A stretch of DNA of 60,455 bases. Origin: an uncultured Alphaproteobacteria bacterium. GTDB lineage: Bacteria; Pseudomonadota; Alphaproteobacteria; Pelagibacterales; Pelagibacteraceae. Both the position numbers and the translations under genes were made by a program. Shown piece after piece: positions 1-60,455 of this stretch; position 1 is the stretch's first letter; every line of letters starts with the position of its first letter. The notes beneath the pieces are model-generated. The model was not told where the DNA came from and searched no databases. It was given only the letters and a program-made list of their open reading frames with translations. The stretch is taken from assembly GCA_903869725.1 (NCBI GenBank), contig CAIQAD010000024.1, positions 1-60,455 of the forward strand. The letters run 5' to 3'.

Positions 1-69
1 AAATTCAACTGATTTCATTAGTTTTGCCAAGGATCTAGGATCTGATCCGGTAATCGGTAACTGTATCAT
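1..69 (-). CDS. Possible 5' end of an ORF leaving the left edge
   Basis: Read on the minus strand, this stretch is open and protein-like: from the ATG at 69-67 it reads MIQLPITGSDPRSLAKLMKS and continues off the window. The same frame stays open upstream of the ATG, so the start is uncertain. I do not recognise the family. The plus strand is also open here, in the hisI frame, so this could be chance or an extended hisI upstream region. The stretch is less AT-rich than its surroundings. Confidence 0.25.
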   Translation of the reverse strand, partial: MIQLPITGSDPRSLAKLMKSVEF

Positions 70-115
70 ATTACTGACACAGTCTAGACCCTCGTTGATT
101 ACTTTAATAAAAATT

Positions 116-574
116 ATGTTTAAAAAACGTATTTCGGTAAAACAAGTTGAGGAAGGTATATCATTAAGTCCAAAATTTAATTCTGAAGGTCTAATTCCTG
201 TTGTGACAACAGACTATAAAAGCAAACAAGTTTTAATGCATGGATTTATGAATAAAATTGCCCTTACAAAAAGCATTGAAACAGGAGAGGCATATTATTG
301 GAGCAGATCAAGAAAAAGTCTTTGGCACAAAGGAGCTACTAGCGGTTTTGTTCAAAAAATAAAAGATATCAGAATTGATGATGATCAAGACTCTATTTGG
401 ATGAGCGTCGATATTGGAAATGGCGCTAGCTGTCATGTAGGCTATAAGTCTTGTTTTTACAGAAGTATACCATTAAAAAAAAAAAGTTCGCTTAAACTTA
501 TTTTTAAAGAAAAAAAGAAAAAATTTAATCCAAAAATTGTTTACAAAGGACAAGTAAATCCAACTAAGCTCTGA
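116..574 (+). CDS. hisI: Phosphoribosyl-AMP cyclohydrolase HisI
   Basis: HisI hydrolyses phosphoribosyl-AMP to ProFAR in histidine biosynthesis, in the cytoplasm. The 152-residue protein has the family core: a GEAYYWSRSRKSLWHKG block near residues 62-78, then the acidic metal-binding stretch RIDDDQDSIW, then CHVGYKSCFYR with two cysteines seven residues apart. The cysteine often seen in the D-C-D-x-D acidic motif is Asp here. I chose the ATG at 116 because the protein then starts at the usual distance from the core; a TTG at 95 in the same frame would add seven residues. The stop overlaps the next start (TGATG), which indicates translational coupling. Confidence 0.93.
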   Translation: MFKKRISVKQVEEGISLSPKFNSEGLIPVVTTDYKSKQVLMHGFMNKIALTKSIETGEAYYWSRSRKSLWHKGATSGFVQKIKDIRIDDDQDSIWMSVDIGNGASCHVGYKSCFYRSIPLKKKSSLKLIFKEKKKKFNPKIVYKGQVNPTKL

Positions 575-1209
575 TGTCCAATAATATCCAAATTTTATCA
601 CCTTTTGGTCCAAAAATTGGAAAATTAAAAATTCCAATAAAATTAATTAGTACAATTAACAAAAAAGTTGATCAAATTGCAAAAGACAAAAATCTTTCAA
701 AAAAATTTGATTATAGTCAAAATTTAGTTGGACAAGTTAGTCAAGAAATAGAGCTTCCAAAAATATTTATTGAGAAGAGTTTAAAAAACTATTTATTTTT
801 AGCTGTTAAAAATTTTATAAAGAAAACTTTAAATAAAAATATAACTAAATTTAAAATTAATAATATTTGGGTAGTTCGTCAATTTGAGAATGAATATAAC
901 CCGATACATTTTCATGATGGGCACATATCTGGTGTCGGTTATTTGAAAGTTCCAAAATCAATGGGGCAAAGTAAAAAATATAAAACTCATGAATTAAAAA
1001 CTCATGGCACTATAGATTTTATTCATGGATCAAGAAATCTTTTGAGTAATAGTATTTATAATCACAAACCAAAGGTTGGAGACATGATTTTATTTCCAAA
1101 TTATCTTATGCATACAGCTTATCCTTTTAAATCTTTTGAAGAACGTAGATCTTTTTCTTTTAATGCAGAAATTGATGAAAAAATAGCGAACGTCTTTAAA
1201 CATGGATAA
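574..1209 (+). CDS. Putative 2OG-Fe(II) oxygenase family protein
   Basis: The 211-residue protein resembles the small 2-oxoglutarate/iron oxygenase-like family typed as 2OG-FeII_Oxy_5. A histidine-rich HFHDGHISGVGYL motif (about residues 112-124) could supply iron ligands. A distal histidine lies in GDMILFPNYLMHTAYPF (about 169-185), and an arginine follows in ERRSFSFNAEI, the usual position for the 2OG carboxylate contact. The N-terminal 90 residues are less recognisable. It overlaps hisI by one base and the following DUF2237 gene by eight, so the three are probably co-translated. The substrate cannot be inferred; membership rests on motif spacing. Confidence 0.72.
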   Translation: MSNNIQILSPFGPKIGKLKIPIKLISTINKKVDQIAKDKNLSKKFDYSQNLVGQVSQEIELPKIFIEKSLKNYLFLAVKNFIKKTLNKNITKFKINNIWVVRQFENEYNPIHFHDGHISGVGYLKVPKSMGQSKKYKTHELKTHGTIDFIHGSRNLLSNSIYNHKPKVGDMILFPNYLMHTAYPFKSFEERRSFSFNAEIDEKIANVFKHG

Positions 1210-1582
1210 AAATCAAAAACAAAAAAATGTATTTGGAGAAAATATTGAACCATGCTCTATTAAACCTATTACAGGCTGGTTTCGAGATGGTTCATGCAAT
1301 ACCGATAAAAATGACATTGGAATGCATTGTGTTTGCGCAAAAGTGAATGATGATTTTCTTAAATGGTGTAAGGAAAATGGCAATGATCTAATAACACCTC
1401 ATCCTGAATTTGGTTTTGAAGGATTAAAAGATGGAGATAATTGGTGCGTTTGTGCAAGTTGGGTTAAAAGAGCGATTGATGCGGGACATGGGTGTAAAAT
1501 TTACTTGCGAAAAACGCATATAAAAACTCTAGAAATTATGCCTTTTGAAACTTTAAAAAAATACGCTGTTGATATCTCTTAA
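1202..1582 (+). CDS. DUF2237 family protein
   Basis: This 126-residue soluble protein matches the DUF2237 pattern as I know it: NVFGENIEPCSIKPITGWFR near the N-terminus, DIGMHCVCAKV, FLKWCKENGNDL, then DGDNWCVCASWVKRA. Six or more cysteines, with two C-x-C pairs (HCVCA and WCVCA), are conspicuous and could bind metal or act in redox chemistry; that is inference. The function of the family is unknown. It starts inside the upstream oxygenase-like gene (8-base overlap) and is the last gene of the hisI group. The 83 bases after it, before the convergent MFS gene, carry short direct repeats. Confidence 0.85.
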   Translation: MDKNQKQKNVFGENIEPCSIKPITGWFRDGSCNTDKNDIGMHCVCAKVNDDFLKWCKENGNDLITPHPEFGFEGLKDGDNWCVCASWVKRAIDAGHGCKIYLRKTHIKTLEIMPFETLKKYAVDIS

Positions 1583-1602
1583 TTAAAATACATCAATGTT
1601 CT

Positions 1603-1635
1603 CGTTTTGATTCTGTTTTGATTCCATTTTGAATC
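1603..1635. repeat. Three tandem 11-base direct repeats
   Basis: Three adjacent 11-base units read CGTTTTGATTC, TGTTTTGATTC and CATTTTGAATC, at a spacing of exactly 11 bases. The last two also form a small inverted repeat (GATTC, six bases, GAATC). They lie in the 83-base space between the convergent DUF2237 and MFS genes. A role in transcription termination or protein binding is possible but is not shown. Confidence 0.6.
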
Positions 1636-1665
1636 ATAATCTCTCGTTTAAAGTGAATATGTGAA

Positions 1666-2916
1666 TTATTTTTTTAACGTTAAATAACTTCCAACTAAAA
1701 AACCTAGGCCACCTAAAATCGCAACATAATATGCGGGCGCTAAAAAGCTATACGGAATTAAAAGACTTACAAAAATTGGGGTTAGCCCACCAAAAATTGC
1801 ATAAGTGACATTATAAGAAAAAGATAGACCAGAAAATCTTACTTTTGGAGGAAAAGACATTGCTGCAATTGATGGAATAATACCTATTACTCCAACAAAA
1901 AAACCATTTAAACTATAAAAAAATAAAATATTCTCATAAGAAATATCTATTTGCTGATAGAGTAAAATAGAAGTTACTATTAAACCTAAACAACCAATTG
2001 CAAATACTTTTGTTCTTCCAAAATAATCCGCTAAAAAACCAAAAGCTAAACAACCAAAAGTTAAAAAAAATGTTGCATAAATATTTGCTTGCAAAGAAAT
2101 CTGCGCAGGAACTTTAAATAACTTTTGCAATAATGACGGTGTCATTAATATCATTGTCACTATAGAAGCTGCAAGCACCCAAGAAATTAAAGCGCTTATA
2201 AAAACTGAAGACTTATGAAATTTAAAAACTTGTTTCAAAGGAATCTCACTCTTAGATAATTTTTTATGTATAGATTTAAATACAGGCGTCTCTTGAAGTT
2301 GTTGTCTTAAGAAAAAAGCGATTAATCCAAATACTCCTCCTATAATAAAAGGATAGCGCCAAACTCCAGATAAAATTTCAACTTGCGTAAAATATGAATT
2401 AATAAAAGTTGTAATAATTGCACCTATAAATATTCCACCTGTTAACCCCGCTGTCAAAGATGCGCAAGCAAAACCAACGTGACGAGGATTAACATGCTCA
2501 GCTACAAATACCCAAGCACCGGGTGCTTCTCCTCCAATTGCTGCTCCTTGCATCATTCTACACACTAACAAAAGTATCGGCGCCCATATGCCAATCGCAG
2601 AATATGTTGGCATAAATCCAATTGCAAAAGTTGGGATGGTCATTAAAAATATGCTGAAAATAAAAACTTTTTTTCGACCCTTAATATCTCCAAAGTGGGC
2701 CATGATAATTCCTCCAAGCGGTCTGCAGAAATATCCAACTGCAAATAATCCATACGTTTGTAATTGTCGCAACCAATCTGGCATTTCAGGAGAAAAAAAT
2801 AACGTACCTATAACGCTTGTAAAATAGACGAATATAATAAAATCATAAAACTCAAGAACTCCTCCAAGTGAAGATAAAGCTAAAGTTTTGTATTGTTCAC
2901 GAGTTAAAGATTGCAT
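1666..2916 (-). CDS. MFS transporter, metabolite:H+ symporter (ProP/MHS-like)
   Basis: A 416-residue protein with about 12 hydrophobic segments and major facilitator signatures: GGVLEFYDFIIFVYF in the first membrane segment, CRPLGGIIMAHFGDIKGRKK for loop 2-3, and CRMMQGAAIGGEAPGAWVFV for segment 4-5. The GGE-P-A pattern and the FYDF start are typical of the metabolite:H+ symporter group that contains ProP and the citrate and ketoglutarate permeases. It is probably an inner-membrane proton-driven importer. It follows the GMC oxidoreductase gene by 13 bases on the same strand, so it may import that enzyme's substrate; the substrate itself is not visible. Confidence 0.88.
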   Translation of the reverse strand: MQSLTREQYKTLALSSLGGVLEFYDFIIFVYFTSVIGTLFFSPEMPDWLRQLQTYGLFAVGYFCRPLGGIIMAHFGDIKGRKKVFIFSIFLMTIPTFAIGFMPTYSAIGIWAPILLLVCRMMQGAAIGGEAPGAWVFVAEHVNPRHVGFACASLTAGLTGGIFIGAIITTFINSYFTQVEILSGVWRYPFIIGGVFGLIAFFLRQQLQETPVFKSIHKKLSKSEIPLKQVFKFHKSSVFISALISWVLAASIVTMILMTPSLLQKLFKVPAQISLQANIYATFFLTFGCLAFGFLADYFGRTKVFAIGCLGLIVTSILLYQQIDISYENILFFYSLNGFFVGVIGIIPSIAAMSFPPKVRFSGLSFSYNVTYAIFGGLTPIFVSLLIPYSFLAPAYYVAILGGLGFLVGSYLTLKK

Positions 2917-2929
2917 CCCCTCTTTTATA

Positions 2930-4621
2930 TTAATGATTTTGCAATATTTGTCGAGCCACTGTTTCTGCTATCAGCATCACTGGTGTATTAGTATTGCCAG
3001 AAGTAATCGTTGGCATCGAAGACGCGTCAACAACTCTTAATCTTGATACACCTCTTACTCTACATTCAGAATCTAATACTGTAAGTTGATCCTCTACATT
3101 TCCATTTTCAGAAACTTTACCCATCGCACAAGTTCCTACTGGATGAAAAATTGTAGTTCCTAAATTTCTTGCGGCGTCAATTAAATCATTTTCAGATTGT
3201 ATTTTTTCTCCCGGCAAAACTTCTTCCGGTTTAAAATGTTCCAAAGATTTACTTTTCATTATTTCTCTAGTTTTTCTTAGACCAGCAATAGTAACTTTTA
3301 GATCTTCTTCGGTAGATAAATAATTACAAAATATTTTAGGATACTCTAATGGATTAGAGCTAGTTAATTTTATCCAGCCACGCGACGTTGGTCGCAAATT
3401 ACATACGCTTGGAGTAATTGCATTGTATGAATCTAAATTATCTCCAAACTTAGGTAATGACAGAGGTTGAACATGCCATTCTAAATTAGCGGTGATTTGG
3501 TTGTTATCACTCTTTGCAAAAGCTGCTAGATTTGATGGGGGCATAGTAAGTGGTCCTGTTCTAAATAACGCATACTGCGCAGCCATTCCAACCCTAGTAA
3601 AAAAATTTTTATACAAAGTATTTACTGTTCTGCAATTTGAAACTTTATAAATTGATCTAATTTGCAAATGATCTTGTAAATTTTCTCCAACCCCTTTTAA
3701 ATGCACAATTGGATTTATACCTAGTGACTTTAAATATTCACTATCTCCAATTCCTGAAATTTGAAGTAAATGAGGTGAGCTTACTGCTCCAGCAGATAAA
3801 ATAATTTCATTTGCTGTTGTTGTTATTTTAGACTTATTATTAATTAAAACTTCAAGTCCATAAGCCTCTGATTTTGAATTATTCCAAGCTTTTTTTTTTA
3901 AATTTTGGTTATTTAATGTTTTGTCTATAATTGGTCTTGTAAGAATCTTTAAAACTTGAGCATGAGTCATCACTGTTAAATTTTTTCTACTTCTAATAGG
4001 ATGTAAAAAAGCATCTGCCATTGACCATCGAACACCTTTTTTTTGGGTAACTTGAAAATATGCGCAACCAAAATTGTCTCCTCTATTAAACTCTGGAATT
4101 GTTGGAATTCCACACTCTTTTGCAGCTTTTTGCCACGCATCTAATATTTTCCATCGAACTCTCGGTTCTTCAACTCTAATTTCCCCTTTGTTTCCATGCC
4201 ATTCATTGCTTCCAGCAAAATAATCTTCTAAAAATTTAAAAGTTTCTAAAGAATTTTTCCAAGACCAGATATCGTCACCTGTTTTTTTAACCCAATTTTC
4301 ATAATCATTAATTTGTCCGCGCATATACAACATAGCATTAATTGAGGATGATCCTCCTATAACTCTTCCTCTTGGATAATTAATAGATCTTCCATTTAAA
4401 CCAGGATCGGGTTCTGTTTTAAAACACCAATCAGTTCTAGGATTTGCAATAGTATAAAGATAACCAATTGGAATTTTAATCCAAAACCAATTATCTTCGC
4501 CGCCAGCTTCTATTAATAATACTTTATGATTTAGATTTTTAGATAAACGATTTGCAAGTAAACAACCAGCGCTTCCAGCGCCTACAATAATCGTGTCAAA
4601 ATGTAGACCCGTGTCAGTCAT
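2930..4621 (-). CDS. GMC family oxidoreductase (choline dehydrogenase-like)
   Basis: A 563-residue FAD-dependent GMC oxidoreductase that would oxidise an alcohol to an aldehyde. Visible landmarks are the Rossmann FAD motif DTIIVGAGSAGCLLANRLS at residues 9-27, the GMC signature 1 stretch GRVIGGSSSINAMLYMRGQ near 84-102, signature 2 SAGAVSSPHLLQISGIG near 277-293, and the C-terminal HPVGTCAMG, with the catalytic His region, plus DASSMPTITSGNTNTP. Length and motifs fit BetA-like choline dehydrogenases, but the family also contains many other alcohol dehydrogenases, so choline is only one option. It lies 11 bases downstream of dxs and just before an MFS transporter gene. Confidence 0.9.
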   Translation of the reverse strand: MTDTGLHFDTIIVGAGSAGCLLANRLSKNLNHKVLLIEAGGEDNWFWIKIPIGYLYTIANPRTDWCFKTEPDPGLNGRSINYPRGRVIGGSSSINAMLYMRGQINDYENWVKKTGDDIWSWKNSLETFKFLEDYFAGSNEWHGNKGEIRVEEPRVRWKILDAWQKAAKECGIPTIPEFNRGDNFGCAYFQVTQKKGVRWSMADAFLHPIRSRKNLTVMTHAQVLKILTRPIIDKTLNNQNLKKKAWNNSKSEAYGLEVLINNKSKITTTANEIILSAGAVSSPHLLQISGIGDSEYLKSLGINPIVHLKGVGENLQDHLQIRSIYKVSNCRTVNTLYKNFFTRVGMAAQYALFRTGPLTMPPSNLAAFAKSDNNQITANLEWHVQPLSLPKFGDNLDSYNAITPSVCNLRPTSRGWIKLTSSNPLEYPKIFCNYLSTEEDLKVTIAGLRKTREIMKSKSLEHFKPEEVLPGEKIQSENDLIDAARNLGTTIFHPVGTCAMGKVSENGNVEDQLTVLDSECRVRGVSRLRVVDASSMPTITSGNTNTPVMLIAETVARQILQNH

Positions 4622-4632
4622 TTCTATTTAAA

Positions 4633-6546
4633 TCACTTAACTGATTTAACTATTTTTTGATTACTTAAAAAAACATCTAAAGATTTTTTTAAAATATGAT
4701 TAGAGTTTAACTCTGCAACATCATACATTTTTTCGGGACTATCTTGATCAATAAAAAAATCTGGAAGTATCATAGATCTAAATTTTAGTCCTTTATCAAA
4801 AATTCCATTCTCAGAAAGTAATTGAGCAACATGAGATCCGAATCCACCTACACTTCCTTCTTCAATTGTTATTAAAACTTCATGCGTTCTGGCAGATTCT
4901 AAAATTAATTTTACATCTAATGGTTTTGCAAAACGTGCATCTATAACTGTCGTGGATATTCCTTTATTTTCTAACTGTTGTGCTGCTTTTAAACATTCAT
5001 GCAATCTTGTTCCCAAACTTAAAAGACAAATTTTATTACCTTGTTTTACAACATTCGCTTTACCAATTTTTAAAATCTCATTTATACTTGGAAGATCAAC
5101 TCCATATCCATTACCTCTTGGATATCTAAAGGCGCATGGCTTATCATTAATATTTACTGCAGTATTAATCATTTTAACTAATTCTGCTTCATCGCTTGCC
5201 GCCATTACAATAAAATTAGGAAGTGTAGAAAGATAAGTAATATCAAAAGATCCTGCATGAGTTGGTCCGTCTGCCCCGATTAATCCTGCCCTATCAATTG
5301 CAAAACGGACTGGTAAAGATTGAATTGCAACGTCATGAACCACTTGATCATAAGCTCTTTGTAAAAAAGTTGAATAAATTGAAACAAATGGTTTATAACC
5401 TTCACCAGCTAAACCTGCGGCAAAAGTAACTGCATGTTGTTCTGCGATCCCTACATCAAAAGATCTTTTTGGAAATTTTTTATCAAAAACGTCAACTCCT
5501 GTTCCGGATGGCATTGCAGCAGTAATTGCGATGATTTTATTGTCAGCTTCTGCGTGTTTTACAAGCGTATCTCCATAAACTTTCGTAAAAGTTGGAACGT
5601 TGGTTGTAGAAGCAACTTGCTTTCCTGTAATTACATCAAATTTATTTACTCCGTGATATTTGTCTGAAGAATTTTCAGCTGGAATATAACCTTTTCCTTT
5701 CTTAGTTATTGCGTGTACTAAAAATGGTCCATTATATTTTGAATCTCTAACATTTTTTAAAATTGGAATTAATTGATTAAAATCATGTCCATCTATAGTT
5801 CCAACATAATAAAATCCTAGTTCATCAAATAAAGTTCCTCCAATAGCTAATCCTCTGAAATATTCTTCAAATCGACCAGCCCTTGTTTTTAATGATCTTG
5901 GCAAATAAGAAGAAATTTTTTTAAAAATACCTCTTAAACCTAAATAAGTTTTCCCTGATAACAATTTCACCAAATATGAACGCATCGCTCCAACTGGTGG
6001 TGCGATAGACATGTCGTTATCATTTAGTATAACAATTAATCTTGATTGCATTGCACCAGCGTTGTTCATAGCTTCGTAAGCCATTCCTGCACTCATCGCT
6101 CCATCACCAATAATTGCAACGACATTGTTTGTTCTTTTGTCTAAATCTCTAGCAACTGCCATTCCAAGTGATGCGGAAATCGAAGTTGAACTATGAGCTG
6201 CTCCAAAAGCATCATAAACACTCTCGGATCTTTTTGTAAAACCAGATAACCCTCCAGATTTTCTAAGGGTTCTAATTTTATCTCGTCTGCCTGTTAAAAT
6301 TTTATGAGGATAAGACTGATGTCCAACATCCCATATTAATTTATCTTGTGGAGTGTCAAAAAGATAATGTAATGCGACCGTTAATTCCACAACTCCCAAT
6401 CCAGCTCCAAGATGTCCACCAGTTACAGAGACTGCATCTATTAATTCTTCTCTTAATTCTTTTGCAATTTGAGGCAAATCAGAAACTTTTAATTTTCTTA
6501 AATCTTCTGGATACTTGATTGAGTCTAACAAAGGTGTTGTGGGCAT
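4633..6546 (-). CDS. dxs: 1-deoxy-D-xylulose-5-phosphate synthase
   Basis: DXS condenses pyruvate and glyceraldehyde 3-phosphate to DXP, the first step of the MEP isoprenoid pathway; the product also feeds thiamine synthesis. The 637-residue protein shows [18 protein letters not shown] near residue 43, [16 protein letters not shown] near 72, the thiamine diphosphate motif [16 protein letters not shown] near 147, and the pyrimidine-domain glutamate in [17 protein letters not shown]. It overlaps ispA by one base, preserving the common xseB-ispA-dxs order. Full length for the family. Confidence 0.98.
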
Positions 6547-7430
6547 TAGCGCTCTCTCTTTAATAAAAATTCAACTGAACTTATCAAGCTATAGGCTCTT
6601 GTTCCATATTTTTTTTCTAGTCTTTCTTTGATGCGATCAAATAGAAAATAGGCAAATTCAATTGTTTTATTAAATCCAATTTTGTTAAACAAAGTGGCTT
6701 TTCCTTTTTTATTATCCTTACGAGTTAATTTTCCAGTTTTTTTGCTATTTCCAAAAATATCTAAAAGATCATCTGTGATTTGAAATAATAATCCAATATC
6801 AAAACCAATTTTTTTCAGAAATATTCTATCCTTCGGTTTATTAGCTAAAATTGCAGCACTTTCTAAACAAAAACTTATTAATGCACCTGTTTTTTTATTT
6901 TGCATTTCTAAAATTTTATTTTTATCGATTTTCATTTTTTCAAATTTAAGATCTAAATATTGACCACCTGCTACCCCCTTATAACCTGAACAGCTTGAAA
7001 GAGCATAAACTAATTCAGATTTTATAGAAGACGAACATTTTAACTGATTTGAAGTTAGAATTTCAAAAGCAAGTGTAAGTAATGAATTACCAGCTAAAAT
7101 AGTTGTCGACTCACCAAATACTTTATGGGTACTAGGCTTTCCTCTTCTAAAATTATCGTCATCCATACATGATAAATCATCATGCATTAATGAATAACTA
7201 TGAACGCATTCAACAGCTGCGCCTACAGCAACTAAAATTTTTTTATTGAGTCTAAAAATTTCACCAGTATTACAAATTAAAAAAGATCTAAATTTTTTTC
7301 CACCAGAAAAAAGACCATAATTAATTGCATCAAATATTTTGGATTTTTCTTTTTTTTTATTTAAATAACGTTGAAGAAAAAAATCACTATTTTTGGCATT
7401 TTTAAATATCTGATTTTCTAAAATAACCAT
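6546..7430 (-). CDS. ispA: Polyprenyl synthetase (farnesyl diphosphate synthase)
   Basis: This enzyme condenses IPP with DMAPP/GPP to make farnesyl (or a similar short-chain) diphosphate. The 294-residue sequence has the first aspartate-rich motif, DDLSCMDDD, at about residues 84-92 followed by RRGKPSTHK, and the second in [12 protein letters not shown] near residue 220. The N-terminal substrate-binding block GGKKFRSF is present near 43-50. It sits five bases after xseB and overlaps dxs by one base, as in many proteobacteria. The chain length of the product cannot be fixed from sequence alone. Confidence 0.95.
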
Positions 7431-7435
7431 TAAGT

Positions 7436-7687
7436 TTAGGAATTTTTGAATTCTTTCGTAGAAAAAGTTCCGTCTTTATTAATCGTGATTTGATCTATTT
7501 TTAACGTAGCTTCTTTCAATTTTTGTTCACAATGATTTTTAAGTTGAATTCCTTTAGTATATTCTTCAATTGACGACTCTAGATCAATTGAACCATCCTC
7601 TAATTTTCCAACAATTTCCTCTAATTTAACTAAAGCCTCTTCAAAAGAAAGTTTCGCAATATCTGGAGAAGTTGAATTTTTTTTCAT
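7436..7687 (-). CDS. xseB: Exodeoxyribonuclease VII small subunit
   Basis: A short acidic helical protein of 83 residues with the XseB pattern: LSFEEALVKLEEIVGKLEDG, then LESSIEEYTKGIQLKNHCEQ. It partners XseA in degrading single-stranded DNA to oligonucleotides. It is the first gene of the xseB-ispA-dxs group and is divergent from tsaC with 42 bases between the starts, so both promoters must be packed into that short space. xseA is not in the window. Confidence 0.95.
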   Translation of the reverse strand: MKKNSTSPDIAKLSFEEALVKLEEIVGKLEDGSIDLESSIEEYTKGIQLKNHCEQKLKEATLKIDQITINKDGTFSTKEFKNS

Positions 7688-7729
7688 ATAAGTAAAATAT
7701 TAAAATTAGTACTTTATATTAAATAATTA

Positions 7730-8683
7730 ATGAAAAATATCTATTCAAATATTTTAAAACCAACAAAAAAAAATTTAATTAGAGCTAAAATTGCTCTTGA
7801 AAAGGGAAACGTTATTGGTGTTCCAACCGAGACTGTATATGGATTGGCAGCAAATGCTTATAATACAGCGGCTATTAAAAAAATTTATAAAATTAAAAAA
7901 AGACCTCAATACAATCCTTTGATTGTACACTACAAAAATATAGAGGCAATTGAAAAAGATGCGGAATCTAATAAAAATTTTAAAAAGTTAGTAAAAAAAT
8001 TTTCTCCAGGACCAATTACTTATGTGCTTAAAAAAAAGAAAAAATCTAAAATATCTCCTCTTGTAAGTAATAATCTTAAAACAATTGCAGTAAGGATACC
8101 TAACAACAAAATTATTATAAATATTTTAAATAAAATAAATTTCCCAATTGCAGCTCCAAGCGCGAACAAATCAAAATCATTAAGTCCAACAACAGCTAAA
8201 CATGTAGCTCAAGAATTTAATAACAACTTAAATATAATTTTAAATGGAGGTAAATGTAAAATTGGCCTTGAATCAACTGTAATAGATTTAACCGGAAAAC
8301 CAAAAATATTAAGAGAAGGTGGACTTCCATCAGAAACTATCATGAAATATTTGAAAATTAAATTTTCAATAAAAAAAAATAAAAAAATAAAATCACCTGG
8401 TTTAGTTGGTTTGCACTACTCTCCTGGTGTTCCAATTTACTTAAATAGACTAAAACCATTCCCAAAAGGAGCGTTAATTATGTTTGGTAAAAATAAGTCT
8501 AGGAAGAAAAATTTTTTTAATTTAAGCAATCAGTCAAATATAAATGAAGCAGCAAAGAAATTTTTTAATATTTTAAGAATTATAAAAAATAAAAAATATA
8601 AATCTATTTGCGTTAACAAAATTCCGAATAAAAGTTTAGGAAAGGCAATTAATAATAGATTAATAAGAGCATCTCAGTATTAA
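7730..8683 (+). CDS. tsaC: L-threonylcarbamoyladenylate synthase (Sua5/TsaC type)
   Basis: This enzyme makes threonylcarbamoyl-AMP from threonine, bicarbonate and ATP for the t6A37 modification of ANN-decoding tRNAs. The YrdC domain occupies roughly residues 15-205: GVPTETVYGLAANAY, IYKIKKRPQYNPL, FPIAAPSANKS and LESTVIDLTGKPKILREGG. At 317 residues it is longer than the YrdC-only TsaC. The extension begins with SPGLVGLHYSPGVPIYL, the SPG-x4-HY-x-P linker of Sua5 proteins, and the C-terminal Sua5 domain appears short. The protein is very lysine-rich. It is monocistronic or nearly so, followed by a long gap. Confidence 0.93.
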   Translation: MKNIYSNILKPTKKNLIRAKIALEKGNVIGVPTETVYGLAANAYNTAAIKKIYKIKKRPQYNPLIVHYKNIEAIEKDAESNKNFKKLVKKFSPGPITYVLKKKKKSKISPLVSNNLKTIAVRIPNNKIIINILNKINFPIAAPSANKSKSLSPTTAKHVAQEFNNNLNIILNGGKCKIGLESTVIDLTGKPKILREGGLPSETIMKYLKIKFSIKKNKKIKSPGLVGLHYSPGVPIYLNRLKPFPKGALIMFGKNKSRKKNFFNLSNQSNINEAAKKFFNILRIIKNKKYKSICVNKIPNKSLGKAINNRLIRASQY

Positions 8684-8815
8684 TTTAATCACAGTAGAAT
8701 TAAATTTATTTGGACTTGTGATCTGGCACGCTGCCTCATCATCTAATTCTAAATAATTAGAGTTTAAAATTTTAGTGGCGCCTAAAAGCGCTACTAAATG
8801 ATTAACAAACTTAAT
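8660..8815 (-). pseudogene. Apparent remnant of a protein-coding gene (3' part)
   Basis: On the minus strand, 51 codons are open between a TAA at 8818-8816 and a TAA at 8662-8660. The translation is protein-like (it contains FVNHLVALLGATKILNSNYL and later ELDDEAACQITSPNKFNS). There is no ATG, GTG or TTG in the first 40 codons. The end is antisense to the last seven codons of tsaC. I read it as a possible decayed C-terminal fragment of a lost gene, family not recognised. A chance open frame in AT-rich DNA is the alternative. Confidence 0.3.
8771..8798. terminator. Stem-loop, possible terminator
   Basis: Eleven bases, TTTAGTGGCGC at 8771-8781, pair with GCGCTACTAAA at 8788-8798 across a six-base loop, with one G-T wobble. 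It is one of the few GC-rich hairpins in the window. It lies 88 bases after the tsaC stop but lacks a clean T-run on either side, so it may be a terminator, a processing site or part of a small RNA. Confidence 0.45.
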
Positions 8816-8934
8816 TTATTATAAATCTTTAAAATTTACTAAGCTTAAAATTTAATTATCTGCTAACTTATATTTGTAATTTTATCCCAAAAATTACTTT
8901 TATTGAATAGAATAACAATAAATATAAGGTTTAA

Positions 8935-9057
8935 ATGTCTATTAAATATTCAATTATGGAATGCGCAATAGAAAATTCTATTATTGCGATGGGTTCATGC
9001 GTTTACACTGTATCTCATGTTTATATTCGCAATAAATTTTTGAGTAAAATTTCTTAA
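8935..9057 (+). CDS. Possible small ORF of 40 codons
   Basis: An ATG at 8935 opens a 40-residue frame (start MSIKYSIMECAIENSIIAMG, end NKFLSKIS) with a weak AAGG-like ribosome-binding site a few bases upstream. The peptide is fairly hydrophobic and contains two cysteines. No family is recognised. A hairpin lies inside it, at 8964-8988, so the segment could instead be structured RNA. Confidence 0.25.
   Translation: MSIKYSIMECAIENSIIAMGSCVYTVSHVYIRNKFLSKIS
8964..8988. other. Stem-loop in the large intergenic region
   Basis: CGCAATAGAA at 8964-8973 pairs with TTCTATTATTGCG at 8976-8988, with a three-base bulge and a tight loop. Parts of the CGCAATA motif recur nearby (near 9029 and 9094, as CGCAATAAATTT and TGCAATAAATTT). 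It may be an RNA structural element; no known family is recognised. Confidence 0.35.
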
Positions 9058-9266
9058 GCAACATGGATATAATAAACACAATCAAATCTTGCAATAAATT
9101 TGATGGATTGAGTTGTTAAATTGCTATTACTAATGATCTTAATAATCTAATAATTAAATTACGAAAACAACTAAATTAACGTAAAAATAATTTTGCAAAA
9201 ATTTATAAAAATATATTTTTATTTTTTAATAAAAATTTTAATAATAAATTTAAAAAAACAACTACA

Positions 9267-9995
9267 ATGAATGAGAATATTATAGAAGTTAGACATTTAT
9301 CAAAACAATTCAAAAACCATTTAGCGGTAGATAATATTTCTTTTGATGTAAAACGATCAGAAATAAAAGGAATTTTAGGAGCTAATGGTGCCGGTAAATC
9401 AACAACTATCTCCATGTTGCTTGGTCTTCTAATTCCAACTAAAGGAAGTGTTAATATTTTATCAATTGATATTTTAAAACATCGTTACAAAATTCTTAAT
9501 AAAATAAATTTTTCTTCTCCATATGTTGATCTTCCAAAAAAATTAACTGTGAGACAAAATTTATATATTTACGGTATGCTTTATGGTGTCAAAAATATTA
9601 ATAAAAAAATTAAAAATATTGCAAAAGAATTAGACTTCGAAAAACTTTTAGAGAACAAAACTGGTGAGCTTTCTTCTGGACAAAAAACTAGAGTATCATT
9701 AGGCAAAGCAGTTATTAATGATCCTGAAATTTTATTTCTTGATGAACCTACAGCCTCTTTAGATCCTGATACAGCTGATCGAGTAAGAACTTTTTTTGAA
9801 AAATTTGTCAAAAGTCATAAAACAACAATTATTCTTGCAAGTCATAATATGGAAGAGGTAAAAAGACTTTGCAATACTGTAATGATGATGAAAAATGGCA
9901 AAATCACAGATCAAGGCACACCTAATCAACTCATTAACAAGTATGGAAAAAAAAATCTTGAAGAAGTTTTCTTAAAAATTGCGAGGCAAGAATGA
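9267..9995 (+). CDS. ABC transporter ATP-binding protein (ABC-2 exporter type)
   Basis: A 242-residue nucleotide-binding subunit. Walker A is GANGAGKSTT (about residues 38-47), the signature motif is LSSGQKTRVSLGKA (about 133-146), Walker B is PEILFLDEPTASLDP (about 150-164), and the switch histidine is in LASHNMEEV. The closest groups are the CcmA/NatA/YadG-like ATPases that pair with ABC-2 permeases for drug, lipid or polysaccharide export. Its TGA overlaps the start of the permease gene by four bases, so the two form one transporter. The substrate is unknown. Confidence 0.92.
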   Translation: MNENIIEVRHLSKQFKNHLAVDNISFDVKRSEIKGILGANGAGKSTTISMLLGLLIPTKGSVNILSIDILKHRYKILNKINFSSPYVDLPKKLTVRQNLYIYGMLYGVKNINKKIKNIAKELDFEKLLENKTGELSSGQKTRVSLGKAVINDPEILFLDEPTASLDPDTADRVRTFFEKFVKSHKTTIILASHNMEEVKRLCNTVMMMKNGKITDQGTPNQLINKYGKKNLEEVFLKIARQE

Positions 9996-10789
9996 TGTTA
10001 TCGATTAAGAGAATAATTGCCCTAGTTTTAAGATACTTTTTTTTAATAAAATCATCTGCTCCAAGAATTTTAGAATTAATGTATTGGCCTACATTTCAAA
10101 TGATTTTATGGGGACTTATTTCAAAACATTTAATGACTTCTAGTGATTGGGTTGCTCAAACTAGCGGCGCACTTATTTCAGGTGTTTTATTATGGGATGT
10201 CTTATTTAGAAGTCAGCTAGGATTTTCTTTATCATTTTTGGAAGAGATTTGGTCAAGAAATTTAGGACAACTATTTGTAAGTCCTTTAAGACCTTTAGAA
10301 ATGGTTTTATCACTAATTACCATTAGCTTTATAAGAACTTTTATTGCTCTTGTTCCAGCAGTCTTACTTGCTATTCCATTTTATTCATTTTCCATATTTC
10401 AAATGGGCATCAGTCTAATGTTTTTTTTTGCAAGCTTACTAATGACAGGTTGGATACTTGGAATATTTATTATATCTGCAATTATTCGTTTTGGAGTTTC
10501 TGCTGAAAGTTTAGCATGGGGAGCTATTTTCGCTTTAGCTCCAATTAGCGCTGTTTATTATCCTGTTACAACGCTTCCAATTTGGCTCCGGGGAATTTCA
10601 TTATGCTTACCACAAACTTATGTATTCGAGGGAATGAGAGAGGTTCTATTTACTAATCAAATTAATATTGAATATTTTATAAAATCAGTTGGTTTAAATA
10701 TATTTTATGGAATTATTGCAGTGATTATTTTCTTAATTTCATTTGACGGAGCAAGACGACGTGGTGGACTAATTAATACAGGAGAATAA
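9992..10789 (+). CDS. ABC-2 type transporter permease
   Basis: A 265-residue membrane protein with about six hydrophobic segments and the ABC-2 membrane fold (YadH/NodJ-like): PRILELMYWPTFQMILWGL near the N-terminus, a central LFVSPLRPLEMVLSL coupling-helix region, and the LPIWLRGISLCLPQTYVFEG block before the last segment. It is the permease partner of the ATPase encoded immediately upstream. The start could be either of two consecutive ATGs (9992 or 9995); the first overlaps the upstream stop. Confidence 0.9.
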   Translation: MMLSIKRIIALVLRYFFLIKSSAPRILELMYWPTFQMILWGLISKHLMTSSDWVAQTSGALISGVLLWDVLFRSQLGFSLSFLEEIWSRNLGQLFVSPLRPLEMVLSLITISFIRTFIALVPAVLLAIPFYSFSIFQMGISLMFFFASLLMTGWILGIFIISAIIRFGVSAESLAWGAIFALAPISAVYYPVTTLPIWLRGISLCLPQTYVFEGMREVLFTNQINIEYFIKSVGLNIFYGIIAVIIFLISFDGARRRGGLINTGE

Positions 10790-10836
10790 ATATAAAAATA
10801 AATTTTAATTTTGTGGTAGAATAATAATTATTATAA

Positions 10837-11793
10837 ATGAAACAATTTTCAGATCTTACAGAGCAAGAAGTTTTGGCTTTAGCTGTTACAAATGAACAAG
10901 AAGCTAGCAGAATATACCGTGACTTCGCTGATGGCCTTAAAAAAGAATATCCAACTTCAGCAAAGGTTTTTGAAGAAATGGCGGATGAAGAACTAAAACA
11001 TAGTACAATGATTTTAGATCTTTATCGTAAAAAATTTGGTGAACATCTTCCTCTTATTAGACGTCAAGATGTTAAAGGTTTTGTTGAATACAAATCTCCT
11101 TTATGGTTAACAAGACCGCTTGGACTAGAGCAAGTCGCAAAATTTGTGGAGTCTATGGAATTTGAAGCTGTACGATATTACAAAACAGCCGCAGAAAGTG
11201 TAAAAGATCAAGAAATAAAAAATTTATTAATTAAATTAGCTGTCGCTGAAGAAGAACATAAAGACTTTGCGCATAATTCTGAATCGGCTGTAAATACAGC
11301 TGATCTTGCACATGAGCAAAAAGTTGCAAGAAGAGTTTTTGTACTTCAATTTATTCAGCCTGGTCTAGCTGGTCTAATGGATGGATCAGTTTCAACTTTA
11401 GCTCCGCTTTTTGCTGCAGCATTCGCAACACACAGTACTTATCAAACTTTCTTAGTTGGTCTAGCGGCTTCAGTTGGTGCTGGAGTTTCTATGGGATTTG
11501 CGGAAGCACTATCTGATGATGGTTCTTTAACGGGGAGAGGCACTCCTTGGATTAGAGGATTAATATGTGGTTTAATGACTTTTTTAGGAGGAATACTTCA
11601 TAGTCTTCCCTACCTAATTAATAATTTTTTATACGCAACTATAATAGCAATAGCATTTGTAATTTTTGAACTTGGAGCAATTTCTTATATTCGTTATCGT
11701 TTTATGGACACGCCATTTTTAAAGGCAACAATACAGATAGTCATTGGTGGCGCGATTGTTTTTATAGCAGGAATTTTAATTGGGATATCTTAA
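10837..11793 (+). CDS. mbfA: Membrane-bound ferritin-like iron exporter (MbfA/VIT1 family)
   Basis: A two-domain protein of 318 residues. Residues 1 to about 150 form a rubrerythrin/ferritin-like four-helix domain with carboxylate and histidine ligands in NEQEASRIYRDFADG, MADEELKHSTMI, MEFEAVRYY and VAEEEHKDF. Residues from about 165 to the end form a CCC1/VIT1-like membrane domain beginning GLAGLMDGSVSTLAPLFAAA, with five hydrophobic segments. In rhizobia, MbfA exports iron and protects against iron and peroxide stress under Irr control; the same role is inferred here. It is flanked by a strong terminator, so it is probably transcribed alone. Confidence 0.9.
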   Translation: MKQFSDLTEQEVLALAVTNEQEASRIYRDFADGLKKEYPTSAKVFEEMADEELKHSTMILDLYRKKFGEHLPLIRRQDVKGFVEYKSPLWLTRPLGLEQVAKFVESMEFEAVRYYKTAAESVKDQEIKNLLIKLAVAEEEHKDFAHNSESAVNTADLAHEQKVARRVFVLQFIQPGLAGLMDGSVSTLAPLFAAAFATHSTYQTFLVGLAASVGAGVSMGFAEALSDDGSLTGRGTPWIRGLICGLMTFLGGILHSLPYLINNFLYATIIAIAFVIFELGAISYIRYRFMDTPFLKATIQIVIGGAIVFIAGILIGIS

Positions 11794-11801
11794 TTAAAAA
11801 T

Positions 11802-11835
11802 AAAAGCGCATTAAAGATTATTTTAATGCGCTTTT
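11802..11835. terminator. Bidirectional intrinsic terminator
   Basis: AAAAGCGCATTAAA at 11802-11815 is perfectly complementary to TTTAATGCGCTTTT at 11822-11835 around a six-base loop. The A and T ends provide a T-run in both directions. It lies between the converging mbfA (+) and atoE (-) genes and should terminate both transcripts. Confidence 0.9.
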
Positions 11836-11852
11836 ATAACACAATCATTTAT

Positions 11853-13277
11853 TTAAGGTGTTGGAATCACAGGAGCAATATAACTAAATGTGCCACCTAA
11901 TATCCACAGTAAGAAAAGCACAACTGGAATGTGAACAATTAATTGTACAAACGTAAAACCGACAATTTCTCTAGCTTTGACACCAATAATACCCAGTAAT
12001 GGTAACATCCAAAATGGATTTATAAGATTTGGCAATGCTTCTGCAGCATTATAAATCTGAACTGCCCAACCTAGATGATATTTAAGATCATTTGCAACTT
12101 GCATAACATAAGGTGCTTCTACGATCCATTTTCCTCCGCCAGATGGAATAAATAAACCAAGAAATGCAGAATAAAGACCCATGATCACAGCATAACTATC
12201 GTGTGATGCGATGCTCACGAAAAAACTAGCAATGCTCTGTGCTAAGGTGTGACCGTCCGATCCTTTAACTGTAGTCATTATAGTTGAAATGACAGCATAC
12301 AAAGGAAATTGAATCAAAACTCCAGCGGTTGCGGGAACAGAATTAGTCACAGCGTTCAAAAAACTTTTTGGACGCCAATGCAATAAAGCTCCGACCATCA
12401 GGAATATAAAATTATAAGTATTCAAAGCTGAAATCGCAATTATTGCAGATTTAGTAGAAAACTCTTGATATATCCAACCGGCAGCTAATATTGAAAGTAA
12501 AATAATTAATAACGGACTATACTCTAGCCATTCTCCCGGTCTACTTTGTGTTTCTAAGCCAGAAGATGCTTTAGAAAGATTTACTCCACAACTTCTCGCA
12601 TCTTTAGCGGAACTTGCTCCAGGCGCAGATAAAAATGAAATTAAAATAGATACAATCATCAAAATTCCAAGCAGCACTGCAGATTGCCAAGTAAAAATTG
12701 TCTGAGTAAAAGGAATAACCCCTGTAATCGCAAGCAATGTTGGTGGAAGACTTCCTGGATTTGCCTGAAGTAATGCAGCTGAAGATGATAATCCTAAAGC
12801 CCAAACGGCACCCAATCCTAAATATGCAGCTGCTCCAGCGGCACGGTAATCCATTTTAAGTTCTGTTCTACGAGCTAAAGCTCTAACTAACAGTCCACCA
12901 AAAACTAAAGACATGCCCCAATTTAAAAGTGAAGACAACATAGTCATAAGAGCAACCCAAGCAACAGCAGATTTTCCATTATCAGGATATTCTGCAAGTC
13001 TATCTATGAGTCTCATCACGGGTGGAGAAACAGCAACCACATAACCACCTATAACTATAAAAGCCATTTGCATAGTAAACGGAATAAATGTCCAAAAACC
13101 ATTTCCAAAAGCAATAGGCACATCCATCGGATTAGCTCCGATAGCTAAAGCACCTAAAGCAACAATAACAACAGCGACAGCTGCAAATACCCATGTATCT
13201 GGAAACCATTTTTCAGACCAACCGGCACAACAAATTGCAAAACGTGCAATAGCACTTTTTTCATTAGAACTACTCAT
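11853..13277 (-). CDS. atoE: Short-chain fatty acid transporter (AtoE family)
   Basis: A 474-residue inner-membrane protein with about 12 hydrophobic segments. It matches the AtoE/SCFA family: CAGWSEKWFPDTWVFAAVAV at the N-terminus, a WTFIPFTMQMAFIVIGGYVV block, LNWGMSLVFGGLLVRALARR, and FLGLFIPSGGGKWIVEAPYV near residue 370. AtoE imports short-chain fatty acids such as acetoacetate and butyrate. Its codons include more GC-rich choices than many neighbours, perhaps because hydrophobic alanine and glycine codons dominate. It is alone on its strand between a terminator and the tRNA-Arg region. Confidence 0.9.
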   Translation of the reverse strand: MSSSNEKSAIARFAICCAGWSEKWFPDTWVFAAVAVVIVALGALAIGANPMDVPIAFGNGFWTFIPFTMQMAFIVIGGYVVAVSPPVMRLIDRLAEYPDNGKSAVAWVALMTMLSSLLNWGMSLVFGGLLVRALARRTELKMDYRAAGAAAYLGLGAVWALGLSSSAALLQANPGSLPPTLLAITGVIPFTQTIFTWQSAVLLGILMIVSILISFLSAPGASSAKDARSCGVNLSKASSGLETQSRPGEWLEYSPLLIILLSILAAGWIYQEFSTKSAIIAISALNTYNFIFLMVGALLHWRPKSFLNAVTNSVPATAGVLIQFPLYAVISTIMTTVKGSDGHTLAQSIASFFVSIASHDSYAVIMGLYSAFLGLFIPSGGGKWIVEAPYVMQVANDLKYHLGWAVQIYNAAEALPNLINPFWMLPLLGIIGVKAREIVGFTFVQLIVHIPVVLFLLWILGGTFSYIAPVIPTP

Positions 13278-13448
13278 TAATCCCCCTTTTTATTATTTAG
13301 AAATATATTAGCATGATTAATAAAGTCTTAAATTGCAAAAGAATGTAATATTTCCAATGACTATTTAATCTATACTACCTAAGCGTTTATTAGATATTAA
13401 AGCATTCTTAAATATGTTTTAAATTAAAAAATATTTATTTAAGCAAAC

Positions 13449-13523
13449 GGTCTTGTAGTGAAATGGATATCATCCTAGTCTTCGAAACTAGAGTTCTAGG
13501 TTCAAGTCCTAGCAAGACCGCCA
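13449..13523 (+). tRNA. tRNA-Arg (anticodon TCG)
   Basis: A complete cloverleaf can be folded. The acceptor stem is GGTCTTG with CAAGACC, the D stem GTGA/TCAT, and the anticodon stem CTAGT/ACTAG around loop CTTCGAA (anticodon TCG, reading CGA). The T stem is CTAGG/CCTAG around TTCAAGT, the discriminator is G, and CCA is encoded at 13521-13523. The next start codon is at 13528, only four bases after the CCA. Confidence 0.95.
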
Positions 13524-13527
13524 AATC

Positions 13528-14511
13528 ATGACAAAAAATAACTACAAATTAGAAATCAAAGAAAAGTATAATAACAAAAGATTAGATTTTACAATTGCTT
13601 CTCTTATTCCAGAAATAAGCAGAACAAGAATTAAAAATATTATTAATGCAGGTTTTGTAAAAGTGAACAACGAACAATCATTTGAGGCCTCTAGAAAAAT
13701 TAAAACTCAAGATATTATAGAAGTTATCATTCCAGAAGCAAAAGAAGTAGATATAAAACCGAGAAACATAAAACTAGATATTCGTTACGAAGATGATGAC
13801 TTATTGATAATTAACAAATCACCTGAAATGGTTGTGCATCCAGGAGCAGGAAATTATGACAACACTTTAGTAAATGCTTTAATGTTTCATTGTAAAAATA
13901 AATTATCAACTATCGGTGGAGAATTAAGGCCAGGAATTGTTCACAGAATTGATAAAGGCACTAGCGGACTATTAGTAGTCGCAAAGAACGATAAGGCTCA
14001 TATCTTTTTGTCTGAGCAATTTGCGGCGCATACAGTTAAGCGTGTATACGAGCTTTTGGTTTATGGAAGAATTAAACCAAGCTTTGGAAAAATAACTTCT
14101 CTTATTGGCAGAAGTAAATTTAATAGAAAAAAAATGAGTATTAACACATCCCGCGGAAAATCAGCAATTACTAATTATCAGACAATAGAATTTTTTACTG
14201 GAAAGCGGATTCCTGACTTAAGTTTAATTGAGTGCAGATTAGAGACTGGCAGAACTCATCAAATACGTGTTCATCTCTCTACCTATGGCAATCCTATTGT
14301 TGGAGATCAAATTTATGGAAAAACAAATAAGTTTATAAAAAATGTTGATCCTGAATTTCAAGAATTAATAAATAATTTTAAACGTCAAGCATTACATGCA
14401 AGATTTATTGGATTTATTCATCCTACATCCAAAAAAAAGATAGAATTTGCGTGTGAAAAGCCTAAAGATTTTGAGAAACTTCTAAAAACCATAAAAAAAC
14501 TTAAAAACTAA
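13528..14511 (+). CDS. rluD: Ribosomal large-subunit pseudouridine synthase (RluA family)
   Basis: A 327-residue enzyme that isomerises specific uridines in 23S rRNA. An N-terminal S4 RNA-binding domain (RLDFTIASLIPEISRTRIKN, about residues 18-37) precedes the catalytic domain. The catalytic Asp is in GIVHRIDKGTSGLLVVAKN, and RTHQIRVHLSTYGNPIVGD follows. The S4 plus catalytic arrangement and the adjacent rpoH gene suit RluD (sites in helix 69), although RluC is not fully excluded. Translation begins four bases after the mature 3' end of tRNA-Arg, so tRNA processing would leave an almost leaderless message unless an internal promoter exists. Confidence 0.92.
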   Translation: MTKNNYKLEIKEKYNNKRLDFTIASLIPEISRTRIKNIINAGFVKVNNEQSFEASRKIKTQDIIEVIIPEAKEVDIKPRNIKLDIRYEDDDLLIINKSPEMVVHPGAGNYDNTLVNALMFHCKNKLSTIGGELRPGIVHRIDKGTSGLLVVAKNDKAHIFLSEQFAAHTVKRVYELLVYGRIKPSFGKITSLIGRSKFNRKKMSINTSRGKSAITNYQTIEFFTGKRIPDLSLIECRLETGRTHQIRVHLSTYGNPIVGDQIYGKTNKFIKNVDPEFQELINNFKRQALHARFIGFIHPTSKKKIEFACEKPKDFEKLLKTIKKLKN

Positions 14512-14549
14512 GATCTTGTTTAAGAATAAATTGTGATTAAATAGCACTT

Positions 14550-16737
<2,188 letters not shown>

Positions 16738-16771
16738 TTAATTAATAGGTCAGTGTTTGTTTCTAATTTAT

Positions 16772-17566
16772 TTATTTTAATATTGCCATATGATTAATCG
16801 GTCCGTGCCCTCTTCCAAATTTTGGATTGAGCTTAATTGCTTTATGAACATAATGAATTGCAAGTTTGCACGATTCGTTCACAGTAAATTTTTTTGCTAA
16901 AAAACAAGCAATTGCAGTGGATAAAGTACATCCGGTTCCATGTGTGTTTTTAGTATTTATTCTATTATTTTTGAAGATGTTGATACTATTTTTAGAAACT
17001 AAAACATCTTCGATAAGTTTATTATTATTATGACCGCCTTTTATTAAAACAAATTTTGGACCAAAACCTAATAATAATTTTGCTGCATAAATCATATCAG
17101 TCAAAGTTAAAATTTTATTACCGATTAATGCCTCGGCTTCAGGAATATTTGGAGTAATGATAGTAGAGAAAGGAAAGAGTAAATTTTTTAAATGATCAAT
17201 AGATTGATCATTTATTAATTTTTGACCGCCTTTTGCAATCATTACGGGATCAATTACAATATTTTTAAATTTATATTTTTTGAAAGATTTAAGTACTTGT
17301 TTTATGATTTTAACATCATGTAGCATTCCAACTTTTATACTATCAGGATATATATCGTTAGCTGAAAAAGATATTTGATTGTAAATTTCTTTTGGAGATA
17401 TAGAAATTATAGATTTAACTCCAGTTGTATTCTGAGCAGTAATTGCTGTTATTGCAGTCATTGCATATACACCATTGACTGTTGCGGTTTTTATATCTGC
17501 CTGGATACCTGCACCTCCACTTGAATCAGAGCCTGCGATTATTAATATTTTACAATTTATCTTCAA
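16772..17566 (-). CDS. thiD: Hydroxymethylpyrimidine/phosphomethylpyrimidine kinase
   Basis: ThiD phosphorylates HMP and then HMP-P to HMP-PP, the pyrimidine half of thiamine. The 264-residue ribokinase-fold protein begins ILIIAGSDSSGGAGIQADIK, a textbook ThiD start, and has the anion-hole motif NTHGTGCTLSTAIACFL near residue 205. A thiE-like gene is present elsewhere in this window (about 36.4-37.0 kb). No thiC is in the window, so salvage of external HMP is possible but not shown. It is downstream of glmM with an 8-base-scale spacing. Confidence 0.96.
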   Translation of the reverse strand: MKINCKILIIAGSDSSGGAGIQADIKTATVNGVYAMTAITAITAQNTTGVKSIISISPKEIYNQISFSANDIYPDSIKVGMLHDVKIIKQVLKSFKKYKFKNIVIDPVMIAKGGQKLINDQSIDHLKNLLFPFSTIITPNIPEAEALIGNKILTLTDMIYAAKLLLGFGPKFVLIKGGHNNNKLIEDVLVSKNSINIFKNNRINTKNTHGTGCTLSTAIACFLAKKFTVNESCKLAIHYVHKAIKLNPKFGRGHGPINHMAILK

Positions 17567-17573
17567 AATACAA

Positions 17574-18902
17574 TTAGCTAATTATTTTTTTTATTTCTTT
17601 GATTGTTTCTGTGATTAGTTTTTGATTATTACTCTCGACCATTATTCTAATTAAATTCTCTGTTCCTGACCTTCTGATAAGTAATCTGCCATTATTTTGT
17701 AATTTACTATTTAATTGTCTAATTTTATTTTTAATATATTTTTTATCTATAACGTAACGATTTCTAATGCTAACATTCTCTAATATTTGTGGAACTTTCT
17801 TAAATACAGAAAATACTTTACTGGCTTTACCGAATTCTTTTAAAGAAAACAAAACTTCAAGAGCAACTAATATTCCGTCGCCCGTTGTTGCAAAATCACC
17901 TAAAATAATATGACCTGACTGCTCGCCTCCTAAATTATAATTAAGGTTGAGCATTTTTTCTTTAACATGCTTATCTCCTACATCAGCTCTATAAAATTTA
18001 ATTTTTTTACTTTTAAAATAGTTTTCAAGTCCTAAATTAGTCATTAACGTTCCAACTACTCCACCTTTTAAAAGCTTTTTTTCATGCCATCTTTTGGCAA
18101 TTACTGCTAAAATCTGGTCTCCATCAACAATCTCTCCTTTTTCATCACACATAATAATACGATCACCATCTCCATCAAATGCTATGCCAATATCTGCTTT
18201 ATATTTTCTTACATGTTGTTGAATTAAGTATGGATGAGTAGATCCACAATCTTTATTAATATTGAAACCATCAGGTTTATTTCCGATGTTAATAACATCT
18301 GCTCCTAATTCCCAAAAAATTGTAGGTCCTGCTTTATAAGAAGCGCCATTTGCGCAATCTAAAACAATTCTAAGCCCAGATAAATTAAAGGATCTTGGAA
18401 AATTACTTTTTATAATTTCTATATATCGCGCATTAGCATCTTCTATTCTTTTTGCTCTACCTAAAAACTCTGGCTTAACTAAATATTTTTTAATGTTGCC
18501 ATCAATTAATTTTTCAATTTTTTTTTCTGTAGTTTCAGAAAGTTTCATTCCGTCTGGACCAAATAATTTTAATCCATTATCAATATAAATGTTATGAGAT
18601 GCTGTTAACATTATTCCAAGATCTGCCTTCATAGACTTAGTTAACATTGCAAGTCCATTAGTTGGCAAAGGCCCAAATAATAGAACATCCATGCCAGCAG
18701 AAATTAATCCTGAAACTAAAGCTGGTTCAAGCATATAGCCAGATAATCTAGTATCTTTTGCAATAACTGCTCTATGTTTTTGTTTTTTTTTAGAGGTAAA
18801 ATATGCTCCAGCCGCAATACCAAAGCGAAAAAACATATCTCCAGTAATATTGCCTTTGTTTACCTCTCCACGAATACCATCTGTTCCAAAATATTTTTTC
18901 AT
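17574..18902 (-). CDS. glmM: Phosphoglucosamine mutase
   Basis: GlmM interconverts glucosamine 6-phosphate and glucosamine 1-phosphate on the route to UDP-GlcNAc for peptidoglycan and LPS. The 442-residue sequence starts KKYFGTDGIRGEVNKGNIT. It has the phosphoserine loop GIMLTASHNIYIDNG near residue 100, the metal loop AFDGDGDRIIMCDEKG near 240, the sugar-specificity loop LGGEQSGHIILGDFATTGDG, and the phosphate-binding RRSGTENLIRIMVE at the end. The ATG overlaps the folP stop by four bases. The order ftsH-folP-glmM is widely conserved. Confidence 0.97.
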   Translation of the reverse strand: MKKYFGTDGIRGEVNKGNITGDMFFRFGIAAGAYFTSKKKQKHRAVIAKDTRLSGYMLEPALVSGLISAGMDVLLFGPLPTNGLAMLTKSMKADLGIMLTASHNIYIDNGLKLFGPDGMKLSETTEKKIEKLIDGNIKKYLVKPEFLGRAKRIEDANARYIEIIKSNFPRSFNLSGLRIVLDCANGASYKAGPTIFWELGADVINIGNKPDGFNINKDCGSTHPYLIQQHVRKYKADIGIAFDGDGDRIIMCDEKGEIVDGDQILAVIAKRWHEKKLLKGGVVGTLMTNLGLENYFKSKKIKFYRADVGDKHVKEKMLNLNYNLGGEQSGHIILGDFATTGDGILVALEVLFSLKEFGKASKVFSVFKKVPQILENVSIRNRYVIDKKYIKNKIRQLNSKLQNNGRLLIRRSGTENLIRIMVESNNQKLITETIKEIKKIIS

Positions 18903-19963
18903 TCTTGTATCAAAAATTGAGAGTAGACTTTTAAAGCTTGTTTTGCTTCATTTATATCATGTAGACGAAATATTTGAATACCTTGTTGATATGCATACAG
19001 AACTGCTGCTAAAGTTCCTCCGAGTCTATTTAGAGTGTTATTATCATTCATAATTCGTCCTATAAAGCTTTTACGTGATGGTCCAATCATTACTGGGTAC
19101 CCCAAAGTATGAAAGAGTGAAATTTTTGATATCAATTGCAAATTATGCTCCAAAGTTTTTCCAAATCCTATGCCTGGATCGATAATAATTTGATTTTCAC
19201 TAATTCCTTTATTATTTATTAAAAAATTAATTTTATTTTCAAAATAATCATAAATGTCTAACAAAACATTGTCATAATTTGGATTAACCTGCATATTTTC
19301 TGGATTTCCTTGAGAATGACTTAAAATTATTGGCTTTTTAGATTCTTTTACAACTTCAACAGAAGCATCGTCATAATCTAAAGCCGAAACGTCATTAAAT
19401 AAGTCCACATTATTTTCTACACCAAATTTCATAACTTTTGATTTACGAGTATCTAAAGAAATTAGCTGTTTCGGAAAATTTTTTTTAATTAATTTTATAA
19501 TATCATCTATTCTTTTAATCTCTTCCGAAGAATCAATTGTTAATGCTCCTGGTCTTGTTGACTCTCCACCAATATCTATAATTGTAGCTCCAGCATTAAT
19601 CATATTTTTAACATGAATAATTGCACTTTCTGAATTCATAAATTTACCACCGTCGGAAAAGCTATCAGGCGTAACATTCAATACTCCGATTATCTGTGGA
19701 TTATAAAAATCTAAATTTAAAAAAAAATTTTTTTTAATACTTAATTTTTTTAAATCATTAAAATTTTCTTCTGAACAGTTATTGATTGTAATTTCAGAAA
19801 TTTTAAGTTTATTAGAAATTAAACTATCTCTTTTTAATATTTCAATACTTGCAAAAGCAACATCATCAAGTCCAAAAAGACTTTTTGCTTCGTTCTTATT
19901 AATTAATTTTTTAGCTTTAAAACCAAAGATAAAATTAGTTGGTCTTAGATAACTGCTTTTCAT
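18899..19963 (-). CDS. folP: Dihydropteroate synthase
   Basis: FolP condenses pABA with the pterin diphosphate in folate synthesis. The TIM-barrel core begins around residue 92 with IGVLNVTPDSFSDGGKF, followed by GATIIDIGGESTRPGA and SLDTRKSKVMKFGVEN, and later IIDPGIGFGKTLEHN and GPSRKSFIGRI. At 354 residues it is longer than the E. coli enzyme (about 280) because of an N-terminal extension of about 90 residues with no recognised motif. It overlaps glmM by four bases and follows ftsH by 14. Confidence 0.95.
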   Translation of the reverse strand: MKSSYLRPTNFIFGFKAKKLINKNEAKSLFGLDDVAFASIEILKRDSLISNKLKISEITINNCSEENFNDLKKLSIKKNFFLNLDFYNPQIIGVLNVTPDSFSDGGKFMNSESAIIHVKNMINAGATIIDIGGESTRPGALTIDSSEEIKRIDDIIKLIKKNFPKQLISLDTRKSKVMKFGVENNVDLFNDVSALDYDDASVEVVKESKKPIILSHSQGNPENMQVNPNYDNVLLDIYDYFENKINFLINNKGISENQIIIDPGIGFGKTLEHNLQLISKISLFHTLGYPVMIGPSRKSFIGRIMNDNNTLNRLGGTLAAVLYAYQQGIQIFRLHDINEAKQALKVYSQFLIQE

Positions 19964-19977
19964 AATGAAAAGTGATT

Positions 19978-21873
19978 TTAAGATTGTGTCTTAGGTTTTA
20001 ATCCCATGGCACCTAATGCGCTGCCTAGATTTCTTTTTGAAGAATCGTCATCATGTAAAGAAATACGTTTTGGATAAATATTTTTAAATACAATATTTTT
20101 AATTTCATCTCCCGTTAAAGTTTCATATTCAAGTAAAGCTTTTGCTACCTTATGTAGATCATCAATTTTTTCTGAGAGAATAACTTTGGCTCTATTGTAT
20201 CCTGCGTCTATAATTTTTTTTACTTCGCTATCAATTTTTTTTGATGTTTCTTCAGAAACTGTTTGTGTTCTTGAAACTGATCTTCCTAAAAATATCTCTT
20301 CTTCATTTTCCTGATAAGCTACAGTTCCTAATTGATCGCTCATTCCATATCTTGTAACCATATTCTTTGCCATTTTAGTAACCATTTCAATGTCAGAAGA
20401 AGCTCCCGAAGTTACCTTGTCATACCCAAAAATTAATTCTTCTGCAATCCTTCCGCCCATAGCAACTGAAATATCACCATACATTTTTTCTCTAGTCATA
20501 GATAATTGATCTCTTTCAGGTAGCCTCATTACCATACCTAAGGCTCTACCTCTTGGAATAATTGTTGCTTTATGAATAGGATCTGAGGTTTTTTCATTTA
20601 AAGCTACTACTGCATGTCCGCCTTCATGATAAGCAGTTAATGTTTTTTCCTCTTCTGTCATTACCATAGATCTTCTTTCTGCACCCATCATTACTTTGTC
20701 TTTAGCTTCTTCAAGATCAATCATGGTCACAATTCTTTTATTTTTTCTTGCTGCAAGCAAAGCAGATTCATTCACAATATTTGCAAGATCTGCTCCTGAA
20801 AAACCAGGGGTTCCTCTAGCTATAGTTCTTGGATTAACATCTGGTCCTGTAGTAATTTTTTTCAAATGTACTTTTAATATTGCTTCTCGTCCAATAATGT
20901 CTGGGTTAGGAACTACAATTTGTCTGTCAAATCTTCCTGGTCTTAATAAAGCAGGATCTAAAACATCTGGTCTATTAGTTGCTGCAACTAAAATTACTCC
21001 TTCATTGGCTTCAAAGCCATCCATCTCAACTAGTAATTGATTTAAAGTTTGCTCACGTTCATCGTTTCCTCCGCCTAAACCTGCTCCTCTACTTCTTCCA
21101 ACCGCATCAATCTCATCAATAAAAATAATACAAGGCGCATTTTTCTTTCCTTGTTCAAACATATCTCTTACTCGAGAGGCTCCAACTCCTACAAACATTT
21201 CAACAAAATCAGATCCTGAAATAGTAAAAAAAGGAACGTTTGCTTCTCCAGCAATTGCTCTTGCTAATAAAGTTTTACCTGTACCTGGAGGTCCAATAAG
21301 CAAAGCTCCTTTGGGAATTCTTCCGCCAAGTTTTTGAAATTTGCGAGGATCTTTTAAAAATTGCACAATTTCTTCTAACTCCTCTTTAGCCTCTTCAATT
21401 CCAGCAACGTCTTGAAAAGTAACTCTTCCTTGAGCTTCTGTTAAAAGTCTAGCTTTAGATTTGCCGAAGCCCATAGCTCCTCCACGACCTCCTTGCATTT
21501 GTCGCATGAAAAAAACCCAAACTCCTATGAGTAATAACATAGGAAACCAAGATAAAAGTATGCCCCATATTGAAGGTCCTTTTTCTTCTTTAGGACCTGC
21601 AGAAATAGAAACTCCCTTTGAGTTTAATTTATCTACAAGATTTGGATAATTCGGAGCGTAGGTTTTAAAATTTTTTCCATTGGAATAAACTCCTGAAATT
21701 TCATTTCCTCTTATATCAACTGACGTAACATTTCCTTTATCGATATCAGATAAAAAAGTAGAAAAAGGTAATTCTGTTTTTCCGGTCAAAGAGCTAGGAT
21801 TTTGAAACAAATTATACAAGCCAAGGACAAGAAGAATTATCATGCCCCACATCATTAAGTTTCTTAAGTTCAT
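19978..21873 (-). CDS. ftsH: ATP-dependent zinc metalloprotease FtsH
   Basis: A membrane-anchored AAA+ protease, 631 residues, that degrades misfolded membrane proteins and regulators such as RpoH and LpxC. Two membrane segments (about residues 7-22 and 105-125) flank a periplasmic domain. The AAA domain has Walker [20 protein letters not shown], Walker [16 protein letters not shown] and the second region of homology [19 protein letters not shown]. The zinc site is [15 protein letters not shown]. Its modulators HflK and HflC are encoded at about 52.7-54.7 kb in this window. Confidence 0.98.
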
Positions 21874-21916
21874 ATTGTAAAGGTAATCATTATTTCAGAA
21901 TAAACAAGCGATAATC

Positions 21917-23251
21917 TTAATTAAATCTTAAATAATTAACGTCAAAACTATCTTTTTTCACCTTAAGTTTGTTATTTGTAAAATTTATAAAAGGCACAAA
22001 TAAAAGTTCATTTTTCAAGTTCCAAAAAGAAGGTAAAGTTTTAATAGCTAGTGTTGGAATTGTATGAATCTTCTTCTGAAATTTATATTGCTTAATTACT
22101 GATAGTCCTTCTTTACCTAATTTCTTAACTAAAATTCTACTCTGAATACTAGATTTGTTTACAACAACAAATCTATCATCCCATATTTTTTTTAAATTTT
22201 GTTTATTTAATAATACGATTGACATATTTCTTTCTTCTCTAAAAAAATTTATTATATTTTTATTTTTTTCGACTAAACAACCACCAAGTGTTGCTGACTT
22301 GAATTGTTTTAACGAAATATTTTTAATGAGCTTTGTTAAATTTTCAGAGCGTGGTGGATAGTATTCACCTGAAACATAATGCAAAGCTTTAATAAAAACC
22401 CTAAATATAATTTCTTGAGCTTCATTATTAAAAATTGAATAATTTAAGGAGGCATAACCTTCTTTAAAAAAATTTAGATATTTTTTTTCTGATTTCAAAA
22501 TATAAAAATCTAAAGATTTTTTAGCATAATTTAAATTATTAATTGTTTTAATAATTCTAGAAGTATTAAATCCTTCTTTTTTTAATTTATTTTGAAACTT
22601 TCTAATTCTAACTCTTAAAAATTTATTATTTACATTAGAAGGATCTTCAATCCAAGATCTATAAATTTTTTTAGTTATATAAATTAAATCTAATTTGGAG
22701 AAATTAAGCAACGGTCTTACAATGTAAAAATTGCTTAGTGCTTGTGTCAATTCTTCTAATGAAGTAAGTCCTTTTATACCACTTCCTCTAACCAATCTAA
22801 TATAAAAATTTTCAATCAAATCTTCTTGGTGATGAGCTAAAATTAAATATTTAATATTATTTTTTTTGCAGAAATTCTGCATTAAATCATATCTTAAATC
22901 TCTAGCTCTTTTTTGAATATTTGATGAAAATTTTTGACCACTATAAGTTAAAATCTTTGCATTAATATTATTTTTTAATAAATTTTTTAAAGTTTTCTTT
23001 GCTTCTATAGCAGACTCCTTTCTAAGCCCATGATCGACGATTAATGCTATAAATTTATTTTTATTTTCAAGACTATATAATTTAGCAAGAATACTTAGAG
23101 ATAAACTGTCAGCACCACCAGAAACCGCAATTGCAAATTTTTCTTTACCAATATTAGTGGTAATTTTTTCTCTAAAGTCTAAATAAATTTTATTTACTTT
23201 TTTGTCTTCTAAAAGAGCTAAATTAACTGCAATTAAACCTTTTCTTTTCAT
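21917..23251 (-). CDS. tilS: tRNA(Ile)-lysidine synthase
   Basis: TilS puts lysidine at C34 of the CAU-anticodon tRNA-Ile so that it reads AUA. The PP-loop ATP pyrophosphatase motif AIAVSGGADSLSLSIL lies near residues 41-56, followed by VDHGLRKESAIEAKKTLK and LAHHQEDLIENFYIRLVRGS. The C-terminal half of the 444-residue protein is poorly conserved and lysine-rich. The ATG at 23251 lies 29 bases inside the end of cpoB. No closer ATG precedes the core, and coupling to cpoB translation is likely. Confidence 0.93.
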   Translation of the reverse strand: MKRKGLIAVNLALLEDKKVNKIYLDFREKITTNIGKEKFAIAVSGGADSLSLSILAKLYSLENKNKFIALIVDHGLRKESAIEAKKTLKNLLKNNINAKILTYSGQKFSSNIQKRARDLRYDLMQNFCKKNNIKYLILAHHQEDLIENFYIRLVRGSGIKGLTSLEELTQALSNFYIVRPLLNFSKLDLIYITKKIYRSWIEDPSNVNNKFLRVRIRKFQNKLKKEGFNTSRIIKTINNLNYAKKSLDFYILKSEKKYLNFFKEGYASLNYSIFNNEAQEIIFRVFIKALHYVSGEYYPPRSENLTKLIKNISLKQFKSATLGGCLVEKNKNIINFFREERNMSIVLLNKQNLKKIWDDRFVVVNKSSIQSRILVKKLGKEGLSVIKQYKFQKKIHTIPTLAIKTLPSFWNLKNELLFVPFINFTNNKLKVKKDSFDVNYLRFN

Positions 23252-24140
23252 AAGATGCTTTTTGCAAAACAGAAGGGTCGGTTTTAGGATATGCCTCTTT
23301 AAGACTCAACATCATTTTACACCCTTGTTGGACTTCACCAAGCTCTGCTAATGATACTCCTAGTTTTAACAGATTTTCCGGAGCTTTCGTACTTTTGGGA
23401 TACTTTTGATAACCTGCTAGATAAGCTCTAGCAGCATCTTCATAAAGTTGTCTAATATAAAAAGTTTCACCATACCAAAATTGTGCATTACCAGAAAGTT
23501 CATGATCAGGATGTTGGTAAACAAATTCTCTAAATGCATGTTCAGCATCTTCAAATTTTCCATTTTTTAAAAGATTCATTGAAAATTTATATTGTTCCGA
23601 TGGAGATTTTTTTGGCAAAATTTTAATTATTGGTAAATTATTTTTATTCTCATCTTCAGTTACTACTTTTATATTCTTTAATAATTTATCTTTTTCTTTA
23701 GTTGCATCATAATCTTGTGGGGGTTCTTTAGATAAATCTTTCTCTATTATAGGAGATTTTTTTTCAGAAATTTCATTTGTTGATTTATAGCTTTCTAACT
23801 GCTGAAGTCTTAGTTGACTATCTTTTTCAAATTTATTCAACTGATTATTTAACTGTTCAATCTTATAATTATTCTCTTCAAATCTAGATGTTAGTTGATT
23901 AATTTGTTTTTGTAATTCTGAAATTTTATTTAATTGAAGAGTTAATGCTTCACTAAAATTATTTTCAGAAGTGCTTGTGGGAGAATTTTTACTATAAACT
24001 GCTTTTTCTAGAGTCTTTATATCTTTCTGAATTTGTTCTAATTGATTTTTTAATTGATCAGTATCTTGATCAGCAAAAACAGTTCCAATAGATAAAAGTA
24101 ATAAGATTGCAAATAAGCAAAATATATTTTTAAAAGACAT
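23223..24140 (-). CDS. cpoB: Tol-Pal system protein CpoB/YbgF
   Basis: A periplasmic protein of 305 residues that coordinates Tol-Pal with peptidoglycan synthesis in characterised bacteria. An N-terminal signal peptide (FCLFAILLLLSIGTVFA) is followed by a coiled-coil region rich in Gln, Leu and Glu (about 30-125). A TPR domain from about 180 contains YKFSMNLLKNGKFEDAEHAF and NAQFWYGETFYIRQLYEDAA. It sits between pal and tilS, the standard position. An intrinsic terminator lies between pal and this gene, so cpoB may be expressed partly by read-through. Confidence 0.93.
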   Translation of the reverse strand: MSFKNIFCLFAILLLLSIGTVFADQDTDQLKNQLEQIQKDIKTLEKAVYSKNSPTSTSENNFSEALTLQLNKISELQKQINQLTSRFEENNYKIEQLNNQLNKFEKDSQLRLQQLESYKSTNEISEKKSPIIEKDLSKEPPQDYDATKEKDKLLKNIKVVTEDENKNNLPIIKILPKKSPSEQYKFSMNLLKNGKFEDAEHAFREFVYQHPDHELSGNAQFWYGETFYIRQLYEDAARAYLAGYQKYPKSTKAPENLLKLGVSLAELGEVQQGCKMMLSLKEAYPKTDPSVLQKASYEKKRFNCS

Positions 24141-24182
24141 AATATTAATATAAAATGAAATTAACTCGATATTAATGGCAAA

Positions 24183-24214
24183 AAAAAGACCCCGATTTTA
24201 ATCGGGGTCTTTTT
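24183..24214 (-). terminator. Intrinsic terminator downstream of pal
   Basis: GACCCCGATT pairs with AATCGGGGTC in a GC-rich stem (core 24188-24209) with flanking A- and T-runs that extend the stem and supply a T-run on either strand. It lies 16 bases beyond the pal stop in the direction of minus-strand transcription and upstream of cpoB. Confidence 0.9.
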
Positions 24215-24230
24215 GTAAATATATAAAATA

Positions 24231-24704
24231 TTAGTTAGTAGTTTTAACTGTAACAGATCTCCTGTTTTGTGCCCACGCTTGAGCATTTGAAGCAGGATTA
24301 GCTGGTTTTTCTTTTCCATAGCTAATTACTTTAATTCTGTCAGATGAAATTCCATTGCTAATTAAAAAATCTTTAACAGAATTAGCTCTTTTTTCACCTA
24401 AAGCTAAATTATATTCTCTTGTACCTCGTTCGTCAGCATGCCCTTCTATTACGACTTTTAAACTAGAATTAGTTTTTAAATAAGTAATTTGCTTACTTAA
24501 TGTCTGATTAGCTGTTGGAGTTAAATCAAATTTGTTAGTTGCAAAGAAAACTCTGTCAGGAACCCCATCTGCTAAAAATTTGACGGTTTCTGTTCCTGTG
24601 TAAGCATCACCATTAGACGCCTGTTGAGTATTAGTAGCACAAGCACCAAAAAATAATACCACTAAAAGCAAAGATAGATTTTTTACAAGATTTGTATGTT
24701 TCAT
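24231..24704 (-). CDS. pal: Peptidoglycan-associated lipoprotein Pal
   Basis: An outer-membrane lipoprotein of 157 residues that tethers the membrane to peptidoglycan and receives TolB. The signal peptide ends in the lipobox FFGAC, giving a lipidated Cys near residue 22. The OmpA-like domain shows VVIEGHADERGTREYNLALG and KRANSVKDFLISNG, including the Asp and Arg residues that bind diaminopimelate. It ends the tolQRAB-pal run, with a terminator just after it. Confidence 0.97.
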   Translation of the reverse strand: MKHTNLVKNLSLLLVVLFFGACATNTQQASNGDAYTGTETVKFLADGVPDRVFFATNKFDLTPTANQTLSKQITYLKTNSSLKVVIEGHADERGTREYNLALGEKRANSVKDFLISNGISSDRIKVISYGKEKPANPASNAQAWAQNRRSVTVKTTN

Positions 24705-24806
24705 TTTTTTTTAATTATTTATTTGTTTAATATGTAACATATTAACACTTAAATTTAGTATTTAAAATATATAACTTTTATTACAGTTTTTAAATATTAA
24801 CTAATA

Positions 24807-26147
24807 TTATTTTTTACTTAAAAGTGCAGACCAGTGGGGGTCCGAAGCATCAGTTGGTGTTTGAATTATTTTCTCGTTATAGCCCGTAAGATCAATTGAC
24901 CATAATTTAGCTGAACCACCGTGCCCACTATTATCAGCGGGTGTTTCTCTATAAAAAATAATAACTCGACCATTAGGTGACCACGACGGAGATTCTTGAT
25001 AAAAATTTTCTGTCAACAATCTCTCTCCAGCACCATCTGTTCTCATTACCCCAATATAAAATTTATTATTATGAAATTTTGTAAAAGCGATTACGTCTCC
25101 TCTAGGAGACCACACTGGCGTTCCATAAATTCCATCTCCAAATGAAATTCTTTTAACGTTTGAACCATCACTTTTCATTACATAAATTTGTTGGGATCCA
25201 CTTCTATCCGAATTAAAGCAAATATAATTCCCGTCTGGCGAATAAGATGGGGACGTGTCAATCGCTGGGCTATCGGTTAATCTTTCAACAATTCTAGTTT
25301 TAAGATTCATAGCATAAATATCAGAATTGCCGTCTTTTGCGAAACTCATTATTATTTTTTTTCCATCTGGTGAAAATCTTGGTGCAAATGTCATCCCTGG
25401 AAAATCACCAACTAAATCTTGTAAACCAGTTTCTAGATTTAACAAATATACTCTGGGCAAATTTTTATAATAAGACATGTAAGTGACATATTTATTGTCT
25501 GGACTGAATCTTGGAGTTAAAACCATTTCGTTACCCAAAGTTAAATATTTGTTTGCATAACCATCTTGATCCATTATTGCTAATTTTTTAATTCGATTAG
25601 TTTTTGGACCACTTTCAGCAACATAAATAATTCTGGAGTCAAAATATCCACTTTCTCCAGTTAATCTTTCGTAAATTTTATCAGAAATCAGATGAGATAC
25701 TCTTCGCCAATTATCAGGTGTTGTATAAAAAGCTAAAGCTAACAACTCTTTATTAGATACAATATCCCATAACCTAAATTCAACTCTTAACCTATCGTCT
25801 TTCTCAAGTGATATTTTTCCTGTGACTAAAATTTGAGCTTTAATTAAAGCCCAATCTTCAAAACGAGGTTGTGTATGAGATAAATCAGGTTTTTGAATAT
25901 AAGAGTTCCTGTCTAAAATTAAAAATAAACCCGATCTGCTAAGATCTTTTGAAATCAACTCCGGAATTTGATGCTCTAAGTTAATTTTTTTAACGTTATC
26001 TTTAAGTTTAGTATTTACATCTAAATAAAAATCAGAGATTGCACTTGGTAAGGGATTTAGATTCCCTCTAGTTATATCTACTTCAACGCCAGCGTAAACT
26101 CTAGTTGCAAATAATATAAATATAAAATTAATAAAAAATTTTTTCAT
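24807..26147 (-). CDS. tolB: Tol-Pal translocation protein TolB
   Basis: A periplasmic protein of 446 residues. A signal peptide (first 19 residues) is followed by an N-terminal alpha/beta domain containing [16 protein letters not shown] six-bladed beta-propeller follows, visible as repeated F-S-P-D-G/K units: [61 protein letters not shown] and [13 protein letters not shown]. It links Pal to the TolQRA motor. It starts one base after the tolA stop and is separated from pal by about 100 bases. Confidence 0.97.
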
Positions 26148-26951
26148 TTAACCTTTTAACATTTCTTTAGCATCAAAGTTTAGTTGCATATCTTTCCACT
26201 TTTCATAATTTTTTGAAGGTACTTTTAATGGATTACATAATTTTACTGCTCTCAAAGCACTTTCGGCTAATATCTTATAATAATTTTGTCCTGGTGTATT
26301 CATTCTTCCTGCATCAACAATCTCACTGCTAATTACGGATCCATCTGTATTAAGTTTTAATCTTATTCGTACTAATAAATTTTCATTATAAGGTAATCCA
26401 ATAGGGATATTCCAACATTTAAATATTTGAGTTTTTATTGCATCTTGTTCGCTTAACGTCAAAGATCCTGTTACAAAATTTTTTTGCTGACTTTGAGTTG
26501 GTGTTAAAGAAGTTTTTTTATTAATCTCTGAATTATCTTTTTTTGACTTGTCAATTAATGCAGCAATTTTATTTGGGTCAAAAACTTCTTTTTGTTCAAA
26601 TTCTGAAGTTTGTTTATTTTTATCTTCGACTTTTTCAGGTTTTTGATTTTTTTCTAATATATCTTGAATTTTTTTAATATTTTCTTGTAACGGAATTGTA
26701 TCTGTTTTTTCTTTTGGAACGATTTTTGGAGGTGCTTGATTTGCAACTACTCTGTCTTTTTCTATTTTATCGCTTTTTGTATCATTGTATTTTGGAGCAT
26801 AAGGGATATTAGTTTTTTTTCCAATATCAACCAAATCAACAGAAATACTTGGTGGCAATTCAACTTTCTTGATTAGAAATTGCATAGTTAAACTTGTTAT
26901 AACTATAAGGATTAAATGACCTATAAGCGAAATTTTAATGTTATGCTGCAT
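26148..26951 (-). CDS. tolA: TolA-like energy-transducing protein
   Basis: A 267-residue bitopic inner-membrane protein. A single N-terminal membrane segment (SLIGHLILIVITSLTMQFLI) is followed by a proline- and lysine-rich, charged linker to about residue 155. A small C-terminal domain contains IFKCWNIPIGLPYNENLLVR and VSSEIVDAGRMNTPGQNYYK, as in TolA domain III. It carries proton-motive-force energy from TolQR to the outer membrane. Identity rests mainly on architecture and on its place between tolR and tolB, because TolA diverges rapidly. Confidence 0.9.
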   Translation of the reverse strand: MQHNIKISLIGHLILIVITSLTMQFLIKKVELPPSISVDLVDIGKKTNIPYAPKYNDTKSDKIEKDRVVANQAPPKIVPKEKTDTIPLQENIKKIQDILEKNQKPEKVEDKNKQTSEFEQKEVFDPNKIAALIDKSKKDNSEINKKTSLTPTQSQQKNFVTGSLTLSEQDAIKTQIFKCWNIPIGLPYNENLLVRIRLKLNTDGSVISSEIVDAGRMNTPGQNYYKILAESALRAVKLCNPLKVPSKNYEKWKDMQLNFDAKEMLKG

Positions 26952-26955
26952 AACA

Positions 26956-27384
26956 TTATTTTTTTCCTCTAGAAGATTCAGAAACTAAAGCCACTTTTGT
27001 AAAACCTGCTCTAGACAACAAACCCATAACTTCCATAATTTTTCCGTATTCTAAAGACCGATCTCCTCTAACGTAAATTCTTGTATCAGTTCTATTTTTT
27101 GTAATAACCAAAACTTTAGAGGTTAGATCGTTTAAAGAAATTTGAGTATTTTGAATAAAAACTTCACCTTTCGAATTTATTGTTAAAGCTAAAGGTTCTT
27201 TTTCGTCTGGCAAAGAATTAGCTGAACTATCTGGCAAATTTACAGAAACTCCCGCGGTAAGCATCGGAGCAGTGACCATGAAGACTATTAATAAAACTAA
27301 CATTACATCAACAAATGGAGTTACATTTATTTCGCTCATAGGCCGATTTCTTCTAGATCTAGTGCTTACAAATTTAGATACCAT
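26956..27384 (-). CDS. tolR: Tol-Pal motor protein TolR (ExbD family)
   Basis: A 142-residue protein with one membrane segment near residues 24-44. INVTPFVDVMLVLLIVFMVT contains the essential membrane Asp of the ExbD/TolR family. The periplasmic domain ends with DRSLEYGKIMEVMGLLSRAG, the usual TolR C-terminal pattern. With TolQ it forms the proton channel. The gene follows tolQ directly (stop and start adjacent). Confidence 0.96.
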   Translation of the reverse strand: MVSKFVSTRSRRNRPMSEINVTPFVDVMLVLLIVFMVTAPMLTAGVSVNLPDSSANSLPDEKEPLALTINSKGEVFIQNTQISLNDLTSKVLVITKNRTDTRIYVRGDRSLEYGKIMEVMGLLSRAGFTKVALVSESSRGKK

Positions 27385-28059
27385 TTACATTATAGAAATA
27401 AAAGATTGGGTAAAATTTTCTAAGCGTGAGGAATATTTTCTGCTATCACTTAAAAATTTATTGTATGCCACCACAGCTGGGATAGCCGCTAATAAACCTA
27501 ACGCAGTTGCAAACAAAGCTTCTGCAATTCCAGGCGCTACAACGGCAAGGCTTGTATTTTTTGCAATTGCTATAGCTTGAAAAGACGTCATAATTCCCCA
27601 TACAGTTCCAAATAAACCAACAAATGGAGCAACCGAACCTACAGTAGCTAAATAATTTAAATTTTTATCAATTTTTTCAACTTCTTGATCAATAGAATTA
27701 TTTAAAATATGAACGATACGATCTTGCATGCTATGTACTTTGGATTTATTTTTTAACATGAAATCCATTCCTGACTTAAAAACACTAGCCATAGGATCCT
27801 CATCGAAACTATTTAGTTTTTTATAAAGGGTATCTGCAGATTTTGACGTCCAAAACTGATCTTCAAAAATTGATGAAGAAATATTGATTTTTTTAAATAA
27901 TTTATATTTTTCTATAATAATAGCCCAGGAATAAACTGAAGCAGATATCAGAACTAAAATGACAATCTTTACAAGAAAATCTGCTCTAAAAAAAACATGA
28001 ATAATTGAAAAATTAGTTGTTGCAACACTAACAGTTTTTGCAGCTAATAATGGGTCCAT
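27385..28059 (-). CDS. tolQ: Tol-Pal motor protein TolQ (ExbB family)
   Basis: A 224-residue inner-membrane protein with three membrane segments (about residues 28-50, 132-155 and 168-190). The hallmark segment is NYLATVGSVAPFVGLFGTVW followed by MTSFQAIAIAKNTSLAVVAP and the small-residue-rich third helix GIAEALFATALGLLAAIPAV. It is the proton-channel subunit partnering TolR. It is the first tol gene after ybgC, with 62 bases between them that could hold a promoter. Confidence 0.97.
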   Translation of the reverse strand: MDPLLAAKTVSVATTNFSIIHVFFRADFLVKIVILVLISASVYSWAIIIEKYKLFKKINISSSIFEDQFWTSKSADTLYKKLNSFDEDPMASVFKSGMDFMLKNKSKVHSMQDRIVHILNNSIDQEVEKIDKNLNYLATVGSVAPFVGLFGTVWGIMTSFQAIAIAKNTSLAVVAPGIAEALFATALGLLAAIPAVVAYNKFLSDSRKYSSRLENFTQSFISIM

Positions 28060-28121
28060 AAATAACTAATATAATATAAAGATCACATTTATAAGAGTTA
28101 TTATCTAAAATATATATTTTT

Positions 28122-28532
28122 CTATTTATTTAATTGATCAAATAGTTCTTTGGGCAAACTAGTTGGTTTTCCTTTAATATTTACATTAACTAATTCAACA
28201 AAAGCTTCGGTCAATAAATCTTTTTTTTTATTAAACGCATTTTGAAACATTTCAATTCTAAGTTTTGATACATTTTTAACGGTCGTTATAATCATCAAAT
28301 CATCTTCAAATAAAGCTGGTTTTCTATAAACGATATTAAATTTATGAACAATTATTGTAGAGTTATATTTTTCTTTTAATAATTTATGATTAAATCCTAG
28401 AGAATAAATAAATTCTGTTCGCGCTCTTTCAAAAAATTTTAAATAATTAGCGTGATAAACAATACCGCCAGCATCAGTATCTTCATAATAAACTTTAGTT
28501 TTGAAAATAAAATTTTTTTTATTATTAGCCAT
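28122..28532 (-). CDS. ybgC: Tol-Pal-associated acyl-CoA thioesterase YbgC
   Basis: A hot-dog-fold thioesterase that hydrolyses acyl-CoA. With the ATG at 28532 it has 136 residues, starts MANNKKNFIF and has the active-site stretch YYEDTDAGGIVYHANYLKFF near residues 15-34, followed by ERARTEFIYSLGF. An upstream in-frame ATG at 28574 would add 14 hydrophobic residues but would lie 50 bases inside the preceding gene; I prefer 28532, which overlaps it by eight. It is in the standard place before tolQ. Confidence 0.92.
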   Translation of the reverse strand: MANNKKNFIFKTKVYYEDTDAGGIVYHANYLKFFERARTEFIYSLGFNHKLLKEKYNSTIIVHKFNIVYRKPALFEDDLMIITTVKNVSKLRIEMFQNAFNKKKDLLTEAFVELVNVNIKGKPTSLPKELFDQLNK

Positions 28533-29022
28533 GAAAACTATTATTTTTGAAATTATCAATAAAATATTTTCCAATTAAAATCGCATCAGCTTTATTGGAA
28601 TCCTTTTTTTTAGTAATCTTGGGTGATAAACTAGGAAAAATTTCTATTACTTTTGTTCTGCTTGCATCTTTAACCGATCCTATTAAATTAAAATGCTTTT
28701 TCCATTTTGCTGGTCTAACAAAATAGATTGAAAATCCTAAAGCAGCACAAATACCTTTTATAATTCCAAAAGATTGGCCAAAATTAAACATACTAGTTAC
28801 TCCTTGGCCTGGCATAGCATTTACCTGCTCAACAATAACAGAGACTTTTTCATCGCCATTAATAAAGCTTTTAAATATATAAGTAACTTGTGCTGAATTA
28901 ATTTGTCTCTTATTTTTTTTTCCTTCAATCATTGTAGGAACATCATAAATATCAAGAACATTTTGATCCTTAAAAACACAAATTGCACCACTAACTCCTG
29001 GATCTATAGAAAAAATTATCAC
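28525..29022 (-). CDS. RuvC-like Holliday junction resolvase (divergent, phage-like)
   Basis: A 165-residue RNase H-fold protein at the ruvC position between yebC and ybgC. Possible catalytic acids are Asp7 in IFSIDPGVSGAICVF, Glu near 65 in VIVEQVNAMPGQGVTSMFNF, and Asp near 150 in NKADAILIGKYF. It lacks the usual RuvC opening with G-x-G-Y-G and the H-x-x-D-A ending. The NAMPGQG-x-F-x-FG stretch resembles the RuvC-like resolvases of phages and some bacteria. ruvA and ruvB, normally next door, are absent. It probably resolves recombination junctions, but canonical RuvC orthology is doubtful. Confidence 0.8.
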   Translation of the reverse strand: MIIFSIDPGVSGAICVFKDQNVLDIYDVPTMIEGKKNKRQINSAQVTYIFKSFINGDEKVSVIVEQVNAMPGQGVTSMFNFGQSFGIIKGICAALGFSIYFVRPAKWKKHFNLIGSVKDASRTKVIEIFPSLSPKITKKKDSNKADAILIGKYFIDNFKNNSFHG

Positions 29023-29026
29023 AATA

Positions 29027-29770
29027 TTAATTTATCCCCTCTAATACTTTTTCATCAACTTCAAAGTTAGTATAAACATTTTGTACATCGTCATCATCTT
29101 CTAATTGTTCTAAAAAATTAGCCAATTTAGAAAATGTATCTTTATCTAAATATACTTTACTAATAGGATTCCATACCAGACCAGAAAAGCTTGTTTCTTT
29201 AAAATTCTTTTCTACTTTTTCACGCACGGAATTAAAATCTTCTTTCTTGCAAATAATTTCATAAAATTCATCACTAGTTATACAATCATCAGCTCCTGAA
29301 TTAATAGCAAGTTCCATTGCGTTATCTGCATTTATAATACTTTTCTTTATTTTAATTTGACCTACCTGTTCAAACTGATGGCTAACTGATCCATTTTCTC
29401 CTAGCGTTCCTCCAAATTTTTGAAAAATCGACCTTATATTTGAAACAGTCCTGTTTTTATTATCTGTTAAAACCTCGATAATGACTCCAGTTCTTCCAGG
29501 ACCAAATCCTTCATAGCGAGAAAATTCATAAGTATTATCAATATTACCTTGTGATTTTTTTATAGCTCTTTCAATATTATCTTTTGGCATGTTTGCTTCT
29601 CTAGCGGCCTGAACTGCTGCTCTTAATCTTGGATTCATATCCGGTTCTGGAAGTCCTAATTTTGCAGAAACTGTTATCTCTCTTGAAAGTTTAGTAAATA
29701 ATTTAGAACGAATCTTGTCTGCACGTCCCTTTCTGTGCATCATATTCTTAAAGTGCGAATGACCAGCCAT
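29027..29770 (-). CDS. yebC: YebC/PmpR family protein
   Basis: A 247-residue cytoplasmic protein of the YebC/TACO1 family, known as a DNA-binding regulator and more recently linked to translation. It begins MAGHSHFKNMMHRKGRADKI, then shows NPRLRAAVQAAREANMPKDN and the central RYEGFGPGRTGVIIEVLTDN. An acidic LEQLEDDDDVQNVYTNFEV stretch ends the protein. Full length. It precedes the RuvC-like gene by four bases, as in the common yebC-ruvC order. Confidence 0.96.
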   Translation of the reverse strand: MAGHSHFKNMMHRKGRADKIRSKLFTKLSREITVSAKLGLPEPDMNPRLRAAVQAAREANMPKDNIERAIKKSQGNIDNTYEFSRYEGFGPGRTGVIIEVLTDNKNRTVSNIRSIFQKFGGTLGENGSVSHQFEQVGQIKIKKSIINADNAMELAINSGADDCITSDEFYEIICKKEDFNSVREKVEKNFKETSFSGLVWNPISKVYLDKDTFSKLANFLEQLEDDDDVQNVYTNFEVDEKVLEGIN

Positions 29771-29785
29771 TATCTAAAACAATAT

Positions 29786-30583
29786 TTAATTAAAATGATT
29801 TCCGATAGTTAACGTTTTTATATTTTTTGCAAGACCTGTTTTGTCGTCAGCAATTACCTTTACGCAAGCTATAGTTCCTTTGCCTAAAGCTGGGGGCAAA
29901 CGTTCTTGTTTGGGTTCTCTCAAAAATTTTTTAAGAGCAGAATCTTTATTCATTCCAATTACAGAATCATAATCGCCACACATACCAGCGTCTGTTTGAT
30001 AAGCAGTGCCGTTTGGAAGTATTCTTGCATCATGTGTTGGTACGTGAGTATGGGTTCCAACTACGAAAGTAACTTGTCCGTCTAAAAAATGACCCATAGC
30101 CATCTTTTCGCTTGTAATTTCAGCATGAATATCAACTATAATAAAATCAGCATCTTTTTTTAGTTTTAATGACTGTAGTTTTAAAGCTATACAATTAAAA
30201 ACATCTTCTGTTTTTTTCATATAAATATTGCCCATTAAGTTGATAACAGCTATTTTTTTTGCATTTTTAGACACAAATATTTGACAACCAGATCCTGGTG
30301 TTCCCTCTATAAAGTTTAAAGGACGAAGAAGTCTTTTTTCTTCTGATATAAAATCAGCTGTTTCTTTTTGATCCCAAATATGATTCCCAGATGTGATAAC
30401 ATTGACTCCGCTGGCAAATAATTCATCACATATTTTTTTTGTAATACCATATCCGCCAGCAGCATTTTCACCATTGGCAATTACAAAATCAATATTCTCA
30501 TTATTTATAATATTAGGAAGTTCTTTAAGAACTATATCTCGACCTGAACGACCAACAATGTCACCTAAAAATAAAAAATTCAT
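29786..30583 (-). CDS. ymdB: YmdB-family metallophosphoesterase
   Basis: A 265-residue metallophosphoesterase of the YmdB group, characterised members of which act as cyclic-nucleotide phosphodiesterases. Metal-binding motifs are FLGDIVGRSGRDIV at the N-terminus, NGENAAGGYGITKKICDEL near 38, TSGNHIWDQKE near 65, DIHAEITSEKMAMGHFLDG near 150 and VGTHTHVPTHDARILP near 177. It lies two bases after the cyclo-ligase gene and 15 before yebC. The physiological substrate here is unknown. Confidence 0.92.
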   Translation of the reverse strand: MNFLFLGDIVGRSGRDIVLKELPNIINNENIDFVIANGENAAGGYGITKKICDELFASGVNVITSGNHIWDQKETADFISEEKRLLRPLNFIEGTPGSGCQIFVSKNAKKIAVINLMGNIYMKKTEDVFNCIALKLQSLKLKKDADFIIVDIHAEITSEKMAMGHFLDGQVTFVVGTHTHVPTHDARILPNGTAYQTDAGMCGDYDSVIGMNKDSALKKFLREPKQERLPPALGKGTIACVKVIADDKTGLAKNIKTLTIGNHFN

Positions 30584-30584
30584 T

Positions 30585-31127
30585 TTAATTTAAAAAACCT
30601 TTTTCAGTAAAAATATTATCAAGTGGAAAATCTAAATTATGTGCGGTAAATTTATTTGTTTTTTGAAAATAAAAACCTATACCAATTGTTGTAAATTTTC
30701 TATTATTTTTAGATAAATTGCTAAAATATTTATCATAATATCCAGAACCATATCCCAATCGATATCTAAAATTATTAAAGGCAAGAAGAGGCGTTAATAT
30801 AATATTTGGAAATACGGTTTCTGATTTTTTAAAAGTTTGTGCTATTCCAAATTTATTAAGTTGAAGACAATCTTGTTTTCTCCAAATCTTAAATTCCATT
30901 TCATTTTTAGAATTAATAAATGGCAAAGCTAAAGTTTTATTTTTTTTGAATAAAATTTTATTTAATATACTTAGGTCAACTTCGTTGTTTATAGCCCAAT
31001 ACGTTCCTATAATATTTTTTTTTTCTCTATGAATTCTAAATAAAAGACTATTAAATTGTTGTTTTGTAAAAGAGAAATATTTTTTTTTTCTTAAGGAAAA
31101 AAAATAATTCCTTAGCTTAAATTTCAT
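30585..31127 (-). CDS. 5-formyltetrahydrofolate cyclo-ligase family protein
   Basis: A 180-residue protein that would convert 5-formyl-THF to 5,10-methenyl-THF with ATP. Recognisable parts are IIGTYWAINNEVDLS near residue 39, LALPFINSKNEMEF near 66, and the ATP-binding signature RLGYGSGYYDKYFSNL near 122 with a preceding LTPLLAFN. The N-terminus is divergent and rich in Phe and Lys. It lies five bases downstream of zapA, the widespread zapA-cyclo-ligase pairing, but without room for a 6S RNA between them. Confidence 0.9.
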   Translation of the reverse strand: MKFKLRNYFFSLRKKKYFSFTKQQFNSLLFRIHREKKNIIGTYWAINNEVDLSILNKILFKKNKTLALPFINSKNEMEFKIWRKQDCLQLNKFGIAQTFKKSETVFPNIILTPLLAFNNFRYRLGYGSGYYDKYFSNLSKNNRKFTTIGIGFYFQKTNKFTAHNLDFPLDNIFTEKGFLN

Positions 31128-31132
31128 TAAGT

Positions 31133-31561
31133 TTAATTAATATTTTCTAAAAACTTATTAATAGAGTTTGAAACTTTTTCCAAAGATTCAGAATAATTTT
31201 TCTCATTATCGAGTATCTTATCTTTTAAATCTGATAATTCTGAATGAAGATGTTGGATTTCTTTTTCTTTATCTTCTTTATATAAAATAGATAAATTTTT
31301 TATTTCTTTAAATCTGTTGATTAAATCCTTATTTTGATTTCTAAATTTTTCTATTGAAGTTTTAATTGTAAAGACCTCATCAATCAATTGTATAGCGTTA
31401 ATGATAAGCAACTTATTTTCTCCTATATTTCCTAAGTCTGTTTTTAACTTTTCATATCGATCATTTAGATGGTTGGCTAATTTTTCTAGTTCTTTTTCCT
31501 GACCATCTTCGCAAGAAAGAATATAATCATGGTTATTGAATTTAACTGTGACGTTTACCAT
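31133..31561 (-). CDS. zapA: Cell division protein ZapA
   Basis: A 142-residue FtsZ-ring stabiliser. The N-terminal globular part reads VTVKFNNHDYILSCEDGQEK followed by LEKLANHLNDRYEKL. A long coiled coil occupies about residues 55-140. The extended coiled coil makes it longer than E. coli ZapA (109 residues). It overlaps the end of the upstream coiled-coil gene by seven bases, which suggests the two proteins are made together. Confidence 0.9.
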   Translation of the reverse strand: MVNVTVKFNNHDYILSCEDGQEKELEKLANHLNDRYEKLKTDLGNIGENKLLIINAIQLIDEVFTIKTSIEKFRNQNKDLINRFKEIKNLSILYKEDKEKEIQHLHSELSDLKDKILDNEKNYSESLEKVSNSINKFLENIN

Positions 31562-32082
31562 TTTTCGAACTCTCCTAACATCGCATCAGTTTCTTGACTA
31601 AGTTCGTCTATTTTTTTAACAAATTCTTTTTTATTTTTTTTAAGTTCATCAAGTTCTTTTTTTGTTATTTGTAATTCAGATTCTTTTGAGGATACTTCTT
31701 TTAACAATTCTAAATTATTTTTTTCAAATTCTATTACTTTATACCGTGAATCTTGCAACTCTTGATCAATAACAGAAAGCTCATCTCTAATTTTTTGATT
31801 TTCTTTTTCTACTTGATCAATCTTATTTAAAAGTTCAGAACTGTTACTTTCTTTGCTATATAATTTTTGCTCAAATTCTTTTAACTCCTGTAAAATAAGG
31901 TTTTTTTCTATCTCTAATTTTTTTGACTTTTGCTCCAATTCATCTCTTTCCATTTCAAGTTTTGAACTAAGTGACTTTAGGTAATGATTTTCTTCTTTAG
32001 AATTTTTAACTAAATCTGCAATTGAATCTAACTTTGATAACGTATCAAATAACTGATTTTCTTTATTTTTTAATTCCATCAA
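31555..32082 (-). CDS. Coiled-coil protein linked to zapA
   Basis: A 175-residue protein that is almost entirely predicted coiled coil, with heptad-like Leu/Ile spacing, many Glu and Lys residues and no cysteine, membrane segment or signal peptide. It ends DAMLGEFEKW. No enzymatic motif is seen. Alphaproteobacteria commonly place a short coiled-coil gene (DUF4164-like) between tkt and zapA, and this gene has that position, divergent from tkt and overlapping zapA by seven bases. A role as a division-ring partner, perhaps ZapB-like, is inference from context. Confidence 0.7.
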   Translation of the reverse strand: MMELKNKENQLFDTLSKLDSIADLVKNSKEENHYLKSLSSKLEMERDELEQKSKKLEIEKNLILQELKEFEQKLYSKESNSSELLNKIDQVEKENQKIRDELSVIDQELQDSRYKVIEFEKNNLELLKEVSSKESELQITKKELDELKKNKKEFVKKIDELSQETDAMLGEFEKW

Positions 32083-32152
32083 AAAAAGTTTTTGTTTAAT
32101 TTATCACACAAACATATTAATAATTCGTACTATTCAAGTCTACCAAAGTTTC

Positions 32153-34138
32153 ATGACAAATATTAATTACTCAAATTTGGCTAATGCAGTAAGATTTTTA
32201 TCTATAGATGCTGTTCAAAAAGCAAATTCTGGACATCCCGGAATGCCTATGGGCATGGCTGATGTTGCGACGATTCTCTTTCATAAATTCTTAAAGTTTA
32301 ATCCAAAAAACCCTTCTTGGCCAAATCGCGATCGTTTTGTTTTATCAGCAGGACACGGTTCGATGCTTCTATATTCGTTGTTACATTTATCTGGGTATGA
32401 ACATTTTAAAATTAATGATTTAAAAAATTTTAGACAACTAGACTCCGTATGCGCAGGTCATCCAGAATTTGAGAATAATTCTGGTATAGAAACAACAACC
32501 GGTCCTCTTGGTCAAGGTATTGCAAATGCTGTTGGCTTTGCTTTAGCTGAAGAAATTACAAGAGCAAATTTTGGATCAGAAATTTGTAACCATAAAACTT
32601 ATGTGATTGCAGGAGATGGATGCTTAATGGAAGGAATTAGTCATGAAGCAATGAGTTTAGCTGGTCATTTAAAATTAAAAAATTTAGTTTTATTTTTTGA
32701 TAATAATTCTATTTCTATAGATGGACGCACAAGCTTAAGTATATCAGACGACTATAAAAAAAGATTTGCTTCTTATAATTGGGATTTAATTGAAATTGAT
32801 GGTCATAATTACAATCAAATCACAAATGCTATAACTAAAGTTCAAAATGCAAAAAAACCTACAGTAATATCTTGTAAAACAATAATTGGATTTGGTTCGC
32901 CTAATAAAAATAATACAGCTTCAGTGCATGGTAGTCCTTTAGGCAAGGAAGAAATTCAATTGGTTAGAAAAAAACTTAAATGGCCTTATCCAGAATTTGT
33001 AATACCTATAGAAATTTTAAGTGAATGGAGATCGTTAATTAAAAAAGGTCAAAAAATTGAAGAAATATGGAATAAAAGATTCCAAAAACTTAAAAAAGAT
33101 AAAAAAGAAGAATTTATAAGAATAAATAAAGGAAAATTACCAAAAAATTTTAATACTAAAATAAAAGAAATTAAAGAAAAATTACTAAACAATTCAAAAT
33201 CAATAGCAACAAGGAAGGCTTCAGAACTTTGTTTAGAAGGTTTGACAAATTTTATTCCAGAATTAATTGGTGGTTCGGCAGATTTAACTGGTTCTAACAA
33301 TACAAAAGCATCTTTTCAAAAAATAATATCATCAGATAATTTTAAAGGCAGTTATATTCATTATGGAATTAGAGAGCATGCAATGTGTGGTATCATGAAT
33401 GGTTTATCTTTATATAAAAATTTTATTCCGTATGGAGGTACTTTTTTAGTATTTTCAGATTATTGCAAACCATCAATTCGTTTAGCTGCTTTAATGAAAC
33501 TTAAAGTTATTTATATTTTAACTCACGATTCCATTGGTCTCGGGGAAGACGGTCCAACACATCAACCAATTGAACATTTGCTTAGTTTAAGATCTATTCC
33601 TAATTTGAATGTTTTTAGACCAGCGGACTCAATTGAAACTTTAGAATCTTGGGAATTAGCCTTAAAAAATCATTCAACACCAAGTGTAATTGCTTTAACA
33701 AGACAAGACTTGCCTTTAATTAGAAAAAATAAATCTAAAAATAATCTTACTAGTCTTGGAGGTTATGTTTTAAGTAAATCATATTCGACAAAATGCAATA
33801 TAACAATAATCGCTACTGGCTCAGAAGTAGAGATTGCATTAAATGTACAACAAAAACTTCAAGAAAAAAAAATTGATGCTAAAATAGTATCAATGCCTTG
33901 CTTGGAATTATTCGAAAAGCAGAAAAAAAAATATCAAGATGAGGTATTAGGAAAAAATAATTTTATATTTACTATCGAAGCAGGAGTTACCAGTGGTTGG
34001 GAGAAATTTACACGTAATAAAGGGTTGTCATTCGGAATTAATAGTTTTGGCAAAAGTGCTCCTTACAAAGAAATCTTTAAATATTTTAGATTAACCTCTG
34101 AAAAAATTTCATCAGAGATTATAAAAATTATTTCATAA
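32153..34138 (+). CDS. tkt: Transketolase
   Basis: Transketolase moves two-carbon units between sugar phosphates in the non-oxidative pentose phosphate pathway. The 661-residue protein has SGHPGMPMGMADVATILFHK near residue 27, SAGHGSMLLYSLLHL near 66, the ThDP motif GDGCLMEGISHEAMSLAGHL near 155, DFSD-like GTFLVFSDYCKPSIRLAALM and THDSIGLGEDGPTHQPIEHL near 460. Full length. It starts the tkt-pgk-fba run and is divergent from the coiled-coil gene across 70 bases, which must carry its promoter. Confidence 0.98.
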   Translation: MTNINYSNLANAVRFLSIDAVQKANSGHPGMPMGMADVATILFHKFLKFNPKNPSWPNRDRFVLSAGHGSMLLYSLLHLSGYEHFKINDLKNFRQLDSVCAGHPEFENNSGIETTTGPLGQGIANAVGFALAEEITRANFGSEICNHKTYVIAGDGCLMEGISHEAMSLAGHLKLKNLVLFFDNNSISIDGRTSLSISDDYKKRFASYNWDLIEIDGHNYNQITNAITKVQNAKKPTVISCKTIIGFGSPNKNNTASVHGSPLGKEEIQLVRKKLKWPYPEFVIPIEILSEWRSLIKKGQKIEEIWNKRFQKLKKDKKEEFIRINKGKLPKNFNTKIKEIKEKLLNNSKSIATRKASELCLEGLTNFIPELIGGSADLTGSNNTKASFQKIISSDNFKGSYIHYGIREHAMCGIMNGLSLYKNFIPYGGTFLVFSDYCKPSIRLAALMKLKVIYILTHDSIGLGEDGPTHQPIEHLLSLRSIPNLNVFRPADSIETLESWELALKNHSTPSVIALTRQDLPLIRKNKSKNNLTSLGGYVLSKSYSTKCNITIIATGSEVEIALNVQQKLQEKKIDAKIVSMPCLELFEKQKKKYQDEVLGKNNFIFTIEAGVTSGWEKFTRNKGLSFGINSFGKSAPYKEIFKYFRLTSEKISSEIIKIIS

Positions 34139-34157
34139 AATAAAATAATTTTAATTG

Positions 34158-35345
34158 ATGAAAAATCTTAGAACTCTTCCTGAAAATATTAAAATCCAAA
34201 ACAAAATAGTATTTTTAAGGGTTGATTTTAACGTTCCTATTAGAAATGGAAAGATAAGTGATAATACAAAAATATTGAAAATGAAAGGAATTGTTAAGGA
34301 ATTTTTATCTCGAAAAGCCAAAATAATTCTATGTTCGCATTTAGGACGGCCGCAAAAAAAAGGCAAGAAAGGTTTGTCAATGATTAGTCTTAAGAAAGAA
34401 ATTGAAAAAATATTTAAACAAAAAATAGATTTTTTAGATGATCTGCTTAAGAAAAATACTAAAAAAAAAATTACATTATCTAAAAAAAAATTATTTTTAT
34501 TAGAAAATATTAGATTTTATAAAGAAGAAGAACAAAATAATGCAAGATTTGCAAAAAAATTAGCAAACTTAGCAGATCTATATGTTAATGAAGCCTTTTC
34601 ATGTTCTCATCGTTCGCACGCATCTATTACAGCAATAACAAAATTTATCGATTCTTATGCGGGCAAAACTATTATTGAAGAATTAAGTTCTTTAAAAAAA
34701 ATATTTTATAAATCTAATAAACCTATAACATGTATTATCGGTGGATCAAAAATATCTACAAAAATTGATTTAATATCAAATTTAATTAAGCAAGTTGATA
34801 CAGTGATTATTGGGGGGGCAATGGCAAATAATTTTTTAAAATATAACAATTATGAAATTGGAAAATCTTTAATAGAACCTGATAAAGAAAATACAATTAA
34901 AAATATTATTTCTGAAACAAAAAAGTATAAATGTAATTTATATATTCCTGAAGATGTTGTTGTTGCAAAAAATGAGAGCGGCAAAGCCATAAATAAAAGT
35001 TTATTTGAAATTCAAAACGATGATATTATTTTTGATATTGGAAAAGAAACAATCGTTTCTATAAGAAAAATTATAGATACATCTAAAACTATACTTTGGA
35101 ATGGTCCTGTAGGATTTTTTGAAAAAAATTCTTTTGCTAATGGTAGCAATAAGATTGCCCATTTTATTAAAAATAGAACTAAGAAAAAATTACTAGTATC
35201 TATTGCTGGTGGCGGAGATACTGCAGCAGCAATCAGAAAAGCTGGAGCAATGAATGGCTTCTCATATATCTCAACTGCAGGTGGTGCTTTTTTAGAATGG
35301 CTTGAGGGAAAAACACTTCCTGGACTTAAAGTTCTTGAAAAATAA
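34158..35345 (+). CDS. pgk: Phosphoglycerate kinase
   Basis: PGK exchanges phosphate between 1,3-bisphosphoglycerate and ADP. The 395-residue enzyme shows KIVFLRVDFNVPIRNGKISD near residue 17, CSHLGRPQKKGKKG near 57, ITCIIGGSKISTKIDL near 190, the nucleotide loop LWNGPVGFFEKNSF near 312 and SIAGGGDTAAAIRKAGA near 345. I prefer the ATG at 34158; a TTG directly before it is in the same frame. It follows tkt directly, with no gapA in the 19-base space. Its last codons are duplicated as a 21-base tandem repeat. Confidence 0.97.
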   Translation: MKNLRTLPENIKIQNKIVFLRVDFNVPIRNGKISDNTKILKMKGIVKEFLSRKAKIILCSHLGRPQKKGKKGLSMISLKKEIEKIFKQKIDFLDDLLKKNTKKKITLSKKKLFLLENIRFYKEEEQNNARFAKKLANLADLYVNEAFSCSHRSHASITAITKFIDSYAGKTIIEELSSLKKIFYKSNKPITCIIGGSKISTKIDLISNLIKQVDTVIIGGAMANNFLKYNNYEIGKSLIEPDKENTIKNIISETKKYKCNLYIPEDVVVAKNESGKAINKSLFEIQNDDIIFDIGKETIVSIRKIIDTSKTILWNGPVGFFEKNSFANGSNKIAHFIKNRTKKKLLVSIAGGGDTAAAIRKAGAMNGFSYISTAGGAFLEWLEGKTLPGLKVLEK

Positions 35346-35370
35346 TTTTAAGTTCTTGAAAAATAATTTT
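35329..35370. repeat. Perfect 21-base tandem duplication at the pgk 3' end
   Basis: The segment from 35329 to 35349 (AAGTTCTTGAAA then AATAATTTT) is repeated exactly at 35350-35370. The first copy contains the pgk stop codon and its last codons. The second lies in the pgk-fba space. It looks like a recent slippage duplication. Confidence 0.9.
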
Positions 35371-35394
35371 TAACTTAATAAATATATCTAAATT

Positions 35395-36411
35395 ATGGAA
35401 AATATTCACACAATTGCACTAGCAATGGTCAAAAAAGGTAAGGGAATTTTAGCTGCTGATGAAAGTAATGGCACAATGGCTAAAAGATTGGAGTCTGTAA
35501 AAATTCCTTCAACTGAAGCTAATAGACTAAGTTTTAGAGAAACGCTTTTTACATCACCAAAAATAAAAAATTTTATAAGTGGAGTTATATTGTACGACGA
35601 AACTATAAAACAAACAGCATCTAACGGACAAAATATCGCAGAACTATTGAATGAATACGGAGTAATACCTGGAATTAAAGTAGATAAAGGTTTGGTACCG
35701 TTAGCATTGTGTAAAGAAGAAAAGGTAACCGAAGGTTTAGATGGTTTAAATCAAAGATTATTAGAATACTACAAATTGGGAGCTCGTTTTACTAAATGGA
35801 GAGCTATTTATAATATTTCTAACATACATCCCTCTAAAACAGCAATTTTAAGCAATGCTCATGCATTAGCTAGATACGCAGCAATTGTTCAAGATTCAAA
35901 AATGGTTCCAATAGTTGAGCCAGAAGTTTTAATGGACGGTTCTCATGATATAAAAAAATGTTACGACGTAACAGCATCAGTCTTAAATGAATGCTTCAAT
36001 CAACTAATAATTCATAAAGTTGATTTAAAAGGAATTGTTTTAAAACCAAATATGATTTTGAATGGATTACAATCAGGAAAAAAAAATGAAGCTAAAGAAG
36101 TTGCAGAAAAAACTTTAGACTGTATTAAAAAAAATGTCCCTCATGATGTGCCCGGAATTGCTTTTCTATCTGGAGGTCAAACGGAAGTGGAAGCAACGGA
36201 AAATCTAAATTCAATAAATAAAATAAATGATACAAAATTTATGTTTACCTTTTCATATGGAAGAGCTCTTCAAAAAAGCGCCTTGAATACATGGGCAAAA
36301 AATATTAATGATAAAAAATCAGTACAAAATGTTTTTGATGCAAGATCAGAAATGAATAGTCTTGCAACTTTTGGAAAATGGAATTTACAATTAGAAAAAA
36401 AAGCTGCCTAA
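35395..36411 (+). CDS. fba: Fructose-bisphosphate aldolase, class I
   Basis: This Schiff-base (metal-independent) aldolase splits or forms fructose 1,6-bisphosphate. The 338-residue protein starts with the typical KGKGILAADESNGTMAKRLE (residues 14-33). It has GARFTKWRAIY near residue 138 (catalytic Lys), IVEPEVLMDGSHDIKKCYDV near 174, the Schiff-base lysine in KGIVLKPNMILNG near 217, and FLSGGQTEVEATENLN near 261. It is the animal/plant-type class I enzyme, not the zinc class II form. It follows pgk by 49 bases. Confidence 0.97.
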   Translation: MENIHTIALAMVKKGKGILAADESNGTMAKRLESVKIPSTEANRLSFRETLFTSPKIKNFISGVILYDETIKQTASNGQNIAELLNEYGVIPGIKVDKGLVPLALCKEEKVTEGLDGLNQRLLEYYKLGARFTKWRAIYNISNIHPSKTAILSNAHALARYAAIVQDSKMVPIVEPEVLMDGSHDIKKCYDVTASVLNECFNQLIIHKVDLKGIVLKPNMILNGLQSGKKNEAKEVAEKTLDCIKKNVPHDVPGIAFLSGGQTEVEATENLNSINKINDTKFMFTFSYGRALQKSALNTWAKNINDKKSVQNVFDARSEMNSLATFGKWNLQLEKKAA

Positions 36412-37030
36412 TTTAAAACATCGATTTATTTATTTAATTTCACCCACTTTAATTAATGATGAAAAAAAATTTTTAATTGATCTAAATAAAATATTAAATA
36501 GTAAAATTATAAATTTTTTTCAATTACGAATTAAGAATCAAAAAAAGATAAAAATAATATCTTTTAGTAAAAAAATATTAAAAATAACGAAAAAACATAA
36601 AGTAAAACTAATTATTAATGATGATCCTTTAATTGCAAAAATTATAAATGCTAATGGATGTCATATTGGTCAAAATGATTATTCAATTAAATATGCCAAA
36701 TCTGTATTAAATAATAATTCCATAATCGGCGTAACTTGTCATAACTCTAAAAAACTTGCTTTAAATTCTGTTAAAAATGGAGCTAACTATGTGGCATTTG
36801 GAGCTTTTTATTCAACTAAAACTAAAAAAACTAAATTTAAAGCAAAGCTAAATATTTTAAAATGGGCAAAAAATAAAATAGAAGTACCCATTGTAGCTAT
36901 AGGAGGCATCAATCAAAATAATTTTCAAACAATACTAAACGCAGGAGCAGATTATATAGCGTGTTCAGCAAGTATTTGGAGTAGTCCTTATGGAGATCCA
37001 TTAACTGCTGTAAACTTGTTCAAAAAATAG
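36404..37030 (+). CDS. thiE: Thiamine phosphate synthase-like protein (ThiE), unusual start
   Basis: The open frame runs from a stop at 36392-36394 to TAA at 37028-37030 and translates to a ThiE/TenI barrel of about 208 residues. It reads FIYLISPTLINDEKKF at the start, then FFQLRIKN, LIINDDPLIAKIINANGCHI, GQNDYSIKYA, IIGVTCHNSKKLALNSVKNG, YVAFGAFYSTKTKKTKF and VAIGGINQNNFQTILNAGAD. These match ThiE, which joins HMP-PP and THZ-P. There is no ATG, GTG or TTG before the core; CTG at 36404, overlapping the fba stop, or an ATT at 36428 or 36437 are candidates. The first GTG, at 36791, would remove over half of the barrel. Confidence 0.82.
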   Translation: MPNLKHRFIYLISPTLINDEKKFLIDLNKILNSKIINFFQLRIKNQKKIKIISFSKKILKITKKHKVKLIINDDPLIAKIINANGCHIGQNDYSIKYAKSVLNNNSIIGVTCHNSKKLALNSVKNGANYVAFGAFYSTKTKKTKFKAKLNILKWAKNKIEVPIVAIGGINQNNFQTILNAGADYIACSASIWSSPYGDPLTAVNLFKK

Positions 37031-37050
37031 ATATACGTTCTTCAAATTAT

Positions 37051-37614
37051 ATGAAAATTTTAGGAGTAGACATTAAGCCTGGCAATATCATTGAACATAA
37101 AAATGATTTGTGGAAATGTCTTAAAAGCCAAGCAGTTAAACCTGGCAAAGGCGGGGCTTATAATCAAGTTGAATTAAAAAGTATAACAAAAGGAACAAAA
37201 TTAAATGAAAGATTTAGATCAAGCGAAACAGTAGAAAAAGCAACTTTAGAAGAAAAAAAATTTCAGTTTTTATACTCAGCTAATGATGAATTTTTTTTTA
37301 TGGATAATGAAAATTTTGAGCAAATCTCTGTGAATAAAATATTAGTTGAAGAAAATGAAAAATTTCTAAAAGAAAATTTAGAAGTGACAATTGAATTATA
37401 TCAAGAAAAGCCTCTTAATATAATTTTGCCAAAATCTGTGGAGTATGAAGTTTTAGATACAGAATCTGTAGTAAAAGGACAGACGGCTTCGAGTTCTTAT
37501 AAACCGGCAACCATACAAAATGATCTAAAAATTATGGTCCCTCCATTTATTAATCAAGGTGATAAAATAATAGTAGACACAGAAACAAAACAATATTTAA
37601 AAAAAGTAAGTTAA
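37051..37614 (+). CDS. efp: Elongation factor P
   Basis: EF-P rescues ribosomes stalled at polyproline. The 187-residue three-domain protein starts MKILGVDIKPGNIIEHKNDL. Its modified-lysine loop is VKPGKGGAY, with Lys33 at the tip, and KLNERFRSSETVEKA follows. The C-terminal domain has GDKIIVDTETKQYLKKVS. It follows thiE by 20 bases, and its stop overlaps the suhB-like start by one base (TAATG), so the pair is translationally coupled as in other alphaproteobacteria. Confidence 0.97.
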   Translation: MKILGVDIKPGNIIEHKNDLWKCLKSQAVKPGKGGAYNQVELKSITKGTKLNERFRSSETVEKATLEEKKFQFLYSANDEFFFMDNENFEQISVNKILVEENEKFLKENLEVTIELYQEKPLNIILPKSVEYEVLDTESVVKGQTASSSYKPATIQNDLKIMVPPFINQGDKIIVDTETKQYLKKVS

Positions 37615-38396
37615 TGCCGCTACTTTCTGCTAACTTAAATGTTATGGAAAAAGCATGCAAAAAAGCTTCCAAAGCTTTGATTCGTGATTTCGGGGAAATA
37701 GAAAAATTGCAAGTTTCCAAGAAAGGTCCTGGAGATTTCGTAACTAATTCAGATAAACGTGCGGAAAAAATTATAATTAATGAACTATTATTAGCTCGAC
37801 CTGAATACTCTATATTAGCAGAAGAAGGTGGTGATGTTAGTAATAGTAAAGAATTTAAATGGATTATTGATCCAATAGACGGAACAACAAATTTTTTACA
37901 CGGAATTCCTTATTTTGCAATTTCTATCGGACTTGAAAAAAATAATGAAATTATTTGTGGAATGATTTTTAATCCAATAACAAATGAAATGTTTTATGCA
38001 GAAAAAGGTAAGGGCGCTTATTTAAACAATTCACGAATTAGAGTGTCTTCAAGAAAAAAAATTGAGGATTGCGTTATATTTACAGGAGGTCCTTTGCTCT
38101 CTTATGACAATAAAGAAGATATTTTTCGTGAATATGAAAAAATAACTAGGAATGTAGCTGCAACAAGAAGATTAGGTAGCGCCTCTCTTGATATGGCTTT
38201 TGTTGCAAGTGGTAGATGTGATGCAATGTATGAAAGAAATCTTAAATATTGGGATGTTGCAGCTGGAATTATCATAGTTACAGAAGCTGGAGGCACAGTT
38301 ACAGATTTTAAAGGTAATCAAGATTTTATCAAAAACAAAAACATACTGGCAACAAATTCAAAAATAGACAAAGATTTGATCTATCTATTATCTTAG
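37614..38396 (+). CDS. suhB: Inositol monophosphatase family protein (SuhB-like)
   Basis: A Mg-dependent, lithium-sensitive-type phosphatase of 260 residues. Metal-binding motifs are the Glu of AEEGGDVSNSKEFKWI, then WIIDPIDGTTNFLHGIPYFA near residue 82 and the C-terminal KYWDVAAGIIIVTEAGGTV near 205. SuhB-type enzymes hydrolyse myo-inositol 1-phosphate and in E. coli also act in rRNA transcription. The efp-suhB pairing is conserved in alphaproteobacteria, but the exact substrate is not shown. Confidence 0.94.
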   Translation: MPLLSANLNVMEKACKKASKALIRDFGEIEKLQVSKKGPGDFVTNSDKRAEKIIINELLLARPEYSILAEEGGDVSNSKEFKWIIDPIDGTTNFLHGIPYFAISIGLEKNNEIICGMIFNPITNEMFYAEKGKGAYLNNSRIRVSSRKKIEDCVIFTGGPLLSYDNKEDIFREYEKITRNVAATRRLGSASLDMAFVASGRCDAMYERNLKYWDVAAGIIIVTEAGGTVTDFKGNQDFIKNKNILATNSKIDKDLIYLLS

Positions 38397-38398
38397 GA

Positions 38399-39565
38399 AT
38401 GCTAAGAATACTTATTTTCCTATTTTTAGATGTTGTTGCATTTAGTGGCGTTTTGATTTCAACGTTGCCATTTTTAGTTCACGAATATGGAGGAAATATT
38501 CTTCTTATAACTATTATTTTTGGTTCTTTTTCTTTTTTTCAATTTTTTACGTCAACAATTTGGGGCAGTTTATCGGATAGATTTGGAAGAAAACCTTTGA
38601 TTATTTTAAATTGCATAGCAGAAATCTCTTCAAATTTTATCTTAGCGATAAGTGGTAACTTAACTATGATATTTTTATCAAGAATTATTGCAGGTCTTTT
38701 TAAAAATAACGTATCTGTTGGCACAGCGTATATAGCAGACATAACTTCAAAGAAAGATCGCGCAAAAGGTATGGGGTTATTTGGTGTTGCTTTTGGTTTA
38801 GGATTTACTATTGGACCTCTTTTTGGAGGATTGATAGCAGGCTCTAATTTTAATATTGCAACTTTAGCGAATGTAGCCTGGGTCGCTTTATTTACAAATA
38901 TTTTTAACTTACTATTTGTAATTTTTTTTCTTAAAGAAACTAAAAAAAAATTTAATAATTTTTCTATTAACAATCCTATAAAAAAAATTCATTTACATTT
39001 AGATATTATTAAACAAAAAATTTTACTTCCATTTTTTTTAACGATAATTTTAATTTATTTTTGTTTTTCTGGAATGGAAAGCGTTTTTGCTATCTGGATT
39101 AAAAATACTTTTAGCTGGGGTCCTAGAGAAGTCGGAATAGTAATGCTTTATGCTGGTCTTTGTCAGATTATAGTACAAGGATTTCTTCTTAGAATTTTAA
39201 TAAAATACTTTAATGAAACGCAGTTAATTAAAAGTGCTATTGTAACTCTAATCGGTGGATTTATTTTAATACCAAGTTCCAACTTATTTTTAGTTCCACT
39301 TGCAATAACTTTGTTGTGCTATGGAATAGGAATATCTAGTCCATGTTTAAATAGTTTAATTTCAAAAAAGTGTTCACCTAAAGATAAAGGTTTAGCTTTA
39401 GGGGCTGCATACTCGGCTCAATCTATCGCTAGATTTACAGGACAACCAACAGCTGGAGTTTTATTCTTATATTTTACCAAAGATATGCCTTTCTACTTTA
39501 ATTCAGCAATTCTCCTTTTTACGATATTTTGTTATTTATTTTTAATAAGAAAGATTAACAAATAA
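38399..39565 (+). CDS. MFS transporter (DHA1/TetA-like)
   Basis: A 388-residue protein with about 12 hydrophobic segments. The loop 2-3 signature WGSLSDRFGRKPLIILN and the segment 5 drug:H+ antiporter-like GVAFGLGFTIGPLFGGLIAG place it in the DHA1/TetA group of the major facilitators. It is probably an exporter of small molecules, but the substrate is unknown. It starts three bases after the suhB-like gene and 66 bases before rpmE. Confidence 0.87.
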   Translation: MLRILIFLFLDVVAFSGVLISTLPFLVHEYGGNILLITIIFGSFSFFQFFTSTIWGSLSDRFGRKPLIILNCIAEISSNFILAISGNLTMIFLSRIIAGLFKNNVSVGTAYIADITSKKDRAKGMGLFGVAFGLGFTIGPLFGGLIAGSNFNIATLANVAWVALFTNIFNLLFVIFFLKETKKKFNNFSINNPIKKIHLHLDIIKQKILLPFFLTIILIYFCFSGMESVFAIWIKNTFSWGPREVGIVMLYAGLCQIIVQGFLLRILIKYFNETQLIKSAIVTLIGGFILIPSSNLFLVPLAITLLCYGIGISSPCLNSLISKKCSPKDKGLALGAAYSAQSIARFTGQPTAGVLFLYFTKDMPFYFNSAILLFTIFCYLFLIRKINK

Positions 39566-39631
39566 ATACTAAAAATAAGACAACTGTTGTCTATTTATTT
39601 AATTATATGTTAGAAAGGCTGTCTTAAATTT

Positions 39632-39862
39632 ATGAAAGAAAAAATCCACCCTAAAACTCATAAAATCAAAGTAGTTATGACTGATGGAAGTCAATTTGAA
39701 ACTCTATCTACCTGGGGAAAAGAAAATGATGTGATGAAGTTAGATATAGATCCAATTTCACATCCGGCTTGGACTGGTGGATCACAAAAAATTATTGATA
39801 AAGGTAGAGTTAGTAAATTTAATAAAAAATTTGAGAATCTTACAAAAATAACAAAAAAATAA
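39632..39862 (+). CDS. rpmE: 50S ribosomal protein L31
   Basis: A 76-residue ribosomal protein. [20 protein letters not shown] and the later [20 protein letters not shown] match bL31. The zinc-binding cysteines of the C+ form are absent, so it is the C-minus type. It is followed five bases later by the trcR gene, a linkage known in alphaproteobacteria. Confidence 0.96.
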
Positions 39863-39867
39863 ATTAT

Positions 39868-40437
39868 ATGCTAGATAAACCCTTAATGCCGAAAGCTACG
39901 GCGGTGTGGCTACTTGAAAATACTAGCTTAACTTTTAAGCAAATAGCTGACTTTTGCCAACTACATGAACTTGAAGTTAAAGGAATTGCAGACGGTGATG
40001 TTGCCGTTGGTATTAAAGCTTATAATCCTATTTTGGCAAACCAGTTGACGAGAGAAGAAATTGAAGAATGCAGTAAGGATCCAAACAAGCCATTAAATTT
40101 AAATAAAAAAATTTTAGATTACGAAATCAAAACTGTCACTGGACCAAAGTATACACCATTATCTAAAAGACAAGACAGACCAGATGCAATAGCTTGGTTG
40201 GTAAAAAATTATCCTCAGTTAACTGATGGACAAATTTCAAAATTAGTAGGAACAACTAAAAATACTGTAGAATCAGTTCGTACTAGAAAACATTGGAACA
40301 CTTCTAATATTAGTCCTAAAGATCCTGTAGCTTTAAATCTTTGCACGCAATTAGATTTACAAAAAGCAGTGGAAAAAGCAAATAGAAGAGTTGAACGAGA
40401 GAAAAAAGCTAAATTAAAACAAGAAGCAAACAAGTAA
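39868..40437 (+). CDS. trcR: Cell cycle transcriptional regulator TrcR (DUF1013)
   Basis: A 189-residue protein of the alphaproteobacteria-specific DUF1013/TrcR family. It begins [20 protein letters not shown] and has [20 protein letters not shown] and [21 protein letters not shown] helix-turn-helix-like segment follows ([20 protein letters not shown]), then [20 protein letters not shown]. TrcR is described as an RNA-polymerase-associated cell-cycle regulator. The gene's presence supports an alphaproteobacterial host. The C-terminal tail is highly charged. Confidence 0.94.
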
Positions 40438-40460
40438 TTAAATTACTTAAGATTTATTTT

Positions 40461-40970
40461 ATGACTTTTAAAAAAAATATTCGTAAAAATAAATTTATTG
40501 TTTCAATAGTAATGGGCAGTAAATCAGATTGGAAGACACTAAAAAAAACTGCTGAGATTTTAAAAAAACTAAACATTAAATTTGAAAGCAAAATTATCTC
40601 AGCTCACAGGACACCTCTTAGATTAGTTGAGTTTGCACAAAATGCTAAATTAAATAATATTTCAGTTATTATTGCAGGTGCAGGTGGTTCAGCGCACTTA
40701 CCGGGTATGCTAGCGGCAATAACTAATCTTCCAATAATTGGGGTTCCTATGGAAACTAAATCTTTAAAAGGAATTGATAGTTTATTATCTATTGTTCAAA
40801 TGCCGTTTGGAATACCGGTGGGGACTGTAGCTATTGGAGAAACGGGGGCTAAAAATGCAGCTTTATATGCAGCATCAATAATAGCTCTTAACGATAATAA
40901 AATTGCAAAAAATCTAAATGCTTGGAGAAAAAAACAAACTCTCGCAGTTAAACATAGACCTCAAAAATGA
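40461..40970 (+). CDS. purE: N5-carboxyaminoimidazole ribonucleotide mutase
   Basis: PurE converts N5-CAIR to CAIR in purine synthesis. The 169-residue class I protein has [18 protein letters not shown] (nucleotide-binding SDW motif), [14 protein letters not shown] and [19 protein letters not shown], then [21 protein letters not shown] short basic N-terminal extension precedes the core. Its last four bases overlap the purK start, so the two enzymes, which act in succession, are co-translated. Confidence 0.97.
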
Positions 40971-42010
40971 GTAAAAAAAATATCACCCTAGGAATATTTG
41001 GGGGTGGTCAACTTGGTAAATTTCTAGTCCAATCAGCAAGGAAATTAAAAATTAAAACAATAGTATACACAGATAGCAACGATTCACCTGCAATATATTA
41101 TGCTGACGATTTTTATGTTGCAAAATATACAAATAAAAAAACTATAAATAAATTTATCAAAAAAATCGACGTTGCTACGTTTGAATTTGAAAATATACCA
41201 TTTAATACATTGCGATATGTAACAAAAAAAATTAAAGTTTATCCTAATCCAAATATAATAAGCATTCTTCAAGATCGACTTAAAGAAAAAAATTTTCTAA
41301 ATTTTAATAAAATTAACACTACAAAATACTTAAATCTAAAAAATATTAATAAAAAAAAAATAAATAAAAATTTTTTTCCAGCTATAGCAAAAACTAGAAC
41401 GCTTGGTTATGATGGTAAAGGTCAGACTTTTTTTAAAAATAAAAAAACTTTTTTAAAGTATCAATTTAAAAATCAAAATTACATAATAGAAAAACTTGTT
41501 AATTTTAAAAAAGAAATTTCAATAATTATAACCCGAAACAAAAAGCAAATTTACTGCTTTGATGCATTTCAAAATATTCATAAAGAACAAATATTAAAAT
41601 TTAGCTACTCTGATGCAAATATAAATAAAAAAATAAATCTAGAAGCAAAAAAAATTGCCGAAAAAATTGTAAAAAAATTAGATTATATAGGAACAATGTG
41701 TGTCGAATTTTTTATAACAAATCAAAATAAAATATTAGTTAACGAAATAGCTCCTAGAGTGCATAATTCAGGCCACTTAACAATGAATGCTTATAATGTA
41801 AGCCAATTTGAAAATCATATTAGAGCCGTTTGTAATATTAAAATCATTAAACCAAAAAAAATTCATAAAATGATGATGAATAATATTCTAGGAAAAGAGA
41901 TTAAATATTATAGATCAAAAATAATAAAAAAAAATGAATACTTATTTGATTACGGAAAACAAGAAATTAAAGAAAAAAGAAAAATGGGTCACTTAACAAA
42001 ATTAATTTAA
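40967..42010 (+). CDS. purK: N5-carboxyaminoimidazole ribonucleotide synthase
   Basis: PurK uses ATP and bicarbonate to make N5-CAIR from AIR, feeding PurE. The 347-residue ATP-grasp protein opens with [19 protein letters not shown]. It has [17 protein letters not shown] near residue 139 for ATP binding, and [20 protein letters not shown] near 258 with metal-binding residues. It is very lysine- and asparagine-rich, in keeping with the AT-rich genome. Its end overlaps the convergent COQ9-like gene by four bases. Confidence 0.96.
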
Positions 42011-42642
42011 AATTCTCTTCTGCTTTTTTTTTTAGAAAAATATTTTAAAAAGTTATTAACGTTACTTATAAAATCTAATTTTAATTTAAATTTTGACAAT
42101 GCTTTAGCTTGTTGTAAGGCTTTTTTAATTTCCAATTCTAAAATTTTAAAATTAAACTGTTTGTTATTGAAGAATAAAATTATTAATTTTATGTAAACTA
42201 AACTTAAAATTAACCTTTTTGTATAATAATTAAAATCTGTTGATTTATCATTTGAAAGAGACCAAATAAGATCTGCAATATTATATATATAAGTTAAAAT
42301 TTTATGAGAATTGCCTGATTTTATCAGCTCAATATATATTTTTTTTAATAACTCTTTATATTTTTCATCTATTTGAAATTTTGCAGATAAAGCGTAGCTT
42401 ATCTTGTCTGTAGTTTTATCTATTTTTTTTATCTTTTCTTGAATTTTACTTTTAAAATTAACATCTAAAAAACTAAAATATATCTCAATAATCGTTAAAA
42501 ATATTTGCTTACGATCTAAATAATAAAGAGATTTTATTTTTTTAAGATAAGTATTTTCCGATAAATCACCAAAATCAATTTCCTCATATTTTTTATTTAA
42601 ATAATTTATGATTTTTTTTTTATCTTCAAGATTGATTGCCAT
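42007..42642 (-). CDS. COQ9-like protein
   Basis: A 211-residue lysine-rich protein. The C-terminal third contains IADLIWSLSNDKSTDFNYYT followed by KRLILSLVYIKLIILFF. This fits the COQ9 pattern W-x(3)-GD-x-STD-x-N-x-YTKR-x-x-L-x-x-VY, with Asn in place of Gly. COQ9 is a lipid-binding protein that helps COQ7-type hydroxylation in ubiquinone synthesis in eukaryotes and alphaproteobacteria. The N-terminal half is too divergent to recognise. It lies seven bases downstream of mreD and overlaps purK tail-to-tail by four bases. Confidence 0.75.
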   Translation of the reverse strand: MAINLEDKKKIINYLNKKYEEIDFGDLSENTYLKKIKSLYYLDRKQIFLTIIEIYFSFLDVNFKSKIQEKIKKIDKTTDKISYALSAKFQIDEKYKELLKKIYIELIKSGNSHKILTYIYNIADLIWSLSNDKSTDFNYYTKRLILSLVYIKLIILFFNNKQFNFKILELEIKKALQQAKALSKFKLKLDFISNVNNFLKYFSKKKSRREF

Positions 42643-42649
42643 AATCTAT

Positions 42650-43138
42650 TTAGTTTAATCTAAATAAATATTGAAAAAAATATCGTGCTAAAGGATAACA
42701 AATAGTTGTAAAAATAAGATTAATAAACAAAAGACTATATTCTAGTGGAGCTTTTCCAAATTCATGCAAAACAAATAGAGCAATAATTTGCGTCACAAAT
42801 AATGAGATTATAAAGGAAGTAAATTCATTTTGATAATTAATTCTTGTTCTTTTTTTATGTAAAAAAATTGCAATTTTGTTGAGACAAATAAAGCAAATTG
42901 AGGAGCTTCCTAAGGGCATTGCATACATTGAGTCAAATAAAAGTCCTAAAATAAATAGAAATGTAATTGAAAATCTTTCTTTGTCAAAAAAAGAAAAATA
43001 AAAAATAATAATGTATTTTAAATTAACTATTGGCCCAGGAGCAATCCAGCTATTTACAAATAAGCTATCGTTTAATGTTATAAGTATAATAATTATATGA
43101 GGAAAATAATATTTAATTTTTTCAATAATTGAATACAT
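42650..43138 (-). CDS. mreD: Rod shape-determining protein MreD
   Basis: A 162-residue membrane protein with about five hydrophobic segments. It lies directly after mreC (two bases), which is the strongest evidence. Motif-like parts are LLFDSMYAMPLGSSSICFIC near residue 67 and FTTICYPLARYFFQYLF at the C-terminus, where MreD proteins have a conserved P-x-x-R-x-x-F region. It works with MreB and MreC in the elongation machinery at the inner membrane. No mrdA or rodA follows; the operon continues into the COQ9-like gene. Confidence 0.85.
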   Translation of the reverse strand: MYSIIEKIKYYFPHIIIILITLNDSLFVNSWIAPGPIVNLKYIIIFYFSFFDKERFSITFLFILGLLFDSMYAMPLGSSSICFICLNKIAIFLHKKRTRINYQNEFTSFIISLFVTQIIALFVLHEFGKAPLEYSLLFINLIFTTICYPLARYFFQYLFRLN

Positions 43139-43140
43139 TG

Positions 43141-43998
43141 TTACCTTTTAGATTTTAAAACAGAAACATAATTTAATAAATGATCAGAAAAACCAAGTTG
43201 AATTTTATAATTTTTAAAAAATCTTCTATCTTTATCCCCCATAACTTTTCCAACATACAACCCTTCTTTAATTGAACCATCTGTTCCAGATGTATAGATT
43301 TGATCACCATCTTCTAATTTTATATTTAAAGGATAGAATAATAAATCAGCCCCCCCCATACCATTTCCTTTTAAAATAGCATTTGCTCCACGTGACGGTA
43401 TTGTAACTGGTATTCTGCTATTAACATCGGTAACAACCATAACTTTGGAACTATACAAATTTAATTCTGAAATCTTTCCAAGATAAACATTGTTTCTAAC
43501 TACTGCCTGATTAATTTGAAGTCCTTCATTTGAACCAACATTAATAGTAAAATTTTTATTAAATTCATTAGTGTTTTCATGAATAATCTTTGTATACACA
43601 AAGCTGTAATCTTCTTTATTTCTTATATTTAAAATTCTTTTTAAATTCTCATTTTCATTCTTATAAAATATTAACTGATTATTTTCTGAAGTTAGTTTGG
43701 AAATATCATCATTAAGTTGCTCATCTATTGTTTTTGCATTAAAATTGATATTTTTTACTGAGGAAATTATTACATTTATTGGGTATTTGATTGGTGTTTT
43801 TAATATCCAAACACTATAAGTTACAAGGTCATTTGTTAGTCCTTTAACAACTTTGATTGCCTTAAAATCAGTACTATCAAGAATTAATAAAAAAAAAGAT
43901 ACTAATAAATAAGTAGGTAGTAAAAATTTTTTCTCAATATTTCTTTGAATTGTCGCAAATCCAGGAACAGAGCTTCTTGAAAGCCTATTATCATTCAT
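43141..43998 (-). CDS. mreC: Rod shape-determining protein MreC
   Basis: A 285-residue bitopic protein. It has a cytoplasmic N-terminus, one membrane segment (about 30-46), a coiled coil (about 85-120, LTSENNQLIFYKNENENLKR) and a periplasmic beta-domain. The beta-domain contains NEGLQINQAVVRNNVYLGKI, VMVVTDVNSRIPVTIPSRGA and ILKGNGMGGADLLFYP. MreC forms filaments and links MreB to penicillin-binding proteins. It follows mreB by 21 bases. Confidence 0.94.
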   Translation of the reverse strand: MNDNRLSRSSVPGFATIQRNIEKKFLLPTYLLVSFFLLILDSTDFKAIKVVKGLTNDLVTYSVWILKTPIKYPINVIISSVKNINFNAKTIDEQLNDDISKLTSENNQLIFYKNENENLKRILNIRNKEDYSFVYTKIIHENTNEFNKNFTINVGSNEGLQINQAVVRNNVYLGKISELNLYSSKVMVVTDVNSRIPVTIPSRGANAILKGNGMGGADLLFYPLNIKLEDGDQIYTSGTDGSIKEGLYVGKVMGDKDRRFFKNYKIQLGFSDHLLNYVSVLKSKR

Positions 43999-44019
43999 TT
44001 CTTGGTAATATAGCTTTTT

Positions 44020-46625
<2,606 letters not shown>

Positions 46626-46693
46626 TTTTTAAACTTAATTTAGGTTAGATAAAAAATCTACCTATAAATAAATAAAGCTATAAATAGCTAGAT

Positions 46694-48272
<1,579 letters not shown>

Positions 48273-48276
<4 letters not shown>

Positions 48277-50039
48277 ACTAAAACTTTTCCTTCTTTTGTG
48301 ATTTTATTATCTTTTTTTTCGCTAGGACCAAGGATCATTTCATTATGAGCTTTTCCAGAAGGTATCATTGGAAAACAATTTTCATTTTGCTCAACTATGC
48401 AGTCAAAAATTACAGGTTTAGGAGAGTCAATCATTTCTTTAATTTTTTCATCTAACTCATCTGGATTAGTTGCTCTAATACCAACAGCACCATAAGCTTC
48501 TGCTAATTTCACAAAATCTGGCAATGCTTCTGTGTAACTTTGTGAATAATTTTTATCATGAAGCAACTCTTGCCACTGTCTAACCATTCCCATGTATTGA
48601 TTATTAATTATGAAAATTTTAATTGGAAGACGATATTGAACTGCTGTTGATAATTCCTGCATATTCATAAGTATTGAAGCTTCGCCTGCAATATCTACAA
48701 CTAATTTGCCAGGATTGGCTAACTGAACTCCAATTGCAGCTGGCAAACCAAAACCCATTGTACCAAGACCGCCAGAAGTCATCCATCTCTTCGGTTTTCT
48801 AAATTTGTAATATTGTGCTGCCCACATTTGATGCTGACCGACTTCAGTAGTAATAAATGTGTCTCTATTTTTAGTAAGTTCATATAATCTCTTTATTGCA
48901 TATTGCGGTTTTAGAATTTTATTGCCTTGTTCAAAAAAAAGTGAATCCTTTTCTCTCCATTTATTAATTTGCTCCCACCATTTACTAATACTTGCTTTAT
49001 TAGATTTTTTAAAATTAGGATATTTTTTATTCAAAACACTAATTAATTTATTTAAAACTTTACCAACATCACCAACAACAGCATGATCCACTTTAATAAT
49101 TTTATTTATTGATGATGGATCTATATCAATATGAATTTTTTTTGATTTTGGAGAAAATTTATCAATTTTACCAGTGATACGATCGTCAAAACGAGCCCCT
49201 ATGTTAATCATAAGATCGCAATCATGCATTGCATTGTTTGCTTCATAAGTTCCGTGCATTCCCAACATTCCTAGAAATTGATTATCATCTCCTGGATAAG
49301 CTCCTAAACCTTGCAAGGTAGATGTAATTGGAAAGCCAGTAATTTTTGCAAACTCTTGGGTTAATTGACAAGCTTTTTCACCTGAATTAATAACTCCTCC
49401 TCCAGAATAAATAATTGGTTTTTTTGCTTTAAAAATTAATTCAGCTATTTTTTGAATTTCATTTTCTTCAATCTTAACATCTGTTTTTGGGAAAATTTTT
49501 ATTGCTTGTTCTTTTTTTATATATTTTGTTTTCTGAAACTGAACATCTTTTGGTATATCTACTAATACAGGACCAGGCCTTCCACTGGTTGCAATATGAA
49601 AAGCTTTATGAAGAATTAATGGCAAATCTTTAATATCTTTCACTAACCAGTTGTGTTTTGTGCAAGGTCTTGTGATGCCTGTAGTATCGCATTCTTGAAA
49701 AGCATCTGTTCCAATTAAATGTGTTGGCACTTGTCCTGAAATACAAACAAGAGGAATTGAATCCATATAAGCATCTGTTAAAGCTGTAACCATATTTGTT
49801 GCACCAGGACCTGAGGTAACAATAACTACGCCTGGTTTTCCTGATGATCTTGCATAACCTTCTGCTGCGTGACCGGCCCCTTGTTCATGTCTAACTAAAA
49901 TATGTTTTATTTTTTTATGATGAATTAACTCATCATACAATGGCAACACTGCGCCGCCTGGATATCCAAAAATGTATTCCACATTGTGATCTTCCAATAC
50001 CTTAAATACAATCTGAGCTCCGGTTAGTTGTTGTGTCAT
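48273..50039 (-). CDS. ilvB: Acetolactate synthase catalytic subunit
   Basis: A ThDP- and FAD-dependent enzyme of 588 residues forming acetolactate from pyruvate (or acetohydroxybutyrate with 2-oxobutyrate). YIFGYPGGAVLPLYDEL near residue 22 and HEQGAGHAAEGYARSSGKPG near 51 contain the catalytic Glu. VDIAGEASILMNMQELSTAV near 456, with the following INNQYMGMVRQWQELL, binds ThDP-Mg; GEAS replaces the commoner G-D-x-S motif. It follows miaA in transcription order, 45 bases away. Confidence 0.96.
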
Positions 50040-50084
50040 TTTAAATTCCTGAAAAAAATCAATCTAACCTAGTTAATTTAACGG

Positions 50085-50999
50085 TCAAGATGAAGAAATT
50101 ATATTTACAATTTTTTTTGTTAAAATATCAAAATTAGGGTTATAAATTCTTATCCAATCCTTCATATGTCCTCTAGACCAAGTAAGTTGTCTCTTTATAT
50201 ATTGCCTAGTTCTAATAAAAGTTAACTCAAATGTCTTTTCTAATGATAACTTTTTATTTAAATAATCTTTTATTTCAGAAATTCCTAAAATTTTATTAAC
50301 CGGAAGACTAGGATCTATATCTAATTTTAAAAAATCTTTAACTTCTTTAATTACATTATTTTCAAACATTTTTTTAAGTCTAAGTCTTGTAATTTTTTCT
50401 AGTATTTTTTTTTCAGGGTTTATAAAAATTTTAATAAAGTCAAATTTTTTAAATAATTGAGTATTATTTATTTGCCATACAAATATAGATTTTTTTGTGT
50501 GTAAAATTACTTCATAAGCCCTTACTAAGCGCTGCGTATCCGTATTCATTATTTTTCCTTCGGATAATGGATCAATTTTTACAAGTAAATTATAAAACTT
50601 TTTATTTCCTATTTTTTTATTAAGCTTTCTAACTTTTGATCTAATTTTAATTGGAGTTGTAGGTATATTTGATATTCCATCAGTTAATAATTTAAAGTAT
50701 AAACCTGTTCCGCCAACAAAAATTGGTATTTTTTTTTTCCTAATAATTTTTTTTATAACTTTTTTAACTTCTCTAATCCATATTCCTGATGAAAAATTTA
50801 TTTTTACAGAAATATTTCCATATAAATAATGTTTAATATTAAAAAAATTTTTAGGCCTTGCTGATAAAATCTTAATTTGCTTATAAACTTGCATACTATC
50901 AGCATTGATTATTTCTCCATTAATTTTTTTTGCTAATTTTAATGCGATATCAGATTTTCCTGAACCTGTTGGTCCGGCTATTAGAATAATCTTTGTCAT
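50085..50999 (-). CDS. miaA: tRNA dimethylallyltransferase MiaA
   Basis: MiaA adds dimethylallyl to A37 of tRNAs reading UNN codons, using DMAPP that the Dxs/MEP pathway supplies. The 304-residue protein has the P-loop IILIAGPTGSGKSDIALKLA at the N-terminus, NADSMQVYKQIKILSARPKN near 33, VGGTGLYFKLLTDGI near 96 and, near the C-terminus, FIRTRQYIKRQLTWSRGHMK. Full length. It starts 10 bases after the degP stop. Confidence 0.96.
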   Translation of the reverse strand: MTKIILIAGPTGSGKSDIALKLAKKINGEIINADSMQVYKQIKILSARPKNFFNIKHYLYGNISVKINFSSGIWIREVKKVIKKIIRKKKIPIFVGGTGLYFKLLTDGISNIPTTPIKIRSKVRKLNKKIGNKKFYNLLVKIDPLSEGKIMNTDTQRLVRAYEVILHTKKSIFVWQINNTQLFKKFDFIKIFINPEKKILEKITRLRLKKMFENNVIKEVKDFLKLDIDPSLPVNKILGISEIKDYLNKKLSLEKTFELTFIRTRQYIKRQLTWSRGHMKDWIRIYNPNFDILTKKIVNIISSS

Positions 51000-51009
51000 G
51001 AATTAAAGT

Positions 51010-52455
51010 TTATTTAATCTTTACTCCGACAAATCTACTTTGGTTATCTTTATCTAAAATAGTTAATAAAATTGAATTTTGATTTCTCTTTAGTTGATTT
51101 TTAAACTGATCTTGAAAAGACGTTAAATTATTTATTTTAATATTTGCTACAGCTACAATTATATCTCCCGCTTTAATGCCAATTTGCGCAAGAGGACTAA
51201 GTCCTTCAACGTCACTTATGTAAACGCCTTGTATATTTTCAAGATTAGGTCTTTGTTTAACATCATCGTCCGTAATATCTCTTATTTTGATTTTTAATTC
51301 TTTGATAAATATGGATTGGTAAGAATTTCCAGAATTCTGTCTTGTTAGTTTATTTTTAGAAACTTTTTCTTCTGTTAATTTTTCTACTGTAATTTGTTTA
51401 GTTATAAGCTGTTTATTTCTCCATATTTTAATTGCAACATTTTGCCCAATCGGTGTATCTGCCACCACTCTAGGTAATTTTCTCATGTTCTCAATTTTTT
51501 TATTATCAAACTCTAAAATAACATCACCAGCTTCTAGTCCTGCCTTACTAGCTGGTCCGTTAGCAGTTATGCTGGCTATTAATGCGCCTTCTTCGTTACT
51601 TAAACCCAAACTATCTGCAATTTCTTTTGTAACTTCTTGAATTCTAACTCCAATAAAACCTCTTTTAATTTCTCCAAATTTAATAAGTTGTTCAATATTG
51701 TGCTTTGCTAAATTTGAAGGTATTGCAAAACCAATTCCAACTGATCCGCCTGTTTGAGAGAGAATAGCACTATTTATTCCTATCACTTGACCATCCACAT
51801 TAAATAAAGGCCCTCCAGAATTTCCCTGATTAATAGAAGCGTCAGTTTGAATAAAATCATCATATTTTCCAAGATTAATATCTCTATTTCGAGCAGACAC
51901 TATCCCAGCAGTGACAGTTCCTCCCAAGCCGAATGGATTTCCAATTGCAAGAACCCAATCACCAACGCGAGCTTTATCTGAATCTCCTAAAGATACGGAT
52001 TGTAAATTATCTTTTGTTTTTATTTTTAAAACTGCAATATCGCTTGTTGGATCAGAACCAACAAGTTTAGCTTCATATTGTTTTCCATTAATAAATTTAA
52101 CAAGAATTCCTTCAGCTCCTTGTATAACGTGATTACAGGTTATAATCGTTCCATCTTTATCGATGACAAAACCTGAGCCTAACGATTGTGTTTTTCTTTT
52201 TTGAGGAACACCATTTTTATCAAATTCTTTAAAAAGATCTTCAAATGGAGATCCTGGAGGAAAGTTAAAGTTAAAAGAATTGGCACGTGTTTCGATAATT
52301 TTCGTTGCAGAGATGTTTACAACTGACGGTAATAACTTTTCAGCAAGATCAGCAAAAGAATTTGGTCCTTGAGATTTAGCTGAAAAATTAAAAAATAAAA
52401 AAATAAAAGAAGAAATTATAAAAGATAATATATTTTTTTTCTGTAAATTTTTCAT
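51010..52455 (-). CDS. degP: DegP/HtrA-type periplasmic serine protease
   Basis: A 481-residue protease/chaperone of the envelope. It has a signal peptide (about residues 1-28, ending FSAKS). The trypsin-like domain has catalytic His in TITCNHVIQGAEGILVKF, Asp in DPTSDIAVLKIKT and Ser in INQGNSGGPLFNVDGQVIGI. Two PDZ domains follow (about 265-355 and 385-475), the first containing GFIGVRIQEVTKEIADSLGL. It lies downstream of hflKC and DUF2065, forming a membrane protein quality-control cluster. Confidence 0.96.
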   Translation of the reverse strand: MKNLQKKNILSFIISSFIFLFFNFSAKSQGPNSFADLAEKLLPSVVNISATKIIETRANSFNFNFPPGSPFEDLFKEFDKNGVPQKRKTQSLGSGFVIDKDGTIITCNHVIQGAEGILVKFINGKQYEAKLVGSDPTSDIAVLKIKTKDNLQSVSLGDSDKARVGDWVLAIGNPFGLGGTVTAGIVSARNRDINLGKYDDFIQTDASINQGNSGGPLFNVDGQVIGINSAILSQTGGSVGIGFAIPSNLAKHNIEQLIKFGEIKRGFIGVRIQEVTKEIADSLGLSNEEGALIASITANGPASKAGLEAGDVILEFDNKKIENMRKLPRVVADTPIGQNVAIKIWRNKQLITKQITVEKLTEEKVSKNKLTRQNSGNSYQSIFIKELKIKIRDITDDDVKQRPNLENIQGVYISDVEGLSPLAQIGIKAGDIIVAVANIKINNLTSFQDQFKNQLKRNQNSILLTILDKDNQSRFVGVKIK

Positions 52456-52457
52456 GA

Positions 52458-52652
52458 CTAATAAAATCTCTTTATGTAATAAATAATAATAAAGCCAGTT
52501 AAAGCAAAAAATAAACCTCCGGATCTTAATTTTTGCTCAGACATATCTTTTAAATTACTTAACATTTTCTTCATAGCGACAGGAAAAATTGCATATAAGA
52601 TACCTTCTATAAAAAACAACAGACCTATAGCAATAAAAACACTTTTCATCAT
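52458..52652 (-). CDS. DUF2065 family small membrane protein
   Basis: A 64-residue protein with two hydrophobic segments (about 4-22 and 45-61). It fits DUF2065: FIAIGLLFFIEGILYAIFP followed by AMKKMLSNLKDMSEQKLRSG. The function is unknown. DUF2065 genes commonly sit next to hflC, as here (one base after hflC and two before degP), so a part in HflKC/FtsH or DegP quality control is plausible inference. Confidence 0.88.
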   Translation of the reverse strand: MMKSVFIAIGLLFFIEGILYAIFPVAMKKMLSNLKDMSEQKLRSGGLFFALTGFIIIYYIKRFY

Positions 52653-53534
52653 TTATCTACTATTCTTTCCAGATTTTTCAAAATATTTAAAAAATTCACT
52701 ATCAGGGGAGAGTACTAAAGAAGTCTGATTATTTCCTGAAAGAAAAGATCTTTCATAAGCCTGCATAGCTCTATAAAAATTGTAAAACTCAGGATCACGT
52801 CCAAAAGCTTCAGCAAATATTTTAGTTCTAATTGCATCTCCTTCTCCTCTTAGTATTTGTGATTTCTTTCTCGCATCAGCCAATAAAATTGTTACCTGTT
52901 TATCTGCTTTAGATTTTATAGTTTGCGCTAATTCAGCACCTTCTGCTCTAAATTCTTTCGCTTCTCTTGTTCTTTCTGTTTGCATTCTTTTAAAAATCGC
53001 ATCACTATTTGCACTTGGAAGATCTGTTCGTCTAATTCGAACATCTATTACATTAATTCCAAAATCTTTTGCTTCTTCTGCAACTTCTTTAGTAATTTGC
53101 TGCATTAATTTAGCACGATCGGTTGATATAAGATTAATTAAATTTTCTTTTCCCAGCACACCTCTTATTTTTGCATTGATAATTGACGACAGTCTTGATT
53201 GCGCTACTCTTTCATTGCCTACAGAAATATAAAATTTTAACGGATCGCTAACTATAAATTTAGCATACGCATCAACAATTATTCTTTTTTGATCAAGCGC
53301 AATCACTTCTGCTGCTGGCGCGTCAATATTTAAAACTCTTTTGTCAATAAACTTAACATTTTGTAATAATGGAATTTTATAATAAAGACCTGCTGAGTTA
53401 TATACTTTTACAGGCTGTCCTAATTGCAAAACAATTGCCTGCTCTGTTTCTTGAACAATAAAAAATGTTAAATATAAAGAAAAACCTACAAACAAAATCA
53501 ATCCTAAAAAAAATTTAATAATTTTATTTTGCAT
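52653..53534 (-). CDS. hflC: FtsH modulator HflC
   Basis: A 293-residue SPFH-domain protein anchored by an N-terminal membrane segment (about 7-27). The core contains FIVQETEQAIVLQLGQPVKV, GLYYKIPLLQNVKFIDKRVL and later INVIDVRIRRTDLPSANSDA, then FKRMQTERTREAKEFRAEGA, typical of HflC. With HflK it forms a large cage around FtsH in the inner membrane. It follows hflK by an overlap of one base. Confidence 0.95.
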   Translation of the reverse strand: MQNKIIKFFLGLILFVGFSLYLTFFIVQETEQAIVLQLGQPVKVYNSAGLYYKIPLLQNVKFIDKRVLNIDAPAAEVIALDQKRIIVDAYAKFIVSDPLKFYISVGNERVAQSRLSSIINAKIRGVLGKENLINLISTDRAKLMQQITKEVAEEAKDFGINVIDVRIRRTDLPSANSDAIFKRMQTERTREAKEFRAEGAELAQTIKSKADKQVTILLADARKKSQILRGEGDAIRTKIFAEAFGRDPEFYNFYRAMQAYERSFLSGNNQTSLVLSPDSEFFKYFEKSGKNSR

Positions 53535-54673
53535 TAGTTATTCAAATCTGTTTTTTGTTGATTATTCGTCACAGAATTTTTTAAATCAGGAAGTGGTAAA
53601 TAAGGAATTGTTCCAGATTTTTTATCAATAATAATTTTATTAACACCAGATAAAATTTTCTCCATCGTCTCCATATACATTCGCTCTTGTGTAACACTCT
53701 TTGCTTTTGCATATTCATTATAGATTGCAATAAATCTACTAGCCTCACCTTGTGCCTGATCAATAACTTGGCTTTTATAAGCTTCGGCATCTTGAACAAT
53801 CTTTGAAGCCTCTCCTCTTGCTCTTGGAATAATATCATTTGCATATGCTTCTGCTTCATTTTGCTGTCTTTCTTTATCTGCTTTTGCAGCCTGAACATCT
53901 CTAAAAGAATCTATAACTTGTGAGGGTGGATCTGATCTTTGTGCTTGAACTTGAGTAATTTGAATACCGGAATTATAATTATCAAGAATTTGCTGCATAA
54001 TTTTGTGAGACTCATTTTCAATATCAGTTCTTCCAGACGTAAGTATCGATTGTATCTTTTTTCTTGCAATTACTTCTCGCATTGCAGTTTCAGCAACTGC
54101 TTTGATTGTGTCTTCAGGCTCAGTTACATTAAATAAATATTTTTTAGCATCTTTAATCACCCAAAATACTGAATAATTAATATCTACAATATTTTCATCT
54201 CCCGTTAACATCGCACTTTCTTCAATAATTTCACTTGAAACTTTATTACTAACAACATCGCCTGATGATCTAAATCCAATGTCTACTCTATTTACTTTTG
54301 TTACCTTTGGAGTAAGAGCCGTTTCTATCGGATAAGGTAAATGATAATTAAGTCCTGGTTGGGTAATATTAGTAAATTTTCCAAATCTTAAAACAACGCC
54401 CTCTTCATCTGGCGCAACCTGATAAAATCCTGTTAAAGACCAAATGCCGATTAAAAATATAAAAAAAATTACAATTACTTTTTTAAAATCTGGCTCTTTT
54501 CCAGAACCTGAGCCAAAAATACTATTGAAGCCATCTTGAAGCTGTTTTCCAAAATCATCACTATCTTTTGGTCTTCTATAATCAGGTTTTTTACTACTAC
54601 CTTTTGGCGCTCCCCAAGGAGACTCGATCATTAAAACATTAGATTTTTTATTTTTGATTTTAAAAAACTGCAT
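53534..54673 (-). CDS. hflK: FtsH modulator HflK
   Basis: A 379-residue SPFH-domain partner of HflC. A glycine- and proline-rich N-terminus (ESPWGAPKGSSKKPDYRRPK) precedes a membrane segment near 68-85. QVAPDEEGVVLRFGKFTNIT, GLNYHLPYPIETALTPKVTK and QITQVQAQRSDPPSQVIDSF follow. Two starts are possible: the ATG at 54673, or an internal ATG at 54631 giving a protein that begins MIESPWG, closer to most HflK N-termini. It is first in the hflK-hflC-DUF2065-degP group. Confidence 0.94.
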   Translation of the reverse strand: MQFFKIKNKKSNVLMIESPWGAPKGSSKKPDYRRPKDSDDFGKQLQDGFNSIFGSGSGKEPDFKKVIVIFFIFLIGIWSLTGFYQVAPDEEGVVLRFGKFTNITQPGLNYHLPYPIETALTPKVTKVNRVDIGFRSSGDVVSNKVSSEIIEESAMLTGDENIVDINYSVFWVIKDAKKYLFNVTEPEDTIKAVAETAMREVIARKKIQSILTSGRTDIENESHKIMQQILDNYNSGIQITQVQAQRSDPPSQVIDSFRDVQAAKADKERQQNEAEAYANDIIPRARGEASKIVQDAEAYKSQVIDQAQGEASRFIAIYNEYAKAKSVTQERMYMETMEKILSGVNKIIIDKKSGTIPYLPLPDLKNSVTNNQQKTDLNN

Positions 54674-54751
54674 AGTGATATAAAATTTAGCTATTAATAT
54701 AGGTTTAAATAGAATTTTAAAAGAAAATTACAAGTAAAAACAAATTAAAAT

Positions 54752-55582
54752 ATGACAGAACAAGACGTTAATTTAAGCAAAGAGTTTGTAGATAAAATAT
54801 CTCCAAAATCTATCTATAAAAAAAATAAAATTAATGGTGTAAAAAAAATTATCGCAATTGCAAGTGGCAAAGGGGGTGTTGGTAAATCAACGATAGCGGT
54901 CAACATTGCGATAGCTCTTAAAAATTTAAATTATAAGGTTGGCATTTTAGATGCTGATATTTACGGACCATCTATTCCAAAAATGCTAGGAATTTCTGAA
55001 AAGCCAAAAAGTGAAGATGGCAAAACATTAATCCCAATTACTAAATTTGGTCTTCAATGTATGTCCATTGGATTTTTAGTAAGTGAAGACACCCCCATGA
55101 TTTGGAGAGGACCCATGGTCTCAAGTACAATCAAAACTTTCACTAATAATGTCGCTTGGAAAGATCTAGATTATTTGATTATTGATTTGCCTCCAGGAAC
55201 GGGTGATGCGCTTTTAACTTTTGCACAAGAGATAGATATTGATGGCGCTGTAATCATTACAACGCCACAAGAAATAGCAACGCTTGATGTAACGCGCGGA
55301 ATTAAAATGTTTGAAAAAACAAATGTTAAAGTTATTGGAATTATTGAAAATATGAAAAGCTTTATATCAGATGATGGTAAGGAGCATTTTATCTTCGGTA
55401 AAGACGGCGGGCAAAAAATTGCAAAACAATTTAATGTAGATCTATTAGGTCAAATACCAATTGATATTAGATTAAGGGAGCAATCAGATAATGGTGAGCC
55501 TTTTATGGAAGTTAAAAAAGATAATAAAACTTCTCTCATTATTAATGAAATTGCAGAAAAAATTGTAAAAAAAATTAGCTAA
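54752..55582 (+). CDS. mrp: Mrp/ApbC-type Fe-S cluster carrier ATPase
   Basis: A P-loop NTPase of 276 residues in the Mrp/NBP35 group. The deviant Walker A is [20 protein letters not shown] near residue 34. [15 protein letters not shown] and [20 protein letters not shown] follow. The N-terminal MIP18 (DUF59) domain of longer Mrp proteins is missing. The C-x-x-C that bridges the cluster in many members is also absent: the equivalent stretch reads [19 protein letters not shown]. Fe-S transfer is therefore the family role but not assured. The 3' end overlaps convergent thyX by eight bases. Confidence 0.9.
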
Positions 55583-56525
55583 CAATTAAATTTTTCTTAT
55601 CTAACACTTCCATCAATTCATTCCACTCTCTTTTACTAAGACCAGATTCTTCTTGATTAACTTTTTTGCCAGATATTAATTCTTTTATAACGTTCAATCC
55701 TTTGGCAGAAATCTCAGCTGCGCCAACACGATAATCAATAAAAGCTGCATAGGTAATTGGAACCCATTTTTTTACAGTTTCTAACATCTTCTCAGCATAC
55801 ACTCTAATTTCGTACTGCGCGTGACTGTCTGCTCTTAGAAATAAAAAATTAAGAAGATTTAATAAATCTGTTTTCCAATACCACTGTGTATAAGTATTTA
55901 ACGTTAAATTCATTCGTGCAAGCTCTCTTGCAAGTCCAACTTTACTTTCATCTATCTTGCTGCCATCAAATCTTTCATTCAATAATTTCTCATAATTATC
56001 GTATGTTCGTGTGGCATCATCTTTTAAGATTTTAAGTACTTCATCAGCTTGTTTTTGATCTAGAATCTCTCCCTTGCCCTGTCGGTTACTTAATGATTGC
56101 GCTGCAAGTTGTTCTCTTGCTGGTAAATAAAATTCTTTATCTAATATAGAGTACCTAGCTGAATACTCATTAACGTTTGCAGTTCTATGTCTAATCCATT
56201 GTCTTGCTATAAATATTGGAAGCTTGACGTGATACTTTATCTCGCACATCTCAAACGGTGTGCTATGGCGATGTCGCATTAAATATTTGATTAGACCTTC
56301 ATCGGTTGAAACTTTTTTAGTACCTTTACCATAAGAAACTCTCGCTGATTGAACAATTGAAGAATCATCCCCCATATAATCAATCACTCTAATAAACCCG
56401 TGATCTAAAACTGGGATTGCCTCATACAACACTTTTTCTAATTCAGAAGAAGTAACTCTTTTTGTAGTATTTGATTGAGACTGCTGATCTTTAATTTCTT
56501 GTTTTTGTTCTGCAGTTAATTCCAT
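55575..56525 (-). CDS. thyX: Flavin-dependent thymidylate synthase ThyX
   Basis: ThyX makes dTMP from dUMP using methylene-THF and FADH2. The 316-residue protein has the ThyX motif [16 protein letters not shown] (RHR at about 112-114, Ser at 122), preceded by [40 protein letters not shown] and the C-terminal [18 protein letters not shown] complete the fold. The first 30 residues are a charged extension. Long ThyX proteins of about 300 residues are usual in alphaproteobacteria. It is divergent from the tmRNA gene. Confidence 0.97.
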
Positions 56526-56769
56526 GGTAGCTCTATTTTTTTAAAAATCTAAATATCTCTTTAATTAAACGATTCAAAGTCTTATATTATTGATGTTGGT
56601 TTTCCAACTACGACGATAAACGAGATTCGTAATAAACATTGAGGACCAGGGGGCGGTACCCTGCACCTCCACCATTTACAACTTATGGGGGTGAACTAGA
56701 ATCGACTAATGTCTAAAGGCTTTTCTTTCGTCCGGTATTGTACCACCGCAAAGGACTAAAAATATAAAC

Positions 56770-56799
56770 GCAAATGAACAATTTGCTCTTGCTGCCTAA
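56770..56799 (+). other. tmRNA proteolysis-tag reading frame
   Basis: In the coding piece the codons GCA AAT GAA CAA TTT GCT CTT GCT GCC TAA give ANEQFALAA and a stop. The C-terminal ALAA is the degron end recognised by ClpXP in known tags. The resume codon is inferred as GCA at 56770; the frame is open upstream, so a longer tag is possible. Confidence 0.8.
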
Positions 56800-56828
56800 T
56801 TAATTTATTAATTAGAAAAGCACGGTCT

Positions 56829-56853
56829 GGGGCGCCGGGTAACAGAACGCCCC
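56829..56853 (+). terminator. GC-rich hairpin at the tmRNA 3' end
   Basis: GGGGCG at 56829-56834 pairs with CGCCCC at 56848-56853 around a 13-base loop. It could be the 3'-terminal stem of the tmRNA coding piece, or its terminator, although there is no long T-run after it. The right half is echoed by a degenerate copy about 940 bases downstream. Confidence 0.55.
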
Positions 56854-56860
56854 GCTTAAT
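56839..56860. repeat. Left copy of an imperfect 22-base direct repeat (tmRNA end)
   Basis: These 22 bases start GTAACAGAACGCCCC and include the right half of the tmRNA hairpin. They match 57782-57803 at 18 of 22 positions, with an identical CAGAACGCC core. The two copies bracket the FkbM methyltransferase gene. Confidence 0.7.
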
Positions 56861-56870
56861 AATAGATGTA

Positions 56871-57632
56871 ATGATAAATTATTTAAATTTACAACTTAAT
56901 CTAGTATTTACTTTATTCAGATATACTAAATATAAATTTTTTAACTCAAAAAAATTTGATTATATTTTCTTAAATTCAACTAAGAAAAAAAACTTTTTTA
57001 AAATTTTTTCATATTTTAAATTATCTAAATCTCAATTCAGGCAAGATTTGTTTGTATTAAATCAATTAAATTTTAAAAGAAATGGATATTTTGTAGAATT
57101 TGGTGCTACTGATGGATTAAAATACTCAAACACGTATTTGTTAGAAAAAAAATTTTTATGGAAAGGAATATTAGCAGAACCGTCAAAATCGTTTCACAAA
57201 GAATTAACTAAAAATAGAAATTGCGATGTAGAGAAAAAAATTGTCTGGAAAAATTCCAATTCAAAATTAGTATTTTGTGAAACTTATAACCCCACATGGT
57301 CCACTATAAAAAAATATATGAATAAAGATTTTAACAAAAGACACTTAAAAAAAGAATATATGGTAAAATCAATCTCACTAAATAATTTATTAAAAAAATA
57401 TAATGCTCCTAAAATTATTGATTATTTATCTGTTGATACCGAAGGAACTGAACTCGATATTTTAAGTAATTTTAATTTTAATAATTACAAATTTAAAATT
57501 ATTACATGTGAACACAATTATACTCCTGCTAGAGAAAAAATATATACGTTGCTTAAAAACAAAGGATATAAAAGAATACTTTCTAATATATCACAAGTTG
57601 ACGATTGGTATATAAACTCATCCATTGTTTAA
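56871..57632 (+). CDS. FkbM family methyltransferase
   Basis: A 253-residue SAM-dependent methyltransferase of the FkbM group, usually O-methylating sugars or polyketides. The SAM-binding region is GYFVEFGATDGLKYSNTYLL near residue 78. AEPSKSFHKELTKNRNCDVE follows, then the family block IDYLSVDTEGTELDILSNFN near 185. The basic, Lys- and Phe-rich first 60 residues are not conserved. It starts 10 bases after the tmRNA end and is bracketed by tmRNA-end repeats, which suggests insertion as a small cargo. Such genes are common in surface-polysaccharide islands. Confidence 0.85.
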   Translation: MINYLNLQLNLVFTLFRYTKYKFFNSKKFDYIFLNSTKKKNFFKIFSYFKLSKSQFRQDLFVLNQLNFKRNGYFVEFGATDGLKYSNTYLLEKKFLWKGILAEPSKSFHKELTKNRNCDVEKKIVWKNSNSKLVFCETYNPTWSTIKKYMNKDFNKRHLKKEYMVKSISLNNLLKKYNAPKIIDYLSVDTEGTELDILSNFNFNNYKFKIITCEHNYTPAREKIYTLLKNKGYKRILSNISQVDDWYINSSIV

Positions 57633-57781
57633 AATTCTATGCTTAATTTAACTTTTATAATTTTGTAAACAACGAACTTTAAATACAAATTAGAGTCTAA
57701 ATAACGAATATTTTCAACGAAGTGTGAACGAATTTTTTTTAAAATACTATATTTTATGATATTAATTTTTAAATGGAGTTT

Positions 57782-57803
57782 GTAGCAGAACGCCACCTTT
57801 AAT
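57782..57803. repeat. Right copy of the tmRNA-end repeat
   Basis: An imperfect copy (18 of 22) of 56839-56860, reading GTAGCAGAACGCCACC then TTTAAT. It lies immediately before the grxC start, in otherwise AT-rich DNA. The partner half of the tmRNA hairpin is not preserved upstream of this copy, so it is only a tail fragment. Confidence 0.65.
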
Positions 57804-57805
57804 TT

Positions 57806-58066
57806 ATGAAAAAAATTGAAATATACACTACTGATTATTGTCCCTTTTGCGTCAAAGCAAAAAATTTACTAAATAAAAAAAAAGTAGTATTTAAGGAAAT
57901 TAATGTTTCTAACGATGATAATTTAAGAGAAAAAATGACAAAAATGGCAAACGGGGTAAGATCTGTTCCTCAAATTTTTGCAGATGGAATTCATATTGGA
58001 GATTGCGATAAAATACATCAATTAGATAAAGAAAATAAATTAGATTCTCTTTTAGGTCTAAAATAA
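57806..58066 (+). CDS. grxC: Glutaredoxin 3
   Basis: An 86-residue thiol-disulfide reductant. MKKIEIYTTDYCPFCVKAKN carries the C-P-F-C active site at Cys12 and Cys15, and VRSVPQIFADGIHIGDCDKI holds the cis-proline and glutathione-binding residues. It is a single thioredoxin-fold domain of normal length. It starts three bases after the right tmRNA-end repeat and 13 bases before ccdA, so redox functions are clustered. Confidence 0.95.
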   Translation: MKKIEIYTTDYCPFCVKAKNLLNKKKVVFKEINVSNDDNLREKMTKMANGVRSVPQIFADGIHIGDCDKIHQLDKENKLDSLLGLK

Positions 58067-58079
58067 ATAATTACAGCCT

Positions 58080-58796
58080 ATGACATTATCTTTTATGCTA
58101 GCATTTTTTGCTGGTTTAATAAGCTTTGTTTCTCCTTGTGTATTACCTCTTATACCTGGTTATATTTCTTTCATTAGTGGCGTTTCTTTTAATGAATTAA
58201 ATCAAAAGTCAAAAAATTTTATATTAAAAAAATCTTTATTTTTTAGTTTAGGATTTTCTCTAGTTTTCATATTACTAGGAGCAACTGCAACTATTTTGGG
58301 AAGCTTCTTGTTAAAACACATTGCAATACTATCTTACTTGTCAGGATTTTTAATAATTTTTTTTAGTTTATATTTATTAGATTTTGTTAAGATTGATTTT
58401 TTAAGTAAAACTTTTGGAAATTTTAATTTAAAATTTTCTAATAATTTATTTTTTCCATTTGTGGTTGGAGTAGGATTTGGCTTTGGTTGGACTCCTTGCA
58501 TTGGCCCGATATTAGGTTCAATACTTGCAATTGCATCACTTGAAGATTCGATTGCTAAAGGAATATTATTATTAACTTTTTATTCCCTAGGACTTGCTTT
58601 ACCCTTCATTATTTCGAGTTTAATAATTAATTATTTTTTAGTTTTTTCAAAAAATATAAGAAAATATTCAGAAAAAATTAAGAAATTATCAGGAGTTATT
58701 TTGCTTATCACAGGCATATTAATTGTTTTTGGAAAACTTCAAATAATAAGTTTCTTTATTATTAAGTATTTACCAATATTACAAAAATTAGGGTAA
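58080..58796 (+). CDS. ccdA: Cytochrome c biogenesis protein CcdA
   Basis: A 238-residue inner-membrane protein with six hydrophobic segments that passes electrons from thioredoxin to periplasmic thiols, for cytochrome c maturation. Its two reactive cysteines lie in the pseudo-symmetric motifs FVSPCVLPLIPGYISFISG (Cys20) and GFGWTPCIGPILGSILAIA (near 140). It ends one base before the convergent dehydrogenase gene. The adjacent grxC also acts in thiol redox. Confidence 0.93.
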   Translation: MTLSFMLAFFAGLISFVSPCVLPLIPGYISFISGVSFNELNQKSKNFILKKSLFFSLGFSLVFILLGATATILGSFLLKHIAILSYLSGFLIIFFSLYLLDFVKIDFLSKTFGNFNLKFSNNLFFPFVVGVGFGFGWTPCIGPILGSILAIASLEDSIAKGILLLTFYSLGLALPFIISSLIINYFLVFSKNIRKYSEKIKKLSGVILLITGILIVFGKLQIISFFIIKYLPILQKLG

Positions 58797-58797
58797 T

Positions 58798-59754
58798 TTA
58801 ATTTATAGTTTCGATAATTCTTATTGGTTTATTTTGCAAAAAAGCCTCTAAATTTTGAAACATTTGCTCATAAAAAAGCTGATAGTTTTCTTTGGTTACA
58901 TACCCTAAATGTGGAAGTAAAAATGCATTGGCTAAAAATCTTAATTTATGATTCTCTGGTAAAGGCTCAATATCATAAACATCTAAACCCGCACCATGAA
59001 TAGTATTTTTCTCTAAAGCTTCAATTAAATCTAACTCATTAACTATTGGACCTCTAGAAGTATTTATTAATAATGTATGGGATTGCATCATAGAAAACTC
59101 TTTTTTAGTAATTAAGTTTCTAGTTCTGCTACTTAACACTGTATGAATAGTGATAATATCTGACTTTTGCAAAAGTTCCTCTTTAGTAACTGCTAAAACA
59201 TTATTTTCTGTGGCTGTAGATAATTTTAAATTTTCGCTCCAAGCTATAACGTTCATTCCAAAAGCTAATGCAATTTTAGCAACTTGCTTTCCTATTTTTC
59301 CAAGACCGATAATACCAATTGTTTTTCCTTTAAGTTCTAATCCTATAGAGGTTTGCCAATAACCTTGGTACATATTTTCTGTTTCCTCTCTTAAATTACG
59401 AGCCAATCCTAAAATTAGAGCCCAAGTTAATTCTGCGGTTGGATTAGGATTACTTTCTGTTCCACATATCAAAATTTTTCTCTCTTTAGCTGTAGCTTGA
59501 TCAATTGATCTATTAATCATTCCGCTAGTTATAATAATTTTTAAATTTTTTAAATTATTAATAATATTTTTTGTAATTGGCGTTCTTTCTCTCATAATCA
59601 GTAAAGCTTCAAAATCTTTTAATTGTTCAATCACCTGTTGTTCACTTTCAAATGGTTGATTAAATACTTGAAATTGGCAAATTTTTTTAAAATTATCAGT
59701 ATCAATCATATCTAATGAAACATTTTGATAATCATCTAAAATTGCAACTTTCAT
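58798..59754 (-). CDS. D-2-hydroxyacid dehydrogenase
   Basis: A 318-residue NAD-dependent dehydrogenase of the D-isomer 2-hydroxyacid family (phosphoglycerate, glycerate or glyoxylate reductase type). NAD binding is by IGIIGLGKIGKQVAKIALAF near residue 145. The catalytic Arg lies in LLINTSRGPIVNELDLIEAL, Glu in GLDVYDIEPLPENHKL and His in LLPHLGYVTKENY. It has no ACT domain, so SerA is unlikely. The substrate cannot be assigned. It follows the EamA transporter gene by four bases. Confidence 0.9.
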   Translation of the reverse strand: MKVAILDDYQNVSLDMIDTDNFKKICQFQVFNQPFESEQQVIEQLKDFEALLIMRERTPITKNIINNLKNLKIIITSGMINRSIDQATAKERKILICGTESNPNPTAELTWALILGLARNLREETENMYQGYWQTSIGLELKGKTIGIIGLGKIGKQVAKIALAFGMNVIAWSENLKLSTATENNVLAVTKEELLQKSDIITIHTVLSSRTRNLITKKEFSMMQSHTLLINTSRGPIVNELDLIEALEKNTIHGAGLDVYDIEPLPENHKLRFLANAFLLPHLGYVTKENYQLFYEQMFQNLEAFLQNKPIRIIETIN

Positions 59755-59758
59755 TTAA

Positions 59759-60455
59759 TTAAATCTTAAAATTTTCTCTAGATGAAATATATATTCCTAA
59801 AATTATTATTAAAGCTCCGATAATATGGAAATTCATAACAATCTCATGAAAAAAAAATATGGCCATAAATGAACTAAATACGGGCATTAAATGTAAAAAA
59901 ATTCCAGCATGATTTGGTCCAACTATATTAACTGCAGAATTCCAAAATAAATAAGCTCCAAGTCCAGCAAATAAAACAACGTAACTTAATATAAAAAAAA
60001 CAGGTAAATTAATTGGCAGAGTTATTTGTGAGTGTAATTCGAATAGAAATTGTGGAAGCAAAAAAACTAAACCAATAGAAACTATTATCTGTATAAAAGT
60101 TAGACTTTTAAATGGTAATTTATAAGTTTTTAATAAAGTCGAATATGTTGCCCAAGATAACATTGCAATTAACAATAAAAAATCACCTTTATTTATATTT
60201 AGATGAATTAATTTCTGTAAATCAAATTTTGTAATGATAATTACAACACCTAGAAAAGACAGAATAATTCCAATTATTTGATTAATATTAATTTTTTCAG
60301 TTTTAAATAAAAAGGATATAAAAATTATAAAAACTGGAATTGTAGAAATCATTAAAGCTCCATTAATAACCTGCGTAAAATTTAGTGCATAATAAACGAC
60401 CGAATTAAAAATACTAACGCCGGTAATTGATATAGGTATTAAAATATAAAAATAT
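59759..60455 (-). CDS. EamA/DMT family transporter, partial at the right edge
   Basis: The minus-strand frame is open to the window edge. Upstream of the ATG at 60352 the translation continues with VYYALNFTQVINGALMISTI, a normal part of the first EamA domain, so the true start lies beyond the window. The visible part holds about seven hydrophobic segments, with the second EamA repeat beginning near DFLLLIAMLSWATYSTLLK. These inner-membrane transporters move small metabolites; the substrate is unknown. It probably shares an operon with the dehydrogenase. Confidence 0.88.
   Translation of the reverse strand, partial: YFYILIPISITGVSIFNSVVYYALNFTQVINGALMISTIPVFIIFISFLFKTEKININQIIGIILSFLGVVIIITKFDLQKLIHLNINKGDFLLLIAMLSWATYSTLLKTYKLPFKSLTFIQIIVSIGLVFLLPQFLFELHSQITLPINLPVFFILSYVVLFAGLGAYLFWNSAVNIVGPNHAGIFLHLMPVFSSFMAIFFFHEIVMNFHIIGALIIILGIYISSRENFKI

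Follow-up and report, generated by a model that had tools for sequence, protein, structure and literature searches.

A small and decayed element, very probably integrative, at the permuted tmRNA gene (3′ end) in a SAR11 bacterium, one of a family of tmRNA-end cassettes

The window, a stretch of 60,455 nucleotides from an uncultured bacterium of the Pelagibacteraceae, carries close to one end a permuted tmRNA gene (ssrA). On one side of it lies thyX, and on the other a single methyltransferase gene is placed between the tmRNA and grxC. The features of this locus are listed here by position.

55575..56525, minus strand: thyX, the host gene that flanks the tmRNA opposite to the insertion, used as syntenic anchor.
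56556..56856, plus strand: ssrA, permuted alpha-type tmRNA with the tag ANEQFALAA, the intact putative integration target (Rfam RF01849 at 224.1 bits, RF04321 at 137.2 bits; ARAGORN).
56829..56853, plus strand: 25-nt core, GGGGC...GCCCC, located at the 3′ end of the coding piece and forming the putative attL-side core (from the sequence).
56842-56853, plus strand: the 12-mer ACAGAACGCCCC, inside the 25-nt core.
56839..56860, plus strand: left copy of the 22-nt repeat.
56871..57632, plus strand: cargo ORF of 253 aa, FkbM-family methyltransferase (PF05050 at E 2.8e-13; TIGR01444 at 1.4e-07, under its cut-off).
57633..57781, plus strand: non-coding tail of about 150 nt with repeats of TCAACGAAGT, interpreted as the element's right arm.
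57782..57803, plus strand: right, decayed core copy (putative attR side), which lines up with the point where the tmRNA end meets grxC at the empty site of genome G003.
57806..58066, plus strand: grxC (glutaredoxin), the first host gene past the insertion, directly after the tmRNA in G003.

The two copies of the 22-nt repeat, GTAACAGAACGCCCCGCTTAAT on the left and GTAGCAGAACGCCACCTTTAAT on the right, are identical at 18 positions. This score was reached by none of 2000 dinucleotide-preserving shuffles of 57633-57805, and likewise by none of 2000 such shuffles of 56861-58066 and none of 500 of 56861-60455. The right copy is the sole other site, on whichever strand of the 60-kb window, with at least 16 matches to the left copy, and CAGAACGCC is found within the window at positions 56843 and 57786 only. 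The direct repeat described in the earlier note is therefore real, and the two Rfam matches (224 and 137 bits) bear out the permuted tmRNA as its source. Because the tmRNA is permuted, what is repeated is not a tRNA-like end but the coding piece's 3′ end.

The FkbM ORF starts about 15 nt past the tmRNA and is the only ORF between the repeats; no integrase is present in the window's element, which can thus be at most a non-autonomous or decayed unit. The right copy ends 2 nt upstream of grxC, and alignment at grxC places the tmRNA-end/grxC junction of relatives at this same position. The interval had been described as an FkbM gene followed by a non-coding tail. The single ORF is as stated, but the tail is not featureless, as it contains repeats of TCAACGAAGT, similar to arm-type sites, at 57669, 57714 and 57725, with a weaker match at 57770. 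These repeats are modest, with equally many held by 9 of 2000 shuffles. In G004, a genome of the same genus, this tail unit recurs in tandem (CTCAACGAAGTTTCAACGAATG) within the left arm. The left arm in the window is unrecognisable as an arm, and the orientation of the window's FkbM gene is the minority one among cassette cargo. Elsewhere in the window's own genome, a second stretch (G000:C38:2643-3194) shows 67% DNA identity to the FkbM gene.

The same locus was compared across 13 genomes of the genus. The tmRNA was found in seven of them, the window's own included, and was not found in the other six (55-83% completeness). The site next to the tmRNA is occupied in six of the seven genomes (again with the window included), and the cargo differs among them. 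The site in G003 is empty, with ...CAGAACGCCCCACTTTTTT followed by the start codon of grxC. The right copy in the window falls on the junction of this empty site, and the window interval is therefore an insertion with a decayed right core. The right copy also aligns with the cores that G007 and G011 have at this position. The cargo of G007 is an acyltransferase gene, with a second tmRNA 3′ end against grxC; in G011 the gene is a different one and the right core has a single mismatch, and G012 has two units in tandem, with a worn right end. In G002, an FkbM gene 62% identical to that of the window is located at the same place, and after it come a C-terminal fragment that resembles a recombinase, a second core and additional sequence. 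The G004 contig ends soon past the core and does not run into grxC, so this site was counted as occupied.

The earlier note had proposed comparing the tmRNA–grxC interval among relatives. One of these, G003, is indeed without the gene and shows a single intact tmRNA end against grxC, and others (G007, G011 and G012) carry other genes between similar repeats. Neither outcome that it had named as contrary was observed, namely an FkbM gene in syntenic position without a repeat in all relatives, or a right copy that varies freely. Its attL/attR reading gains support from the empty G003 site, to the junction of which the window's right copy is aligned. The proposal of a one-gene island, or the scar of a larger one, is to be corrected in that the insertion does not stand in isolation but represents one decayed unit of a family-wide cassette system.

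The 12-mer ACAGAACGCCCC is found in 252 of 297 genomes, with 504 copies in total and at least two copies in 135 genomes, for a chance expectation of about 0.008 per genome. A control with the reversed pattern gave one match among the matches listed. The copy counts for each genome were transcribed by hand, and the total of 252 agrees with the tally of the scan. A scan of named genomes found at least 120 core loci; among the 80 listed, most are named Pelagibacteraceae and many are AG-/AH- isolates, which we take to be single-cell genomes. Such genomes speak against assembly chimeras.

The usual layout of the core is a co-oriented row of cassettes of 0.2-4 kb. The cassette rows sit behind thyX-tmRNA, for example in G042 with seven exact core copies in 5.1 kb, and copies that share a contig are co-oriented in all 12 of the multi-copy genomes re-examined. 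A closed segment is defined here as one bounded by cores that are intact or have one mismatch. The 61 closed segments in relatives are 241-4174 bp in length (median 1132). Many core copies have lost the GGGGC arm yet keep ACAGAACGCCCC. The core is also located away from any tmRNA, in rows or as single copies (L157, L158, L159, L160, L170, L173 and L195), with five exact copies in about 1.6 kb at L195. Integration at the tmRNA only would leave these rows unexplained, as they occur at tmRNA-less chromosomal places; they suggest secondary sites or transposed arrays.

The cargo is shuffled between the cores. Among 20 homologous cargo pairs, in a comparison of 125 distinct closed segments from 65 loci, neither flank is shared in 15, one flank is shared in 5 and both flanks in none. 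A two-gene cargo (90-98% identical between bodies) is present as unit 1 of L187, L188 and L190, unit 2 of L184 and unit 3 of L186. Within the closed segments there are 96 ORFs with a length of 80 aa or more, and 83 of them are antiparallel to the core. Family scans of 88 of these 96 ORFs, with eight near-duplicates from L186, L187, L188 and L190 omitted, gave a mixed content. The cargo types are FkbM and other methyltransferases, an acyltransferase, a cytosine DNA methylase, an MrcB_N protein and a SelR domain protein, and there are also many small proteins that are secreted-looking by eye. The first cassette of L181 (G087:C3) contains four genes between two cores and is restriction-modification-like by ORF reading; this reading places in it the one C-5 cytosine DNA methylase and the one MrcB_N protein of the cassette set.

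Many segments have their first 67-90 bp and last 80-150 bp in common, with different interiors. A tandem 8-mer with a spacing of 9-13 is found in 20 of 83 left-arm clusters; the corresponding shares are 5% for shuffled arms and 8% for pieces from the middle of segments. The other 63 left-arm representatives are without tandems, and many small segments have no visible arm repeats. This clustering was chosen after a coarser one had lumped 86 of 123 segments together and given a weak result, and the strength of its outcome is to be judged accordingly. With it, the match between the left and right arms of one segment has a mean of 5.90, compared to 2.15 for non-homologous pairs (sd 0.26, maximum 3.26, 5000 permutations). 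Individually, 14 of the 83 left arms beat 98% of other right arms (1.7 expected), and 11 of these are among the 20 with tandem left arms. In the coarser test, with 28 clusters, 144 of 10000 permutations were as high and 3 of the 28 clusters were in the top 5%. The matched arms would make each such segment one recombination unit. By analogy with a lambda-like integrase, the repeats observed here resemble the arm-type sites to which such an enzyme binds.

Only one genome, G223, was found to have a full integrase next to the core. It has an intact tmRNA and core, followed by tandem TGGCGTCATGGTGGCGTCAC (TGGCGTCA repeats) and then by a tyrosine integrase that starts 94 nt past the core (PF00589, E 1.8e-19; phrog_1 integrase, 6.3e-52). 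The element is located on two contigs, C19 and C5. Contig C5 of G223 starts inside its apparent right part, with a right arm, a core and host genes that are the same as those directly after the tmRNA in other genomes (L164), and this right end would be joined to the left one. A locus with its own tmRNA, L535, shares with G223 the right arm, the small gene at the right end, and the left arm as far as the start codon of the integrase. At this codon it diverges from G223, and it contains no integrase. For the window, the absence of an integrase remarked on in the earlier note holds, but the class of enzyme can now be named from the tyrosine integrase beside the same core in G223.

Relics of such enzymes are present in two genomes. 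In G007, an integrase-like N-terminus is located 90 nt past the core, and in G002 a C-terminal fragment lies ahead of the right core. The kinship of the G002 fragment to recombinases is indicated by weak matches (E 1e-4 and 3e-4) to ORFs of G011 and G007 and by a motif reading by eye. This fragment gave no convincing Pfam match (LysM, below the cut-off), a best E of 0.15 in PHROGs, and no match in phages or viral contigs. Three further matches to it (E about 9e-4) are with ORFs that are histidine-kinase-like by reading and were rejected as chance. Among closed segments, 121 of 123 have no integrase match at E 0.01, and the other two have weak fragments only.

Most genomes contain one PF00589 protein, among the matches listed mostly in frames of about 307-327 aa, which is probably Xer. 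The whole assembly of the window's genome (G000, 96.8% complete) has no PF00589 match, unlike most relatives, which may reflect an assembly gap. No core was found in the flanks (about 1.5 kb) of the first 30 PF00589 loci, and among 25 further loci (L410-L434) it adjoins only L433, that of G223. The pattern core-N50-80-ATGGCNACNATH was found in none of 397 genomes, which is uninformative as the gap is too short to cover the 90 nt of the known relic. When relatives of the G223 integrase were sought, one weak locus was obtained, and phage records match it at less than 60% identity only. Two divergent tyrosine recombinase-like ORFs are present in the same genus as the window, G011:C22:97220 (L227, 421 aa) and G007:C7:14094 (L228, 405 aa). 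The latter has no Pfam match at E 0.001 and matches phrog_1 at 1.9e-08; no tRNA is present in the flanks fetched for either.

No virus with both the core and an integrase was found among the 239 viral loci examined (33 of them AT-rich), which came from pattern scans, among the matches listed. Integrase matches in three viral loci (GC 0.43-0.63) were judged to be chance. Eight IMG/VR viral contigs (L092, L102, L109, L110, L118, L127, L141 and L155) carry a whole permuted alpha-type tmRNA with the same 3′ end.

The locus was also assessed against the definitions of known element classes. As in an ssrA-specific island, the target gene in the window is restored on one side, with a displaced fragment of it as direct repeat on the opposite side, and the uninterrupted site is found in a close relative (G003); the window lacks the integrase inside the element. 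The definition of an integrase-less mobilisable unit, with att sites kept and no integrase of its own, describes the relatives (121 of 123 segments), while the right core of the window has 4 mismatches in 22. The integrase of G223 scores 49.4 bits against a cut-off of 265 for the integron integrase IntI (TIGR02249), and by this test the SAR11 system is not an integron. The tycheposons of Prochlorococcus are cargo elements of streamlined marine bacteria, with tyrosine recombinases at RNA genes. Their definition (4-200 kb, tyrosine recombinase, tRNA) does not cover the window's unit, which is about 0.94 kb in size, is located at a tmRNA and has no recombinase. In cyanobacteria, a permuted ssrA with an insertion at its non-tRNA-like 3′ end was reportedly noted by Williams in 2003, under the title 'Traffic at the tmRNA gene'.

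The closest precedent is provided by the ssrA islands of Dehalococcoides (McMurdie et al. 2011, PMC3146451). In the portions of that paper considered here, 20-bp direct repeats of ssrA form the boundaries, over a dozen of them are in tandem downstream of ssrA, and 15 islands without an integration module are listed and suggested to be cis-mobilisable. On this account the two systems have in common the insertion at the tmRNA, the boundaries by end repeats, the tandem units and the lack of an integration module in some units. On the other hand, the Dehalococcoides islands have a CcrB-like serine recombinase and are inserted in the T-loop region of ssrA, whereas the SAR11 case has a tyrosine integrase and the non-tRNA-like 3′ end of a permuted tmRNA; the size of the SAR11 units, mostly 0.2-4 kb, also sets them apart from the islands as portrayed in these portions. 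As in tmRNA islands generally (Islander, PMC4383910, in excerpt), the target is regenerated at one end and a displaced fragment is found at the other. Compared to the islands in that excerpt, the SAR11 case is alphaproteobacterial, in tandem and dominated by integrase-less units.

Rows of small gene units between recombination sites, mostly in one orientation and often without an integrase, are also characteristic of integron arrays and CALINs, as presented in extracts of PMC11389934. Relative to the integrons of these extracts, SAR11 has a core derived from the tmRNA, arms on both sides, many multi-gene units and an integrase far under the IntI cut-off. The additive flexible genomic islands of the Methylophilaceae (PMC10872708, in excerpt) are similar in that repeats of an RNA gene end bound additive units in a streamlined aquatic bacterium. 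They differ in having recurring 20-bp repeats of the tRNA-Lys end in an unrelated host, rather than a permuted tmRNA, and that excerpt contains no account of integrase-less units with matched arms. The same excerpt describes tycheposons as 4-200 kb in size, with a recombinase and tRNA borders; the SAR11 units are smaller and mostly without a recombinase. No account of tmRNA cassettes in SAR11 was found in the open-licence literature, including the available parts of PMC2217521, PMC7318151 and PMC7542561.

Taken from sequence comparison, the feature in the window is very probably a small decayed integrative element at the permuted tmRNA 3′ end of SAR11 (Pelagibacteraceae), belonging to a group of tyrosine-integrase cassettes that are mostly integrase-less and would be moved in trans. 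A tyrosine integrase would recombine the core GGGGCACCTGGCAACAGAACGCCCC at the tmRNA 3′ end (attB) with the same core carried by a circular element (attP), in which it would be flanked by arms that often have tandem repeats similar to arm-type sites. The insertion would leave a whole tmRNA on the left and a free core copy on the right, which would then drift; that of the window would be the copy just ahead of grxC. Loss of the integrase would produce cassettes of one to a few genes that keep their cores and arms and are stacked head to tail in one orientation. These integrase-less cassettes are probably moved in trans by the integrases of intact elements such as that of G223. What the comparison displays directly is the empty and occupied sites, the repeats and their rows, the shuffling of cargo, arms that match in a subset of segments, an intact integrase next to the core and a sibling element that has these arms but no integrase. 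We infer the recombination reaction itself in this way, and with it the exact crossover point, excision, the mobilisation in trans and a vehicle between cells.

Other explanations were considered for the core and for the window. Homologous recombination was favoured for HVR2 by Wilhelm et al. 2007 (PMC2217521), the consulted part of which reports no attC sites near the hypervariable regions. In the present case it would exchange cassettes between conserved flanks (thyX/tmRNA and the downstream genes), with the cores as passengers or remnants of old insertions, and most of the units here have no integrase. This process does not alone create a new core for each unit, co-oriented rows or matched arm repeats, and as the full explanation it is unlikely, although it may reshuffle whole arrays. 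It is still less probable, and indeed very improbable, that the core is a dispersed transcription terminator, a GGGGC stem-loop and T run after many genes, with the rows being rows of terminators. The core does fold as a hairpin (-12.3 and -15.5 kcal/mol), though no better than shuffles (z 0.46 and -1.02), Ts often come after it, and some copies are located behind a gene and away from the tmRNA. But with 83 of 96 enclosed ORFs antiparallel to it, the core is not placed as their terminator, and the loss of the GGGGC arm with retention of the 12-mer in many copies, the shuffling of cargo between cores, the match of arm repeats within a segment, and the integrase and relics at a fixed distance from the core are also against this function.

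For the window alone, the 18/22 repeat could be a coincidental similarity, next to a gene gained by ordinary horizontal transfer, given the mismatches, a left arm that matches no other and an FkbM ORF that begins so close to the tmRNA. The failure of all 2000 shuffles to reach 18 matches, together with the alignment of the right copy to the G003 junction and to the G007 and G011 cores, makes such a coincidence scarcely credible. The decayed integrative element stands as the preferred reading of the window. On a broader scale, the odds appear evenly balanced that SAR11 possesses its own integron-like cassette system, in which rows at the permuted tmRNA, with several arm-site specificities, would be served in trans by rare autonomous integrase elements, and surface and periplasmic genes would be swapped cassette-wise.

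The SAR11 genomes are regarded as streamlined and poor in mobile elements, and the turnover of their variable regions is an open question; no integron signature at the SAR11 hypervariable regions is reported in the consulted part of Wilhelm et al. 2007 (PMC2217521). The core that recurs at a fixed place, together with arms, shuffled cargo and at least one intact integrase, amounts to a mechanism open to direct testing in the single-cell genomes and metagenomes already available, and the core gives a handle for locating the boundaries of each cassette. The locus also adds an alphaproteobacterial case of integration at a non-tRNA-like 3′ end that is made by permutation of the tmRNA gene. If the cassette system is real, the most streamlined of the common sea bacteria would exchange genes for the cell surface and periplasm in steps of a single cassette.
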